Part shown: positions 1 to 64,000 of the stretch, piece by piece
How positions within the stretch are numbered: position 1 is the first letter of the stretch
Layout: the number at the start of each line of letters is the position of its first letter
NCBI GenBank assembly: GCA_002255955.1
Contig: NKIM01000007.1
Coordinates: forward strand, 1-64,000
DNA from: Burkholderiales bacterium PBB2
Lineage (GTDB): Bacteria; Pseudomonadota; Gammaproteobacteria; Burkholderiales; Burkholderiaceae_C
Direction: 5' to 3'
Length of the DNA stretch: 64,000 bases
Position numbers and translations under genes: made by a program
Notes under the pieces: model-generated
Database searches by the model: none
What the model was told of the DNA's origin: nothing
What the model saw: only the letters and a program-made list of their open reading frames with translations

Positions 1-474
1 TTCATCCCGGCTGTGGAAAAGGGCCTGATCGACACGCTGCCGAATGGCGTGCTGGCCGGCTTCCCGGTGGTGGACGTGAAGGTCACGCTGACCTTCGGTT
101 CGTACCACGAAGTGGACTCGAACGAAAACGCCTTCAAGATGGCCGCTTCGATGGGCTTCAAGGACGGCTGCCGCAAGGCTTCGCCGGTGATCCTGGAGCC
201 GATGATGGCCGTGGAAGTCGAAACGCCGGAAGACTACGCCGGTACGGTGATGGGCGATCTGTCCAGCCGTCGCGGCATGGTCCAAGGTATGGACGACATG
301 GTCGGCGGTGGCAAGATCATCAAGGCCGAAGTTCCGCTGTCGGAAATGTTCGGCTACTCGACGACCCTGCGTTCCGCCACCCAAGGCCGCGCCACCTACA
401 CGATGGAGTTCAAGCACTACGCTGAAGCTCCGAAGAACGTGGCTGACGCCATCATCACCGCCCGCGGCAAGTGA
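1..474 (+). CDS. fusA: Elongation factor G, C-terminal part (5' end outside window)
   Basis: This is the last 157 residues of the translocation GTPase EF-G, which moves tRNA and mRNA through the ribosome in the cytoplasm. The frame is open from base 1 (FIPAVEKG...) and ends at a TGA at 472-474. The visible part covers domains IV and V, with the conserved stretch [11 protein letters not shown]-like '[18 protein letters not shown]' and the domain V signature '[16 protein letters not shown]'. The GTPase domain lies upstream of the window. tuf follows 162 bases downstream in the same direction, the usual str-operon order. Identity is very secure; only the start is missing. Confidence 0.97.
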
Positions 475-636
475 TGACCCTGAAGCGCTGAATCCTCCAA
501 CCGAGGCTTCCGCGCTTCTTCTCATTCGAGATCGTCTTTCTCAGGTTCTGCCCGGTTGCCAGTCGCCGGGAGTCGCAGGCCTGAGGGAAACGCTAAACCC
601 TGAGACTGGCGACCTGTTCTTTTTGGAGCAATTGCA

Positions 637-1827
<1,191 letters not shown>

Positions 1828-1842
1828 GATTTGTAAGGCCAC

Positions 1843-1918
1843 AGGGGCATAGCTCAATTGGCAGAGCGTCGGTCTCCAAAACCGAAGGTTGGGGGTTCGA
1901 GACCCTCTGCCCCTGCCA
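1843..1918 (+). tRNA. trnW: tRNA-Trp (anticodon CCA)
   Basis: A 76-base cloverleaf can be read directly. The acceptor stem AGGGGCA pairs with TGCCCCT, the D arm contains AGCTCAATTGGCAGAGC, and the anticodon stem TCGGT/ACCGA encloses the loop CTCCAAA with anticodon CCA at 1876-1878. The T arm contains GGTTCGAGACC, and the 3' CCA is encoded. It lies between tuf and secE, its usual place in this group, and is probably cotranscribed with them. Confidence 0.97.
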
Positions 1919-2067
1919 GCCACCGCTGATCACGGAAGCTGGTTTGTTGGTCCAGGCATCGGCCCGCGGGAGTTCATCTCGGCGGGCTTTGCTGCTGGTG
2001 GGTATTGCCACCGACACCTCCGAAGAATTGAATGCGCAGCCGTCGTGCTGGGCATGGAACAGAATCA

Positions 2068-2451
2068 ATGTCGAATCCTCAAGTCGAAACCGTGACCTCC
2101 AGCGCCGACAAGGCCAAGCTGGGTGCTGCCGCTGCGTTGCTGGCTGCCGCATTGTTCGCGTACTACTTCTTGGCCAAGCAAGGTCAGTGGGTTCAGTGGG
2201 GTGCTTTGCTGGTGTTGTTGGCAGCGGCGCTCGCTGCTTTCTTCACGTCTGAAGCTGGCAAATCGCTGATCGCTTATGGTCGCGATTCGAGCCGCGAAGT
2301 GCGCAAGGTCGTGTGGCCGACGCACAAGGAAGCGCGCCAGATGACCGGGTATGTGTTTGCCTTTGTCGTGGTGATGGCCTTGTTCCTCTGGATCACGGAC
2401 AAGACCCTGGAATGGGTGATTTACGACTTGATTCTGGGTTGGAAGCGTTGA
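2068..2451 (+). CDS. secE: Preprotein translocase subunit SecE
   Basis: SecE (127 residues) is the small inner-membrane subunit that clamps the SecYEG protein-export channel. Two hydrophobic helices near residues 20-40 and 45-62 precede the conserved amphipathic segment with EVRKVVWPT (about residue 85). A third membrane helix follows (VFAFVVVMALFLWI). The longer three-helix form is normal for proteobacteria. The ATG at 2068 gives a protein beginning MSNPQVE; an upstream in-frame ATG at 2032 would only add an unconserved stretch. nusG follows 85 bases downstream, the standard pairing. Confidence 0.96.
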   Translation: MSNPQVETVTSSADKAKLGAAAALLAAALFAYYFLAKQGQWVQWGALLVLLAAALAAFFTSEAGKSLIAYGRDSSREVRKVVWPTHKEARQMTGYVFAFVVVMALFLWITDKTLEWVIYDLILGWKR

Positions 2452-2464
2452 CCGAATCGTGAAT

Positions 2465-2484
2465 AGACGCCTGCGGGCGTCTTT
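2465..2484 (+). terminator. Hairpin between secE and nusG (weak terminator or attenuator)
   Basis: AGACGCC pairs with GGCGTCT across a four-base loop, followed by only two further T residues. It could reduce read-through from secE into nusG or protect a processed end. The short T run argues against a strong terminator, and secE and nusG are usually cotranscribed. Confidence 0.35.
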
Positions 2485-2536
2485 CGCGCTGGAATTGAGC
2501 CGCAAGGCAAGCGTTGTAGAGCGTTGAAGGATTGCA

Positions 2537-3124
2537 ATGACTGAAGAACAAGGCACTGTCGTGACCGAGGCTGCTGCAGCCCCCGCCGGGCTTCCTAAGC
2601 GCTGGTATGTGGTGCACGCCTATTCAGGCATGGAAAAAGCCGTCGAGCGCAATCTGCGTGAGCGCATCGATCGCGCCGGCATGCAAGACAAGTTCGGTCG
2701 CATCCTGGTGCCGACCGAAGAAGTGGTGGAACTGAAGAACGGCAAGAAGGCCGTGACCGAGCGCCGTTTCTTCCCCGGCTATGTGCTGGTCGAAATGGTG
2801 ATGGAAGACGACACCTGGCACTTGGTCAAGCACACCTCGAAGGTGACGGGCTTTGTGGGTGGTGCGAAGAACCGCCCGGCGCCGATTTCTGAGTCTGAGG
2901 TCATGAAGATCGTCAGCCAGATGCAGGAAGGTGTCGAGAAGCCCCGGCCCAAGGTCGAGTGGATGGTGGGCGAAATCGTGCGCGTCAAGGAAGGCCCGTT
3001 CACGGACTTCAACGGCGCCATCGAGGACGTCAACTACGACAAGTCCAAGGTGCGCGTGTCGGTCACCATCTTTGGCCGTGCCACACCGGTGGAACTGGAC
3101 TTCTCTCAAGTCGAGAAGGTCTGA
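2537..3124 (+). CDS. nusG: Transcription termination/antitermination factor NusG
   Basis: NusG (195 residues) binds the RNA polymerase clamp, raises processivity and links it to Rho or to the ribosome. The N-terminal NGN domain is seen as [20 protein letters not shown] (about residues 21-40). It continues with [12 protein letters not shown] and ends before a linker. The C-terminal KOW domain starts around '[17 protein letters not shown]' (about residues 142-158). Length and order match the family. A short poorly conserved N-terminal extension (residues 1-20) is common in betaproteobacteria. The ATG lies after GAAGGATTGCA, a usable ribosome binding site. Confidence 0.98.
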
Positions 3125-3269
3125 GCAACGCCGACTGTTCAAGAGCCTGACAGGGCTCGCGCCGTTCGCAAGAGCAGCGCATCCTGTCCGTAGTCAGCTT
3201 GCGACGAGACGCGGGCAAGAGGAGCAAGGGTAAGAGGCGATATGCCTTCAGCCCCTTGCGCTAGCACTC

Positions 3270-3299
3270 AAGAGCTGCGGCGAGGCCGCTGTGGCTCTT
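3270..3299 (+). promoter_or_regulatory. Leader hairpin upstream of rplK (possible L1 autoregulation site)
   Basis: AAGAGC and GCTCTT pair around an inner GCGGC/GCCGC stem, ending 12 bases before the rplK ATG and just before its AGGAG site. In Escherichia coli ribosomal protein L1 represses rplK-rplA translation by binding the L11 leader. The position fits such a role. That this particular hairpin is the L1 target is inference. Confidence 0.35.
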
Positions 3300-3311
3300 T
3301 CAGGAGAAATC

Positions 3312-3743
3312 ATGGCCAAGAAAATTGTCGGCTTTATCAAGCTGCAAGTCGCGGCAGGCAAGGCCAATCCTTCGCCTCCGGTCGGTCCGGCGCTGGGTCA
3401 GCGCGGTCTGAACATCATGGAATTCTGCAAGGCGTTCAACGCTCAGACCCAAGGCCACGAGCCGGGTATGAAGTTGCCGGTGGTCATCACCGCCTTCGCA
3501 GACAAGAGCTTCACCTTTGTGATCAAGTCGCCCCCGGCGACCGCCCTGATCAAGAAGGCTGCCAAGATCGAAAAGGGTTCGCAAAAGGCCCACCTCGAGA
3601 AGGTTGGCAAGCTGACCCGCGCCCAGCTGGAAGAAATCGCCAAGATCAAGGTCAAGGACTTGACCGCTGCTGATCTGGACGCCGCTGTTCGTACGATTGC
3701 TGGTTCCGCTCGCTCGATGGGCGTGCTGGTGGAGGGTGTCTGA
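3312..3743 (+). CDS. rplK: 50S ribosomal protein L11
   Basis: L11 (143 residues) forms the stalk base of the large subunit and shapes the GTPase-associated centre. The N-terminal domain shows [20 protein letters not shown] and the rRNA-binding C-terminal domain ends with the typical [17 protein letters not shown] lies seven bases before the ATG. rplA begins one base after the stop codon, so the two are translationally linked. Confidence 0.99.
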
Positions 3744-3744
3744 A

Positions 3745-4452
3745 ATGGCAAAGCTGACTAAACGCCAAAAGGCCCTGCAAGGCAAGGTCGAAACCACCAA
3801 GCTGTACCCCCTGGGTGAAGCTCTGGCCCTGGTGAAGAGCCTGGCCACTGCCAAGTTTGACGAGTCCATCGACGTGGCCGTGCAACTGGGCGTGGATGCC
3901 AAGAAGTCTGACCAAGTCGTTCGCGGCGCGGTCGTGATGCCTCACGGTCTGGGCAAGACCAAGCGCGTCGCCGTGTTCGCCCAAGGCGCCAAGGCTGAAG
4001 AAGCCAAGGCCGCTGGTGCTGACGTGGTCGGCATGGAAGACCTGGCTGAGCGCATCAAGGCAGGCGACATGCCCTTCGACGTGGTGATCGCTTCGCCCGA
4101 TACCATGCGTATCGTCGGTACCCTGGGTCAAGTGCTGGGCCCCCGTGGCCTGATGCCTAACCCCAAGGTTGGCACTGTCACCCCCGATGTGGCTACCGCT
4201 GTCAAGAACGCCAAGGCGGGTCAAGTCCAGTTCCGCGTAGACAAAGGCGGCATCATTCACGGCACCCTGGGTCGTCGCTCGTTCGAGAACGACAAGCTGG
4301 AAGGCAATCTGCGTGCTCTGATCGAAGCCCTGAACAAGGCCAAGCCGGCCAGCAGCAAGGGTGTTTACCTGCGCAAGGTGGCGATCTCCTCCACGATGGG
4401 CGTTGGCGCCCGCGTGGATGTGGCCAGCATCAACGCACAAGCTTCGGCCTGA
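3745..4452 (+). CDS. rplA: 50S ribosomal protein L1
   Basis: L1 (235 residues) forms the mobile L1 stalk that helps release deacylated tRNA, and in other bacteria represses its own operon. Recognisable segments are [28 protein letters not shown] and the C-terminal [12 protein letters not shown]. The start at 3745 ([10 protein letters not shown]) is one base after the rplK stop; the rplK end itself contains the ribosome binding site GGAGGG. Length is typical. Confidence 0.99.
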
Positions 4453-4768
4453 TCGGTCGCAAGCGAATTCGATTGAAATGCGGCGCTGGTCTGGCGCTGC
4501 ATTGATGAATTGGTGGGGCGTCGGCGAATTCCGGTTCGCTGGCGCGTCATCCAAGACCGCTGGTGCGAAGTGCGAGCCCTTGTGGCTGCGGCGCTTTGCT
4601 TAATCGGTGAACTTCGGGTGCAAGCCCGGGTTCACAGCCAGCGCAGATGGCGGTCCCGCTGAAAGGAATTGAAAAGCCGCAAGGCTTGGGTTTCCTGACA
4701 GAAGGTCGCTGAACCCCGGTGTGTCGGATGCCGCAAGGCGGAAGACACGTTTTTGTGAGGAGTAGACC
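4453..4768 (+). promoter_or_regulatory. rplJ leader region (likely promoter and L10 leader)
   Basis: This 316-base gap contains no credible gene. Its second half has several GC-rich self-complementary segments (for example GGGTGCAAGCCC at about 4617-4628 and GCCGCAAGGC at about 4676-4685 and 4731-4740), then GTGAGGAG before the rplJ start. In many bacteria this leader binds the L10-L12 complex to autoregulate rplJL. The promoter elements cannot be assigned with confidence by eye. Confidence 0.4.
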
Positions 4769-5290
4769 TTGAGTCTCAATCGCAACGAGAAGGCAACCGT
4801 CGTCTCCGAAGTGGCCGCCCAGGCAGCCAAGTCGCAGACCCTGGCGCTGGCCGAGTACCGTGGCCTCACCGTTGAAGCCTTGAACAAGCTGCGCGTCACC
4901 GCGCGTGCCCAAGGTGTGTATCTTCACGTGCTGAAGAACACCCTGGCTCGCCGTGCTGTTGCTGGCACCCCGTTCGAAGCTGCTGCGGAGAGCATGGTCG
5001 GCCCGCTGATCTACGGTTTTTCCGAGGACGCGGTCGCTGCCGCGAAGGTCATCGCTGACTTCGCCAAGACCAACGACAAGCTCGTCGTCAAGGGTGGCGC
5101 CTACGGTGGCAAGGCTCTGGATGCCAACGGCATCAAGGCCCTGGCATCTGTGCCCAGCAAGGAAGTCTTGCTGTCGCAAATCGCTGGCCTGCTGCTGTCG
5201 CCGGTGCAACGCACCGCGGCCGTGCTGGCAGCTCTGGCTCAGCAAAAGGGCGGTGGCGCAGAAGCCCCGGCCGAAACTGCTGCAGCCTGA
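4769..5290 (+). CDS. rplJ: 50S ribosomal protein L10
   Basis: L10 (173 residues) anchors the L7/L12 dimers to the ribosomal stalk. The N-terminal part contains [15 protein letters not shown] and [12 protein letters not shown], the rRNA-binding domain. The Ala-rich C-terminal helix carries the L12 docking region. The start is TTG at 4769, supported by GAGGAG seven to twelve bases upstream and by the conserved N-terminus SLNRNEK. No ATG lies near, so a non-ATG start is real here. rplL follows after 48 bases. Confidence 0.97.
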
Positions 5291-5338
5291 AGCGCGTAGC
5301 CCCGTACTCTGCAATCTATCTGTTATTAGGAAACTATC

Positions 5339-5719
5339 ATGGCATTCGATAAAGACGCATTCCTGGCTGCTCTGGACAGCATGACCGTTCTGGAACTGAA
5401 CGATCTGGTCAAGGCAATTGAAGAGAAGTTCGGCGTGTCCGCCGCTTCGATGGCTGCTCCTGCTGCTGGCGGCGCTGCTGCTGGTGGCGCTGCTGCCGCT
5501 GAAGAAAAGACCGAGTTCAACGTCGTGCTGACCGAAGCCGGCGCCAACAAGGTGTCCGTCATCAAGGCCGTGCGCGAAATCACCGGTCTGGGTCTGAAGG
5601 AAGCCAAGGACCTTGTCGACGGCGCTCCCAAGGCTGTCAAGGAAGGTGTTGCCAAGGCCGACGCCGAAGCCGCCAAGAAGAAGCTGGAAGAAGCCGGCGC
5701 CAAGGTCGAAATCAAGTAA
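5339..5719 (+). CDS. rplL: 50S ribosomal protein L7/L12
   Basis: L7/L12 (126 residues) forms the flexible stalk that recruits translation factors. The N-terminal dimerisation domain ([21 protein letters not shown]) is joined by an Ala/Gly-rich hinge at about residues 36-56 to the factor-binding domain with [21 protein letters not shown] and [23 protein letters not shown] precedes the ATG. Length is normal for the family. Confidence 0.99.
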
Positions 5720-5855
5720 TTGGTTTGGGGGTGAGCTGCTTGGCAGTGTCGCTCCCATCGACCCGGCTGCAAGCGGGTCTTGCATGTGCGCTGGCCCCCT
5801 GCCTGACGAGGATTGGGGTAGGGCAGCGAACCGCGAGACGGTGGCTTGGAGCCTG

Positions 5856-5893
5856 AAAGGGGTAGGTCTGAGGACCTCCCCCTTTTGCTGTTT
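5856..5893 (+). terminator. Attenuator-like hairpin in the rplL-rpoB gap
   Basis: AAGGGG and AGGTC pair with GACCT and CCCCTT around a short TGAG loop, followed by TTTTGCTGTTTT. It sits in the 424-base gap 5720-6143 between rplL and rpoB. A partial terminator at this place is known in Escherichia coli, where it sets the ratio of stalk protein to RNA polymerase, so a similar role is likely. The remainder of the gap shows no gene; an rpoB promoter could lie in 5890-6100 but I cannot place it firmly. Confidence 0.6.
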
Positions 5894-6143
5894 TAGGGGT
5901 TAGTCCTGTTGAGAATAGTTGAAAGCTTCGCGCGAGGTATGATGTGCGGTTCTTTCAAGTGTTCTCTGATCCGACTGCAGAGAGCCGGTTTGGTCGGACT
6001 TCGGTTCACATGAGCATGTGACCGGGGTTGTCCGCCAGCGGTTGGTAGTGGCCAACCACCAAGCGCGAGCGCAATGCTCGAGTAGCCAGTCGCCGACGAA
6101 GCCCGTCCCACGGCCAGGGGTGGGCTCTCGACACGGAGTGTTT

Positions 6144-10265
<4,122 letters not shown>

Positions 10266-10368
10266 GGCAGGGCGGGGCCAGCCCGCCGCGGCGCATGAAG
10301 CGCCCGGCGCGGCCCCTTCTCTTGAGCTGACTGTTTCCGTATCCGACTAAAAAACCAAGGAGTTATGC

Positions 10369-14589
<4,221 letters not shown>

Positions 14590-14641
14590 GCCACTCGCCG
14601 CGTTTGACACCCGGGTGCCCACAAGTGCCCGGGTTCAAAAC

Positions 14642-14677
14642 AAAGGCCGCCCGATCGAGAGATCGGGCGGCCTTTTT
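14642..14677 (+). terminator. Rho-independent terminator after rpoC
   Basis: A perfect 12-base stem GGCCGCCCGATC/GATCGGGCGGCC with a GAGA loop is followed by TTTTT and preceded by AAA, so it can work in both directions. A smaller CCCGGG stem lies just upstream (about 14610-14634). Confidence 0.93.
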
Positions 14678-14770
14678 ACATCTGCGACGCTTTGGAGTGT
14701 TTGCTTGCTAGAGCGTGTCTTGCTTCATAAAGCAGTGACTCGGTTTTCTCGTGAGGCCCTGCAGCCCGTG

Positions 14771-15264
14771 CCGCCACCGGGCTCATGGTTCCGGGGTCGG
14801 CCCTGCCGGGCCGACTTCCCTGCGCTGCTCGCGCCTCGGGGCTGGCGCATAACTCACTTCGCTCCCTGCGTTCGCTTCGTTCAGACAGAAGCGCCAAGTC
14901 AGAACTTGAAGCGCACGGGTACGTGCGCGCCCCGAGGCACTGTGCTGCTCGGCCCGGCACAAATCGCCCGGCAGCGGCACGGGCTGCAGGGCGCTTGCAT
15001 CGCGATCGATGGGCCCCATCACCGATGGAACACGCCACAACCGGAGGTGGCTTGGCCCGCCGACGGGCGATTTGTGCGTGGCCGAGGGCGCAGCGGAGCG
15101 GCTCAGGCGCGCGTACTCGCGCGCTTCAAGTGCTGACTCGGCGCCACTGTTTGACCACAGTGAGCGCAGCGAACGGAGGGAGTTTGGCGCCGCTGAGCCG
15201 CGCAGTGAGCACCGAGGGGAGTCGGCTCGCAGAGCCGACCCGCGAACCATGAGCCCGGCGGCGG
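14771..15264. repeat. Large imperfect inverted repeat (arms about 200 bases each)
   Basis: The left arm (14771-14972) reads, with gaps, as the reverse complement of the right arm (15059-15264). Strong anchors are CCGGGCTCATGGTTC / GAACCATGAGCCCGG, CACTTGAAGCGC-type / GCGCTTCAAGTG and GCACAAATCGCCCG / CGGGCGATTTGTGC; between them similarity is roughly 70-75 percent by eye. The 86-base centre shows nothing recognisable. The element fills most of the 867-base gap between rpoC and the bufferin operon. It may be two inverted copies of a dispersed intergenic repeat. I see no credible gene in the gap. Confidence 0.75.
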
Positions 15265-15456
15265 GACGAGACACCGCAGCGAGATCAGCCATTTGTGAGG
15301 GGCCGCTTCCTGCTCTTTGATTGCCGCCACAAATAAATCTTGAAAGCGCTGTAAAGCTGCGACTGCCGCCACGACTCACACCAGGACAGCGTGATGCATT
15401 GATCGTGCTTGTCGCCTTCCCCCATCGTTTTCCCTTGACCCTCAACAGGAGTTCCT

Positions 15457-15720
15457 ATGAACCACAGCACCCTCAAGACCGGCCTGAGCATCGCCACCGC
15501 CGCCGCAGCCCTGTTTGCCAGCACCGCCTTCAGCGGCGCCGCCCAGGCGGCCGAGGACGGCATGGTCAAGTGTTCCGGCATCAACAGCTGCAAGGGCAGC
15601 TCGGAATGCAAGACCGCCAAGAGCGCCTGCAAGGGCCACAACAGCTGCAAGGGTCAGGGCTGGGTCTCCAAGAAGACCGCCGACGAGTGCAAGGCCGCTG
15701 GTGGCACGGTGCTGAAGTAA
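15457..15720 (+). CDS. Bufferin-type small secreted peptide precursor (six cysteines)
   Basis: This 87-residue protein has a clear signal peptide ending at about residue 31 (AAQA) and a mature part with six cysteines at positions 39, 44, 51, 58, 64 and 78. Two of them lie in repeated NSCKG motifs. It stands directly before an MNIO (DUF692) enzyme and a DUF2063 protein. In described bufferin systems such precursors have cysteines oxidatively modified (thiooxazole formation) and bind copper in the periplasm. That this protein is the substrate is inferred from operon order and cysteine pattern. CAGGAG precedes the ATG. The exact Pfam family (DUF2282-like or another bufferin class) is not certain. 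Confidence 0.85.
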   Translation: MNHSTLKTGLSIATAAAALFASTAFSGAAQAAEDGMVKCSGINSCKGSSECKTAKSACKGHNSCKGQGWVSKKTADECKAAGGTVLK

Positions 15721-15762
15721 GCAGGCGTACCCCGCCACCGCTTTTGACGACCCTCTCCAGCC

Positions 15763-16626
15763 ATGACGACCCGCTCACCCTTTCACGGCATCCAAGGCTT
15801 CGGTCTGGGCCTGCGCAGCGAGCATTACGCGGCGCTGTCCGAACCCCTGCCGCCCGGTCGGCGGCCTGATTGGCTGGAGATCATTTCCGAGAACTACATG
15901 GTGCCCGGCGGCCCCCCGCTGCGCCATCTGGACCGACTGCGGCGTGACTACCCCATGGTCATGCACGGCGTGTCCTTGTCCATCGGCAGCAGCGATCCGC
16001 TGAATCGCGGCTACCTGCGCGAACTCAAGACCCTGGCCGATCGCATCGAGCCCGGCTGGGTGTCCGATCACCTGTGCTGGACCGGTGTGGACCACCAGCA
16101 GCTGCACGACCTGCTGCCCATGCCCTACACCGAGGCGGCGCTGAAGCACCTGCTGCCACGCGTGGCCGAGGTGCAGGAAGTTCTGCAGCGACCGTTTTTG
16201 CTGGAGAACGTTTCCAGCTATGTCCGTTTTGCCGGTGACGAGATGAGTGAGGGCGAGTTTGTGGCCGAGCTGATGCGGCGCAGCGGCTGCGGCCTGCTGC
16301 TCGACGTCAACAATGTCTATGTCTCGGCCTGCAACCACGGCTTTGATGCCTGGGATTACATCGCGCGCCTGCCCGCCGCCCAGGTGCTGCAGATCCATCT
16401 GGCCGGCCATGAGCAGCATGGCGATCTGCGCGTGGACACCCATGACCAGCCGGTCTGTGAGGAGGTTTGGCAGCTCTACCGCCAGACCCTCGCGCATCTG
16501 GGGGCGCGGCCGACCATGATCGAGCGAGACGACCAGATCCCACCGCTTGATGTTCTTCTTGATGAGCTGGATCACGCCCGGCTGTGCAGCGCCCAAGCCC
16601 TGGCGGCACAGCGGGAGGCGGCATGA
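15763..16626 (+). CDS. MNIO-family (DUF692) peptide-modifying iron oxidase
   Basis: This 287-residue TIM-barrel protein belongs to DUF692, the multinuclear non-haem iron oxidative enzymes that modify cysteines in ribosomally made peptides. Likely metal ligands can be read in order: H68 (MHGVSLS), H103 (SDHLCW), E148 with N149 (LLENVSS), D181 with N184 (LDVNNVYV), H212 and H216 (IHLAGH), D225 and H227 (DTHD), and E254 (IERDD). It follows the cysteine-rich precursor by 42 bases and overlaps the next gene by ATGA, so the three are one operon. Acts in the cytoplasm before export. Confidence 0.93.
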   Translation: MTTRSPFHGIQGFGLGLRSEHYAALSEPLPPGRRPDWLEIISENYMVPGGPPLRHLDRLRRDYPMVMHGVSLSIGSSDPLNRGYLRELKTLADRIEPGWVSDHLCWTGVDHQQLHDLLPMPYTEAALKHLLPRVAEVQEVLQRPFLLENVSSYVRFAGDEMSEGEFVAELMRRSGCGLLLDVNNVYVSACNHGFDAWDYIARLPAAQVLQIHLAGHEQHGDLRVDTHDQPVCEEVWQLYRQTLAHLGARPTMIERDDQIPPLDVLLDELDHARLCSAQALAAQREAA

Positions 16627-17501
16627 GCCCCAGCCTGCTGGCCCGGCAGCAGCGTGAGCTGCAAGCGCTGGTGCGCAGCCCGCAGTCCGTGCCCACGAGC
16701 GGGCTTTTGCGCGAGCCCGAGGCCGAACGGGGCTTCTCGGTCTATCAGCAGGCCTACCGTGCGCGCCTGATCAGCGCCTTGCGCGACAACCACGAGGTGC
16801 TGCATCGCGCCCTTGGTGACGCCGAATTCGAGGCCTTGGCTCTGGCCTATCTGCATGCCCAGCCGCCGCGTCACGCCTCCCTGCGATGGTGGGGCGATGG
16901 CCTGGCCGATTTCATGGCGAGCTTGCCGGTGGCCGGCGAGGCTTCGACTGAGTCTGATCTGCCGCGACAGCAGGGCCAGGTCTTGCCTCACGCGGCCCTG
17001 GTCGATCTGGCCCGCATGGACTGGGCTTTGCGCATGGCTTTTGACGCGGCCGAGAGCGAGGCCTTGTCGGCCGAGGATTTGCGTGCGGTGCAGCCCGAGG
17101 CCTGGCCCGCGCTTCGCTTGCGCCTGCGACCGGGTGTGCAGCTGTTGAGCCTGGACTGGGTTGTGGCCCCAGCCTGGCGGCGCCTGCGCCGCGAGGCTCT
17201 CGACCTGCCAGCGCCGGAGGCGGGGGCCGAGGCCGAGCCCCGGCCGCTGGCGCCCCCCGAATTCGGCCCGCACCTCTGCCTGGTCTGGCGTCCGCAGCAG
17301 GAGACGCGCTGGCGCTCCTTGGCACCGCTGGAAGGGCGCCTGCTGCAAGGTTTGCGCTCGGGCTGCAGCTTCAGCGATCTGTGTGAACTGGCGGCCGAGC
17401 AGCTGCGCGATGTGGAGGGTGCCGACCCGGCCGGGATGGTGGTCGGCTGCTTGCAGGGCTGGTTGCAGGAGCGCCTGCTGCTGCCCTTGGCGCGGCCTTG
17501 A
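16623..17501 (+). CDS. DUF2063 partner protein of the bufferin operon
   Basis: The protein (292 residues) begins MSPSLLARQQRELQALV and contains the DUF2063 N-terminal pattern GFSVYQQAYRARLISALRDNHEVLHRALGD. DUF2063 proteins accompany MNIO enzymes and are thought to bring the precursor to the enzyme; despite the Pfam label as putative DNA-binding, direct DNA binding is not established. The start overlaps the upstream stop by four bases (ATGA), so translation is coupled. The stop codon is directly adjacent to the end of the convergent lipoprotein gene. Confidence 0.9.
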   Translation: MSPSLLARQQRELQALVRSPQSVPTSGLLREPEAERGFSVYQQAYRARLISALRDNHEVLHRALGDAEFEALALAYLHAQPPRHASLRWWGDGLADFMASLPVAGEASTESDLPRQQGQVLPHAALVDLARMDWALRMAFDAAESEALSAEDLRAVQPEAWPALRLRLRPGVQLLSLDWVVAPAWRRLRREALDLPAPEAGAEAEPRPLAPPEFGPHLCLVWRPQQETRWRSLAPLEGRLLQGLRSGCSFSDLCELAAEQLRDVEGADPAGMVVGCLQGWLQERLLLPLARP

Positions 17502-18407
17502 TCAGAGCCGAGCGTCGTAGCTGATGCTTTGGCTGGCCGCACGCTCACCGCGCACCGAGCTGTAGCGCGACAAGGTGCTGGCCGTGCTGCCCATGCGGTA
17601 GACGCGCCAGCTGACCGCGATCTCGCAGGTCTGCACCGGCGAGGTGTTGGGCGCATTGGTGTCAAGGCTGCTGCTGTGCTGGTTCAGCGACAGGTCGAGA
17701 TCGGCGGTGTTGATGCGCACCCAGGGCGATCCATTCACGTTCTCGATCACAAAGGGCAGGCTGTAGTTGTCGCTGCGGCCGCCCGAGAAGCTGCTGCCGT
17801 CCTTGCGGGTGCAGCGCAGGCTGCTGAGGTTGTCCACCGAGGTGCCGTTGGCGTGTCCGAGGTTGACCATCAGCTTGCCGGTTTTGAGGCCCAGATTGAC
17901 CGGCCCCACCGGCGCCAGCACGCTGAAACTCTTGGGCAGGGTGACGCTGTTGACATGCTGCTCGCCTCGCCGCTCCAGCACGATGCTGAGGCTGGGTTCT
18001 TCACCGCTGACGGTCAGCGAGCCGGTGTAGCTGCTGCCCTTGCCATCGCTGTCGCGCAGCTCAATGCGTTGGCTGCTGGTCTGCGCGTACAGGCGGTCGG
18101 CCCCGGTCAGGCGCACGCGGGTCAGCAGATTGGCGCTTTGGCCGACCTGGGTGCTGATGTTCAACACGCCGCCCTCGCCACGGATCACCGCGCGTGGGCT
18201 GAGGGCGTCGGTCGACAGCAGCTCCGAATCCTTGCAGTTGGTCAGGGCGCAGTCGTAGAACTCCGCAATCTCGACGCCGGGGCTGCCGCCGCAGGCCGCC
18301 AGCATGCTGGCCGCGCTGGCCAGGGCCAGCAGGCTGATGCCGCCATGCAGGCGGAGGGCGTTTCGGGTGCTGACGGTACGGGGGGCGGCGGTGGGCAGGC
18401 GCTTCAT
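17502..18407 (-). CDS. Putative lipoprotein of unknown function
   Basis: A 301-residue protein with an N-terminal signal and a lipobox (SAASMLAAC followed by GG), so it is probably lipid-anchored in the envelope. The mature part is rich in Ser, Thr and Val and looks beta-strand-like, with four more cysteines in two near pairs (CALTNC and two distal ones). No family is recognised. The start at 18407 (MKRLPTAAP) is supported by GAGG six bases upstream; an ATG two codons earlier is possible. It is convergent with the bufferin operon and its role there, if any, is unknown. Confidence 0.75.
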   Translation of the reverse strand: MKRLPTAAPRTVSTRNALRLHGGISLLALASAASMLAACGGSPGVEIAEFYDCALTNCKDSELLSTDALSPRAVIRGEGGVLNISTQVGQSANLLTRVRLTGADRLYAQTSSQRIELRDSDGKGSSYTGSLTVSGEEPSLSIVLERRGEQHVNSVTLPKSFSVLAPVGPVNLGLKTGKLMVNLGHANGTSVDNLSSLRCTRKDGSSFSGGRSDNYSLPFVIENVNGSPWVRINTADLDLSLNQHSSSLDTNAPNTSPVQTCEIAVSWRVYRMGSTASTLSRYSSVRGERAASQSISYDARL

Positions 18408-18671
18408 GGGCATCCTCGGGTCTGGAGTTCGTGCTGGGATGGAGCCTTCCGTGTCGGCCCGACTGCTGCCCTGACGCGGAAACCGGGCGGACTGTGTCAT
18501 GCCGTCTCGGCCCGCGCCACCCCCTTGAGGGGGAGGCGAATCGGCCGCCGCGACAAGTACCGAATCCTGCCCCGCCCTGGTGCGTCTCTTGCCCCCGTTG
18601 GGCCGGTCTTGCGCTGGGCCACAATGATCTGGAGTGCCGGCTCAAGCCGGCGCCATGTCCGGAGCGAGCCC
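18408..18671. other. Divergent intergenic region with a CCCCC-TTGA-GGGGG palindrome
   Basis: This gap between the lipoprotein and amidase genes must hold both promoters. At 18520-18533 it contains a 5-4-5 palindrome, a sequence style often seen between Burkholderiales genes. The same CCCCCTTGA core recurs at about 63650. No operator can be assigned. Confidence 0.4.
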
Positions 18672-20135
18672 ATGCCTTCCAGTCTCTCGAACTCCTCGCA
18701 GCCTTTGCATCTGTGGTCGGCGGCCGAGCTGACCCAGGCCTTTGCCGATCGGCAGCTCTCGCCGGTTGAGGTGACGCAGGCGGTGCTGGCCCAGATCGAG
18801 CGCTGCGAGCCCCGGCTGCATGCGCTCTATGCCCTCGATGCCGAGGCCGCGTTGGCCCAGGCACGCGCCAGCGAGGCGCGCTGGCTGCGCGGCGAGCCGC
18901 GGTGTCCGGCGGGCTTGGACCCACGCCTGAGTCTGGACGGCGTGCCGCTGACGCTCAAGGAAAACATCGCCACCCGTGGCACGCCCATGCCCCTGGGCTG
19001 CGCCGCCAGCGAGCTGCGTCCGGCCGAGGAGGACGCGCCACCGGCCGCCCGCCTGCGCGAGGCCGGCGCCTTGCTGCTGGCCAAGACCACCATGCCGGAT
19101 TACGGCATGCTCAGCTCCGGCCTGTCCAGCTTCCATCCGCTGACCCGCAACCCCTGGGATCTGAGCAAGAACCCGGGCGGCTCCAGCGCTGGCGCAGCCG
19201 CCGCGGCGGCGGCGGCTTATGGCCCGCTGCACGTGGGCACCGACATTGGCGGATCGCTGCGCCTGCCGGCGGGCTGGTGCGGCATCTTCAGCCTCAAGCC
19301 GAGCCTGGGTCGCATCCCCATTAAACCGGCCTACGCCGGGCGTGTGGCCGGGCCGATGACGCGCAGCGTGGCCGATGCGGCGCGCCTGATGGCCCATCTG
19401 AGCCGCCCTGACTGGCGCGACGCGAGCAGCCTGCCGTTGCAGGCCATCGATTGGCTGGACCTAAGGCGCGATCTGCGCGGCCTGCGCCTGGGCCTGCTGC
19501 TCGACGCCGGCTGGGGCACACCCGTCAGCGCCGAGGTGGGCGCGGTGGTGCAGGAAGCGGCTCGGCGTTTCGAGCAGGCCGGGGCTCGGGTCGAGCCGCT
19601 GGCGCCTTTTTGCAGCCGGGCCATGATCGACGGCCTGGACAAATTTTGGCGCATGCGCTCCTGGCTGGACTTTCGCGCCCTGCCGCCCGAGCGCCAGGCG
19701 CGCGTGCTGCCCTATATCCGCGCCTGGGTCGAGGGCGCGGCCGGTCTGGCGGCGGACGAGTTGTTCCAGGGCTACAGCCAGATGCAGGCGCTGCGCGAGG
19801 CGGCGGTGGCGGCCGGCCAGCCCTTTGACTATGTGCTCAGCCCCGTGAGCCCGGAGCCGGCCTTCGCGGCCGAATGGGCCAGCCCGCTCAACGACCCCGC
19901 GCGGCCCTTCGAGCACATCGCCTTCACCCTGGCCTACAACATGAGCGAGCAGCCGGCCGCCAGCATCAATGCCGGCTACAGCGCGCAGGGCCTGCCCATC
20001 GGATTGCAAATCATCGGCCGGCGTTTCGATGATCTGGGCGTGCTGCAGCTGTGCGCCGAGTTTGAGCGGCTGCGCGGGCCGCAGCGGCCCTGGCCGGTCG
20101 ATTCCGCCGCGGCGCCTCATTCACAAGAGAGGTGA
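18672..20135 (+). CDS. Amidase (amidase signature family)
   Basis: A 487-residue amidase that would hydrolyse a carboxylic amide through a Ser-cisSer-Lys triad. The lysine is in LTLKENIATRG (about residue 97). The serine-rich signature reads NPGGSSAGAAAAAAAAYG, and the nucleophile lies in GTDIGGSLRLPAGWCG. Length and order fit the family, which includes GatA, fatty-acid and aryl amidases; the substrate cannot be told. No gatB or gatC lies nearby, so a GatA role is unlikely. The frame is open far upstream, but the ATG at 18672 is the first giving a conserved N-terminus. A GST-like gene follows after three bases. Confidence 0.9.
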   Translation: MPSSLSNSSQPLHLWSAAELTQAFADRQLSPVEVTQAVLAQIERCEPRLHALYALDAEAALAQARASEARWLRGEPRCPAGLDPRLSLDGVPLTLKENIATRGTPMPLGCAASELRPAEEDAPPAARLREAGALLLAKTTMPDYGMLSSGLSSFHPLTRNPWDLSKNPGGSSAGAAAAAAAAYGPLHVGTDIGGSLRLPAGWCGIFSLKPSLGRIPIKPAYAGRVAGPMTRSVADAARLMAHLSRPDWRDASSLPLQAIDWLDLRRDLRGLRLGLLLDAGWGTPVSAEVGAVVQEAARRFEQAGARVEPLAPFCSRAMIDGLDKFWRMRSWLDFRALPPERQARVLPYIRAWVEGAAGLAADELFQGYSQMQALREAAVAAGQPFDYVLSPVSPEPAFAAEWASPLNDPARPFEHIAFTLAYNMSEQPAASINAGYSAQGLPIGLQIIGRRFDDLGVLQLCAEFERLRGPQRPWPVDSAAAPHSQER

Positions 20136-20138
20136 ACC

Positions 20139-20777
20139 ATGTATGAGTTGTACGGAAGCCGCGGCACGGGTTCGGCGGCCATCGAGGCGGCCCTGGTGCT
20201 GGCCGGTCTGCCCCACCGTCTGGTGGAGGCCGCCAGCTGGCAGCCCAGCCCGAGCCTGGAGGCCCTGAGCCGGATCAACCCGCTGCAGCAGATTCCCACC
20301 CTGCGCCTGCCCGATGGCCGGGTCCTCAGCGAGAGTGCGGCCATCCTCATCCACCTGGGCCTGGACGCGGCGCCCGGCTCTGGCCTGCTGCCGGCTGAGG
20401 CCGGCGAGCGGGCGCAGGCGCTCAGCGGCTTGGTGTATCTGGCGGCCAACTGTTATGCCGCCATCGGCGTGATCGATTACCCGCAGCGCTGGTGTGCCGA
20501 TGCCGAGGGCGACGCAGCCATGCAGGAGCGCATCCGCCAAGGCACGCGCGCCCGCTTGCACCGGCTCTGGGAGCTGTTCGCCGACCAGTACGGCAGCGCC
20601 TGCGCCGGTGCGGGCCGGCTCAGTGCCCTGGCTTTGCTGGCGGCGGTGGTGTCGAAATGGTCGGGCAGCCGCGCGCATCTGCAGGCGCAGCGGCCCGAAT
20701 TCTTTGCGGCCCTGCGCGCCACCGAAGACGAGCCGGCGGTGCGCGCTGTGTTTGCGCGTCACTGGCCACCGGCTTGA
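20139..20777 (+). CDS. Glutathione S-transferase family protein
   Basis: This 212-residue protein has a thioredoxin-like N-terminal half with MYELYGSRGTGSAAIEAAL and the glutathione-binding LPDGRVLSESAAILIHL (cis-proline and ES motif near residues 60-75). An all-helical C-terminal domain follows. It probably conjugates or reduces a small substrate using glutathione in the cytoplasm. It begins three bases after the amidase stop with GAGAGGTGAACC as ribosome binding site, so the two are an operon and may act on the same compound. Substrate unknown. Confidence 0.88.
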   Translation: MYELYGSRGTGSAAIEAALVLAGLPHRLVEAASWQPSPSLEALSRINPLQQIPTLRLPDGRVLSESAAILIHLGLDAAPGSGLLPAEAGERAQALSGLVYLAANCYAAIGVIDYPQRWCADAEGDAAMQERIRQGTRARLHRLWELFADQYGSACAGAGRLSALALLAAVVSKWSGSRAHLQAQRPEFFAALRATEDEPAVRAVFARHWPPA

Positions 20778-20944
20778 GTCGATACGGCTCGGGGGAAATT
20801 CCGGGCTGCGCACCTTGGAGGGGGCCGAATGCCCCGGGGTATCCGCGCTTGCTTTGACATTTTTGCTGCGCCATCATGGTTCGCGTAAGGCTGCCCTTCG
20901 GGCGGCCGCGAACGTTCCAAATCAACGGATGGAGTGAAGCAAGC

Positions 20945-21637
20945 ATGAATACAAAAGCCTATGGCGCGGAGTTTCTGGGCACGTTCTGGCTGGTGCTGGG
21001 CGGCTGCGGCAGTGCCGTGCTGGCCGCGGCCTTTCCCGGCGTGGGCATCGGCCTGCATGGCGTGTCCCTGGCCTTCGGCCTGACCGTGCTGACCATGGCC
21101 TATGCCGTGGGCCATATCTCGGGCGGGCATTTCAACCCGGCGGTGTCGGTGGGCCTGTGGGCTGGCGGCCGCTTCCCGGCCGGTCAGTTGCTGCCCTACA
21201 TCGTGTCGCAGGTGCTGGGCGGCTTGGCTGCTGGCGGCGTGCTCTACCTGATCGCCAGCGGCAAGGCCGGCTTTGATCTGGCCGGCGGTTTCGCCTCCAA
21301 CGGCTTTGGCGAACATTCGCCGGGCCAGTATTCGATGGTGGCGGCCCTGGTGACCGAGGTGGTCATGACGGCCTTCTTCCTGATCATCATCCTGGGCGCG
21401 ACCGATGGCCGTGCGCCGGCCGGCTTTGCGCCCATCGCCATCGGCCTGGCCCTGACCCTGATCCACCTGATCAGCATCCCGGTCACCAACACCTCGGTCA
21501 ACCCGGCGCGCAGCACTGGCGTGGCCCTGTACGTGGGTGGTTGGGCGATCGAGCAGCTGTGGCTGTTCTGGGTGGCGCCCATTGTGGGTGCGCTGCTGGG
21601 TGCCGGCGCCTACCGCGTGGTGGGCAGCAAGGACTGA
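20945..21637 (+). CDS. aqpZ: Aquaporin Z
   Basis: A 230-residue six-helix water channel of the inner membrane. The two pore loops carry the NPA motifs HFNPAVSVG (about residue 63) and SVNPARSTG (about residue 186). The selectivity filter residue Arg after the second NPA is present, as expected for a water-selective AqpZ. A possible -35 box TTGACA lies at 20854, but no convincing -10 follows. A hairpin (GGCTGCCC TTC GGGCGGCC) lies in the leader at about 20889. The start [12 protein letters not shown] is the family N-terminus; the open frame upstream is not conserved. Confidence 0.97.
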
Positions 21638-21787
21638 TGCGCCGGCCGGGGCGGCCCACCTCCACGCGGCCACCCCGGCTTTTTTCCCGGTCCATGGGCC
21701 TCGCTGCGGTGGTAGATTCAGCGCTTCCAAAGAACCAAGGCCCGTTGCCATTCGCCTGAGGCCTGCCAGGCCCGGGACGGGCGGGGA

Positions 21788-22402
21788 ATGCTCACCATGT
21801 CATTTGAAGTGCCGGACCTGCTCGGTCCCTACCTCCTGCCCTTGTTGATCGCGGTGCCGCTGGCCATCGTGGTCTTCATCATCAGCCTGCGGCGTGGTGA
21901 TCATGAGGTGCCGCCGGCCGGCCACAACACGGTGATGCCGCCGCTGCCGGAGGACTACGCGCCGGTCAAGCGCGTGGCCACCGTGCCCGCCGTGCCGCCG
22001 GTGGCGGCCGCTCCGGTGGAGGCGAGCGGCCCGATCCCGCTGCTGGTGGTGGACGATTCGGCCGTGGCTCGGGCCAAGCTGGCCCGCTTGTTCGAAGGCG
22101 TGGGCTACCAGGTGACCGTGGCCAAGGACGGCCTCGAGGCCTTGCAGCGCCTGGCCGAGCAGCGCTTTGCGGTGCTGATCACCGACCTGGAAATGCCCAA
22201 CAAGGACGGTTTCGAGCTGATTGCCGACGTCCAGGGCAGCCTGGACACCGAAGATCTGCCCATCATTGCCATCACCGGCCATGACGAAATGCAGGCGCGC
22301 GTGCATCAGGTGCAGGGTCTGTACGGCATCTTCAAAAAGCCCTGGAACGACCGCGAGCTGCTCAAGCGCGTGGAAACCCTGGCCAGCCTGCGCCGCCGCT
22401 GA
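21788..22402 (+). CDS. Membrane-anchored single-domain response regulator
   Basis: The protein (204 residues) starts with a membrane helix (LLPLLIAVPLAIVVFIISL, about residues 16-34) and a Pro/Val/Ala-rich linker. A CheY-like receiver domain begins near residue 83. Receiver landmarks are D89/D90, phosphoacceptor D133 (ITDLEMPNKDGFEL), T163 (ITGHD) and K184 (FKKPW). There is no DNA-binding or enzymatic output domain. No histidine kinase lies nearby. Attachment of a lone receiver to the inner membrane is uncommon; it may act as a phosphate sink or regulate a membrane partner. The start may be this ATG or the one at 21797. Confidence 0.85.
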   Translation: MLTMSFEVPDLLGPYLLPLLIAVPLAIVVFIISLRRGDHEVPPAGHNTVMPPLPEDYAPVKRVATVPAVPPVAAAPVEASGPIPLLVVDDSAVARAKLARLFEGVGYQVTVAKDGLEALQRLAEQRFAVLITDLEMPNKDGFELIADVQGSLDTEDLPIIAITGHDEMQARVHQVQGLYGIFKKPWNDRELLKRVETLASLRRR

Positions 22403-22520
22403 AGCAGGCGCTGCCCGGCCTGCCCTCCGGGTAGGCCTGCATGGCTGCGGCTGTGGCCCACCGGGATAATCCGCCCCACAACAACATGAGGGGCGCGCCC
22501 GCCGGCGCGCGGATGAGCGC

Positions 22521-24278
22521 ATGAGATTGCCCAATCTGCTGGGAAGCCGGAACGGTCGCCTGTCGGCCTTTTTCTTTTTGTACATGACCGAGGGCATTCC
22601 CCTCGGTTTTGCTGCCACCGCGGTGGCCACCCAGCTGCGCCGCATGGGCGTCGGGCCGGCCGAGATCGGCGCCTTCGTGGCCGCCTTCTACCTGCCCTGG
22701 GCCTTCAAATGGGCCTTTGGCCCCCTGGTCGATGTGTTCCGTTCGCAGCGCTTCGGCCACCGCCGCGCCTGGATTCTGGGCACGCAGCTGGTGATGGCGG
22801 CGACGCTAGGCGCCTTGGTTTTTGTCAAGCTGCCCGAACAGCTGGGCTTGTTCACCGCCATCCTGCTGATTCACAACACCTTTGCTGCCACGCAAGATGT
22901 GGCCATCGATGCCCTGGCTTGCAACACCTTGCACGAGGATGAGCGCGGCCTGGCCAATGGCCTGATGTTTGCCGGTGCGGCCGTGGGCCAGGCGGTGGGC
23001 GGCAGCGGGGTGCTCTTCCTGATGGCCTACATCGGCTTCCAGAACAGCTTCGTCTTCGTGGCGCTGAGCATCCTGGCCGTGACCGGCTTCATCGTGCTGC
23101 CCATGAAGGAAGCCCTGGCCCAGGCCGGCGCGGTGGCCAGCCAGACCGGCAAAGGCCTGCGTCAAGCCTTGGGCGAGATGCGCGGCTTCGCCATGGATTC
23201 CTTCCGCTCCTTCATCGGCACGCGCGGTGCTTATGCCGGCGTGTTCTTCGCGCTGCTGCCTTGCGGCGCTGCCTCGCTGAGCCTGGCCCTGCAGTCCAAT
23301 CTCTCGGTCGAGCTGGGCCTCAACGACGACCAGGTGGCCTGGATGAACCTGGCCACCAGCGTGCTCAGCGGCGTGGCCATGGTGATCGGCGGCATGCTGT
23401 CCGACCGCATCGGCCGCCGCGTGGTGCTCAGTGTCTCGGTGATCTTGATGAGCCTGCCGGTGCTCTACCTGGCCTGGGTGCTGCAACAGCATGGCTATGT
23501 GATGCCGCGTGCCGCCGACAGCAAGCAGGCCGTGGAGCCCGCCCTGGTCAGCGCGCTGTGGGTGGCGGTGCTGGCCTTCAATGTGTTCATGGGCCTGATG
23601 TACGGCGTGCGCTCGGCCCTGTTCATGGATGTGACCAACCCCAAGGTCGCGGCCACCCAGTTCACCGCCTACATGGCTTTGATGAATCTGGCGATTGCCT
23701 ACACCGCCACCTGGCAAGGCCTGGCCATCGAAGCCTTTGGCTACCCGGTGACCCTGCTGCTCGACGCCATCACCGGCCTGAGCTGTCTGCTGCTGATGTA
23801 CTTCATGAAGAAGCCGGCCTCGGAGGCAGCGCAGATCAGCGATTCGCTGGCCGACAGCCGCGCCCGCAAGAGCGCCTGGGGTCTGGGCCTGCTGTGCCTG
23901 GCCTGGCTGCCTTTCTGGGCTCTGCGTGCCGAGCTGGGTGCGGCCCAGGCCATTGCCAACACCTTCTTCACCATGCTCTTCGTGATCTCGCCGCTGTTCC
24001 TGCTGGCCGGCCGTGAGGTGCTGGGTGCCCGCATCAGCGCGCGCCTGCGCAGCAGCGCCGCCTGGCTGGCCTTGCCCCTGCTGGCCCTGTACGGCCGCAA
24101 ATGGGTGGATGGCTTGCAGGCCGGCGTGGCGCCCTGGGCCCAGAGCTCCATCGGCCTCGTGCTGGCCGACAGCCTGATCTACCTGTTGCCCCTGCTGGCC
24201 GGCTGCGTGCTGATCCAGCTGGCGCGCCAGGACTGGCAGGTTCTGAGCCCCAAAGGTGCATCCGGCGCGACTTTGTGA
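22521..24278 (+). CDS. AmpG-like major facilitator superfamily permease
   Basis: A 585-residue inner-membrane protein with 12 or more hydrophobic helices. The N-terminus (FFFLYMTEGIPLGFAATAVA) and PWAFKWAFGPLVD, together with HNTFAATQDVAIDALACNTL, are typical of the AmpG/PAT group that imports muropeptides or acetyl-CoA-like compounds. AmpG returns anhydromuropeptides to the cytoplasm during cell-wall recycling. The assignment to AmpG proper is not certain because no recycling genes lie next to it. Confidence 0.8.
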   Translation: MRLPNLLGSRNGRLSAFFFLYMTEGIPLGFAATAVATQLRRMGVGPAEIGAFVAAFYLPWAFKWAFGPLVDVFRSQRFGHRRAWILGTQLVMAATLGALVFVKLPEQLGLFTAILLIHNTFAATQDVAIDALACNTLHEDERGLANGLMFAGAAVGQAVGGSGVLFLMAYIGFQNSFVFVALSILAVTGFIVLPMKEALAQAGAVASQTGKGLRQALGEMRGFAMDSFRSFIGTRGAYAGVFFALLPCGAASLSLALQSNLSVELGLNDDQVAWMNLATSVLSGVAMVIGGMLSDRIGRRVVLSVSVILMSLPVLYLAWVLQQHGYVMPRAADSKQAVEPALVSALWVAVLAFNVFMGLMYGVRSALFMDVTNPKVAATQFTAYMALMNLAIAYTATWQGLAIEAFGYPVTLLLDAITGLSCLLLMYFMKKPASEAAQISDSLADSRARKSAWGLGLLCLAWLPFWALRAELGAAQAIANTFFTMLFVISPLFLLAGREVLGARISARLRSSAAWLALPLLALYGRKWVDGLQAGVAPWAQSSIGLVLADSLIYLLPLLAGCVLIQLARQDWQVLSPKGASGATL

Positions 24279-24356
24279 ACATCCTCGTGGGTGCGATGGC
24301 CGGCTTCTGCCCGGCTTGCTAACCTGCCGCCTCCAGAGACAAACGAGGAGAGGTTT

Positions 24357-24923
24357 GTGTTCCAGAACGAGAAGAAGAAAAAGCCAGGCGGCGCGCGCCT
24401 GCTGGCCCTGGCGGCCGCGGGCCTGTTGATGCTGCAGGGCGTGGCTCAGGCGGGTCCGGAGCTCGATGGCAAGGGCTTCTACCTGGGCGCCAGCTTCGGC
24501 AGCGCCAAGGGCAAGTCCAAGGTCTATCTGGGCGACTCGGACCCGTCTGTGGCCCTGTCCGTGGGTTACCGCTTCAGCCCCCATTTGTCGGCCGAGCTGT
24601 TCACCCGCAACCTCAACTTCAACATCCTTCCTGGCTTGTTCGAGCCCGAGGACTATGTCTACCCCGACAGCCATGTCGGCACCGCCCTGCGCCTGAGCGC
24701 GCCGCTCAACGAGTCCTTCCATGCCTACGGCCGCCTGGGCCTGGGCCGCACCTCGACGAAGGTCACCTGGGTGGGCATGCCGTCCAAATCGGTCACCGAG
24801 GCCAGCGTCGGCGCCGGCCTCGGTTATGACTTCAACGCCACCTGGGGCTTGCAGCTGGAATACAACCGCTTCCTGAAGCACGACATCAATGTGCTCTCGC
24901 TGGGCGTGCAGCTGCGCTTTTGA
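24357..24923 (+). CDS. Small outer-membrane beta-barrel protein (OmpA/OmpX-like)
   Basis: A 188-residue protein with a positively charged N-terminus (QNEKKKKPGG), a signal peptide ending near AQAG (about residue 33) and alternating hydrophobic strands. Strands include GFYLGASFGSAKGKSK, VALSVGYRFSPHLSAELF and LGYDFNATWGLQLEYNRF. It ends with the aromatic C-terminus LSLGVQLRF, the signal for outer-membrane assembly. The start is GTG at 24357, chosen because GAGGAGAGG lies directly upstream; no ATG is well placed. It resembles eight-stranded porin-like domains. Function unknown. Confidence 0.8.
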   Translation: MFQNEKKKKPGGARLLALAAAGLLMLQGVAQAGPELDGKGFYLGASFGSAKGKSKVYLGDSDPSVALSVGYRFSPHLSAELFTRNLNFNILPGLFEPEDYVYPDSHVGTALRLSAPLNESFHAYGRLGLGRTSTKVTWVGMPSKSVTEASVGAGLGYDFNATWGLQLEYNRFLKHDINVLSLGVQLRF

Positions 24924-24938
24924 GCCCTGGGCCTGGCT

Positions 24939-26531
24939 TCAGGGCAGCTTGAGTGCGCGCGCCACCTCGCTCCAGGGCAGCAGCTTGAAGTTCTGCGGGC
25001 CGTCGGGCAGGCGCTTGTGGCCGTCCTGCACGACGATCAGGCCCTGGCCGTAGACGCCGCCGAAGTTGGTGGCGCTGACCTCCAGGCCATCGGTTTCCGA
25101 TGTTCCGTCGATGCCCAGCTCGGCATGGATGCCGATGCGAAAGCCGCCGCGCAAGGCATAGGGCGGCTGGGCGTCGAGCACCAGATAGCTGTCATTGCCC
25201 TGCGAAGACACCAGCAGATAGCCGGCGTCGCCCGGCCGGGCGCGGTAGATCGCCAGACCTTCCACATCGGCGACCAGGGCGCCACCGACCGGCAGGATCA
25301 GCTGTGGCTTTTGCTTCGCTGCAGCGGCGCTGGCGCCGATGTCGAACTGCCAGATGCCGCGTTTCTCTTCGCCGACAAAGAGCCGGCCGTTCGCCTCGTC
25401 CACCACGCAGCCCTCGGGCTGGCTGGCCAGCTGGAACTGGCGCAGCAGGCGTGATTGCCAGCGTCCGTCGGCGGCGCGCGTGATGCGGATCTGCTGCACG
25501 CGGCCGTCCTTGTCGTTGGGGTAGGCGTCCAGCTCGCCCTCGGCGCTGCGTCCCACGCAGAGGCCGTAGATGTCCTTGAGATCGGTGGGCAGCCGGGCCA
25601 GCTCGGACACCAGGCCCTGGCCATCGATGCCGAAGAGCAGGAGCGCATTCTCATCGCGCTGGGTGGCCACGGCCAGGTCCATGGACTGACCGGGCGCCAC
25701 TTGCAGGCCCTGTCGCAGATCGACATTGTTGATGCGCCCCACCTCCAGCAGCTGGCGCTCCTCGCCTTGCAGGTTGTAGACCAGCAGGCCTTGCTTTTTG
25801 TTGGTGCCGAGGATGCGGCTGAGGCGCGCGTCGCTCGGGTGCACCCAGATCGCCGGGTCGTCCGCGGCGTCGCCGAAGCGCGCCACCGGCGCGGTCTGCC
25901 CGCTGGGCTGCAGCACCGGCCAGTCCCAGGTTTTGCCCACCGGGGCGGATTTGGCCGAGCGGGTCGCCGCACGCAGCAGCTGGCGCTGCGGCTTGCCCTC
26001 GATGCGCGTGCTGTGCTCCCACAGGCCCAGGCCAGGCTCTTCGATGCGCAGCAGCTCCAGCTTGTCGTCGACCACGCAGCCCTTGGCGCCGGGTGCCGTG
26101 GCCAGGCGACGCAGCGGGCGCGCACCCTCGGGGCCGGCGATCAGCCATTGCTCGCTCAGGCCTTCCTCGCCGAGAAGGAAGAGCTGCAGCAGGCCTTGCG
26201 GGTCACGGTGCAGGCAGAGCGCTTCGACGGCAAAGCCGGGCTCGGGCAGGTCCTGGGCGCGCAAGACTTGACCCTCGCTGCGCAACAGCACCGGCCGGCC
26301 GCGGTCGGCGTCGAGCAGCACGGCGACATGGCCCTGGGCGCCGTCCGCGCGCTGATCCCAGCGCTTGGCGCGCACGGCATAACGGGCCAGTTCCCGGCCT
26401 TGGCGGTCGAGCAGCTGCAGGCCCTTCTTGTCGAGCTGGAGCTGGGTCGGGTTGAGGTCGGCTGTCTGGGTGGCATGGGCCGGGCCCAGCAAGCCAAGTG
26501 CCATCAAGAGTGCGAGTGTGTGCTGCCTCAT
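24939..26531 (-). CDS. Beta-propeller phytase
   Basis: A 530-residue secreted enzyme (signal peptide ending LLGPAHAT, about residue 21) that releases phosphate from phytate with calcium. The hallmark DDPAIWVHP is at residues 224-232, followed by GTNKKQGLLVYNLQG, VDLRQGL, EGCVVDEANGRLFVGEE and the DVEGLAIY segment. Single-domain phytases of this family are about 350-380 residues, so residues 25-200 form an extra N-terminal domain that looks like an incomplete second propeller, a dual-domain layout known in the family. The gene starts two bases after the TonB receptor stop, so the two form one operon. Confidence 0.92.
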   Translation of the reverse strand: MRQHTLALLMALGLLGPAHATQTADLNPTQLQLDKKGLQLLDRQGRELARYAVRAKRWDQRADGAQGHVAVLLDADRGRPVLLRSEGQVLRAQDLPEPGFAVEALCLHRDPQGLLQLFLLGEEGLSEQWLIAGPEGARPLRRLATAPGAKGCVVDDKLELLRIEEPGLGLWEHSTRIEGKPQRQLLRAATRSAKSAPVGKTWDWPVLQPSGQTAPVARFGDAADDPAIWVHPSDARLSRILGTNKKQGLLVYNLQGEERQLLEVGRINNVDLRQGLQVAPGQSMDLAVATQRDENALLLFGIDGQGLVSELARLPTDLKDIYGLCVGRSAEGELDAYPNDKDGRVQQIRITRAADGRWQSRLLRQFQLASQPEGCVVDEANGRLFVGEEKRGIWQFDIGASAAAAKQKPQLILPVGGALVADVEGLAIYRARPGDAGYLLVSSQGNDSYLVLDAQPPYALRGGFRIGIHAELGIDGTSETDGLEVSATNFGGVYGQGLIVVQDGHKRLPDGPQNFKLLPWSEVARALKLP

Positions 26532-26533
26532 GC

Positions 26534-29128
26534 TCAGAACACCGCCAGTTTCAGACCCAGCTTGACGCTGCGCCCATACTGCTCGTACTGCGCGTTCAGG
26601 GCGCGCTGGCCGGCGTAGACGTAGTAGGCGCTGTTGTTGAGATTGAGCAGCTCCAGGCTGAGCTGCAACTTGGGGCTGATGTCATAGCGCAGCGAGAAGT
26701 CCCATTGCGTCTGGCCGTCCACCCACAAGTCCTTGGCCGGGTTCAGCACATCGCCCACCTCCAGCAGATAGGCCGATTTGTGGTTGACCGCCAGGCGGGT
26801 GCTCAGGCCATGGCCTTCCCAGCCCAGGCTGAGGTTCAGGCTGCGGTCCGATTGGCTGGGCAGGGCCAGCTGGCGGCTTTGCAGCTGGCCGTTCTTGTAG
26901 CCGGCGATGGTGGCTTTGGAGTGCACCAGGGTGGCGTTGGCGCCCAGGACCAGGCCGTTGAAGGGCGCCGGCAGGCCGCGCAGGGCCTGGCCATAGGCCA
27001 GCTCCAGTCCGCTGACTTTGGCGTCCTCGCCGTTGGCGTAAGTCAGGGCGGAATCGAAGCTGGCCCATGTGCCTTGGCCGGCCAGATTGGTCCGGTAGAC
27101 GAAGTCGCGGATGCTCTTGTGGAAGGCATAGGCGGACAAGCTGCCGTCGCGGTCCAGGCGCTGCTCGATGCCCAGGTCCAGATTGCGCGAGCGCAAGGGC
27201 TTGAGCGCCGGGTTGCCGAACTCGGCGCTCTTGTCCTCGATCACAAAGCCGGGGCTGAGCTGGCCGAAGGTGGGGCGCACCACCGACTGGGTGTAGGCCG
27301 CGCGCAGCTGCTGCTCGCTGCTCAGTTGCTGGCGCAGCAGCAGGGCCGGCAGCCAGTGGCGGCTGCGGCTCTCGCTGTGCTGCGCGCTGAACTGGCCCTT
27401 GCTGTTGCCGGTGCCGTCGGCCTCCAGGCGCAGGGTTTCGTGGCGCAGACCGGTGATCAGTTGCGTGTGCTTCCAATCGATCGTGGCTTGCAGATAGGCG
27501 GCGTCGCTTTCTTCCTGGATGCGGTAGTCGGCGATGGCCGAATCGCTGGCCTCGCGGAATTCAGCCGGCTTGAGGCCGGCCACCAGCTGGCGCACCGCTT
27601 GCTCGCTCAGATTCGGGCCCAGATCGCCCCAGGGATAACGCGGCATGCCCTCGGCCACCACGCTGGCCATGGACAGCTGCGTGCTGCTGAAACCATACGG
27701 GGCCTTGGCCAGGGTCTTGCCGCTGTAGCTCCAGACCTCGCGGCCGTTGTCCTTCTGGCGGCGGGCGATCTTGACGCCGCCTTTGAGCTCCAGCTCGGCG
27801 CCGTCGAGGTCCAGGTCCTTGAGCAGGTCGACGCGCAGATTGCGCTCGCGGTCGGTGGCGCGGCTTTGCTCCAGCTTGATCTTGTCGAGCGTGAAGCCGC
27901 TGCTGCTGGCCAGGCCAGCCGGGCCGCTGATCAGGGGCTTCTGGCTGTCGGCGAAGCTGAGGCCGCTGAAGGCCGTGGCGTTTTTGTAGGTGGCTCCGGA
28001 CAAGGTGTCGGGCTTGTTCTCGCTGGCGCGGCCGGCGCCCAGGGCGGCGCTGAGCTGCCAGTCGCCCCAGCGGCGCTCGCCGCCCAGGCTCAGGGAGTCG
28101 ACCTGCGAGATTTCTTCGCGCGCCTTCAGCGAGCGGGCCGCCTTGGCCGAGCCGCCACTGGCGCCTGCTGCCAGGGCGGGCGAGAACTCCAGGGTCTGGG
28201 CCTGGCGCTGCTCGGTGTCGGTGAAGCGGCTGCTGAAGCTGCGCAGGTAGTAGCTCTGGCCCGGGTCGGGGCGCAGGTCCAGGTTCAGGGCGCCGCCGTG
28301 GCGCACGCGGCTGATGGTGTAGCTGCGGCGCTCCAGTTTGCTCAAGGCGGGGCTGCTGCCGCTGAGATTCCACGCACCGCCGGTTTCGACATTGTCCGAG
28401 CCGGAGGTGCGCTCATCGCTGCTCAGGGCCAGGGCCAGGCCGAGGGTGTTGGCCAGGAAACGCTCGCTGTAGATCAGGGCGCCGTTCGGGCGTGTCTTGC
28501 CGCTCAGCGCGGCGTGGCTGGCGCCGGCGCTGAGGTTCAGCACGCGGCCGGGCTGGTCGAAGGCCGACACGGTGTTCACCGCCACCGAGCCGCCGAGCGA
28601 GTTGGCGTCCTGGTCGGGGCTCAGGGTCTTGCGCACTTCCAGCGAGCGGATCAGGCCGGCCGGCACCACATCGAGGCCGACGGCGCGACGGTCGGCTTCG
28701 GCCGATGGCACCAGGGTGCCGTTGATGCTAACGGCGTTGAGATCCGGGCCCAGGCCGCGCACGCGGATGAAGCGGCCTTCGCCCTGGTCGCGCTCGACCG
28801 AGACGCCGGGCAGGCGGGCCAGGGCCTCGGCGGCATTGATGTCGGGCAGCTGGCCGATGCCGTCGGCATGGACCACGCTCAGCACGCCGGTGGCGGCGCG
28901 CTGCTTGTCCAGCGCATTGCGCAGATTGGCCGCCTGGCCGCTGAGCTGCACGGTCTCCAGCGTGGTGGTGGGCGCGCTCGCGGCGCCGGCCGGGGCGGGC
29001 GCGGCGCTTTGCGCCGAGGCGGGCGACGCGGCCAGGGACAGCAGGGCGGCGCTGAGGCCGAGGCTCAGCGGTGTCAGGCGAGGGCGGCGGCGCAGGGCCG
29101 GGCAGGGCAGGTGGAAGGAGTGGGACAT
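26534..29128 (-). CDS. TonB-dependent outer-membrane receptor (phytate/phosphate-linked)
   Basis: An 864-residue receptor with a signal peptide ending near residue 35 (ASPASAQSA). The plug domain shows VHADGIGQLPDINAAEALARLPGVSVERDQGEGRFIRVRGLGPDLN, a CirA/FecA-type pattern. A 22-strand barrel follows, ending in the aromatic KLGLKLAVF. Such receptors import large or rare substrates using energy from TonB-ExbBD. It is the first gene of an operon with the phytase, so it may take up inositol phosphates or a phytate-metal complex; that substrate is inferred from context only. The start MSHSFHLP is chosen for the signal peptide; the frame is open 55 codons upstream. Confidence 0.92.
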   Translation of the reverse strand: MSHSFHLPCPALRRRPRLTPLSLGLSAALLSLAASPASAQSAAPAPAGAASAPTTTLETVQLSGQAANLRNALDKQRAATGVLSVVHADGIGQLPDINAAEALARLPGVSVERDQGEGRFIRVRGLGPDLNAVSINGTLVPSAEADRRAVGLDVVPAGLIRSLEVRKTLSPDQDANSLGGSVAVNTVSAFDQPGRVLNLSAGASHAALSGKTRPNGALIYSERFLANTLGLALALSSDERTSGSDNVETGGAWNLSGSSPALSKLERRSYTISRVRHGGALNLDLRPDPGQSYYLRSFSSRFTDTEQRQAQTLEFSPALAAGASGGSAKAARSLKAREEISQVDSLSLGGERRWGDWQLSAALGAGRASENKPDTLSGATYKNATAFSGLSFADSQKPLISGPAGLASSSGFTLDKIKLEQSRATDRERNLRVDLLKDLDLDGAELELKGGVKIARRQKDNGREVWSYSGKTLAKAPYGFSSTQLSMASVVAEGMPRYPWGDLGPNLSEQAVRQLVAGLKPAEFREASDSAIADYRIQEESDAAYLQATIDWKHTQLITGLRHETLRLEADGTGNSKGQFSAQHSESRSRHWLPALLLRQQLSSEQQLRAAYTQSVVRPTFGQLSPGFVIEDKSAEFGNPALKPLRSRNLDLGIEQRLDRDGSLSAYAFHKSIRDFVYRTNLAGQGTWASFDSALTYANGEDAKVSGLELAYGQALRGLPAPFNGLVLGANATLVHSKATIAGYKNGQLQSRQLALPSQSDRSLNLSLGWEGHGLSTRLAVNHKSAYLLEVGDVLNPAKDLWVDGQTQWDFSLRYDISPKLQLSLELLNLNNSAYYVYAGQRALNAQYEQYGRSVKLGLKLAVF

Positions 29129-29290
29129 GGTGGGTGGGGGGCTCCGCAGCGGAGCACAGGCAAGCGCCGGATCGGCAATGGCTCCGCACCTTAGGCAGGC
29201 CGCATGGCAGTTCCGTGACGACCAGCCCTCGGGCGGCCGCAGCGGCTGCAAGAGCGCAGATCCGGCCCCGGACTGAGCTGTTTCGACCCC

Positions 29291-29304
29291 CACTGTCCAC
29301 AGTG
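29291..29304. promoter_or_regulatory. Palindrome CACTGT-CC-ACAGTG in a divergent promoter region
   Basis: A perfect 6-2-6 palindrome lies in the 225-base gap between the TonB receptor gene and the oppositely oriented GGDEF gene, 50 bases before the latter. It could be an operator for either gene. No regulator can be linked to it from sequence. Confidence 0.3.
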
Positions 29305-29353
29305 CGCCGCTGCATGACGGCCTGTCACAAAGCCTCTTTAGGATCGCCAGCCC

Positions 29354-30268
29354 ATGCTCATCTCACCTTTGCTCAAGGCCTTGCAGCCCGTGCCCCAGGC
29401 GCCCGTGCTGGGCCTGGCGCATTTCGGCCATCTCCTGGCCTTGCTGATGGCCGGCCTGATGGCGGCTTTCGCCTGGGGCGGCGAGGCCAAGCCGCTGCAG
29501 GACTGGCGCTGGATGGATGTGGCCGGCGAGGGCGGCATGGTGCTGATGGCCGCCATCTGGATCACCCAGCTGCGCAGCAGCCGGCCCGGTGGCCGCGTGA
29601 CCAGCTGGCTGTGCCTGGGCCTGGCCGGCATCCTGCTGGGCGAATGGGTGGATGTGCTGGACGAGTTCTGGCGACTGCCCAAGGCCGTGCTCTGGGACAA
29701 CTGGCTGGAATCGGGCCTGACGCCGCTGGGCATGCTGGTGCTCACCATCGGCCTGCAGCATTGGCGCGAGGAAGAACGGGCCTTGAGCGCCCAGCTGCTC
29801 AAGCGCGAGCGCCTGATCCGCGAGCACCGCAGTTTCGATGCCATCACCCAACTCGGCGATGCCGACTACCTGGCCCGCCAGATCGCCTTGGAGCAGCAGC
29901 GCGAGGGCCAGCCCGGTGCGGCCCTGCTGATGCTGAGCCTGGATGGCTTTGACAGCATCGCCCGTGAACATGGACTGGCCGAGGCCGACCGCCTGTTGCA
30001 GGCGGCCGGCCATCTCTTGATCCTGAACCTGCGCCCCGAGGACCTGCTCTGCCGCTATGCCGGTGACCGCTTTGCCTTGCTGATGCCCGGCGCCAGCCCG
30101 GCCTTGGCGGCTCAGACCGCCGGCCATCTGCAGCAGGCCCTGGGCAGCCTGGCCCACCACAGCCGCCAGGGCCAGCGCATCCAGCGCCCGGCGCGGGTGG
30201 TGTGGTGCGAGGTCGATGCTGAAGAGGCCGGTGCGCAGCAGCTGCTGCGCCTGGCGGCTCGGCTGTGA
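29354..30268 (+). CDS. Membrane protein with degenerate GGDEF domain
   Basis: A 304-residue protein with about four membrane helices in its first 140 residues (for example LALLMAGLMAAFAW, SWLCLGLAGILLGEWV, PLGMLVLTIGL). A C-terminal GGDEF-fold domain follows (SFDAITQLGDADYLARQI ... LLMLSLDGFDSIAREHG). The signature is AGDRF instead of GG[DE]EF, and the first Asp metal region is altered, so cyclic-di-GMP synthesis is improbable. It may be a GTP or c-di-GMP sensor. The stop overlaps the GTG start of the AraC gene (GTGA), so both are translated together and probably work together. Confidence 0.8.
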   Translation: MLISPLLKALQPVPQAPVLGLAHFGHLLALLMAGLMAAFAWGGEAKPLQDWRWMDVAGEGGMVLMAAIWITQLRSSRPGGRVTSWLCLGLAGILLGEWVDVLDEFWRLPKAVLWDNWLESGLTPLGMLVLTIGLQHWREEERALSAQLLKRERLIREHRSFDAITQLGDADYLARQIALEQQREGQPGAALLMLSLDGFDSIAREHGLAEADRLLQAAGHLLILNLRPEDLLCRYAGDRFALLMPGASPALAAQTAGHLQQALGSLAHHSRQGQRIQRPARVVWCEVDAEEAGAQQLLRLAARL

Positions 30269-31305
30269 ACGCGGTTCTGCCCGGTTTCAGTCCGGCCTTG
30301 AGCGCCGTGGCGCCGGCCAATGTGTATCAGCTGGGCACGCGTTGCCTGGTCTGGGAGCACCAGGCCGTGCTGCTGCTGGAGTTCGCGCGCAGCCGCGGCC
30401 TGGCGCCGGCCGATCTGCTGGCAGCCGCGGGCTTCAGTTCAATGCCGAGCCTGCTCAGCCCGCAGCAGCTGCTCGATCTGCTGGCCGCCTTGCAGGCCCA
30501 GCTGCAGGCGCCCGACACGGCGTTTGTGCTGGGCCAGCTCAGCCTGCCCGGCCATGCCGGCCTGGCCAGCCATGCCCTGGCCCAGGCGCGCAACGGCCGC
30601 CAGGCCCTGGAGCTGCTGGCCGCGCACAGCGCCCGGCTTTCGCCCCTGCTGACGCCGCGCCTGCTCTGGCATGAGGACGAGCTGCTGCTGATCTGGACCG
30701 AGGCCTGCGGCGTCGGCGCCGCACAGCGCAACTTCGTGGTCGACATGCAGATGAGCGCCGTCACCGCCCTGTGCCAATGGCTGGGCGGCCGGCGCCTGCC
30801 CTGGCGCTACAGCTTCAACCGCAGCCGCCCGCGCGACCTCTCGCAGCACGCGGTGTTCCTCGGCGCCGATCTGCAGTTCGATTGCCAGGTCGACGCCATG
30901 CGCGTGCCGGCCGCCTGCCTCGACGAGCCCTGGCCGCGCGGCGTGGCCGACAGCATGGCCGCCCAGGCCCTGGCCCAGGGCGCCGACCCCGGCGCCGCCG
31001 GCCGCGGCCTGCTGGCTGCGCTCTACGACCATCTGCTGCCGCGCCTGCGTGAAGCACCCACGCTGGAGCAGAGCGCCCAGGCCTTTGGCGTCAGCAGCGC
31101 CACTTTCAAGCGCCATCTGGCCCAGCATGGCACGCATTTCCAAGCCCAGCTCGACCAGGTGCGCACCCACTGGGCGCTCTACCTGCTGCTCTTGCAAGGC
31201 CAGAGCCATGAGCGCGTGGCCCAGGCCCTGGGCTTCCACGACCGCAGCAACTTCCGCCGCTCCTTCAAGCGCTGGACCGGACTGGTGCCCAGCTTGCTGG
31301 GTTGA
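30265..31305 (+). CDS. AraC-family transcriptional regulator
   Basis: A 346-residue regulator with an N-terminal sensor region of the arabinose-binding-like (PF12625, OruR/ArgR-type) class and a C-terminal AraC double helix-turn-helix. The DNA-binding part is seen in LEQSAQAFGVSSATFKRHL and in ERVAQALGFHDRSNFRRSFKRWTGLVPS. The GTG start at 30265 overlaps the TGA of the membrane GGDEF gene by four bases. Coupling of an AraC regulator to a degenerate GGDEF membrane protein suggests that the membrane protein modulates it. The target genes are unknown. Confidence 0.88.
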   Translation: MNAVLPGFSPALSAVAPANVYQLGTRCLVWEHQAVLLLEFARSRGLAPADLLAAAGFSSMPSLLSPQQLLDLLAALQAQLQAPDTAFVLGQLSLPGHAGLASHALAQARNGRQALELLAAHSARLSPLLTPRLLWHEDELLLIWTEACGVGAAQRNFVVDMQMSAVTALCQWLGGRRLPWRYSFNRSRPRDLSQHAVFLGADLQFDCQVDAMRVPAACLDEPWPRGVADSMAAQALAQGADPGAAGRGLLAALYDHLLPRLREAPTLEQSAQAFGVSSATFKRHLAQHGTHFQAQLDQVRTHWALYLLLLQGQSHERVAQALGFHDRSNFRRSFKRWTGLVPSLLG

Positions 31306-31366
31306 ATGAAGACGGCCGGGCTGTGCTGCAATGCAGCTCAGGCCCGTTCCGGGCCAGGAGCCTGGC

Positions 31367-32230
31367 ATGAGCATCCCCGCGAGTTCCCACCCTGTTTCCC
31401 CTTCCAGCGCCCGGCGCCGTGCGGTCTGGCTGCTGCTGAGCGCTGCGCTGAGCGCGCCCTGGGCCGCCAGCGCCGAGACCCTGCCCGCGCCAGCCGCCTT
31501 GCACCGCCAGCTGCTGGCCCAGGGTCACAAGGCGCAGGCCGTGACCGTCGTCGAGCCCCACCTCAGCCGCAAGGACCAGCCGGTGCAGCGGCGCTATCTG
31601 GCCTATCCCGTGGAGGCGGTGCTGAGCGCCACCCTCGGCCCCAGCTGGCAGGCCCAGCCCGACCGTGAGCTGGAGTTCAAGGCGCTCGATGGCTTCGTCG
31701 CCCGCATGCCGGTGGCGCGTTTTCTCAAGTACCGCGCCTACCTGGCCGTGGGCCTTGCCGATGGCCAGCCCTTCACGGTGGACAACCTCGCGCAGGGCGA
31801 GAAGCGCGTGGCGCTCGGTCCCTACTACCTGATCTGGGACAACCTGGGTGCGCCCGCCCTGCTGGCCGAGGGCGGCACGCACTGGCCCTACCAGGTGGCC
31901 GAAATCAGCTTGCGCGCCGTCAAGCCCGAGGCCTTGCTGCCCTCGGGCATGGACAGTGCGCGCTGGGCCGAGCATGCGGCCCTGGCGCAGACCTATTGCC
32001 TCAGCTGCCACCAGATCAACGGCTTTGGCGGCGCCAAGATGCCGCTCAATCTGGCCGTTCGCGCCAAGCTGATCGATGCCCGCACCTGGCAGAGCTGGCT
32101 GCTGCAGCCCCAGTCCGTCAAGCCCGGCACCGCCATGCCGGCCCTGCCCGATGGCCTGAGCGCGGCCGAGCGCCAGCGCATCGCCAGCCAGCTGCACGAC
32201 TACCTCAAGGCCTTGCCGGTGGCGCCTTGA
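31367..32230 (+). CDS. Periplasmic monohaem c-type cytochrome-like protein
   Basis: A 287-residue exported protein (signal peptide with VWLLLSAALSAPWAASA, cleavage near residue 36). The C-terminal part from about residue 195 is a cytochrome c domain with CLSCH for haem attachment (TYCLSCHQING). A distal Met ligand is probable in GTAMPALPDGLS. The preceding 150 residues are an unrecognised domain with ARMPVARFLKYRAYLAVG and GPYYLIWDN. It probably carries electrons in the periplasm; partner unknown. AGGAG stands six bases before the ATG at 31367. Confidence 0.83.
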   Translation: MSIPASSHPVSPSSARRRAVWLLLSAALSAPWAASAETLPAPAALHRQLLAQGHKAQAVTVVEPHLSRKDQPVQRRYLAYPVEAVLSATLGPSWQAQPDRELEFKALDGFVARMPVARFLKYRAYLAVGLADGQPFTVDNLAQGEKRVALGPYYLIWDNLGAPALLAEGGTHWPYQVAEISLRAVKPEALLPSGMDSARWAEHAALAQTYCLSCHQINGFGGAKMPLNLAVRAKLIDARTWQSWLLQPQSVKPGTAMPALPDGLSAAERQRIASQLHDYLKALPVAP

Positions 32231-32343
32231 GGCGGCGCCTCCGGGCGCGTGTGACTCTTGCCATTAGGGGGTGATGCGCCTACCGCACGCCCTCGCACAT
32301 CGAGTACCCTTGCCCACTTTCCGAATCGCTTGTTGGCTCGCTC

Positions 32344-34284
32344 ATGTCGGACACCCCCATTGACCGCACCGGACTTCGCTCGCCAGGCCTGCCTGTCGAC
32401 GACGTCAATGCCTTGCCCCCCGGCACCCGTTTCGGGGCGCTGGAGATTGTGCGGACCCTGGGCGTGGGCGGCTTCGGCATCGTCTACCTGGCGCGCGACC
32501 ATGCGCTGGAGCGCGAGCTGGCGATCAAGGAGTACATGCCGGGGCAGCTGGCCCAGCGTGGCGAGGGCTCGGTGGTGTCGGTGCGCTCGGGTTCGCTGAG
32601 CGAAACCTTCGAGATCGGCCGCCGTTCCTTCGTCAACGAGGCGCGCCTGCTGGCCCGCTTCGACCACCGCTCCCTGCTCAAGGTCTACCAGTTCTGGGAG
32701 GCCAATGGCACGGCCTATATGGCCATGCCCTATCTGCAGGGTCAGACCTTGCGCCAGCGCCGCGAGGACATCAACGCCGGCCGGGCGCCCGCGCTGGACG
32801 AGGCGGCGCTGCGGGCGCTGCTGCTGCCGCTGCTGGAAGCCTTGATCCTGCTGCATGCCTCGGCCGTCTACCACCGCGACATCGCTCCCGACAACATCTT
32901 GATGCCGGCCGATGGCAGTGATCCCATCCTGCTGGATTTCGGCGCGGCGCGGCGCGCCATCGGCGACCGCACCCAGACCTTCACCGCCATCCTCAAGCCC
33001 AGCTACGCACCCATCGAGCAGTACGCCGAAAGCACGGCCCTGCGCCAGGGCCCCTGGACCGATGTCTATGCCCTGGGCGCTGTCGTTCACTACCTGCTGA
33101 CCGGCCAGCCGCCGCCGCCGGCCACGGCGCGCGCCGTGGTCGATGACTACGAGCCCCTGGCGGGCCGGGCCCTGCCGGGCTGCTCGCGCGCGTTTCTGGC
33201 CGCCGTCGATTGGGCCTTGGCCGTGCGGCCGCTGGAGCGCCCGCAAAGCATGGAGGCCTTCCGCGACGCCCTGACCGGCTTGCGCGAAGCGCCCGGGCTG
33301 CATGAGGCCGATCTGCCCTTGCCCTTGAGCGAGGACGGCACTGAGGGCGCGGATGACGATGTGACGGTGATCCAGCCGCGCCCGCGCACCGTGCCGGTCG
33401 CCAAGCCGGCGCCGAATCCTGTTGCAGACGCCCCCACGCTGGTGCATCCGCATCCGCATCCGCCGTCACCATCACCATCGCCTTCAGCGGCGTCGGCGCC
33501 GCGCCCCGCCAATGCGGCCGTGGCGCCCGGGCCTGCCTCGGTGGCCGGCAAGGCCCGGTCGGTGCCGCCCTTGGCGATGGCGGCGGTGGCGCTCCTGGTC
33601 GTGTTGGGTGCTGCCGGTTGGTGGTTCAAATCCAAGGACACCAGTGCTGCGCCTGTGCTGGAACTGGCGGCAGCTTCCGCGCCGTCTGCGGCCTCTGCAG
33701 CGGCTGTTCCTGCACCCGCGACCGCGACCGATCCAACCCTGGCACAGCCCGGGCGCGCGGCCGCTTCGGCGCCGGCTCAGACCATGGTGCCGGCCCCGTC
33801 CGCGGTGGTGCTGGGCGCGGCGCCAGCGCCTTTGCTCAACCCCAACAACAGCGGCGGCGCGAACAAAGCGGCGGCGGGATCAGCCGCGGCCGCTTCGGCC
33901 GGCCGTGTGGCTGGCCAAGCGCCCTCGCAGTCTCAGGTGCAGACGGTGCGCACCGATGCGCGCCGCCCGGCCAAGGAGGGCCCGGCGCCTGCGCAGGCCG
34001 CCACCGCCGCCAACAAGCTGCCACCCATGCCGCAACAGGACGCCAGCCTCAATGTGGCTGCGCCGGCCCAGTTGGCCGCTGCGGCGGCCGCTGCCTCGGC
34101 CGCCCAGTCTCCCGCGCACGACGAGGCCCCGGCCGCCCCCCTGGACCCGCGCCAGGCCTGCGCCAAGGAGAACATCCTGCTGCGTGTCTGGTGCGTGGAC
34201 CGCCGCTGCGAAAAGCCGGCTTATGCCGGCCATGCCGAATGCGTACGCCTGCGTGAGATTCGCGAGCAGCGCCGCGAGCGTTGA
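32344..34284 (+). CDS. Membrane-bound serine/threonine protein kinase
   Basis: A 646-residue Hanks-type kinase. The glycine loop is at 40-45 (GVGGFG), the ATP lysine is K62 (LAIKEYMP), the catalytic loop is HRDIAPDN with D179, and the metal-binding DFG is at 198-200. The catalytic loop has IAPDN rather than the common LKPEN, a variant seen in a bacterial subgroup. An acidic and Pro/His-rich linker follows, a single membrane helix at about 409-427, then an Ala/Pro-rich periplasmic tail. The tail ends in a small cysteine-containing domain (CAKENILLRVWCVDRRCEKPAYAGHAEC). Targets unknown; no phosphatase is next to it. Confidence 0.92.
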   Translation: MSDTPIDRTGLRSPGLPVDDVNALPPGTRFGALEIVRTLGVGGFGIVYLARDHALERELAIKEYMPGQLAQRGEGSVVSVRSGSLSETFEIGRRSFVNEARLLARFDHRSLLKVYQFWEANGTAYMAMPYLQGQTLRQRREDINAGRAPALDEAALRALLLPLLEALILLHASAVYHRDIAPDNILMPADGSDPILLDFGAARRAIGDRTQTFTAILKPSYAPIEQYAESTALRQGPWTDVYALGAVVHYLLTGQPPPPATARAVVDDYEPLAGRALPGCSRAFLAAVDWALAVRPLERPQSMEAFRDALTGLREAPGLHEADLPLPLSEDGTEGADDDVTVIQPRPRTVPVAKPAPNPVADAPTLVHPHPHPPSPSPSPSAASAPRPANAAVAPGPASVAGKARSVPPLAMAAVALLVVLGAAGWWFKSKDTSAAPVLELAAASAPSAASAAAVPAPATATDPTLAQPGRAAASAPAQTMVPAPSAVVLGAAPAPLLNPNNSGGANKAAAGSAAAASAGRVAGQAPSQSQVQTVRTDARRPAKEGPAPAQAATAANKLPPMPQQDASLNVAAPAQLAAAAAAASAAQSPAHDEAPAAPLDPRQACAKENILLRVWCVDRRCEKPAYAGHAECVRLREIREQRRER

Positions 34285-34362
34285 GTTTGCACGCCCTGGC
34301 GCGACGCTGGCCGGAGGGCATGGCCTTTGTCCAGGCCCGGGCGTTCTGTTGAAATCCCTGGC

Positions 34363-34815
34363 ATGAGCTTTGATTCCCCGTTTGTCGTCAGCTGCGATCC
34401 GGCGCGCCTGGATCTCGACATGATCCACCGCTTCCTCAGCGAGCAGGCGCCCTGGTGCCTGGGCATACCCAAGGCCACGGTGGCGCAGGCCATTGCCGGA
34501 TCCTTGTGCTTCGGTGCTTACCGCGGGGGCGCCCAGATCGGCTTTGCCCGCGTCATCACCGACCGCACGACTTTTGCCTACCTCTGCGATGTGTTCGTGC
34601 TGCCCGAGCATCAAGGCCAGGGCTGCAGCCGGGCGCTGATGGATACCGTCATGGCCCATCCCGATCTGCAGCATCTGCGCCGCTTCATGCTGGCCACCAG
34701 CACCGCGGCCGGGCTCTATGCCAAGTATGGTTTCAGCCCGGCGTCCAAACCGCAGAGCTTCATGGAGCGGCTGGACCCCGAGATTTACCTGCGCGCCTCC
34801 ACGGGGGCGGTGTGA
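34363..34815 (+). CDS. GNAT-family N-acetyltransferase
   Basis: A 150-residue acetyltransferase. The acetyl-CoA-binding motif A is CDVFVLPEHQGQGCSRALMDTV, and the C-terminal part (FMLATSTAAGLYAKYGFSP) completes the fold. This subtype is often annotated as a YjaB/YitH-like or PanZ-like GNAT; the substrate is unknown. The ATG at 34363 (MSFDSPFVV) is chosen for the conserved N-terminus. The stop overlaps the GTG of a second GNAT gene, so they are cotranslated. Confidence 0.88.
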   Translation: MSFDSPFVVSCDPARLDLDMIHRFLSEQAPWCLGIPKATVAQAIAGSLCFGAYRGGAQIGFARVITDRTTFAYLCDVFVLPEHQGQGCSRALMDTVMAHPDLQHLRRFMLATSTAAGLYAKYGFSPASKPQSFMERLDPEIYLRASTGAV

Positions 34816-35420
34816 GCAACTTGTTCTCCTGCGGTGACGGGCTGTGCTGCCGCGAGCTCGTGCAGGCCGATGTGCCCGCGGTGCAGCGATTTCTCGAGGC
34901 CAATCCCGAGTATTTCTGGACCGTTGGAGACGAGCCGCCGCGGCCCGATGAGGCGCAGCAGGAGTTCGACGACCGGCCGCCGCCCGAGATGCCCTACCGC
35001 CGCCTGCGTCAGCTCGGTTTTTACGGTGGCGATACGAATTCGCTGATCGGCTACGGCAGCCTGCTGGAAGACCTGATGCAGCCTGGCGTCTGCCACATCG
35101 CCCTGTTCATCATCGCCACGGCACGCCATGGCCAGGGCGATGCTGCGCGGCTCTACCAGGGCCTGGAGGCGTGGGCGCGCGGGCAGGGCGCGCGCTGGAT
35201 GCGCCTGGGCGTGGTGGTGGGCAATGAGCGCGGCGAGCGTTTCTGGCGCCGCCAGGGCTTTGTCGAGCTGCGCCAGCGCGAGGGCGTGCCGGCCGGGCGC
35301 CGCATCAACACGGTGAGGGTGATGCTCAAGCCGCTGCGCAGCACGGGCCTGTGCCCCGAGCATGAGGCCGAAATCGCGCAGTACCTGAGCCAGGTGGCGC
35401 GCGACCGCCCCGAGGCTTGA
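34812..35420 (+). CDS. Second GNAT-family N-acetyltransferase
   Basis: A 202-residue protein with GNAT features: CCRELVQADVPAVQRFLEANPEYF at the N-terminus and HIALFIIATARHGQGDAARLYQGLEAWARGQGARW covering the acetyl-CoA site. The motif A (RHGQGDAARLYQ) is a weaker version of Q/RxxGxG/A. GNERGERFWRRQGF is the typical last strand. The start is GTG at 34812 overlapping the preceding stop (GTGA). The two neighbouring acetyltransferases may act on one substrate set. Substrate unknown. Confidence 0.85.
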   Translation: MSNLFSCGDGLCCRELVQADVPAVQRFLEANPEYFWTVGDEPPRPDEAQQEFDDRPPPEMPYRRLRQLGFYGGDTNSLIGYGSLLEDLMQPGVCHIALFIIATARHGQGDAARLYQGLEAWARGQGARWMRLGVVVGNERGERFWRRQGFVELRQREGVPAGRRINTVRVMLKPLRSTGLCPEHEAEIAQYLSQVARDRPEA

Positions 35421-35424
35421 TCGC

Positions 35425-36138
35425 TCAGGGCCGCGCTGCGGCGTTGGCGCGCCGGCAGCGCTCGATGTCGCAGGCCGTGGGCAGGGTGGCGCGGTACTCG
35501 CCAAAGGCCTTGAGCAGGCCCGGGTCGGCGGCCTGGCATTGGCCGCCCTTGCCGTCGGTGTAGTACGAGGTCACATCGATGCAGCGGCGCGAATGCGCCA
35601 TCAGGCCGAAGAAATGCCCCATCTCGTGCGAGACGACCATTTGCAGCGTCTCGCCGGCCGGGTGCTTGGGGTTGCGCTGACGCAGCAGGGTGAACAGGGC
35701 CGGGTTCAGGGCCAGGCTGCGCTGGCCCAGATCGGCCAGGCCGAAATTGCCGCGGCTGGCCGCCGCACTCCAGTGCACAAACACGGCGCCGGTCGGCAGC
35801 TCATCGCTGGCCTGCAGCCGTAGCACCTCGCTGGGCACGCCGCAGCGCGACCAGCTGCTGGCGGCGCTCTGCAGCGCCTGCATCACCTGCTCGGCCGTGA
35901 ACCAGGCCGGCGCGCCGGCGTGGGCATAGCGCAGGCGCAGCGGCGAGGCCAGGGCCGGGCGGTCGCGGCCATCGCCCCAGGTGGGCACCTCGGCCAGCGG
36001 GCATTGCGCCATCTCCTGATCGCGCAGGCGGATTTGCTCGGGGCTTTGCGCCAAGGCGGTGGCGCACAGCGCGGCCAGGGCCAGGGGCAGCAGCAGCCAG
36101 CCCCGCGCCCGGCCGCGCAGGCGCTTCAGAGCGCGCAT
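35425..36138 (-). CDS. Matrixin-like secreted metalloprotease
   Basis: A 237-residue protein with a signal peptide (GWLLLPLALAALCATALA, cleavage near residue 31). The zinc-binding motif is HEMGHFFGLMAH, the HExxHxxGxxH form of metzincins. Upstream ALQSAASSWSRCGV resembles the matrixin pro-to-catalytic region, where a chain of residues precedes the active site. Cysteines after the zinc site (RRCIDVTSYY, CQAADP, CDIERC) suggest disulfides. No propeptide cysteine switch is obvious. The start overlaps the end of xdhC by 13 bases, which suggests one transcript, though the functions differ. Confidence 0.83.
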   Translation of the reverse strand: MRALKRLRGRARGWLLLPLALAALCATALAQSPEQIRLRDQEMAQCPLAEVPTWGDGRDRPALASPLRLRYAHAGAPAWFTAEQVMQALQSAASSWSRCGVPSEVLRLQASDELPTGAVFVHWSAAASRGNFGLADLGQRSLALNPALFTLLRQRNPKHPAGETLQMVVSHEMGHFFGLMAHSRRCIDVTSYYTDGKGGQCQAADPGLLKAFGEYRATLPTACDIERCRRANAAARP

Positions 36139-37130
36139 CCCACCTCGCCGCGCGCGCCCGGCTCGGGTCCCTGGCTGTGGATCTGGACACCGTAGCGTTC
36201 GGCCGTCATGTGGGCCAGGATGGACAGGGCAATTTCGGGCGGCGTGCGGGCGCCGATGTGCAGGCCCACCGGGCCATGCAGGCGGGCCAGCTGCGCCGGT
36301 GTCAGGCCAAAGTGTTCGGCCAGGCGCGCCTTGCGCTTGCTCTGGTTGACCCGCGAGCCGATGGCGCCAACGTAGAAGGCCGGGCTTTGCAGCGCCTCCA
36401 TCAAGGCCAGGTCGTCGAGCTTGGGGTCGTGGGTCAGGGCGACGATGGCGCTGTGGCCGTCGGGCTGCATGGCGGTGACGACATCGTCGGGCATGTCGCG
36501 GCTGAGTGTGCAGCCGGGCACGGCGAAACCGTCGGCGTATTCCTCGCGCGGGTCGCAGATGGTGACGCGGTAATCCAGGCCCAGGGCCATCTGCGCCAGG
36601 TACTGGGTCATCTGCCCGGCGCCGATGATGAGCAGGCGCCACTGCGGGCCGTGGTGGCTGCGCAGCGTCTGGGCGTCCAGCAGCAAGGTGTCGGCACCGT
36701 GCTTGGGCGCCAGCAGCTGCACCTGGCCACTGTGCAGGTCCAGCAGGCGCTGCACCCGCTCGCCGCGGTCCAGGCGCTCCAGCAGGACCTCGATCTGCGA
36801 GGCCTCGCTGACCGGCTCGAGCAGCAGCTCCAGCGTGCCGCCGCAGGGCAGGCCGAAGCGCTGGGCTTCCTCGGCGCCGACGCCGTAGCGCAGCAGCTCC
36901 GGCCGCTGCAAGGCCAGGGCGCCCTCGCGCAGCTTGGCGATCAGATCGTCTTCGATGCAGCCGCCCGAGACCGAGCCGGCGATCTGCCCGTCATCCCGCA
37001 CCGCCACCAGCGAGCCCACCGGCCGCGGGGCCGAGCCCCAGGTGCGGGTGATGGTGCCCAGCACCGCGCCGCGGCCCTCACGGCGCCAGGCGGCCAGCTG
37101 CCGCAACACTTGCAAATCCACATTGTCCAT
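36126..37130 (-). CDS. xdhC: XdhC/CoxI-family molybdenum-enzyme maturation protein
   Basis: A 334-residue protein of the XdhC/CoxI family, which binds the molybdenum cofactor and inserts it (with the sulfido ligand) into xanthine dehydrogenase-type enzymes. The N-terminal domain shows SAPRPVGSLVAVRDDGQIAG followed by SVSGGCIEDDLI. The C-terminal Rossmann domain shows LLIIGAGQMTQYLAQMA and SRVNQSKRKARLAEHFG. No xdhA or xdhB is visible within the window, so its client lies elsewhere; it may also serve a CO dehydrogenase-like or isoquinoline enzyme. Confidence 0.9.
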   Translation of the reverse strand: MDNVDLQVLRQLAAWRREGRGAVLGTITRTWGSAPRPVGSLVAVRDDGQIAGSVSGGCIEDDLIAKLREGALALQRPELLRYGVGAEEAQRFGLPCGGTLELLLEPVSEASQIEVLLERLDRGERVQRLLDLHSGQVQLLAPKHGADTLLLDAQTLRSHHGPQWRLLIIGAGQMTQYLAQMALGLDYRVTICDPREEYADGFAVPGCTLSRDMPDDVVTAMQPDGHSAIVALTHDPKLDDLALMEALQSPAFYVGAIGSRVNQSKRKARLAEHFGLTPAQLARLHGPVGLHIGARTPPEIALSILAHMTAERYGVQIHSQGPEPGARGEVGCAL

Positions 37131-37224
37131 GCCGGCATCCTATGCGCTCGGCCCCGCGCCCGCGGCGCACAATGCGCTTACCCGATTGCTTTGCTGTGGA
37201 TGCCCCGCGCATGCCAACCCTGCC

Positions 37225-37365
37225 ATGAAACCCAAGCCTCAAGAACCGCTCAGCGCCGAGCCCACAACGACGGCGCCGCCGCCTGTGGCCAAGCCGCGCT
37301 GGTTCGAGGCCTTGCTGGCCTGGTATCTGGGCTGGCTGGGGCGCATCTTCACCGGCAAGCTCTGA
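37225..37365 (+). CDS. Small protein of unknown function (46 residues)
   Basis: The frame MKPKPQEPLSAEPTTTAPPP continues with a C-terminal amphipathic segment rich in tryptophan (WFEALLAWYLGWLGRIF). It could lie along the membrane. It starts 94 bases after the divergent xdhC gene start and has no clear ribosome binding site beyond a weak one. No family is recognised. Support is moderate: the codon use is host-like and it fills an otherwise empty interval. Confidence 0.45.
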   Translation: MKPKPQEPLSAEPTTTAPPPVAKPRWFEALLAWYLGWLGRIFTGKL

Positions 37366-37402
37366 GTCGGCTTGCGGGGCCTGCGTTGGCCCCTTGAACT
37401 TT

Positions 37403-37966
37403 CTATTTCGGCGTCTTCATCGGCGCGATGCCGCCGCAATCGGCGCCCAGCCAGCGGCCCTGGCTCTGTACCGACATGGTTTCGCTCTTGCCGCCGACGC
37501 GGGCGGTGCTGCTCATGCTGGAGCTGTAGGCCTCGGCGCTGCTGAGGGTGGTCGTGCCCTCGCCGCTGATGTCAGGGTCGCTGCAGCTGAAACGGTTCAG
37601 GATCTGTGCGCCCTTGCGCTCCACCTGGTGTTTGCAATTGCCCTGGCTGGACACCGGCAGCTGATTGAGCGCCGCCTGTTCGGCCGTGATGCAGACCTTG
37701 AGCGTCACCGCACCCGTGGCCAGGTTGGCGTTGACCCCTGCCTTGGCCATCATCTCTTCCATCCTCTTGCGCTGCTCGGCCGGCATCTGCGCCAGCTGCT
37801 GCTGGGCCTGGGCCATGGCTGCCTGGCGCTCGGGGCTGAGCTGGGGGTTCATCTTGATCTCCCACAGGCCCGGCTTGATGTTCTGGGCCTGAGCCAGCGC
37901 ACTGCCGGCCAGCAAGAGGGCTGCCCCCAGCGTTTGGAGGGCGGTGCGTGTCTTCAAGGGCGTCAT
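37403..37966 (-). CDS. DUF3617 periplasmic protein
   Basis: A 187-residue exported protein (signal peptide ending ALAQAQ, about residue 27). The opening GLWEIKMNPQLSPERQAAMAQAQQQL, with 'KPGLWE', is the DUF3617 hallmark. Cysteines in KVCITAEQA, GNCKHQ, FSCSDP and GADCGG suggest two disulfides. Function is not known for the family. It is downstream of and codirectional with the hydrolase gene at 38040. Confidence 0.82.
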   Translation of the reverse strand: MTPLKTRTALQTLGAALLLAGSALAQAQNIKPGLWEIKMNPQLSPERQAAMAQAQQQLAQMPAEQRKRMEEMMAKAGVNANLATGAVTLKVCITAEQAALNQLPVSSQGNCKHQVERKGAQILNRFSCSDPDISGEGTTTLSSAEAYSSSMSSTARVGGKSETMSVQSQGRWLGADCGGIAPMKTPK

Positions 37967-38039
37967 GTGCGGCTCCTGGGCCCGGCGGGGCCATGGCAGT
38001 GGAGCGGCCAGTGTAGCCAGCCGCTTGCCAGGGAGCGGG

Positions 38040-38999
38040 TCAGTGCGCGAGCCCATGCAGGCGCGCGCGCAGCCGCGGCGTGGCCTGCTCCACCGGCCCC
38101 AGCAGCAGGGGCCAGAGCTGGGCGCCCAACTCGCGGCGGAACATGCCGAAATGGCCGATGGCGCGCAGGCCCAGCTGGCGCGGGTCCAGGGTGTGGCGCT
38201 GCAGCGCGGCGCTGCGGAATTGCAGGCCCAACTGGTCCACCGCCGGGCCGGGGCCGAACAAGGTGTCGTCCGTCACATTCCACAAATGCACCGGGCCGGT
38301 GAAGCGGTGGTAGCCCAGATCAGCCTGCACCGCCGGGTCGGTGAACAGATAGCCCCGCCGCCGGCCCCAGCGCGCCCATTGCAGGGCCGCGCCCTTGGGC
38401 AGGTCTTGCGCCCGGCCGCCCAGCACCCAGCCGGGCGCATGGCCGAAGAGATGGCTCAAGCCCGGCAGCAGGGCATGGAAAAACAGCGCAGCCTTGGCTT
38501 TTTGCAGGCCGGCCCAGTAACGGAAATCGGCGGCCTGTGCGGCCACGCCCAGCACCGCGTCCAGCTGCTCGAACCCGGGCGCCAGCCCGATGGCCTGGCC
38601 GCCAAAGGAATGGCCGATGGCCAGAACGCCCAGCGGCTGGCCTTGCGCCCGCTGCTCGCGTTGGCGCCGGTGTTCGATGGCGCGCAGGGCGGCGGCCATG
38701 TCCAGCTGCGCCCATTCACGCAGGCCGGCCCGCTCCTGCCGCACCGAGCCCTGCAAGCTGCGGCCGATGCCGCGGTAGTCGTAGCTGAGCACGGCATAGC
38801 CGCGCCCGGCCAGCCACTCGGCAAAGCCGCGGTAGAAGCCGCTGGCCACGGCCATGGCCGGGCTGATCACAGCCAGGGCGCGCACCGGGCCCGCCGGCTC
38901 TTGCCAGCTGGCGTGCAGCAGGCGGCCGTCGGCGCAGCGTAGCTGCACGGCTTGGGCCGGGGGCAAGGCGTGGGGCAGGGTGGGGGCGGAGGGCTTCAT
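38040..38999 (-). CDS. Alpha/beta hydrolase
   Basis: A 319-residue alpha/beta hydrolase of the serine aminopeptidase/lysophospholipase-like type. The nucleophile elbow is GHSFGG (serine near residue 130). The oxyanion region is 'AVISPAMAVASGFYRGFAEWLA', followed by GYAVLSYDYRGIGRS. The acid and histidine are probably in NVTDDTLF and IGHFGMFRREL. Substrate unknown. It is divergent from the lysR gene, whose regulator may control it, the classical LysR arrangement. Confidence 0.85.
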   Translation of the reverse strand: MKPSAPTLPHALPPAQAVQLRCADGRLLHASWQEPAGPVRALAVISPAMAVASGFYRGFAEWLAGRGYAVLSYDYRGIGRSLQGSVRQERAGLREWAQLDMAAALRAIEHRRQREQRAQGQPLGVLAIGHSFGGQAIGLAPGFEQLDAVLGVAAQAADFRYWAGLQKAKAALFFHALLPGLSHLFGHAPGWVLGGRAQDLPKGAALQWARWGRRRGYLFTDPAVQADLGYHRFTGPVHLWNVTDDTLFGPGPAVDQLGLQFRSAALQRHTLDPRQLGLRAIGHFGMFRRELGAQLWPLLLGPVEQATPRLRARLHGLAH

Positions 39000-39118
39000 C
39001 GGGGTTCTGGGTGGATGGCTGGGCCGCGGCGTGGGGATTTGCGGGCAGCCGTGGCGGCCGGTGGATGGCGGTGGAGGGCTGTGGAACCAAGTGGTAGGCC
39101 GTGGAGGACACGGGAACT

Positions 39119-39153
39119 CAGTCTAGATTGGCGAGATTTCAGCGACTAGACTG
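39119..39153. promoter_or_regulatory. Inverted repeat CAGTCTAG-N19-CTAGACTG between hydrolase and lysR
   Basis: Two perfect 8-base arms (39119-39126 and 39146-39153) separated by 19 bases lie directly before lysR and 120 bases before the divergent hydrolase gene. The CTAG core is rare in bacterial DNA. The spacing is about two helical turns between arm centres. It is a candidate operator for the LysR protein; the pairing is inferred from position. Confidence 0.5.
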
Positions 39154-39155
39154 CG

Positions 39156-40274
39156 TTGAATCGACACATTGGTAATCAAACGTTGACAAGCAAGCCACGC
39201 CAACCGCCCGTTTCGCCATCGCCTGCGCCTACGCCTGCGCCGTCGACGCCGGCAGCAGTGGCAATCACAACGACAGCAATAACAAAAACAAAAACGACCA
39301 GCGCCCCGCGCCTGTCGCGCAGCCGCCGCACCGCCGCCGATCAGGCCCTTGACGCCAATGCCCTGGAACTGTTCGCCCGCATCGCCCAAGCCGGCAGCTT
39401 CGCCCGTGCGGCGCGGGATCTGGGGCTGACGCGTGCGGCCGTCAGCCGCCGCGTGGCCGCGATCGAATCGGCCGTGGGCCTGGCTCTGTTCGCACGCAGC
39501 ACCCGCAGCCTCAGCCTGACCGAAGCCGGCCGCCGCCTGCAAGCCCGCGCCCGCCTGGTGCTGGAAGCCACCGAAGGCGCCCGCCTCGCCCTGCGCAGCG
39601 AGCGCGACCAGCTCAGCGGCACTTTGCGCATCAGCGCACCGCCGGTGTTCGGCAACCATGTGTTGCCGCCGCTGCTGGCGCGGTTTCAGGCCTTGCACCC
39701 GGCGCTGCGCTATGAGCTGTTGTTCACCTACCGCCGGGTCGATCTGCTCGCCGAAGGCGTGGACCTGGCCTTCCGCGCCACTGCCCAGCCGCCCGAGGAC
39801 TGGGTGGCCCAGCCCCTGCTGCGCTACGCCGTGCGCGCCTATGCCTCGCCTGCCTGGGCGGCCGCGGCCGGCCCGCTGCAAGGGCCGCAGGATCTGCTGC
39901 ACCTGCCCTGCCTGCTGGTCGGCCAGCACGAAGACGCCAGCGAACGCCGCTGGCTGCGCGAAGACGCCCAGGGCCGCCCGCTGGAAGAAGCCGCACTCAG
40001 CCTGCGCGCCGCCGCCTGGGGCAATGACCACGAGGTGCTGCTGGCCATGGCCCGCGCCGGCGGCGGCGTGGTGCTCAGCCCGGACTTCTGCGTGCCCGCC
40101 GCCACCGAGAGCGGCGGCGGCCTGGTCGACGTACTGCCGGGCTGGCGTTTGACTGTGAAAGAAGGCGAATGGATCCAGGCCCTGAGCCTGCCCATGCCCG
40201 CCGGCTCAGAAACCGCCCGTGCCCTGGTGCGCTTCATCAAGGAGGCCTTGGCGGAGCAGGGGGCGGCGGCTTAG
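39156..40274 (+). CDS. LysR-family transcriptional regulator
   Basis: A LysR regulator. The helix-turn-helix begins LDANALELFARIAQAGSF and includes LTRAAVSRRVAAIE. A periplasmic-binding-like effector domain follows (LSGTLRISAPPVFGNHVLPPLL...). The open frame starts at a TTG at 39156, giving an unusual 60-residue Thr/Pro-rich N-terminal extension of repetitive sequence. A GTG at 39258 would remove 34 codons and is also possible. The protein is otherwise normal in length. It may regulate itself and the divergent hydrolase through the nearby inverted repeat. Confidence 0.85.
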   Translation: MNRHIGNQTLTSKPRQPPVSPSPAPTPAPSTPAAVAITTTAITKTKTTSAPRLSRSRRTAADQALDANALELFARIAQAGSFARAARDLGLTRAAVSRRVAAIESAVGLALFARSTRSLSLTEAGRRLQARARLVLEATEGARLALRSERDQLSGTLRISAPPVFGNHVLPPLLARFQALHPALRYELLFTYRRVDLLAEGVDLAFRATAQPPEDWVAQPLLRYAVRAYASPAWAAAAGPLQGPQDLLHLPCLLVGQHEDASERRWLREDAQGRPLEEAALSLRAAAWGNDHEVLLAMARAGGGVVLSPDFCVPAATESGGGLVDVLPGWRLTVKEGEWIQALSLPMPAGSETARALVRFIKEALAEQGAAA

Positions 40275-40638
40275 CGGGAGGGGCAGACCCTGGCCGGCGC
40301 GGTCATGGTTGGCTGGGCGCCGCTGTCGCGCTCCGCTGGGTGACCCCGCTGGCCCCGGAGCCGGGAGTTTGGGCGCGCGACACTCAAGGGTTGGCCTGAG
40401 GAACTAACGCCATGAACTGATGGCAATATGGCGAACCATCGACTGGCTGGATGTTGCGTTGCAGCCCAAGCCGAGTATTTGTAACTGGTGCGGCTTTTGC
40501 CGTGGAAGTTAATGCGGCTTGAAATCTCAATCCAGCAGCGAAAAAGCGTGATTCGACAGGCACTTGCTTGGGTTTTCGCCCGGTCGGTTATTGCGACAGC
40601 GGTCGTGATATGCGGCGTGCAGCTGCGACATACAACAC
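40275..40638. other. Gap before the cassette array; no integrase gene
   Basis: This 364-base stretch separates lysR from the first cassette core site. It contains no integron integrase and no full attC: the only nearby AAC triplets with any resemblance to a core are at about 40483 and do not pair well with GTTAAAA at 40639. A 43-residue frame (40512-40643) ends in the core site itself. The drop in GC content begins around 40400. Confidence 0.5.
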
Positions 40639-40643
40639 GTTAA
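40512..40643 (+). CDS. Possible 43-residue membrane peptide ending in the first core site
   Basis: The frame MRLEISIQQRKSVIRQALAW has a single hydrophobic stretch (VFARSVIATAVVICGV) and its TAA lies inside GTTAAAA at 40639. It could be the truncated last gene of a lost cassette or chance. No family or ribosome binding site is seen. Confidence 0.25.
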   Translation: MRLEISIQQRKSVIRQALAWVFARSVIATAVVICGVQLRHTTR

Positions 40644-40648
40644 AACTC

Positions 40649-41014
40649 ATGGGCAATCTCGCCGCGCTTCTCCAGTGGTTGTGGGCGCCACTCGTCGCCG
40701 CTGGTGTAAGCGTTGTTTACTTCCAGAGTTCGACGAGTTCTCGCTGGTTCGAACGCTTGATCACGTCAGTTCATGGCGCATCGCTGGCGATGCTTTACTT
40801 CGGCGCGTTGGGCATACATTCGCTCGGAATTTCCGATCCAAAGTTGGGTAAGGCGTACTGGCTGTCGCTGTTGGTTCCTTGTGGTCTTGCCCTGTACGCC
40901 ATAGCTCGCTTCAGTGGCAACAAGAAGATCCACCTACTTCAACTGGTCAATCTTTTGGCGGCCTTCTGGATTTGGTTTGTCGGCACGATGGCCGTGACGG
41001 GGAACTGGCTATGA
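40649..41014 (+). CDS. Cassette 1: four-helix membrane protein of unknown function
   Basis: A 121-residue hydrophobic protein. It starts MGNLAALLQWLWAPLVAAGV just four bases after the cassette core. Predicted helices are at about 8-24, 44-62, 72-88 and 98-116 (for example ASLAMLYFGALGI, WLSLLVPCGLALYAIA, LLAAFWIWFVGTM). No family is recognised. There is no strong ribosome binding site, as often found in cassettes. The stop at 41014 is directly followed by the closing R'' site. Confidence 0.7.
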   Translation: MGNLAALLQWLWAPLVAAGVSVVYFQSSTSSRWFERLITSVHGASLAMLYFGALGIHSLGISDPKLGKAYWLSLLVPCGLALYAIARFSGNKKIHLLQLVNLLAAFWIWFVGTMAVTGNWL

Positions 41015-41015
41015 G

Positions 41016-41072
41016 TTTTAACCTGTCATTGGAGCGGACCGCCTTCGGCGTCCGCTCACTTTCACGTTGAAC
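41016..41072 (+). repeat. attC: attC site closing cassette 1
   Basis: 57 bases from R'' TTTTAAC (41016-41022) to R' GTTGAAC (41066-41072). Inside, GAGCGGAC pairs with GTCCGCTC around CGCCTTCGGC. Outer parts CCTGTCATT and ACTTTCACG pair imperfectly with the unpaired bases expected for an attC. R'' is complementary to the core opening the cassette at 40639. Confidence 0.85.
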
Positions 41073-41080
41073 GTCATCAG

Positions 41081-41602
41081 ATGCTGGGCTCCCTCTTCCG
41101 ATCTTCAATCCCAAAGCAGGCGCTTGAGTACGCGGGGTTCGTGCTGGTTCATTGCGCAACAATCGCCGATTCCAATCGGGCTGGCGAACTTATCTGCCCG
41201 TTCGCAGTCGTCACAGAAGCCGATGGGCGGCGCGTGATCGACTTTGAATCTGAGACCCAGCAAGAGGCAGTCGCCAAAGGATGGGCTAGCCTTAACGAGG
41301 CTAGGTCAAGCCGAGTCTGGTGGGCCTTTGGGCGAGAAGGCATATACAGAGAGCCTGATGGAAAAGGAACGGATGTCCTGACGGTCACCGTTTGGCTTCC
41401 AGACATGAATCACCTCTACAGCATTACGCAGCGATTTGGCAGAGGCAGAGACCAAGAGCTTTATCTCACCGGAGAACCAGAATTGCTTGAGCACAAGACT
41501 GACCTGGTTGCACCGGTCACTCGCTGGGATCGGTCAGCACTAGCGCGCGGCATCGCTTCTCATCCGCAGGGCTCACGATGGGCGGAGTGGCGTTCACAAT
41601 GA
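41081..41602 (+). CDS. Cassette 2: unknown 173-residue protein
   Basis: A soluble-looking, mixed alpha/beta protein beginning MLGSLFRSSIPKQALEYAGF, eight bases after the core. Cysteines lie at HCATIA and LICPF. It has many charged residues and several tryptophans (RVWWAFGREGIY, VTRWDRSALARG). No signal peptide or membrane helix. The stop at 41602 precedes R'' by one base. No family recognised; as a cassette gene it may serve an accessory function such as defence or metabolism, which is not shown by sequence. Confidence 0.72.
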   Translation: MLGSLFRSSIPKQALEYAGFVLVHCATIADSNRAGELICPFAVVTEADGRRVIDFESETQQEAVAKGWASLNEARSSRVWWAFGREGIYREPDGKGTDVLTVTVWLPDMNHLYSITQRFGRGRDQELYLTGEPELLEHKTDLVAPVTRWDRSALARGIASHPQGSRWAEWRSQ

Positions 41603-41603
41603 C

Positions 41604-41660
41604 GTTCAACCTGTCATTCGAGCGTACCGCCTCCGGCGCCCGCCCACTTTCACGTTGGGC
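41604..41660 (+). repeat. attC: attC site closing cassette 2
   Basis: 57 bases from R'' GTTCAAC (41604-41610) to R' GTTGGGC (41654-41660). It is closely similar to the previous attC: both contain AACCTGTCATT, GAGCG, ACCGCCT and CACTTTCACGTTG. R'' is the exact complement of the core at 41066. Shared sequence between attC 1 and 2 suggests cassettes from the same pool. Confidence 0.88.
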
Positions 41661-41663
41661 ATC

Positions 41664-42227
41664 ATGAAGATCATCCGCCTCTCGCTTGTCCTTCTCTCGC
41701 TCATTGCATCGATCTCGCCGACGTTGGTCAAGGCAGATCGGTCGGAGTATTCGGTGGGCAATTCACCCCTGAAGCTCGTTAGTCGTTCAGATGGCGGCCA
41801 AGAGGGGCACTTCGCAAAATTTGTCGGAACAGTCCGCCTCAGTGGAACCTTGGTGGTCGAGTTTGATCGCCTCCCCGACATGACTGAAGACCGCGACACG
41901 GAAGGCCAAGCCTTCTTCCTTCCCGATGAAACGTCCCGCCTTAAGCTACCGGTCGCGGTTGGCGCCTTCTATCCTCGGCCCATCACTTCCATTTCGCTGG
42001 ACAAGAAACCTCGGGCGCTTCTCCTTCCTCTGCTCGGCCAGGGCAAGACCGAAGGCCTCCTGAAAGGGCGCATGCCCAGGTACGAGCTTCCGGCGACGCT
42101 CACCATCAAGTCTTTTTCGTCCTGGGTCGAATGTGATCACAGAAGCTACACAGCGGAGATTGCCTCGATCAAACCGCTACGCCCAGATCTAGTTGCAGGG
42201 GCCAAGTCCTCGCTCATTGGGTGCTAA
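41664..42227 (+). CDS. Cassette 3: exported protein of unknown function
   Basis: A 187-residue protein starting MKIIRLSLVLLSLIASISPT, with a probable signal peptide cleaved near VKA-D (about residue 25). The mature part is strand-rich (KFVGTVRLSGTLVVEFDRLP; LTIKSFSSWVECDHRSYTAEI), with two cysteines (ECDHRS and the final GC), so it probably works in the periplasm. The ATG lies three bases after R' GTTGGGC. A TTG inside R' would add three residues. No family recognised. Confidence 0.72.
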   Translation: MKIIRLSLVLLSLIASISPTLVKADRSEYSVGNSPLKLVSRSDGGQEGHFAKFVGTVRLSGTLVVEFDRLPDMTEDRDTEGQAFFLPDETSRLKLPVAVGAFYPRPITSISLDKKPRALLLPLLGQGKTEGLLKGRMPRYELPATLTIKSFSSWVECDHRSYTAEIASIKPLRPDLVAGAKSSLIGC

Positions 42228-42247
42228 TTCGCATGCCACGCAATGAT

Positions 42248-42357
42248 GCCCAACCCAGCGTTCGAGTCGACACGCGACGTCTGGTCACTACAGGCCCCAT
42301 TTCATTCTTGGCCTTTCGTGCCCAGCCGCCGCTCGTGGCTCAGCTTCGACGTTGTGC
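42248..42357 (+). repeat. attC: attC site closing cassette 3 (longer form)
   Basis: 110 bases from R'' GCCCAAC (42248-42254) to R' GTTGTGC (42351-42357). The start GCCCAACCCAGCGTTCGAG is the type often seen in Xanthomonas, Pseudomonas and Burkholderiales cassettes. R'' complements the cassette-opening GTTGGGC at 41654 exactly. The central part is longer and pairs less perfectly than the 57-base sites, so the outer limits rest on the cores. Confidence 0.78.
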
Positions 42358-42851
42358 GGCTCCCTTTTAAGCTTCATCAATTGCTCGCGAGCTTCCTCGC
42401 GGCCGGCGCTGCGCTGTTGCCCGTGCTATTCATGGCGCTGTCCGAGATTTCGACTGCGCCGTCCGGTGTGGTCGCTCTTGGCGAGCAGGATGACGCAGGC
42501 TACCGCGGTGCCGGCCTTGCCCTTGCCGCGATGCCTTTCCTGTACCTCTTTGCCGTTCCCATTTGCTATTCGGTTGGTGCGCTGCTGCTTTCGCTTCGGC
42601 TAGTCCGCCTGCTCAGCTTCCTGGCAGGCGCCACTTGTATCGCGCTTGTACTCGGGCTCGTCGTCGGCGTGCCTCTTGGTGCTTCCGTGCGGTTTGATGC
42701 CAAAGATCTGGCAATCACTGTCGGTGTAACAACCATGCTTTCCTTGGTCACGGTTCTGCCAGCCGCCTTCTGCTGGTGGCTGGTTGCGGTTCGGCCGCAC
42801 AACCCTGAAGTCCCCCGGTCGGTGCGCGATAAAGCCGTGCAGCGCCGGTGA
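42354..42851 (+). CDS. Cassette 4: membrane protein with about four helices
   Basis: A hydrophobic protein of about 165 residues. Helices include LLASFLAAGAALLPVLFMAL, LALAAMPFLYLFAVPICYSV, LSFLAGATCIALVLGLVVGV and VTTMLSLVTVLPAAFCWWLV. The frame is open upstream to an ATG at 42243, but those codons (PNPAFESTR...) are the attC translated, so they are unlikely to be a true N-terminus. A GTG at 42354 or TTG at 42381 are better candidates; neither has a clear ribosome binding site. The stop lies inside the closing attC. No family recognised. Confidence 0.62.
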   Translation: MRLPFKLHQLLASFLAAGAALLPVLFMALSEISTAPSGVVALGEQDDAGYRGAGLALAAMPFLYLFAVPICYSVGALLLSLRLVRLLSFLAGATCIALVLGLVVGVPLGASVRFDAKDLAITVGVTTMLSLVTVLPAAFCWWLVAVRPHNPEVPRSVRDKAVQRR

Positions 42852-42865
42852 CCTTCACGTTATCG
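42797..42865 (+). repeat. attC: attC site closing cassette 4
   Basis: 69 bases from R'' GCACAAC (42797-42803) to R' GTTATCG (42859-42865). R'' is the exact complement of GTTGTGC that opens the cassette at 42351. The inner parts CCTGAAGTCCCCCGG and CCGGTGACCTTCACG pair imperfectly, as in attC sites. It overlaps the 3' end of the cassette 4 gene. R' GTTATCG departs from GTTRRRY at one position. Confidence 0.78.
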
Positions 42866-42867
42866 CT

Positions 42868-43206
42868 ATGAGCGACTTCTCGGTGCAATTCGCGGCGAAG
42901 AATGAAGTGGTGAGCTATCAAGGATCTGAGGGCTTGCTCCACTTCAATGTGGGGCTTGTCGGCAAGGAGTGGCTCGTCTATCTGCCGCCCTTGGTGGGGC
43001 CACAGGGGGAGCCACACTTCCTTGGAGCGAACGAAGCCTCAACGGTGTTGCCTCGCGTTAAGAACTTCCTGTCACGCATCTGGTGGTTTGGCGTTTGGCC
43101 GGTGAACTATCAAGTTACATTTTTGGGCGAAGCTGTGGCGCCCAGCCCTTCAATCGAGAGCCTGATTCAAAGAACAAGCCGGCACGCGCCCACAAGCGAT
43201 GCGTGA
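42868..43206 (+). CDS. Cassette 5: unknown 112-residue protein
   Basis: The gene starts ATG three bases after the R' site (MSDFSVQFAAKNEVVSYQGS). The product is soluble, with GLLHFNVGLVGKEWLVYLPP and tryptophan-rich RIWWFGVWPVNYQVTFLGEA. No family recognised. The expected closing R'' (CGATAAC) was searched for by eye up to 43377 and not found. The cassette therefore has lost its attC, or the array was cut here. A short empty stretch (43207-43376) separates it from tspO. Confidence 0.6.
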   Translation: MSDFSVQFAAKNEVVSYQGSEGLLHFNVGLVGKEWLVYLPPLVGPQGEPHFLGANEASTVLPRVKNFLSRIWWFGVWPVNYQVTFLGEAVAPSPSIESLIQRTSRHAPTSDA

Positions 43207-43376
43207 TCGTCGAAGGTGTTGTCTCCATGGCGAATTGTGGGCATCTGGGCCCGGGGGGGCAGGTTCCATACACAATGCCGCTCGATCGGATTTCGGGTCC
43301 GTTCTGAAATGAATGCTCCAGCCTTCAGTGCAGCGGATGGCTGGGCCAACCGCGTCAATCAAACTTCAGGCCTCCC

Positions 43377-43883
43377 GTGATCCAAGCAGCAACGTCTCGC
43401 CCCCATCAAGCCCTCGGCTTCGCCGCATGGCTGCTGCTTTGCATCGCCACCAGCGGCATCGGTGCACTTGCATCCGTGAACGCTCGTACCTTCTACGCTG
43501 ACCTGGTTCGCCCGGTGTGGGCGCCGCCGGGCTGGGTCTTCGGGCCGGTCTGGTCGCTGCTGTTTCTGGCCATGGCGATTGCCGCGTGGTCAGTCTGGCG
43601 TGTACCTCAGGCGAGCAAGGGGCGTTCGATCGCCCTGGGCTTGTTCGTCGTCCAGCTCGTCGCCAATGCCTTGTGGAGTTGGCTGTTCTTTGCGTGGCAT
43701 CTGGGTGGCTTGGCCTTCGTCGAGGTGCTGCTGCTGTGGCTGCTCATCGCGGGCACCGCCATCGCCTTCTGGCGCATCAAACCAGCCGCTGGCCTGCTCT
43801 TGCTGCCTTATCTGGCGTGGGTCAGCTTTGCCTCGGTGCTGAATTACACGCTCTGGCAGCTCAATCCCACTATCCTGGGTTGA
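43377..43883 (+). CDS. tspO: TspO/MBR-family tryptophan-rich sensory protein
   Basis: A 168-residue membrane protein with five helices of the TspO/benzodiazepine receptor family. Typical segments are FYADLVRPVWAPPGWVFGPVWSLLFLAMAIAAW and ALWSWLFFAWHLGGLAFVEV. The conserved aromatic pocket (W, F, Y) is present. TspO binds porphyrins and may degrade or export them under stress. The start appears to be GTG at 43377 (GTG ATC CAA) with a weak ribosome binding site. It is the first host-type gene after the cassette cluster. Confidence 0.93.
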   Translation: MIQAATSRPHQALGFAAWLLLCIATSGIGALASVNARTFYADLVRPVWAPPGWVFGPVWSLLFLAMAIAAWSVWRVPQASKGRSIALGLFVVQLVANALWSWLFFAWHLGGLAFVEVLLLWLLIAGTAIAFWRIKPAAGLLLLPYLAWVSFASVLNYTLWQLNPTILG

Positions 43884-44097
43884 ATCGCTGCGCGTGGTGG
43901 CCTGACCTTTTGCCGGTCAGAAGCCGCTCTCAGGGCGCCCGGTTTCCGGGCTCAGCCTGCACTTGGCCTTGAGGAACGTGGGTTTGCGATGTGACCGATG
44001 TGCGTCGGACTGTTGCCCCCGACAGCCGCATCTTGGCACCGTGAGCTTCGAGCCTTGCACCTGTGGGCGTGAGCGCAGGAGGCGAGTTCTCGCCGCT

Positions 44098-45732
44098 TCA
44101 GTCCGCGTTTGCCGTCGGTCCCGGCGGCAGCCGCAGCACCATCCGGTCGCGCCCGCCCGCCTTGGCCTCGTACAGGGCTTCATCCGCGCGGCGGTAGGCG
44201 GCGCCCAGGTCCAGCCAGGTGGGTCGGCCCAGCACGGTGGCACCGATGGAGATGCTGAGCTGGCCGCTGGGGCTGGCCTGGTGGGGGCGGTGCAGATCGC
44301 GCACGGCGGCGTTCAGCTGCGCCAGCACCGGCTCCAGGGCCTGGCCTTCGGTCAGCATCAGCAGCACCGCGAACTCTTCACCGCCCACGCGGAACAGCAG
44401 GTCTGAGCTGCGCCGCAGCGCCGCCTGCAGGGCCTGGGCCACGGCGCGCAAGGCCTGGTCGCCCTCGGCGTGGCCGTAGTGGTCGTTGTACTTCTTGAAG
44501 TGGTCGATGTCGATCAAAGCCAGGCCCAGGGCCCAGCCCTGGCGTTGGGCCAGCGCCCATTGCTGCGGCGCCAGGGTGTCGAAATGGCGGCGGTTGTAGA
44601 GCCCGGTCAGGCCGTCGTGCTGGGCCAGGGCTTCGATCTGGCGGTTCTTGCGCGTCAGCGTGAAGACAAAGCCCAGGCTCAGGGCCAGCACCAGAACGGT
44701 GGCCAGGTGCCCGGCGCTGCTGTGCAGGCTGCTGCGCAGCAGGTCGTCCTCGCTGAGGTGCAGCTCCAGCGCCCAAGGCGCGCTTTTCAGCGGCAGGCGC
44801 AGGCGGATGTGGGGGCGCAGCTCGCTGTCGTCCTCCTGGCCCGGCGCGGGCGCCACGGCGACGATGCTGCGGCCTCGCGCATCGACCAGGTGGACATGGG
44901 CATGGGGCAGGGGCGTGGCGGCCAGACCGCGCTGCAGGCTGCTGACGCGCACATCGATGCTGACGCTGCCACGGAACTGGCCGTTCTGGTCGATGGGCTG
45001 GGTGACGGTGACGATGGCTTCGCGGTCACCGGCGTCGAGGTAGGGCTGGCTCCAGAAAGGGCGGCGCTCCGGGTTGGCCTCGGGCCGGGCATGGGCGAAG
45101 TATTCGCGGCCCAGCAGCTCGGGGCGGAACTGGAAGGTCTCCGCGCCCTTGGCCGGGAACACGAACATGAACTGGCGCGCCGAGGTGTACTGCACCCAGG
45201 GCACATCGGGGCTGCGTTCGCGAATCGCACGCATCAGCGGCGTCAGGCCCACGGCCATGGTCAGCTCCTCGGCCACCGGGTCGTCCAGCGCGGGCAAAGG
45301 CCCAAAGCCGGTGACCCGACCCAGCGAGGCCGGGTCGCCGAACTGGGGCGGCAGGCGCGACTCGTAGGCATGGCCGCCGTCGCGCGCATGGAGGCGGATC
45401 ACCGGGTTCTCGGCGCCGCGGATGCGGCCGCTGAAAAAACGCTCGGCCAGGTACTTCATGGCCAGCAGGTTGTAGACGTGGATGTCCAGCTCATGGTCGA
45501 GCGCCTCGGCCAGCTGCAGGCCGCTGCGCCGGGTCTGCTCCTGCGCCTGGGCCATGCCCTCGCGCACCCGCAGCACACTGCCCCAGGCGGCCAGTAGCAG
45601 GCATACGCTCAGGCCCAGCAGCACGGCCCGGTCGCGGCGCTGGCGCGAGCTCAGCGGGCTCGGCTCTGCCGGGGTGGGCTTGGAGGTGGCAGCGGAGGAT
45701 GAGGATGAAGAGGAGGGGCTGGACTCAGGCAT
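44098..45732 (-). CDS. Membrane diguanylate cyclase with periplasmic sensor domain
   Basis: A 544-residue protein starting MPESSPSSS. A first membrane helix (RAVLLGLSVCLLLAAWGSVL) is followed by a periplasmic region of about 230 residues of the Cache or CHASE kind (RLHARDGGHAYESRLPPQFGDP; FWSQPYLDAGDREAIVTVTQPI). A second helix (LATVLVLALSLGFVFTL) leads to a GGDEF domain (HDGLTGLYNRRHFDTL, RVGGEEFAVLL). The intact GGEEF suggests an active enzyme making c-di-GMP from two GTP. The signal is unknown. Divergent from selD. Confidence 0.92.
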   Translation of the reverse strand: MPESSPSSSSSSSAATSKPTPAEPSPLSSRQRRDRAVLLGLSVCLLLAAWGSVLRVREGMAQAQEQTRRSGLQLAEALDHELDIHVYNLLAMKYLAERFFSGRIRGAENPVIRLHARDGGHAYESRLPPQFGDPASLGRVTGFGPLPALDDPVAEELTMAVGLTPLMRAIRERSPDVPWVQYTSARQFMFVFPAKGAETFQFRPELLGREYFAHARPEANPERRPFWSQPYLDAGDREAIVTVTQPIDQNGQFRGSVSIDVRVSSLQRGLAATPLPHAHVHLVDARGRSIVAVAPAPGQEDDSELRPHIRLRLPLKSAPWALELHLSEDDLLRSSLHSSAGHLATVLVLALSLGFVFTLTRKNRQIEALAQHDGLTGLYNRRHFDTLAPQQWALAQRQGWALGLALIDIDHFKKYNDHYGHAEGDQALRAVAQALQAALRRSSDLLFRVGGEEFAVLLMLTEGQALEPVLAQLNAAVRDLHRPHQASPSGQLSISIGATVLGRPTWLDLGAAYRRADEALYEAKAGGRDRMVLRLPPGPTANAD

Positions 45733-45854
45733 GGTGGCCAGTCGGAGCGGCAGTGCCTGAAGCACTGTACGCAGCCTGGATGAATTTGTCGTCCATCTCG
45801 GAGCAGGCTGCTGCGGCTATGCTTTCGGCCCTGCGTCGTCTCACTAGCCCTGCC

Positions 45855-46943
45855 ATGTCAGCCAACCCGCCCCGCGAACCCGTCGACGAGCCCCGTCTGA
45901 CCTCCCTGTCCCACGGTGGCGGCTGCGGCTGCAAGATCGCGCCGGGCCTTTTGAGCGAGATTTTGCGCAGCAGCCAGGCCGGCATGCCCCTGCCGCCCGA
46001 GCTGCTGGTGGGCATCGAAACCTCGGACGATGCGGCCGTCTACCGCCTGAATGACGAGCAGGCCCTGGTGGCCACCACCGATTTCTTCATGCCCATCGTC
46101 GATGACCCTTTCGACTTCGGCCGCATCGCCGCCACCAATGCGCTCAGCGATGTCTACGCCATGGGCGGCCGCCCCATCATGGCCCTGGCCTTGGTGGGCA
46201 TGCCGATCGCGCGCCTGTCCACGGCCACCATCGGCCGCGTGCTGGAGGGGGGCGCCTCGGTTTGCCGCGAGGCCGGCATCCCCATTGCGGGCGGCCACAC
46301 CATCGATTCGGTCGAGCCGATCTACGGCCTGGTCGCCCTGGGTCTGGTGCACCCGCAGCGGGTGCAGCGCAATGCCGGCGCCCAGCCGGGCGATGTGCTG
46401 CTGCTGGGCAAACCGCTGGGGGTGGGCGTGCTCAGCGCCGCGCTGAAAAAAGGCCTGCTCGGCGCTGAGGGTTATGCCCGCATGCTGGCCAGCACCACCC
46501 GGCTCAACACGCCGGGCCCGGATCTGGCGGCCCTGGCGGGCGTGCATGCGCTGACCGATGTCACCGGCTTCGGCCTGGCCGGCCATGCGCTGGAGATGGC
46601 GCGTGGCTCGGGCTGCAGCCTGGCCCTGGACTGGTCGGCCGTGCCTCTGATCGAAGGCGTGCGCGAGTTGGCGGTGCAGGGCTGCATCACCGGGGCTTCG
46701 GGCCGCAACTGGGCGGCCTACGGCGCCGAGGTGGAGCTGCCGGCTGGCTTCTCGGCTGAAGACCTGGCCTTGCTCAGCGACCCGCAGACCAGCGGCGGCC
46801 TGCTGCTGGCCTGTGCGCCCGAGGCGCTGCCCGCCGTGCAAGCGGTGTTCGCGCGCCATGGCTTTGGGCCGGCGGCCGTGCTGGGCCGGGTGCTGGAGCG
46901 CAGCGCAGCGCCGCGCTTGCAGCTGCAGCGTTCGGCGGTCTGA
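45855..46943 (+). CDS. selD: Selenide, water dikinase (selenophosphate synthetase)
   Basis: SelD (362 residues) makes selenophosphate from selenide and ATP, the selenium donor for selenocysteine and selenouridine. The catalytic stretch is GGGCGCKIAP, with Cys26 before Lys27 (a Cys-type, not Sec-type, enzyme). It is followed by DDAAVYRLNDEQALVATTDFF and AGGHTIDS, ending with the PurM-like C-terminal domain. The ATG at 45855 gives the conserved N-terminus. No selA, selB or mnmH lies next to it in the window. Confidence 0.95.
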   Translation: MSANPPREPVDEPRLTSLSHGGGCGCKIAPGLLSEILRSSQAGMPLPPELLVGIETSDDAAVYRLNDEQALVATTDFFMPIVDDPFDFGRIAATNALSDVYAMGGRPIMALALVGMPIARLSTATIGRVLEGGASVCREAGIPIAGGHTIDSVEPIYGLVALGLVHPQRVQRNAGAQPGDVLLLGKPLGVGVLSAALKKGLLGAEGYARMLASTTRLNTPGPDLAALAGVHALTDVTGFGLAGHALEMARGSGCSLALDWSAVPLIEGVRELAVQGCITGASGRNWAAYGAEVELPAGFSAEDLALLSDPQTSGGLLLACAPEALPAVQAVFARHGFGPAAVLGRVLERSAAPRLQLQRSAV

Positions 46944-46971
46944 GTGCGTCTGATTTGAGGATCGCTCGCCG

Positions 46972-49320
46972 ATGAACCCCGCCGCGCCACCGGGCGACGA
47001 GGACACCACCCGCTTGTCGCTGGACGCCTGGGCCACGCTGGCGCCAGAGGCGCTGCCCCAGGCCACCGAGGCCCAGACCACCCGGCCTGCCACGCAAGGC
47101 CGGGTGGGCGACGCCCTGTCGCCGCCGCCGCCCAGCCCCGAGATCGGCGATGTGCTGGGCGCCTGGCGCCTGGTCGGTCAGCTCGGGCGCGGTGGCATGG
47201 GCCAGGTGTTTCTGGCCGAGCGCAATGACGGCCATTACCAGCAGCGCGCGGCCATCAAGCTGCTGCTGGGCTTGAGCGGCAACCAGGCCTCGCTCGATCA
47301 GCTGGCGCGCGAGCGCCAGATCCTGGCCTCGCTCAACCACCCGCACATCGCCCGCCTGCTGGACGGCGGCAGCACGCCGGCCGGCCTGCCCTACCTGGTG
47401 ATGGAGTATGTCGAGGGCGAGGCGATTGACCGTTATGTGGCGCGCCAGAAGCTGAGCCTGCCGGCCATCCTGGCCTTGTTCTCCATGGTCTGCGAAGCCC
47501 TGGCCTACGCCCACGGCCAGCTGGTGCTGCATTGCGATGTCAAACCGGGCAATGTGCTGGTGGGCGCCGATGGCCGGGCCATGCTGCTGGATTTTGGCGT
47601 GGCCCAGCTGCAGGGGCGCAGCGCCGCCGGCGAGCGCCAGCCCGGCGCCACCGATGGGCCGCGCAGCCTGGGCGCCACGCCGCGCTTTGCCAGCCCCGAG
47701 CTGCTGGCCTGGCAGCCGGTCAGCGCGGCCAGCGATGTCTACAGCCTGGGGCGCCTGCTGCAGGAGCTGCTGCAGCTGCACCAGCCGCAGGGGCCGGGCC
47801 CCTCGCCGCTGCGCCGGGCCGAGCTGGCGGCCATCATCGCCAAGGCCACCCAGCAGCGGCCCGAGCAGCGCTACCGCAGCGTGCCCGAGCTGCAGGCCGA
47901 TCTGCGCCGCTTCCAGCGCCAGCTGCCGATCGAGGCGCTGCCGCGCCGCGGTCCCTACGTCTTGCGCAAGCTGCTGCGGCGGCGCTGGCTGGCGCTGTCG
48001 GTCAGCGCCGGCGTGCTGTTGCTGGGCCTGGGCTTCAGCTGGAGCCTGGTGCATCAGCGCGATCTGGCCGAGGCCGCGCGCCAGCAGGCGCAGCAGGAGG
48101 CCGAGAACGCCAAGCGCGTGCGCCAGGTGGTGATCGCCATCTTCGAAGACTTCGATCCCTTTCTGATCGGCCGCCAGCCCAAGAGCTTTGCCGAGTTCAT
48201 CGACGATGCGGCGGCGCGGGTCGATGCCGATCTGAAACAGCAGCCCGCCGTGCAGGCCGAGATGAAGCATGTGCTGGGCCTGGTCTACCAGCGCAGCGGC
48301 CGCTCGCTGCGCGCCATCGAGCTGCTGGAGCAAGACCTGGCCCTGCAGCGCAGCCTGCCCCAGCGCGACCTGAACAAGGAAGCCCTGGCCCTGCACGAGC
48401 TCACCGTGGCCCTGGTCAACGCCGGCCTGGCCCCGCGCGCCTTGCCCCTGGCGCGCGAAGCCCTGGGCTTGCGCGAGGCCGCCTACCAGGCGCGGCCGGG
48501 CCAGGCCACGGGCAGCCTGCTCGGCGATTCGCTCGCGGCCCTGGGCCTGGTGCTGACGCGGCTGAGCGCGTTCGAGGAAGCCGGCCGCCACTACCAACGC
48601 GCGCTGGACATCCGCCGCCAGCATGACGGTGCGGAATCGGCCAAGGTGGCCTCGTCCCTGCACAGCCTGGGCGCCCTGGCCGAGCGCGAGGAGCGTTATG
48701 CCCAGGCCCAGGCCTGGTTCGAGCAATCGCTGGCGCTCAAGGCCCAGCGCCTGCCGCCCGACCACCCCTACACCCTCAATTCACGCTACGGTCTGGCCCA
48801 GGCCTTGCTGGGCCAGCAGCGCCTGGACGAAGCCTTGCCGCTGCTGCGCGAGCTGCTGGCGCAGCGCCGCCGCATCCACGGCGAGCGCAGCGTGTTTGCG
48901 CTGGAAACCCAGAGCCTGCTGGCGCGGGCCCTGCTGCGCGCCGGCCAGGGTCGCGAGGCCCTGGCCTTGCATGCGCAGGGCCTCAGCGAGCTGCAGGCCT
49001 TGCTGGGCGCCAGCGCCATGCCGGTGGCGCAGGAGCTCTTGTGGTTGGCCGAGGCGCAAGAGGCCCAGGGCGAGGCGCGCGCGGCCCTGCGTTCGCGGCG
49101 CGAGGCTCTGGCCATCCAGCTGGCCCAGGCCCCGTCGGACCCGGTTCAGCAGGCCTGGGCGCGGCTGCAGCTGGGCCGGGCCTTGCTGCGCGCGGGCGAG
49201 GCGCAAGAAGCCCGGCCGCTGATCGTGGCCGCCGCGGCCGAGCTGCAGAAGCGGCGTTGGCCCGCCGGCCACAGCCTGGAAACCCAGGTCAGCGCCGCCC
49301 TGGCGGAGCTGGGGCGCTGA
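46972..49320 (+). CDS. Serine/threonine protein kinase with TPR repeats
   Basis: A 782-residue kinase starting 28 bases after selD. Kinase landmarks are the glycine loop GRGGMG (72-77), K96 (AAIKLLLG), the catalytic HCDVKPGN with D189, the DFG at 207-209 and GATPRFASPE. The usual Arg in HRD is Cys here, so activation-loop control may differ. A membrane helix (SVSAGVLLLGLGFSW) lies near residue 340-357. It is followed by a periplasmic region with repeated tetratricopeptide-like units (for example ALAEREERYAQAQAWFEQSLAL). The layout matches bacterial kinases with TPR C-termini. Targets unknown. Confidence 0.9.
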   Translation: MNPAAPPGDEDTTRLSLDAWATLAPEALPQATEAQTTRPATQGRVGDALSPPPPSPEIGDVLGAWRLVGQLGRGGMGQVFLAERNDGHYQQRAAIKLLLGLSGNQASLDQLARERQILASLNHPHIARLLDGGSTPAGLPYLVMEYVEGEAIDRYVARQKLSLPAILALFSMVCEALAYAHGQLVLHCDVKPGNVLVGADGRAMLLDFGVAQLQGRSAAGERQPGATDGPRSLGATPRFASPELLAWQPVSAASDVYSLGRLLQELLQLHQPQGPGPSPLRRAELAAIIAKATQQRPEQRYRSVPELQADLRRFQRQLPIEALPRRGPYVLRKLLRRRWLALSVSAGVLLLGLGFSWSLVHQRDLAEAARQQAQQEAENAKRVRQVVIAIFEDFDPFLIGRQPKSFAEFIDDAAARVDADLKQQPAVQAEMKHVLGLVYQRSGRSLRAIELLEQDLALQRSLPQRDLNKEALALHELTVALVNAGLAPRALPLAREALGLREAAYQARPGQATGSLLGDSLAALGLVLTRLSAFEEAGRHYQRALDIRRQHDGAESAKVASSLHSLGALAEREERYAQAQAWFEQSLALKAQRLPPDHPYTLNSRYGLAQALLGQQRLDEALPLLRELLAQRRRIHGERSVFALETQSLLARALLRAGQGREALALHAQGLSELQALLGASAMPVAQELLWLAEAQEAQGEARAALRSRREALAIQLAQAPSDPVQQAWARLQLGRALLRAGEAQEARPLIVAAAAELQKRRWPAGHSLETQVSAALAELGR

Positions 49321-49463
49321 GCCTGGACGGGCGGTGTCATCGCGCGCCGCCTGCAGCCCATGTCGGCGAACCCGCAGCTCGTCGCTTGAGCTCCCGCGCC
49401 GCCGGGGCCAGCCTCTATCGTGCAGCCATCGTTTACTTTTTGTCCTGTTGGACAGACCCAGAC

Positions 49464-51317
49464 ATGTTGCACGCCAAGACCCTGATTTCGCTGGCCGCCC
49501 TGAGCCTGCTGAGCCCCCTGGCCATGAGCGCCTCCGCTGCTGCCGCGCCGACTGAGACCGCCAGCGCCGCCCGCCAGCCCATCACCCGGGCCGACCAGCT
49601 GCCGCGCCGCACCGTCACCCTGACCAAGCTGCCCAGCGAATACCTGAGCGCGCCGCTGAGCGAGTTGCTGGCCATGGGCGCGCAGCTGGAGGCCGAGGTC
49701 AAGTCCGACCTGGCCCGCTACGACATCCAGGACGCCTCGACACTGCGCAGCTACTACAGCGCCCTGGCCACGCTGGCCCAGCTGCGTGGCGACTGGGCGG
49801 CCGTGCCGGCCTGGACCGCCAAGTCGCGCGCCCTGCAGGAAAAGATCGGCGGCCAGCTCAGCGCCGGTCTGCTGACCGACTTGCTCTCGCAGCAGCGCCT
49901 GGAGAAGCGTGATGCCGCCTGGCTGCGCGCCGAGGTGGAAAAGCGTTACAGCGCGCTGCCCTGGGCCGATGTGCAGGAGAACGTCAAGTCCGGCAAGGGC
50001 GGGGCCGAGACCTACAACCCCGAGCTGGTGCTGGGTGCCTTCCGCAGCCAGATCGATGCCATGGCCACCAACGGCAAGATGGTGGTGCCGGACAGCATCG
50101 CCCTGGCCATCATCAGCAACCGCCTGCAAGCCGAGCTGTTCCCGCCCAACAAGGCTGCCATCGTGGCGGGCCTGCAGGCGGTGATTGATGCCAACACGAA
50201 GACGCAGGCGCGTGCCGACCTCTGGACGCCGCGCACCTTTGCCATCCCGGCCGAGGCGAAAGCCACGCCGGTGGTGGTGGCGGTCTGGGATTCGGGCGTG
50301 GACATGGCCTTGTTCAAGCCGGCCGCGCCGCTGGCCGGCCTGGCCTTTGACGACGAGGCCAAGCCCAGCCGCGAGCTGCTGCGCCCCCTGGGTGAAGCGC
50401 AAAGCCGCTGGCCGCAGCTGCGCAGCCTGATCAAGGGTGCCATGGACCAGCGTGCGGCCCTGGACACGCCGGATTCGCGCCAGTTCCGCGCCACCATGTC
50501 CGGCCTCAAGGCCGAGCAGGTCAAGGGCTTCAGCGAGGACATGAGCCTGACCAGCCTCTACGTGCACGGCACCCATGTCGCCGGCATCGCGGTTGATGGC
50601 AATCCCTTTGCCCGGGTGTTCGCGGCCACCCAGCTCTGGAGCGCCAAGCTGGAACCCAAGCTGCCCACCGAAGCCCAGGCCCGCGCCACGGCCGCAGCCT
50701 ACGGCCAGATGGTCGAGAGCTTCAAGAAGGCCGGCGTTCGCGTGGTCAATATGAGCTGGCGCTACGGCCCCAGCGCCTACGAGGGCGCGCTGGCCTTCCA
50801 CAATGCCGGCGGCACGCCCGAGGCGCGCAAGGCGGAAGCGAGCCGCCTGTTCAAGATCGAGCGCGACGCCCTGCGCGCGGCCATTGCCGGCGCGCCGGAC
50901 ATCGTGTTCGTGGCCGGTTCGGGCAATGAGGACAACAGCGCCGACTTCCAGGAGTACATCCCGGCCGGCTTTGAGCTGCCCAATCTGATCACGGCCGGTG
51001 CGGTGGACACGGCCGGCCAGGAGACCAGCTTCTCGACCTTTGGCAAGACCGTGGTCGTGCATGCCAACGGCTTTGAGGTCGACAGCTTTGTCCCTGGCGG
51101 TGCGCGCATGAAGCTCAGCGGCACCAGCATGGCCAGCCCGCAGGTGGCCAATCTGGCGGCCAAGCTGATCGCGCTCAAGCCGGCGCTCAAGGCGGTGGAG
51201 GTCAAGGCCCTGATCCTGCAAGGCGCCGAGCGCATGAAGGGCGCCGATGGCCAGCCGAGCCGTGTCAACCTGATCCACCCGCGCAAGAGCGCCGAGCTGG
51301 CCGGCATCCGCCTCTAA
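49464..51317 (+). CDS. Subtilisin-like serine protease (S8), with N-terminal extension
   Basis: A 617-residue exported protease with a signal peptide ending about residue 26. The triad reads D276 (VAVWDSGVD), H368 (HGTHVAGIA) and S555 (SGTSMASPQ), and N488 of GSGNED forms the oxyanion hole. Before the catalytic domain lies a 240-residue unrecognised region, perhaps a propeptide. The gap between D276 and H368 is 92 residues, larger than usual in subtilisins, with an inserted charged helix-rich segment. The ATG at 49464 gives the signal peptide. No inhibitor gene is adjacent. Confidence 0.9.
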   Translation: MLHAKTLISLAALSLLSPLAMSASAAAAPTETASAARQPITRADQLPRRTVTLTKLPSEYLSAPLSELLAMGAQLEAEVKSDLARYDIQDASTLRSYYSALATLAQLRGDWAAVPAWTAKSRALQEKIGGQLSAGLLTDLLSQQRLEKRDAAWLRAEVEKRYSALPWADVQENVKSGKGGAETYNPELVLGAFRSQIDAMATNGKMVVPDSIALAIISNRLQAELFPPNKAAIVAGLQAVIDANTKTQARADLWTPRTFAIPAEAKATPVVVAVWDSGVDMALFKPAAPLAGLAFDDEAKPSRELLRPLGEAQSRWPQLRSLIKGAMDQRAALDTPDSRQFRATMSGLKAEQVKGFSEDMSLTSLYVHGTHVAGIAVDGNPFARVFAATQLWSAKLEPKLPTEAQARATAAAYGQMVESFKKAGVRVVNMSWRYGPSAYEGALAFHNAGGTPEARKAEASRLFKIERDALRAAIAGAPDIVFVAGSGNEDNSADFQEYIPAGFELPNLITAGAVDTAGQETSFSTFGKTVVVHANGFEVDSFVPGGARMKLSGTSMASPQVANLAAKLIALKPALKAVEVKALILQGAERMKGADGQPSRVNLIHPRKSAELAGIRL

Positions 51318-51515
51318 ACGCTCAAACCTGGCCGGCGTTTAGAATCTAGGGTTTTCTCGGATTTGCCCGCCCCGCCTCGGGGCGGCTGGGCCCCGGGCTG
51401 GCACCGGGGCCTGCTGCATTGTGCGCAGGGCCTTGGCCTTGCTGGCCGGGCAGCCCCAAACCCTGGATCTGGAACGCAATCTGCGCCCGCGGCCACAAGC
51501 CTCGGGCGCTTGGCC

Positions 51516-52643
51516 ATGAGCTCAAGCAAGACCCCTGTTGCCCACCCCCCTGTCGCTCGCCTTTTGCATGTCGACGGTCTGAAGGCCGCCGCCGCCCAGC
51601 TGATCGTGCTGCACCACCTGTCCGCCTACGGCCCGGTGGCGGAGGCCATGCAGGCCTTGATGCCGCAGCTGATGGCCTGGGCTTATCAGTACGGCCGCAT
51701 GGCGGTGCAGGTGTTTCTGGTGGTGGGCGGTTTCCTGTCGGCGCGGGCCTTGTCCTCGCGCGGCCAGTTGCTCGAAGGCGCCGTGCCCGAGCTGCTCTGG
51801 CGCCGCTACCAGCGTCTGGCCTTGCCCTTCATGGCTGCCGTGCTGTTGACCTTGGCGTGTTCGGCCCTGGTGGCGCGCTGGTTGCCGGAGCTGGTGCCGG
51901 CCCAGCTCAGCCTGGCCCAGCTGCTGGCCCATCTGACCCTGACCCAGGGCGTGCTGGGCTACGAGGCCCTGACCGTGGGTGCCTGGTATGTGGCCATCGA
52001 CTTGCAGTTGTTTGCGCTGCTGCTGGCTGTGCTGTGGTTCAGCCGCGGCCTGGCCCTGCCGCGCAGCTGGCGCCGGGTGATCGGCCCGGCCCTGGTGGCG
52101 CTGCTGATGGCGGCCTCGCTTCTGTTCTTCAACCGCCAGCCCGAGCTGGACGACTGGGCGCCGTATTTCTTCGGCGCCTACGGTCTAGGTGCGCTGGTGC
52201 ATTGGCTGGGTCTGGTCGGCGCGCAGCGCCGCCTTGGCCTGATGCTGCTGACGGCCCTGGGCCTGGCGGCCCTGCTGCTGGAGTTCCGCGAGCGCATCGC
52301 CCTGGCCCTGGCCACGGCCTTGCTGCTGGCCTGGCTGCAGCAGCGCCATGTCGAGCAGCGCGCGCAGCTGTCGCCGGCCGCGGCCCGGCCCTGGCTGGCC
52401 CATCTGGGCACGCATTCCTATGCGCTCTTCCTGGTGCACTTCCCGATCTGCCTGCTCTGCAATGCCTTGCTGGAGCGGCACGATCTGAGCCAGCCGGCCT
52501 CGGGCCTGCTGGCCTTTGTCGGCGCCTGGGGCTTGAGCAATCTGGCGGCCTTGCCCTTCCACCGCTGGATCGAAGCGCCGGCCGGGCGCCTGCGCCTGGG
52601 AGCCTTGCTGGCCCGCCTGCTGCCGCGCACCTTGCGCGCCTGA
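51516..52643 (+). CDS. Acyltransferase 3 family membrane protein
   Basis: A 375-residue, roughly ten-helix inner-membrane protein of the OafA/acyltransferase 3 family. The opening VDGLKAAAAQLIVLHHLSAYG holds the conserved Arg/His-type region in a variant form, and FLVVGGFLSARAL with RRYQRLALPFMAAVLL follows, the typical motif order. Such enzymes acylate surface polysaccharides or other extracytoplasmic compounds. The substrate is unknown and no glycan cluster is near. The ATG at 51516 is preceded by an open but unconserved stretch. Convergent with the lipocalin. Confidence 0.85.
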   Translation: MSSSKTPVAHPPVARLLHVDGLKAAAAQLIVLHHLSAYGPVAEAMQALMPQLMAWAYQYGRMAVQVFLVVGGFLSARALSSRGQLLEGAVPELLWRRYQRLALPFMAAVLLTLACSALVARWLPELVPAQLSLAQLLAHLTLTQGVLGYEALTVGAWYVAIDLQLFALLLAVLWFSRGLALPRSWRRVIGPALVALLMAASLLFFNRQPELDDWAPYFFGAYGLGALVHWLGLVGAQRRLGLMLLTALGLAALLLEFRERIALALATALLLAWLQQRHVEQRAQLSPAAARPWLAHLGTHSYALFLVHFPICLLCNALLERHDLSQPASGLLAFVGAWGLSNLAALPFHRWIEAPAGRLRLGALLARLLPRTLRA

Positions 52644-52651
52644 AAGCTTCT

Positions 52652-53200
52652 TCAGTCCAGCGGCTGCGTCTGCGGCGTGCGCTGGAAGGCCTTGCGGTCG
52701 TAGCCCAGCGCCTCGGCCTTGTCGAGCAAGGCCTGCAGCTTGGCCTCGTCCATTTGCGGCGTCCGCGACAGGATCCAGCCGTATTTGCGGCTGGGCTCGC
52801 CGACCAGCACCTGCTGGTAGTCCGGGTCCAGGTCTAGCACCCAGTAGTTGCCGTAAAACGGCCAGAAGAAGGTGACGCGCAGCTTGGCATTGCCGCTGCC
52901 TTCAACCGTCTTGGCGTGGCCGGCGGTGCGCTCCACCTCGCCCGAGGCTTTGCGGCAGCGGTTCACCACTTCCACGCGCTCGCCATCCAGGCGGTAGCGC
53001 GCTTGTGTGTCGGCCACGCATTGCTTTTGAAAGCGATTGGGCAGCAGGGCGATCTCGTACCAGGCGCCGGCGTAGCGGGCCAGGTCGACCTGGGCCACGG
53101 CCTCCAGCGGCACGGCCGATTCGGCCGCGCGAGCGGGTAGTGCGATGGCGAGTGCACTGGCGGCCAGCAGGGCGCTGGCCAGTTGGGGACGCAAGAGCAT
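52652..53200 (-). CDS. blc: Lipocalin family protein (Blc-like)
   Basis: A 182-residue exported lipocalin. The signal peptide ends near residue 25 (LPARAAES), and the Blc hallmark is AQVDLARYAGAWYEIALLPNRFQKQC. It continues with RVTFFWPFYGNYWVLDLDPDYQ and KYGWILSRTPQMDE, all conserved in bacterial lipocalins that bind lipids during membrane stress. There is no lipobox, so it is likely a soluble periplasmic form. Start chosen at MLLRPQ; an ATG seven codons earlier is less likely. Confidence 0.93.
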   Translation of the reverse strand: MLLRPQLASALLAASALAIALPARAAESAVPLEAVAQVDLARYAGAWYEIALLPNRFQKQCVADTQARYRLDGERVEVVNRCRKASGEVERTAGHAKTVEGSGNAKLRVTFFWPFYGNYWVLDLDPDYQQVLVGEPSRKYGWILSRTPQMDEAKLQALLDKAEALGYDRKAFQRTPQTQPLD

Positions 53201-53260
53201 GGCGAGATCTTCAGGCAGCAAGAAGGCTTCAGCCTAGCCGGTCTGCCATAGGCCCGAGCG

Positions 53261-53455
53261 TCAGAGGTCTTTGCGCGCGCAGGTGTTCATGCCGATCAAG
53301 GGATAGGCCGGGCAAAAGCGGAACACACCGGTGAGCAGGGGCACCACCCCGATCCAGCCCCAAGCGCCGACCTGACCGGTGGCGGCCAGTGCGATCAGGG
53401 TGAGGCCTCCCACAATGCGCAGGCCTCGGTCCAGAGTTCCAACATTGGCTTTCAT
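53261..53455 (-). CDS. DUF2892 (YgaP-like) inner-membrane protein
   Basis: A 64-residue protein with two hydrophobic helices (IVGGLTLIALAATGQVGAWG and WIGVVPLLTGVFRFCPAY), ending with the family motif CPAYPLIGMNTC. DUF2892 is the membrane part of the YgaP rhodanese in some bacteria; here it stands alone. The start MKANVGTLDRGLRIVGG is the family N-terminus. Convergent or tail-to-tail context with the regulator gives no clear functional hint. Confidence 0.88.
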   Translation of the reverse strand: MKANVGTLDRGLRIVGGLTLIALAATGQVGAWGWIGVVPLLTGVFRFCPAYPLIGMNTCARKDL

Positions 53456-53548
53456 GGTGATGTGCTCCTGAGAGGGGCGAAGCCGGACGATTCCGAGCTC
53501 GCGGACTCCCAGTCTGCGCCGGCAGCCCGGCACCCTCATTGATCCAGC

Positions 53549-54253
53549 TCAAGCCCGATCGGTCGAGGGGGTATCGCTTTGCTCGAAGGCGCGGCGCATA
53601 TCGGCCAGGGTCTTGCCCGGCTCGTCGCGGAATCGTTCGTCCAGCACCTGCAGGCTCTGGATGCGGTCGACGCGGAAGTTGCGGAAGTCGCCTCGCACCT
53701 CGCACCAGCCGGCCAGGGTCCAGCTGGGGCCCCAGAAGTAGCAGGCCAGGGGCCGCACGGTGCGTTGGCTGGCGCTGCCTGCCAGGTCCAGGTAATCGAG
53801 GCGCAGCTTGTGGCGGTTCTCGGTGGCTTCGCGCAGGCGGGCCAGGCGTTCGCGCATGGCCTCGTCCAAGCCGGTCAGCGGCGCGAACACGGCCAGGCTC
53901 TCAGCCGCGGCGCGGGCTGGCGCCGGCAGCACGGCCAGGATTTTGGACATGGCCTCTTCCGCCTGGCGGGCCAGCACGCTGTCGAGCTGTCCCTGGGCCA
54001 GGCGCAGAGCGGCCACCAGGGCTTGCGCCTCGTCCTTGCTGAACATCAGCGGCGGCAGGTCGAAGCCGGCGCGCATGCGGTAGCCCACGCCGGCCTCGCC
54101 CTCGATGGGCACGCCCTGCTGCTGCAGGGCGGCGATGTCGCGGTAGACGGTGCGGGCCGAGACCTCCAGGCGCTGGCTCAGGAATTCGGCCGTGGACAGG
54201 CGGCGGCCACGGATCAGCTGGACGATTTGAAAGAGGCGGTCGGCGCGGCGCAT
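53549..54253 (-). CDS. YafY-type HTH regulator with WYL domain
   Basis: A 234-residue transcription factor. The N-terminal HTH is RADRLFQIVQLIRGRRLSTAEFLSQRLEVSARTVYRDIAALQ. The C-terminal WYL-like domain has ENRHKLRLDYLDLAG and ACYFWGPSWTLAGWCEVRGDFRNFRVDRI. WYL domains sense nucleic acids or small ligands and often regulate defence or stress genes. It is divergent from the GNAT at 54524, which may be a target. The ATG at 54262 is another possible start. Confidence 0.9.
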   Translation of the reverse strand: MRRADRLFQIVQLIRGRRLSTAEFLSQRLEVSARTVYRDIAALQQQGVPIEGEAGVGYRMRAGFDLPPLMFSKDEAQALVAALRLAQGQLDSVLARQAEEAMSKILAVLPAPARAAAESLAVFAPLTGLDEAMRERLARLREATENRHKLRLDYLDLAGSASQRTVRPLACYFWGPSWTLAGWCEVRGDFRNFRVDRIQSLQVLDERFRDEPGKTLADMRRAFEQSDTPSTDRA

Positions 54254-54523
54254 GGCGGGCATTGTCGGCCAGGCCGGGGCGGGTGGAGCGGGTGGACGGC
54301 GGCCAGGCCCCGGGCTTGGCATGGCGCTTGCGTACAAACCCTGCATCTCCTGAATCGACCTGCCCGCCGCCCGCCTGCGGTGCAGGTCTCCCCAAAAAGG
54401 CTTGCTGCCATGCCTCGTCTTGCCACCGCCCGCTCCGCCCTGCCAGTTCTTGGTGCCATGCCTCTGCGCATGGCTTTCGTGTCTGCCGCCCCGGCGGCGC
54501 GCGTTTCACCGGAGGCCCGACCC

Positions 54524-55084
54524 ATGAACTTCCACAGCCTTGGTTCGTCCCAGATCTGGGTGGCGCGTGCCGGCGACCCGCCGCCGCGCTCGGCCATTCG
54601 CAGCCCGGCGGGCCAGCTGCAAGGCCTGAGCCTGCAGCGCGAATCCGTCGATCAGCCGCAGCTGCGGGCGCTGCTCGAACAGTTCGAGGCTGAGGCGCGA
54701 CAGCTCAGCCCTGCCGGCCGTGCGGCCTGCGCCCCCGATCTGACCCTGCTGCGCAGCCCGCAAGCGCGCGTGCTGGTGCTGCGCGATGCGCAGGCGCGGG
54801 TGCTGGCCTGCGCGGCCTTGCTCTTGCACGATGAATGGGCCGAGCTGCAGCTGCTGATGGTGCAGCCCAGCTGGCGCGGCCGCGGCCTGGGCGAGATGCT
54901 GCTGCAAGCCCTGGAGCGCGAGGCTTTGCGCGCCGGCCAGCCCCTGCTGCGCCTGCAGGTGGGGGTGCGCCAGCGCTCGGCCCAGCGCCTGTTCGAGCGC
55001 CTGGGCTTTGCCCGCTGCGGGCCCTTTGGTGCGCACCGCGCCGACCCGTTTGCCCTCTTCATGGAAAAGCTCGCCGGCGACTGA
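54524..55084 (+). CDS. GNAT-family N-acetyltransferase
   Basis: A 186-residue acetyltransferase; the acetyl-CoA site is LQLLMVQPSWRGRGLGEMLLQALEREAL, and LFERLGFARCGPFG follows. The start MNFHSLGSSQIW is supported by GGAGG eight bases upstream. An earlier ATG at 54410 would add 38 residues without conservation. It lies divergent from the YafY-type regulator. Substrate unknown. Confidence 0.85.
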   Translation: MNFHSLGSSQIWVARAGDPPPRSAIRSPAGQLQGLSLQRESVDQPQLRALLEQFEAEARQLSPAGRAACAPDLTLLRSPQARVLVLRDAQARVLACAALLLHDEWAELQLLMVQPSWRGRGLGEMLLQALEREALRAGQPLLRLQVGVRQRSAQRLFERLGFARCGPFGAHRADPFALFMEKLAGD

Positions 55085-55219
55085 GCTCGGGCGCCTTGCG
55101 CGTTCCTCGCACGCAGACCGCGGAAAACCCCTGCCGTTCGGCCTAGGGTCTGTCATCAGGTCTGCAAATCCCCTCACTAAATTGCGCGGCATCCGTTGTC
55201 GTTTTGTGAGGAATTCCCC

Positions 55220-55798
55220 ATGTCCCGCTCCAAGTCCTTGCGCCGCCTGGCGCTTGCCGCCGCGCTGCTGTCCAGCCTGTCCTTTGCCGGTGGCGCCCAT
55301 GCCGAGGTGCTGAACTTCGATGACCTGGCCGATGGCCTGGTGCCACTCAACTACGGTGGCCTTGACTGGTCGCGCCTGGGCTGGACCGCCTTCTCCACCG
55401 CCGCCGAGCCCTACACCGCCCACTCGGGCGCGGGCCGCATCACCAGCGGCTTCCTGGCCGAAGACGCCGCCAGCCTGATCGGCTTCAACCAGGCCGTGCG
55501 TTTCGATGGCGCCTGGTTTGCCGGCCAGAGCGGCGCGGTGCTGAGCTTCGATCTGTTCTACCAGGGCCAACGCGTGGCCAGCTCGCAAAGCCTCGACCCC
55601 TCGGCCACCCCGAGCTTTCTGGCCAGCGGCTATGCCGGCCTGGTCGATGCCGTGCAGGTGAAGAGTCAGAACCACGGCGAGTTCGTCATGGACGACTTCA
55701 GCTTCACCGCCGCACCGGTGCCCGAGCCGCAGAGCTATGCGCTGCTGCTGGGCGGTTTGATCGGCATCGCCGCCGTCGTGCGCCGCCGCCAGGCCTGA
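55220..55798 (+). CDS. PEP-CTERM exported protein (192 residues)
   Basis: The protein has a signal peptide (RRLALAAALLSSLSFAGGAHA) and a C-terminal sorting signal. The sorting signal is VPEPQSYALLLGG followed by a hydrophobic stretch and basic tail VVRRRQA, the PEP-CTERM signal handled by exosortase. The body is beta-rich with DGAWFAGQSGAVLSFDLFYQG. Such proteins are displayed on or tied to the exopolysaccharide surface. It precedes the phospholipase C by 73 bases in the same direction. The exosortase is not in the window. Confidence 0.9.
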   Translation: MSRSKSLRRLALAAALLSSLSFAGGAHAEVLNFDDLADGLVPLNYGGLDWSRLGWTAFSTAAEPYTAHSGAGRITSGFLAEDAASLIGFNQAVRFDGAWFAGQSGAVLSFDLFYQGQRVASSQSLDPSATPSFLASGYAGLVDAVQVKSQNHGEFVMDDFSFTAAPVPEPQSYALLLGGLIGIAAVVRRRQA

Positions 55799-55871
55799 TC
55801 CAAGCCCGGCTCGCCCCGGCCCGGCTTCAGCGCCGGGTCGCCCCAGTTTTCTGTCTTTCAGGACCTCATCC

Positions 55872-58088
55872 ATGACCACCCAAGACCGCCGCAGTTTCTT
55901 GCGCAGCGCCAGCGCCGCCGCTGCGCTGACCGCCTTCCCGCCCGCCATCCAACGCGCTCTGGCGATTCCTGCCAATGTGCGCAGCGGCACCATCCATGAC
56001 GTCGAGCACATCGTCATCCTGACCCAGGAGAACCGCAGCTTCGACCACTACTTCGGCACCCTGAACGGCGTGCGGGGTTTTGCCGACCCCTTCCCGGTGC
56101 CCGTGGCCGACAAGACCGGCATCAGCGGCAAGAGCGTCTGGATGCAGCCCAATGCCGTGACGGCCACGCCCGGCCGCCCGCCGGTCAACCCGCTGGCGCT
56201 GGCGCCTTTCCACCTGAACACGCAGCAGACCTTTGCGCACATGCGCGTCTCGGGCACGCCGCACTCCTGGCCCGATGCCCAGGCTGGCTGGGACCAAGGC
56301 CGCATGAACGCCTGGCCCAAGGCCAAGCAGAACCACTCGATGGGCTACTTCAAGCAGAGCGATCTGCCTTTCCAGTTCGCGATGGCCAATGCCTTCACGA
56401 TCTGCGACCACTACCACTGCGCCACCCAGACCGGCACCAACACCAACCGCCTCTTCATCTGGACCGGCACCAACGACCCGCTGCGCAAGGGCAATGGGCC
56501 GTCCACCGACAACAGCCACGACTGGTTCAACGAGAACCCGCTGGACGACTACACCTGGACCACCTACCCCGAGCGCTTGCAAGACGCCGGCATCAGCTGG
56601 CAGGTCTACCAGAACATGGCGGACAACTTCACCGACAACGCCCTGGCCGGTTTCCGCCCCTTCCGTGACGCCTGGTATGGCCGCCCCGGTTACTCCCAGC
56701 AGCTGAAGGACCGCGGCATCAGCACGCGCGACCTCGACAAGCTGCGCGAAGACGTGCTGGCCGACAAGCTGCCCCAGGTCAGCTGGATCGTGGCCACGGC
56801 CGAAGGCTCGGAGCACCCCGGCCCGTCCAGCCCCGCCCAAGGCGCCGACTACACCGCCAAGGTGCTGGAAGCGCTGACCGCCAATCCGGAGGTCTGGAGC
56901 AAGACCGTTCTGTTCATCAACTTCGACGAGAACGACGGCTTCTTCGACCACATGCCGCCGCCGGCTGCGCCCAGCTACATCACTTGGGACGCCGACCCGG
57001 CCAAGGCCGATCTGGCCGGTGACTCCACCGTGGACACCACGGGCGAGTACCACCACATCCTCAACGGCACCGCCGCCACCCACCAGCACAAGCCCTACGG
57101 CTTCGGCCCGCGCGTGCCCATGTATGTGATCTCGCCCTGGAGCAAGGGCGGCTGGGTCAACTCCGAAGTGGCAGACCACACCTCGGTGATCCGCTTCATC
57201 GAGAAGCGCTTCGGTGTGATGGAGCCCAATATCAGCGCCTGGCGCCGTGCCGTGTCGGGCGACCTGACGTCGGCCTTCAACTTCCGCGACCCGGAAGACA
57301 GCGCCTTCTTCGCCCAGCTGCCCAAGACCCTGGAACTGGCCAACCGCGCCCGCGCCCTGCCGGGCACCACCACGCCGCCCACGCCGACCACGCTGAACGT
57401 GCCGGTGCAGGAAGCCGGCCCGCGCCCCGCCCGCGCCTTGCCGTATGAGCTGCACACCACGGCCGCAGTCAAGGTCAGCGCCGGCCGCGTCGGCGCCGCC
57501 CGTGTCGAGCTGCAGTTTGCCCACACCGGCAACGGCCTGGGCGACACCAGCGGCCCGGCGGCCGTCTTCCATGTCTACGACCGCCTGAACCTGGCCGCCC
57601 TGCCGCGCCGCTACACGGTGGAAGCCGGCAAGCAGCTGAGCGGAAGCTGGCAGCCGGCCGCCAACGGCGCCTACGACCTCTGGGTCTTGGGCCCCAACGG
57701 CTACCACCGCCACTTCACCGGCAATGCCCGCCGCGTGGCCGCCGCCGCCCAGCCCAACCCTGAGGTGCGCGTGACGCCCGACGTGGCCAACGGCGAGCTG
57801 CAGATCGAGCTGAGCAACAGCGGCAGCTTTGCCTGCACCTTCATCCTCTCGGTCAACAAGTACTACAGCGTGGCGCCGCAGCAGATCCACCTGGCCGCCA
57901 AGACCAGCACCACCCTGCGTCTGCCGCTGCGCGAAAGCGCCTTCTGGTACGACTTCAGCGTGCGCGTGGCCGGCCAGGGTGATTTCAGCCGCCGTTTCGC
58001 CGGCCATATGGAAACCGGCGAGGCCTCGATCAGCGATCCGGCGATGTCCGGCCCGGCCCTGCTGGACCAGTACCGCCTCGGCGCCTGA
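55872..58088 (+). CDS. plcC: Phosphocholine-specific phospholipase C, Tat-exported
   Basis: A 738-residue enzyme with a Tat signal (RRSFLRSASAAAALTAF). The catalytic phosphoesterase domain contains TQENRSFDHYFGTLNGVRGF, VSWIVATAEGSEHPG and NFDENDGFFDHMPPPAAP. Two C-terminal DUF756 repeats follow (NPEVRVTPDVANGELQIELSN...). It hydrolyses phosphatidylcholine or sphingomyelin outside the cytoplasm. Length is typical. It lies between two PEP-CTERM genes in the same direction, with spacings of 73 and 44 bases, so the three could be one transcript. Confidence 0.94.
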   Translation: MTTQDRRSFLRSASAAAALTAFPPAIQRALAIPANVRSGTIHDVEHIVILTQENRSFDHYFGTLNGVRGFADPFPVPVADKTGISGKSVWMQPNAVTATPGRPPVNPLALAPFHLNTQQTFAHMRVSGTPHSWPDAQAGWDQGRMNAWPKAKQNHSMGYFKQSDLPFQFAMANAFTICDHYHCATQTGTNTNRLFIWTGTNDPLRKGNGPSTDNSHDWFNENPLDDYTWTTYPERLQDAGISWQVYQNMADNFTDNALAGFRPFRDAWYGRPGYSQQLKDRGISTRDLDKLREDVLADKLPQVSWIVATAEGSEHPGPSSPAQGADYTAKVLEALTANPEVWSKTVLFINFDENDGFFDHMPPPAAPSYITWDADPAKADLAGDSTVDTTGEYHHILNGTAATHQHKPYGFGPRVPMYVISPWSKGGWVNSEVADHTSVIRFIEKRFGVMEPNISAWRRAVSGDLTSAFNFRDPEDSAFFAQLPKTLELANRARALPGTTTPPTPTTLNVPVQEAGPRPARALPYELHTTAAVKVSAGRVGAARVELQFAHTGNGLGDTSGPAAVFHVYDRLNLAALPRRYTVEAGKQLSGSWQPAANGAYDLWVLGPNGYHRHFTGNARRVAAAAQPNPEVRVTPDVANGELQIELSNSGSFACTFILSVNKYYSVAPQQIHLAAKTSTTLRLPLRESAFWYDFSVRVAGQGDFSRRFAGHMETGEASISDPAMSGPALLDQYRLGA

Positions 58089-58132
58089 TGCACCTACCCT
58101 TTTTATTTGAAACCTCAAGCATTTCTCCAATC

Positions 58133-58819
58133 ATGAACCACAAGCTCATCACCCGCAGCGCCCTGGCGCTTTCCCTGTTCGCCGCTGGTTTCGGCGCCCA
58201 CGCCGCCAATCTGGGCCAGAACCTGATCGTCAACGGCAATGCCGAAGGCGGCGTCGCCGGTTGGACCGCCTTTGCTGGCGTGGATCTGTTCCAGTCCGTC
58301 GCCTACGGCAGCAACTGGGTGCTGCCCACCCAGCCGGGCCCGGTCGACCGCGGCAGCTACCTGTTCGCCGGCCAAGCCTCGCCGGCCTCGGCCGGTTTCC
58401 AGCTGTTTGACGTCAGCAATCTGAGCAGCCTGATCGCCACCGGCGGCGCCAGCTTCACGCTCGACGGCTACCTGGGCGGCTGGACCAACCAAGGGGACAA
58501 CGCCCTGGTCTATGTGTCCTTCCTGGATGGCGCCAACACCGAGATCGGCTCCGCCACCCTGGGCCCGGTCACCCCGGCCGACCGCGGCAACCAGACCGGT
58601 CTGCTCTACCGCCAGACCCAGGGCTTCCTGCCCGTGGGCACGACGACGATCAACCTGAGCCTGTCCATGGAGCGTCTGAACTCCAGCGACAACGACGGCT
58701 ACGCCGACAACCTGTCTTTCGTCATCAACACCGCCCCGGTGCCCGAGCCGGAAACCTATGCCTTGATGGGCCTGGGTCTGGGCCTGCTGGCCGTGGTGCG
58801 TCGCCGCAAGAGCATTTGA
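58133..58819 (+). CDS. PEP-CTERM exported protein (228 residues)
   Basis: The protein has a signal peptide (ALALSLFAAGFGAHAANLG, cleavage near residue 25). The body starts NLIVNGNAEGGVAGWTAF, a pattern like a carbohydrate-binding or choice-of-anchor domain. The C-terminal signal is VPEPETYALMGLGLGLLAVVRRRKSI. It follows phospholipase C by 44 bases. The operon is closed by two hairpins. It is probably anchored at the cell surface by exosortase processing. Function unknown. Confidence 0.92.
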   Translation: MNHKLITRSALALSLFAAGFGAHAANLGQNLIVNGNAEGGVAGWTAFAGVDLFQSVAYGSNWVLPTQPGPVDRGSYLFAGQASPASAGFQLFDVSNLSSLIATGGASFTLDGYLGGWTNQGDNALVYVSFLDGANTEIGSATLGPVTPADRGNQTGLLYRQTQGFLPVGTTTINLSLSMERLNSSDNDGYADNLSFVINTAPVPEPETYALMGLGLGLLAVVRRRKSI

Positions 58820-58837
58820 TTGAGGATTGACTCCTGA

Positions 58838-58898
58838 GCGGGCCGGCACTGGCCCGCTTCTTGCGAGCCACACGGGGATGCAGCGCATCCCCGTTTTT
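58838..58898 (+). terminator. Two consecutive hairpins after the PEP-CTERM/phospholipase operon
   Basis: The first hairpin (58838-58857) is GCGGGCC/GGCCCGC around a six-base loop. The second (58873-58893) is a nine-base stem CGGGGATGC/GCATCCCCG with loop AGC followed by TTTTT. The second is a good Rho-independent terminator. It lies inside the region where an upstream ureD start (58878) would fall, which argues for the ureD start at 58920. Confidence 0.88.
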
Positions 58899-58919
58899 CC
58901 ATCGAATCCGGCCTTCTTC

Positions 58920-59801
58920 ATGCCCCAGCCCGAGCGCGGCGAGGCCTTGCCCTGCACGCCTGACAGCCTGGGCTGGCGGGCCCGGCTGGCGTTGGACTAC
59001 CGGCTGGAGGGCGGCCGCTGCCTGCTGCGGCATCGCCACGAGGGGCCGCTGCGGGTGCTGAAAAGCCTCTACCCCGAGGGCGAGGCGATTTGCCACAACG
59101 TGCTGGTCCATCCGCCCAGCGGCCTGGTTGCGGGTGACCGCTTGGAGATTGAACTGAGCGTGGGCGAGGGCGCCCATGCCTTGCTGAGCACGCCGGGCGC
59201 CACGCGCTTCTACCGCAGCAGCACCGGCGCCCTGGCCGTGCAAAGCCTGCACGCCCGCCTGGCCGCCGGCGCGCGGCTGGAATGGCTGCCGCTCGAGGCC
59301 CTGGCCTACCCGGGCTGCCGGGCGCTCAACGAGGCCCGCTTCGAACTGGCGCCGGGCGCCGAGCTGATGGCCTGGGACCTCACCGCCCTGGGCCTGCCCC
59401 AGGCCGGCCAGGCTTTTGACGAGGGGCAGTTCCAGCAGCATCTTGAGATCCCGGGTGTCTGGCTGGAGCGTGGCCTGATCGACGGCAGCGACGCCTTGCT
59501 GATGGACGGCTCCCTGGGCCTGGCCGGGCGGCGCTGCCTGGCCAGCCTGGTGTTCGCGGGCGGCGAGGCGCTGTCGCGTGAGCGGCGCGAGCGGGCGCTG
59601 GAGGCCGTGCGTGCCTGTATCGAGGCCCACCCGCTGCGCGACACGGCGGGTGTGACGGCGGCACAGGAGCGCCTGCTGGTGCTGCGCGTGCTGGCGCCCC
59701 TGGTCGAGCCGGCGTTCGAGCTGCTGCGGCAGTGCCGGGCAGCCTGGCGGCGCGAGTTGTGGAATCTGGACGAGGCTTCGCCGCGGCTTTGGGCGATGTG
59801 A
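58920..59801 (+). CDS. ureD: Urease accessory protein UreD
   Basis: UreD (293 residues) is the chaperone that, with UreF and UreG, helps load nickel into urease. Family landmarks: WRARLALDYRLEGGRCLLRH, HPPSGLVAGDRLEIELSVGEGAHALLSTPGATRFYRS and RLEWLPLEALAYPGC. The start at 58920 (MPQPERG) avoids the terminator stem upstream. Unusually, no ureA, ureB, ureC, ureE, ureF or ureG follows; an unrelated solute-binding-like gene comes next. The structural urease genes must lie elsewhere or be missing. The urt urea-uptake genes lie nearby on the other strand. Confidence 0.93.
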   Translation: MPQPERGEALPCTPDSLGWRARLALDYRLEGGRCLLRHRHEGPLRVLKSLYPEGEAICHNVLVHPPSGLVAGDRLEIELSVGEGAHALLSTPGATRFYRSSTGALAVQSLHARLAAGARLEWLPLEALAYPGCRALNEARFELAPGAELMAWDLTALGLPQAGQAFDEGQFQQHLEIPGVWLERGLIDGSDALLMDGSLGLAGRRCLASLVFAGGEALSRERRERALEAVRACIEAHPLRDTAGVTAAQERLLVLRVLAPLVEPAFELLRQCRAAWRRELWNLDEASPRLWAM

Positions 59802-59840
59802 GAACCGCCTTGCTGGCCTCGGGTATGCTGGCCCCAGCAG

Positions 59841-60818
59841 ATGGCGGGGCGGGTGCAGCGCGTGGACCAGGGCAAGCAGACGAGACAAGACAGCGACCGG
59901 AGACCGCAGGCCAAGGCCCGTGGACTGGCGCTGGCGCTGGCGCTGGCGCTGTTGGGCGCGCCCTACGCCTGGGCGCAGGCGCCGCAGCCCGCGGCCTCCG
60001 GCCCAGCGCCCGAGAAGGACACCCTGCTCTGGGTCATGGTGCATTCGCCGCCCACGGCCATTCTGCAAGGCGTGGGCCAGGGCCTGGGCTTTGTCGACAA
60101 GGCCTTGTTGCTGTTCCAGGCCGGCCTGCCCGAGCTGCAGCACCAGGTGCTGGACGCCAACTACGCCCGCGCTGCGGTGGAGCTGCGCAGCAAGGCCAAT
60201 GTCTGCGTGGCCGCCTTTTTGCGCCTGCCCGAGCGCGAGGCCTATGTGCATTACAGCGAGCCCTATCTGACCGCCTTGCCCTACCAGCTGGTCACCTTGC
60301 AGCGCGAACGGCCGGGCCGGCTGCGCCTGGCGCTCGACGCCCAGGGCCGTGTGGACCTGACCGAGCTTCTGCAAGCGGTGCCCTCAGGTCATCTGCCGCA
60401 AGAGGGTTGGCGGGTGGGTGTGGCCGGTGGGCGTTCGCTGGGGCAGCGCTATGACCAGATGATCAGAAACCTGCCGGTCGGCGCCCGGCTGAGCGTGCGC
60501 CACGGCAACCCGAGTGTGTCAGGCCTGCTGCGCATGCTGCTGGACGACAAGGTGGACGCCATCATTGCCTTTCCCACCGAGCTCAGCTTTGCCGCCCGCG
60601 AGCTGGGCCTGCCCACCCAGGAGCTGCGCCTGCTGCCGCTGCGCGGTGCGGACGCGGCCACCACCGTGCATGTCGGTTGCTCGCGCTCGGCCTTGGGGGC
60701 GCGGGCGGTCGAAGGCATCAATGCGGTGATCCGCAAGCAGGGGCCGCGCCTCGAGAGCTTTTACCGCGAGTGGTTGCCCTCGCCCTCGCGCGCCAATGCG
60801 CCCGGTCCGCGGCCCTGA
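59841..60818 (+). CDS. Periplasmic solute-binding-like protein
   Basis: A 325-residue protein with a long N-terminal region and a signal peptide (GLALALALALLGAPYAWAQA, cleavage near residue 46). The body resembles amino-acid-type solute-binding proteins (SBP_bac_3-like): VCVAAFLRLPEREAYVHYSEPYLTALPYQLVT, then LDDKVDAIIAFPTELSF and a last helix ending FYREWL. Similar lone proteins are annotated as TIGR02285-type; function is unknown. No permease genes are adjacent in the same direction. The start at 59841 lacks a clear ribosome binding site, and a GTG at 59862 is possible. Confidence 0.72.
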   Translation: MAGRVQRVDQGKQTRQDSDRRPQAKARGLALALALALLGAPYAWAQAPQPAASGPAPEKDTLLWVMVHSPPTAILQGVGQGLGFVDKALLLFQAGLPELQHQVLDANYARAAVELRSKANVCVAAFLRLPEREAYVHYSEPYLTALPYQLVTLQRERPGRLRLALDAQGRVDLTELLQAVPSGHLPQEGWRVGVAGGRSLGQRYDQMIRNLPVGARLSVRHGNPSVSGLLRMLLDDKVDAIIAFPTELSFAARELGLPTQELRLLPLRGADAATTVHVGCSRSALGARAVEGINAVIRKQGPRLESFYREWLPSPSRANAPGPRP

Positions 60819-60837
60819 GCCGCTTTGCGGGCTTCAC

Positions 60838-61551
60838 TCAAATCGAGACCAGCTGGCGCACGCCGCGGCTGACCATCTCCGAGCGGCTGCCGGCCGAGAT
60901 GACGGCGCCGCGCTCCAGCACCAGGTAGTCGTCGGCCAGTTCCTCGGCGAAGTCGTAGTACTGCTCGCACAAGAGCACGGCCATGGGCTGGCCGCCATTG
61001 GCCGCCAGGCCGCGCTCGGCCAGGCGGCGGATGACGCGGCCGATGTCCTGGATGATGTTGGGCTGGATGCCTTCGGTGGGTTCGTCCAGGATCAGCAGGC
61101 GCGGCCCAGCAGCCAGCGCACGGGCGATGGCCAGCTGCTGCTGCTGGCCACCCGAGAGATCGCCACCGCGCCGCTGCAGCATCTGCTGCAGCACCGGAAA
61201 GAGCTCGAACAGCTCGGGCGGAATGGGCGTGCCGGCCGGCCGTGTGGCCAGGCCCAGGGCCAGGTTATCGGCCACGGTCAGGCGGCCGAAGATCTCGCGC
61301 CCTTGCGGCACATAGCCGATGCCGGCGCGGGCGCGCTCGAAGGGCTTGGCGCGCGTGATGTCCTGGCCTTGGAGCCGGACCTCGCCGCTTTTCACCGGCA
61401 CCAGGCCCATCAAGGATTTGAGCAAGGTGGTCTTGCCGACGCCGTTGCGGCCCAGCAGCACGGTGATGCGGCCGGGCTGCACGCGCAGCGAGACATCGCG
61501 CAGGATGTGCGAGCCGCCGTAGTACTGCTGGAGGTTCTGGGCGATCAGCAT
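60838..61551 (-). CDS. urtE: Urea ABC transporter ATP-binding subunit UrtE
   Basis: UrtE (237 residues) is one of two ATPases of the urea importer UrtABCDE. The Walker A is GRNGVGKTT, the Q-loop lies in VPQGREIF, the signature is LSGGQQQQLAIARAL and Walker B is LLILDEPTEGIQPN. It has the LivF-like length. It is the last gene of the operon on the minus strand, 49 bases after urtD, and ends 19 bases from the convergent solute-binding-like gene. Confidence 0.95.
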   Translation of the reverse strand: MLIAQNLQQYYGGSHILRDVSLRVQPGRITVLLGRNGVGKTTLLKSLMGLVPVKSGEVRLQGQDITRAKPFERARAGIGYVPQGREIFGRLTVADNLALGLATRPAGTPIPPELFELFPVLQQMLQRRGGDLSGGQQQQLAIARALAAGPRLLILDEPTEGIQPNIIQDIGRVIRRLAERGLAANGGQPMAVLLCEQYYDFAEELADDYLVLERGAVISAGSRSEMVSRGVRQLVSI

Positions 61552-61600
61552 GGCAGGCAGAAGGATGAAGATGGGTTGAAGTCGCTGATGTGCATGCCGC

Positions 61601-62458
61601 TCAACGTCCGAGGTAGACCTCGATCACGCGTTCGTCGGCCTGCACCTGCGACAGCGGGCCCTGGGCCAGCACGCGGCCTTCGCAGAGCACGGTGACGGTG
61701 CCGCCCAGGCGGGCAATGAAGCCCATGTCGTGCTCGACCACGATCAGGCTGTGCCGGCCTTTCAGCTGCAGAAAGAGCTCGGCTGTGCGCTCGGTCTCCT
61801 GGTCGGTCATACCGGCCACGGGCTCGTCGAGCAGCAGCAGCTTGGGCTCCTGGATCAAGAGCATGCCGATCTCCAGCCATTGCTTCTGGCCGTGGCTGAG
61901 CAGGCCGGCCGGGCGCTGCGCCTCAGCCTGCAGCTGGATCAGCTCCAGCACCTCGGCCAGGCGGTCGCGCTGCGCGCCGCTGAGCCGGTGCCACAGCGCC
62001 GCCGCCACGCCGCGCGGGCCTTGCAGGGCCAGCTCGAGGTTCTCGAACACGCTCAGCGCCTCGAACACCGTGGGCTTCTGGAACTTGCGGCACAAGCCCA
62101 TGGAGGCGATCTCGGCCTCGCTGTGGCGCAGCAGGTCGATGGTGCCGCCGAAGAAGACCTCGCCCCGGTCGGGCCGGGTCTTGCCGGTGATGATGTCCAT
62201 CATCGTGGTCTTGCCCGCGCCATTGGGGCCGATGATGCAGCGCAGCTCACCCGGTGCAATGTCCAGGGACAGGCCGTTGATGGCCTTGAAGCCGTCGAAG
62301 GCGACGTGCACGTCTTCGATGTAGAGGATGCGGCCGTGGGTCAAGTCCAGCTCGCCGGCACGGTGCGGGCGTGCGTAGCCGGGGCTGCGGTCGCCACCAT
62401 GTTTGCCTTGCTGTTCGGCCAGACGTTCCTGGCCTTGTTCGAGCAGATCGGGGCTCAT
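61601..62458 (-). CDS. urtD: Urea ABC transporter ATP-binding subunit UrtD
   Basis: UrtD (285 residues) is the LivG-like ATPase of the urea importer. Walker A is GPNGAGKTT, the signature reads LSHGQKQWLEIGMLL and Walker B is LLLLDEPVAGMTDQE. The sequence RKFQKPTVFEALSVFENLELAL is typical of UrtD. The first 40 residues are an unconserved extension. The ATG overlaps the urtC stop by four bases (ATGA on the minus strand), so translation is coupled. Confidence 0.95.
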   Translation of the reverse strand: MSPDLLEQGQERLAEQQGKHGGDRSPGYARPHRAGELDLTHGRILYIEDVHVAFDGFKAINGLSLDIAPGELRCIIGPNGAGKTTMMDIITGKTRPDRGEVFFGGTIDLLRHSEAEIASMGLCRKFQKPTVFEALSVFENLELALQGPRGVAAALWHRLSGAQRDRLAEVLELIQLQAEAQRPAGLLSHGQKQWLEIGMLLIQEPKLLLLDEPVAGMTDQETERTAELFLQLKGRHSLIVVEHDMGFIARLGGTVTVLCEGRVLAQGPLSQVQADERVIEVYLGR

Positions 62459-63552
62459 GCCTGGCCTGCCTTTCGCTGTGTGCTGAATCGGGAGACCAGA
62501 CCAGCCAGCCCCTGTGGCAGGAAGAGGGTGACGGCGATGAAGAGCGCACCGAGGAAGTAGAGCCAGAACTCGGGCGCGCTGACCGTCAGCCAGCTCTTGG
62601 CGCCGTTGACGGCGAAGGCGCCGGCGATCGGCCCCAGCAGGCTGCCGCGCCCGCCGACCGCGGCCCAGACCGCGATCTCGATGGAGTTGGCCACGCTCAT
62701 CTCGCTCGGGTTGATGATGCCGACCTGCGGCACATAGAGCGCGCCGGCCAGGCCGCACATCATGGCCGAGAGGGTCCAGATGCAGAGCTTGTAGGGCAGG
62801 GGCGAGTAGCCGCAGAACATCAGTCGAGATTCGGCGTCACGCACGGCCTGCAGCACGCGACCGAATTTGGAGCGGGTCAGCCAGCGCGCCAGCAGATAGC
62901 AGCCCACCAGGGCCAGGCCGCTGAGCACGAACAAGACCATGCGGGTCTGCGCCGTGTGGATGGGCTGGCCGAGGATGCGCTTGAAATCGGTGAAGCCGTT
63001 GTTGCCACCGAGACCCGTCTCATTCCGGAAGAACAGCAGCATGGCGGCGTAGGTCATGGCCTGGGTGATGATGGAGAAGTACACGCCCTTGATGCGCGAG
63101 CGGAAGGCGAAGTAGCCGAACACAAAGGCCAGGCCACCCGGCACCGCCAGCACCAGCACCAGGGTGGCGAGAAAGCTGTCGCTGAGCTGCCAATGCCAGG
63201 GCAGGGTCTTCCAGTCGAGGAAGACCATGAAGTCGGGCAGGGTGCTTTGGTACTGGCCTTCGCGGCCGATCTGGCGCATCAGGTGCATGCCCATCACATA
63301 GCCACCGAGCGCGAAGAACAGGCCATGGCCCAGCGAGAGGATGCCGGCAAAGCCCCAGATCAGGTCCATGGCCAGGGCGCAGATGGCGTAGCACATGAAC
63401 TTGCCCAGCAGGGCCACGCCGTAGTCGCTCAGATGCAAGACCTGACCCTCGGGCACCCACAGGTTCAGCACCGGCGCCAGCACGCAGATCAGCAGCAGGG
63501 CGCAGGCGACGAGCAGCCAGGCGCGGGGGCTGAGGAAGGATTGGGGCTTCAT
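62455..63552 (-). CDS. urtC: Urea ABC transporter permease UrtC
   Basis: UrtC (365 residues) is the LivM-like inner-membrane permease of the urea importer, with about ten helices. Landmarks are DLIWGFAGILSLGHGLFFALGGY and the cytoplasmic coupling loop (GRVLQAVRDAESRLMFCGY). AVGGRGSLLGPIAGAFAVNG lies towards the C-terminus. It is separated from the upstream urtB by 326 bases, more than usual in urt operons, with an inverted repeat in the gap. Confidence 0.95.
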   Translation of the reverse strand: MKPQSFLSPRAWLLVACALLLICVLAPVLNLWVPEGQVLHLSDYGVALLGKFMCYAICALAMDLIWGFAGILSLGHGLFFALGGYVMGMHLMRQIGREGQYQSTLPDFMVFLDWKTLPWHWQLSDSFLATLVLVLAVPGGLAFVFGYFAFRSRIKGVYFSIITQAMTYAAMLLFFRNETGLGGNNGFTDFKRILGQPIHTAQTRMVLFVLSGLALVGCYLLARWLTRSKFGRVLQAVRDAESRLMFCGYSPLPYKLCIWTLSAMMCGLAGALYVPQVGIINPSEMSVANSIEIAVWAAVGGRGSLLGPIAGAFAVNGAKSWLTVSAPEFWLYFLGALFIAVTLFLPQGLAGLVSRFSTQRKAGQA

Positions 63553-63612
63553 GGTTTGCAGGGGGGTGTTGGTGTTGGGTTATGAGTGGTCAGGGTGGCT
63601 GGGCGCTCTGTT

Positions 63613-63818
63613 GCGCTCATGTCCTCCGGCCCGGGCTGCGCCCGTGCCTCCCCCTTGACTTCGCTCCACAGAGCACCCAGCCACCCTTCCTTTCGGACGA
63701 CAGTGCCTTGAACCTCGCGCGCACAAGCATCGGTGGCAGGAAGCGGGCTTTGGCCGAGTGTCGAAGCGAAGTCAAGGAGGAGGGCGGGGCGCAGCCCCGC
63801 CCGGGGGACATGAGCGGA
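63613..63818. repeat. Inverted repeat in the urtB-urtC gap (arms about 55 bases)
   Basis: The arms 63613-63667 and 63763-63817 are about 84 percent reverse-complementary by eye, from CGCTCATGTCC to CTTGACTTCGCT. The loop is about 95 bases. It fills most of the 326-base gap (63553-63878) between urtC and urtB, which otherwise shows no gene. It may be two inverted copies of a dispersed repeat. A long stem here could reduce read-through from urtB into urtC. Confidence 0.65.
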
Positions 63819-63878
63819 GGCACTCGGCCGGAGTCCGCTTCCCTCGCACAGACTCGAAGCAGCCAAAAGCAGCCCCAT

Positions 63879-64000
63879 TCAAGCCTCCACCACCCGCCCC
63901 TTCATCGCGAAGATGCCCTGCGGCCGCTTCTGGATGAAGACGATGATGAACACCAGCACGGCGATCTTGGCGAGCACCGCGCCGACCATGCCTTCCAGCA
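63879..64000 (-). CDS. urtB: Urea ABC transporter permease UrtB, C-terminal end (partial)
   Basis: The last 40 codons of a LivH-like permease, ending ...VFIIVFIQKRPQGIFAMKGRVVEA before the TGA at 63881-63879. The RPQGIFAMKGR tail is typical of UrtB. The gene continues beyond the window on the minus strand and is presumably preceded by urtA. Confidence 0.9.
   Translation of the reverse strand, partial: LEGMVGAVLAKIAVLVFIIVFIQKRPQGIFAMKGRVVEA

Follow-up and report, generated by a model that had tools for sequence, protein, structure and literature searches.

An integron array without an adjacent intI in Burkholderiales bacterium PBB2 retains a putative attI at which cassettes may have changed after integrase loss

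Whether clusters of attC sites without a neighbouring integrase gene (CALINs) are dead is, to our knowledge, a largely open question. They are about as many as complete integrons, with 2,961 versus 2,760 in the counts taken from PMC9024848, and their proposed origins include off-target insertion and loss of intI (PMC8618304). The locus described here tells these two origins apart. It lies in the window, by which we mean the whole analysed stretch of 64,000 nucleotides of contig NKIM01000007.1, between a LysR-type regulator (39156..40274, + strand; PF03466/PF00126) on the left and a TspO/MBR gene (43377..43883, + strand; PF03073) on the right. The LysR flank was matched at E<=1e-60 in nine of the 18 genus genomes, the own one counted. 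Among the same 18 genomes, the TspO/MBR gene has a close orthologue (96%) in the sister genome G011 only and remote relatives of 31-33% in two further genomes.

The first-pass annotation had described five codirectional genes with attC-like sites between them. Four such sites do lie between five codirectional ORFs at the positions it gave; the fifth gene proved to be a deletion fusion without a closing attC. All cassettes are on the + strand. Cassette 1 (40640..41066) holds an ORF of 121 amino acids (40649-41014), hydrophobic by eye, cassette 2 (41067..41654) one of 173 amino acids (41081-41602) and cassette 3 (41655..42351) one of 187 amino acids (41664-42227) with a signal-peptide-like start by eye. 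Cassette 4 (42352..42859) is common to G011, its homology starting at its R', and encodes a membrane protein by eye (42354-42851), for which the GTG at 42354, at R', is the more likely start than the ATG at 42243 beside attC. The truncated cassette 5 (42860..43148) carries an ORF at 42868-43206 whose end lies in foreign sequence.

In cassettes 1 to 4 the R' core at the start is complementary to the R'' core at the end, four times out of four as claimed before. The exact inverted repeats are GTTAAAACTCAT (40639/41011, 12 bp), GTTGAACGTCAT (41066/41599, 12 bp), GTTGGGCATCAT (41654/42243, 12 bp) and GTTGTGCGGC (42351/42794, 10 bp), and all of them exceed the 7-bp core. There are six GTT-starting 9-bp pairs at the locus, and the same count in other parts of the window, made over 112 overlapping stretches of 2.6 kb, gave zero in 103 and one in nine. 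Together with the attC sites, these pairs bear out the site-specific cassette insertion that had been proposed.

As an attC detector, the pattern RYYYAAC-N(35,65)-GTTRRRY was rejected, with 40 matches per strand versus 60 in a backwards control. Since the bare pattern does not discriminate, a covariance model was built from 12 sites elsewhere in the same genome, none of them from the window. The covariance-model check that the annotation had suggested recovered three of the four sites, all on the + strand: attC 1 (41016-41072; 62.7 bits, E 4e-15), attC 2 (41604-41660; 58.0 bits, E 8e-14) and the long-form attC 3 (42248-42357; 29.2 bits, E 1e-5). The degenerate attC 4 (42797-42865, + strand) had no match at E<=10 and is marked by its 10-bp R'/R'' match. 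A decayed last attC (43315-43371, + strand) scored 13.7 bits (E 0.21), by itself not significant; an aligned decayed counterpart is present in G011, where the covariance model missed it. Compared with shuffled sequences, DNA folding was better on both strands for attC 1 (z -4.0, -4.2), on neither strand for attC 2 (z -0.5, -0.7), on the bottom strand for attC 3 (z -2.6) and on the top strand only for attC 4 (z -3.1; bottom -1.1). Rfam at gathering thresholds detected one tRNA and no attC-type family in the 64,000-nt window.

With three close attC sites recovered through the covariance model, one more recognised from its R'/R'' pair and no intI found nearby (TIGR02249 profile; tblastn with four IntI proteins, best E 0.44 in 37001-47000 and nothing significant), the locus is formally a CALIN, an attC cluster without neighbouring intI. 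An IntI from elsewhere could have inserted such cassettes at a secondary site met by chance, and this would agree with a locus that lacks intI in a genome that has it elsewhere, as well as with the 49 bp of attC 1 that are identical to an attC in the intI-bearing array on contig C51. The left end of the array already contradicts such an origin, which we consider extremely improbable. Within 40400-40641 lie the ~10 opening codons of intI and a putative attI ending in ACAACACG^TT, and no LexA box can be recognised there. Over 181 bp, the attI leader region shares 73.5% identity with the sequence beside intI on contig C22 of genome G010, and since the left end matches intI-adjacent sequence, it was dropped as a candidate secondary site.

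The intI stub (40400..40429, - strand) reads ILPSVHGVSS, its start changed from ATG to ATA and the remainder of the gene gone; at the same position the complete intI of G010 C22 has MLPSNRGVIS and G011 has MLPSVHGVSS. The attI leader and attI (40473..40641, + strand) are recognised by homology and by where the G^TT lies, with the point of recombination directly behind base 40639, and a sequence model, R2, supports them as well. At the place of the decayed LexA box (40515..40530, unstranded) the window has CGGCTTGAAATCTCAA versus CTGTATGAAACAACAG in G010 C22, and the best LexA match, at 7 of 10 consensus positions, equals that of shuffled sequences. Of a complete integron, the array thus lacks the SOS-controlled intI beside it. 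Because the head of the array consists of attI and an intI 5' stub, the locus is, as read from its sequence, a chromosomal integron whose intI was deleted within its 5' end, with attI and a short cassette array retained, and not an off-target cassette cluster. A simple pattern scan of 40200-43500 for a sigma-70 consensus Pc found 0 (0.9 expected).

Leaders of this kind recur in the genus. We checked 17 intI-less attI leaders, the window's counted, a number that omits G008 C3, since its leader is 77 bp from the contig end, as well as G009 C34 and G014 C19 (E 0.06-0.09). An intI stub was found at 13 of 15 intI-less leaders, and a LexA box at 9 or more of 10 consensus positions at none of 15. Among intI genes, 16 of 17 have such a box in the full scan, the exception being the intI of G010 C38 (8/10); a stricter, orientation-filtered scan gave boxes at 8 of 17 intI leaders. 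Three of the four leaders used to train R2 lack intI, which biases its yield of intI-less loci and makes that yield no measure of frequency. In the covariance and R2 genome searches 150 candidates per genome were scored, and all genome counts are lower bounds.

The earlier description of the array as integrase-less is right at the locus and does not extend to the genome. The whole-genome intI check it had called for found two complete intI genes, on contigs C51 and C88, the only places with TIGR02249 above cut-off; by eye, we take both proteins to show the R, HxxR, H and Y motifs. At least eight other contigs have two or more attC matches at E<=10. The string ACAACACGTT at the window attI occurs also in 7 of 17 intI-adjacent leaders, and its alignment comprises 10 loci, these seven with intI (picked for holding it) and three without. 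C88 has ACAACACGTT and the attI of C51 is of another type (AACAAAGTT), so C88 is the sole obvious match to the window attI.

The integrase gene could also have been parted from attI by a rearrangement that split the integron, which we regard as rather unlikely compared with a simple deletion. A split would agree with the 47 LysR loci, none of which has TspO or selD (match at E<=1e-8) beside it, although many of these contigs end soon after LysR, and with G010, where a window-type attI with intI stands at the place of the C51 integron of the own genome (flank 95.6%, intI 70% nucleotide identity). Against it, C51 itself bears the other attI type, and the leftover intI at intI-less leaders stops at varying points by eye, which has the look of separate deletions. 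This alternative concerns the mode of intI loss and is compatible with later exchange in trans.

What happened after the deletion can be addressed by the comparison with relatives, which the annotation had also suggested. G011 has the same intI-less junction as the window, and one continuous alignment runs from 37501 to 40642. Identity is 1043/1129 in LysR and 210/241 in the leader, falling to 15/39 directly past G^TT and 81/197 over the next 200 bp (random pairs 0.455 ± 0.041). Homology thus ends at G^TT, where G011 has a different first cassette. Since the junction is common and the cassettes differ from G^TT onwards, the comparison suggests that the cassettes at attI changed after intI loss. 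The G011 array is split over two contigs, whose joining we presume; no attC match follows its first cassette before the contig end, the R'/R'' rule is kept in only one of three site pairs, and a full intI was not found in this 76% complete assembly. The conservation between the window and G011 at attI (63/66; neighbouring spacer 104/126) is barely above that of the dead intI stub (28/30; dead LexA region 32/35), so selection on attI is not apparent from it.

A second intI-less pair, contig C37 of the own genome and C38 of G010, gives the same picture, with 83.6% identity over 2466 bp up to G^TT, whose G lies at 4408/3453 while the alignment runs to 4410/3455, and 88/184 thereafter. In addition, G010 has two different intI-less attI, on C38 and C47, whose leaders match at 116/170 and which are followed from G^TT onwards by one common first cassette (363/400).

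An integrase acting in trans would account for these changes most simply. It is probable, in our judgement, that intI was deleted, that attI and the array were kept, and that cassettes were later exchanged at attI by an IntI encoded elsewhere. The deletion, reaching into the 5' end of intI, would have removed the integrase gene and left attI with a short array, whose cassettes would have joined at the attI G^TT as in a normal integron. After the loss, attI-proximal cassettes may have been inserted or excised in trans by the integrase from C51 or C88; that an IntI made these exchanges, and which one, we infer from the sequence comparison.

Alternatively, no site-specific event would have followed the intI loss, and the species differences would be array segments acquired through homologous recombination with relatives that had intI at the time. 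The array does erode at its right-hand side, as a dying one would: attC 1 and attC 2 are well preserved, but decay shows at attC 4 and at the last attC, and this counts against exchange in trans. The 3' end of cassette 5 is a deletion fusion. Between window positions 43148 and 43157 G011 carries 1.38 kb extra; the scar (43149..43314, + strand) consists of an attC piece followed by the end of a later cassette, to which the deletion fused cassette 5. Over 22 bp (43139-43160) the sequence agrees with the G011 attC located after a cassette that looks glyoxalase-like by eye. Common ends such as the attI leader and cassette 4 would also be usable for homologous exchange of array segments. However, the breakpoints of both orthologous pairs, which are independent of each other, fall at G^TT, and G010 has one first cassette at two intI-less attI that have diverged. 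Both observations speak against a static array, and we consider this account unlikely. The first-pass annotation spoke of a CALIN or integron remnant; both terms are formally correct, yet since the sister species have different attI-side cassettes following the loss, "remnant" may understate what the array has done.

Comparable systems are known. According to PMC12444791, a functional IntI can act in trans to mobilise attC arrays that lack intI. These arrays resemble our locus in having no neighbouring intI and differ from it in the attI and intI stub found here. The Xanthomonas integrons at ilvD are likewise chromosomal with an inactivated intI and CALINs at other loci, but the intI-less CALINs of X. 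citri pv. citri are described there as having the same two cassettes (PMC12444791), whereas here the attI-side cassettes differ after the loss. The Treponema phagedenis array has also kept attC sites and cassettes without intI; PMC3607928 calls it static and centres on attC, not attI. A prophage case shares an attI heading an integrase-less array with intI elsewhere; it is a single case, and the loci seen here are several, lie on the chromosome, have an intI stub and differ in their cassettes from species to species.

The comparative evidence points to an intI-less attI that may still exchange cassettes. More tentatively, Paucibacter-group genomes might possess several non-autonomous attI platforms that lack both intI and an SOS box and to which one or two integrons with intI would supply the integrase in trans. 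A single integrase could then run a network of arrays at several chromosomal sites and move the same cassette from one to another. As IntegronFinder, according to PMC9024848, limits its attI detection to class 1, we suggest screening the heads of CALINs for attI and an intI stub.

The five cassette proteins had no match in Pfam, PADLOC or NCBIfam, and single-sequence folds were poor, with a mean pLDDT of 41.6 for the cassette 3 protein and 41.9 for that of cassette 2. In 399 genomes of the order, the own one aside, the cassette 2 protein has a sole relative, 32% identical, which also sits between two attC matches.

Five codirectional genes had been reported in the first-pass annotation, and five codirectional ORFs are indeed present between a LysR gene (39156-40274) to the left of the array and a TspO gene (43377-43883) to its right. 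The described reverse complementarity of the opening (R') and closing (R'') core sites in four cassettes is exact over 12, 12, 12 and 10 bp. There are six 9-bp pairs of this kind in the array, compared with none or one per 2.6 kb elsewhere in the window (112 overlapping stretches). Repeats of at least 9 bp also occur at other arrays, in 14 of 22 consecutive site pairs from seven arrays, with the arrays on contigs C25, C18 and C82 left out. Nineteen of these pairs belong to the PBB2 genome (5.48 Mb, 90 contigs, with the window on C23) and three to the sister species genome G011 (record 'Rubrivivax sp. C4_MAG_00088'), where one of the three has such a repeat. The genus is Paucibacter/Roseateles, going by the names of relatives. 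Among its 18 genomes only G011 has a close orthologue (96%) of the TspO gene, which may itself have been acquired.

An attC covariance model with a hand-set structure was built from 12 training sites of the PBB2 genome, all outside the window. Of the proposed attC sites it recovered attC 1, 2 and 3 as the three best matches in the 64-kb window (filters off), and attC 4 was missed in the same search. The fourth-ranked match, at 43315-43371, lacks significance on its own (E 0.21). Genome-wide, 150 candidates were scored, giving at least 35 matches at E<=0.001 and at least 41 at E<=10, training sites included. At least two matches each (E<=10) are found on C51, C88, C37, C34, C25, C18, C73, C82 and in the window, and single ones on five further contigs. 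AttC 1 shares an identical stretch of 49 bp with one attC of the C51 array. Across 399 genomes of the order, a single relative of the cassette-2 protein was found (L137), and it lies between two attC matches in another family.

The roughly 170 bp ending at the first R', which form the attI leader, resemble the intI-adjacent sequence on contig C22 of the related genome G010 (73.5% over 181 bp) and the head of the PBB2 C37 array (69.5-70.5%). The sequence ACAACACGTT is common to ten aligned leaders, three without intI (window, G011, C37) and seven with it, the latter selected out of 17 for holding this sequence. On the reverse strand, 40400-40429 reads ILPSVHGVSS, next to MLPSVHGVSS in G011 and the IntI start MLPSNRGVIS on G010 C22. 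The gene was thus truncated after about ten codons, leaving this stub of intI.

G011 aligns to window positions 37501-40642 and the alignment breaks off there. The LysR gene is identical at 1043/1129 positions, the spacer at 104/126 and the leader at 210/241, compared with 15/39 directly past the attI recombination point G^TT (after base 40639). As intI is absent from both at the same junction, its loss predates their split. A second G011 contig with four attC matches (E<=0.001) carries cassettes 4 and 5, extra cassettes and the right flank, in this order. Both cassettes match the window at 94%, beginning at 42349, an R'. The window is 1.38 kb shorter than G011 within this part of the array, and because of this loss gene 5 has no closing attC. 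The simplest account is that the integron lost intI and retained attI, and that cassettes were still exchanged afterwards by an integrase encoded elsewhere. Homologous exchange of array pieces is a possible alternative for the differences past G^TT. At G010 C38 and C47 the leaders have diverged (116/170) and the first cassette is shared (363/400).

PBB2 C37 and G010 C38 form a second orthologous pair without intI (83.6% over 2466 bp up to G^TT). A third orthologous place, PBB2 C73 and G010 C12 (91.8% over 3184 bp), is neutral on turnover: its homology runs out ahead of the leader, and the attI on C73 is only partial. The literature already covers CALINs, how they are proposed to arise and how they are used in trans (PMC8618304, PMC12444791 and PMC9024848), and PMC9892861 describes one attI-headed CALIN next to a complete integron in a Shewanella prophage. 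The titles and abstract openings listed, in partial literature coverage, include none on an intI-less attI with cassette turnover and none on integrons of this genus.

Fourteen of the 18 genus genomes yielded matches (E<=0.1) to a sequence-only leader model (R2) built from four sequences, at least 27 matches in all. Twenty loci were inspected with flanks of at most 1.5 kb: a full intI is present at five, 14 give no intI match and one (G014 C2) has a 36-residue fragment. The latter 15, together with the added G010 C38 and C47, make 17 intI-less loci. The TGGCAAnAT start region is retained at 13 of the 15 leaders. A LexA box matching 9 or more of the 10 consensus positions is present at 16 of 17 intI genes versus none of these 15 leaders, whose best matches of 6-8 are comparable to shuffled sequence. 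The aligned CTG-N10-CAG is present in 5/5 leaders with intI versus 1/15 without (Fisher p 0.0004 assuming independent loci, which the window and G011 loci are not). ACACGTT is kept in six of the 15 (window, G011 C68, C37, G010 C12, G008 C1 and G014 C2) and also in G010 C38 and C47, hence at eight of the 17. Seven of these eight have an attC match within about 1 kb, the exception being G011 C68, whose contig ends 677 bp past the junction. Among the nine loci without the ACACGTT core, two (G007 C355, G009 C47) have an attC match 0.9-1.05 kb on.

No integrase gene had been seen in the first pass, which stands for the array locus; elsewhere in the PBB2 genome two complete intI were found with TIGR02249 scores above cut-off (474 bits on C51, 420 bits on C88), and five other matches fall below the cut-off. 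In an alignment of 17 IntI, both of these proteins retain the R, HxxR, H and Y motifs. The C-terminal tail of the C88 IntI (L009) differs from the 15 other IntI complete there and is XerC-like; this protein is possibly an IntI-XerC chimera. C51 (L008) and G010 C22 (L114) occupy the same chromosomal place, with a flank of 95.6% identity over 5.8 kb. Despite this flank, their intI are 70% identical in nucleotides and their attI types differ, apparently after a replacement of the intI-attI module. Paucibacter sp. Y2R2-4 (G008) has at least 44 attC matches, yet no intI above cut-off; two of its contigs, C2 and C6, each carry a C-terminal fragment of intI (positions 205-315). In PBB2, C60 (L010, 1-1000) holds an N-terminal intI fragment and, by eye, an attI-like region, and is apparently a further broken integron.
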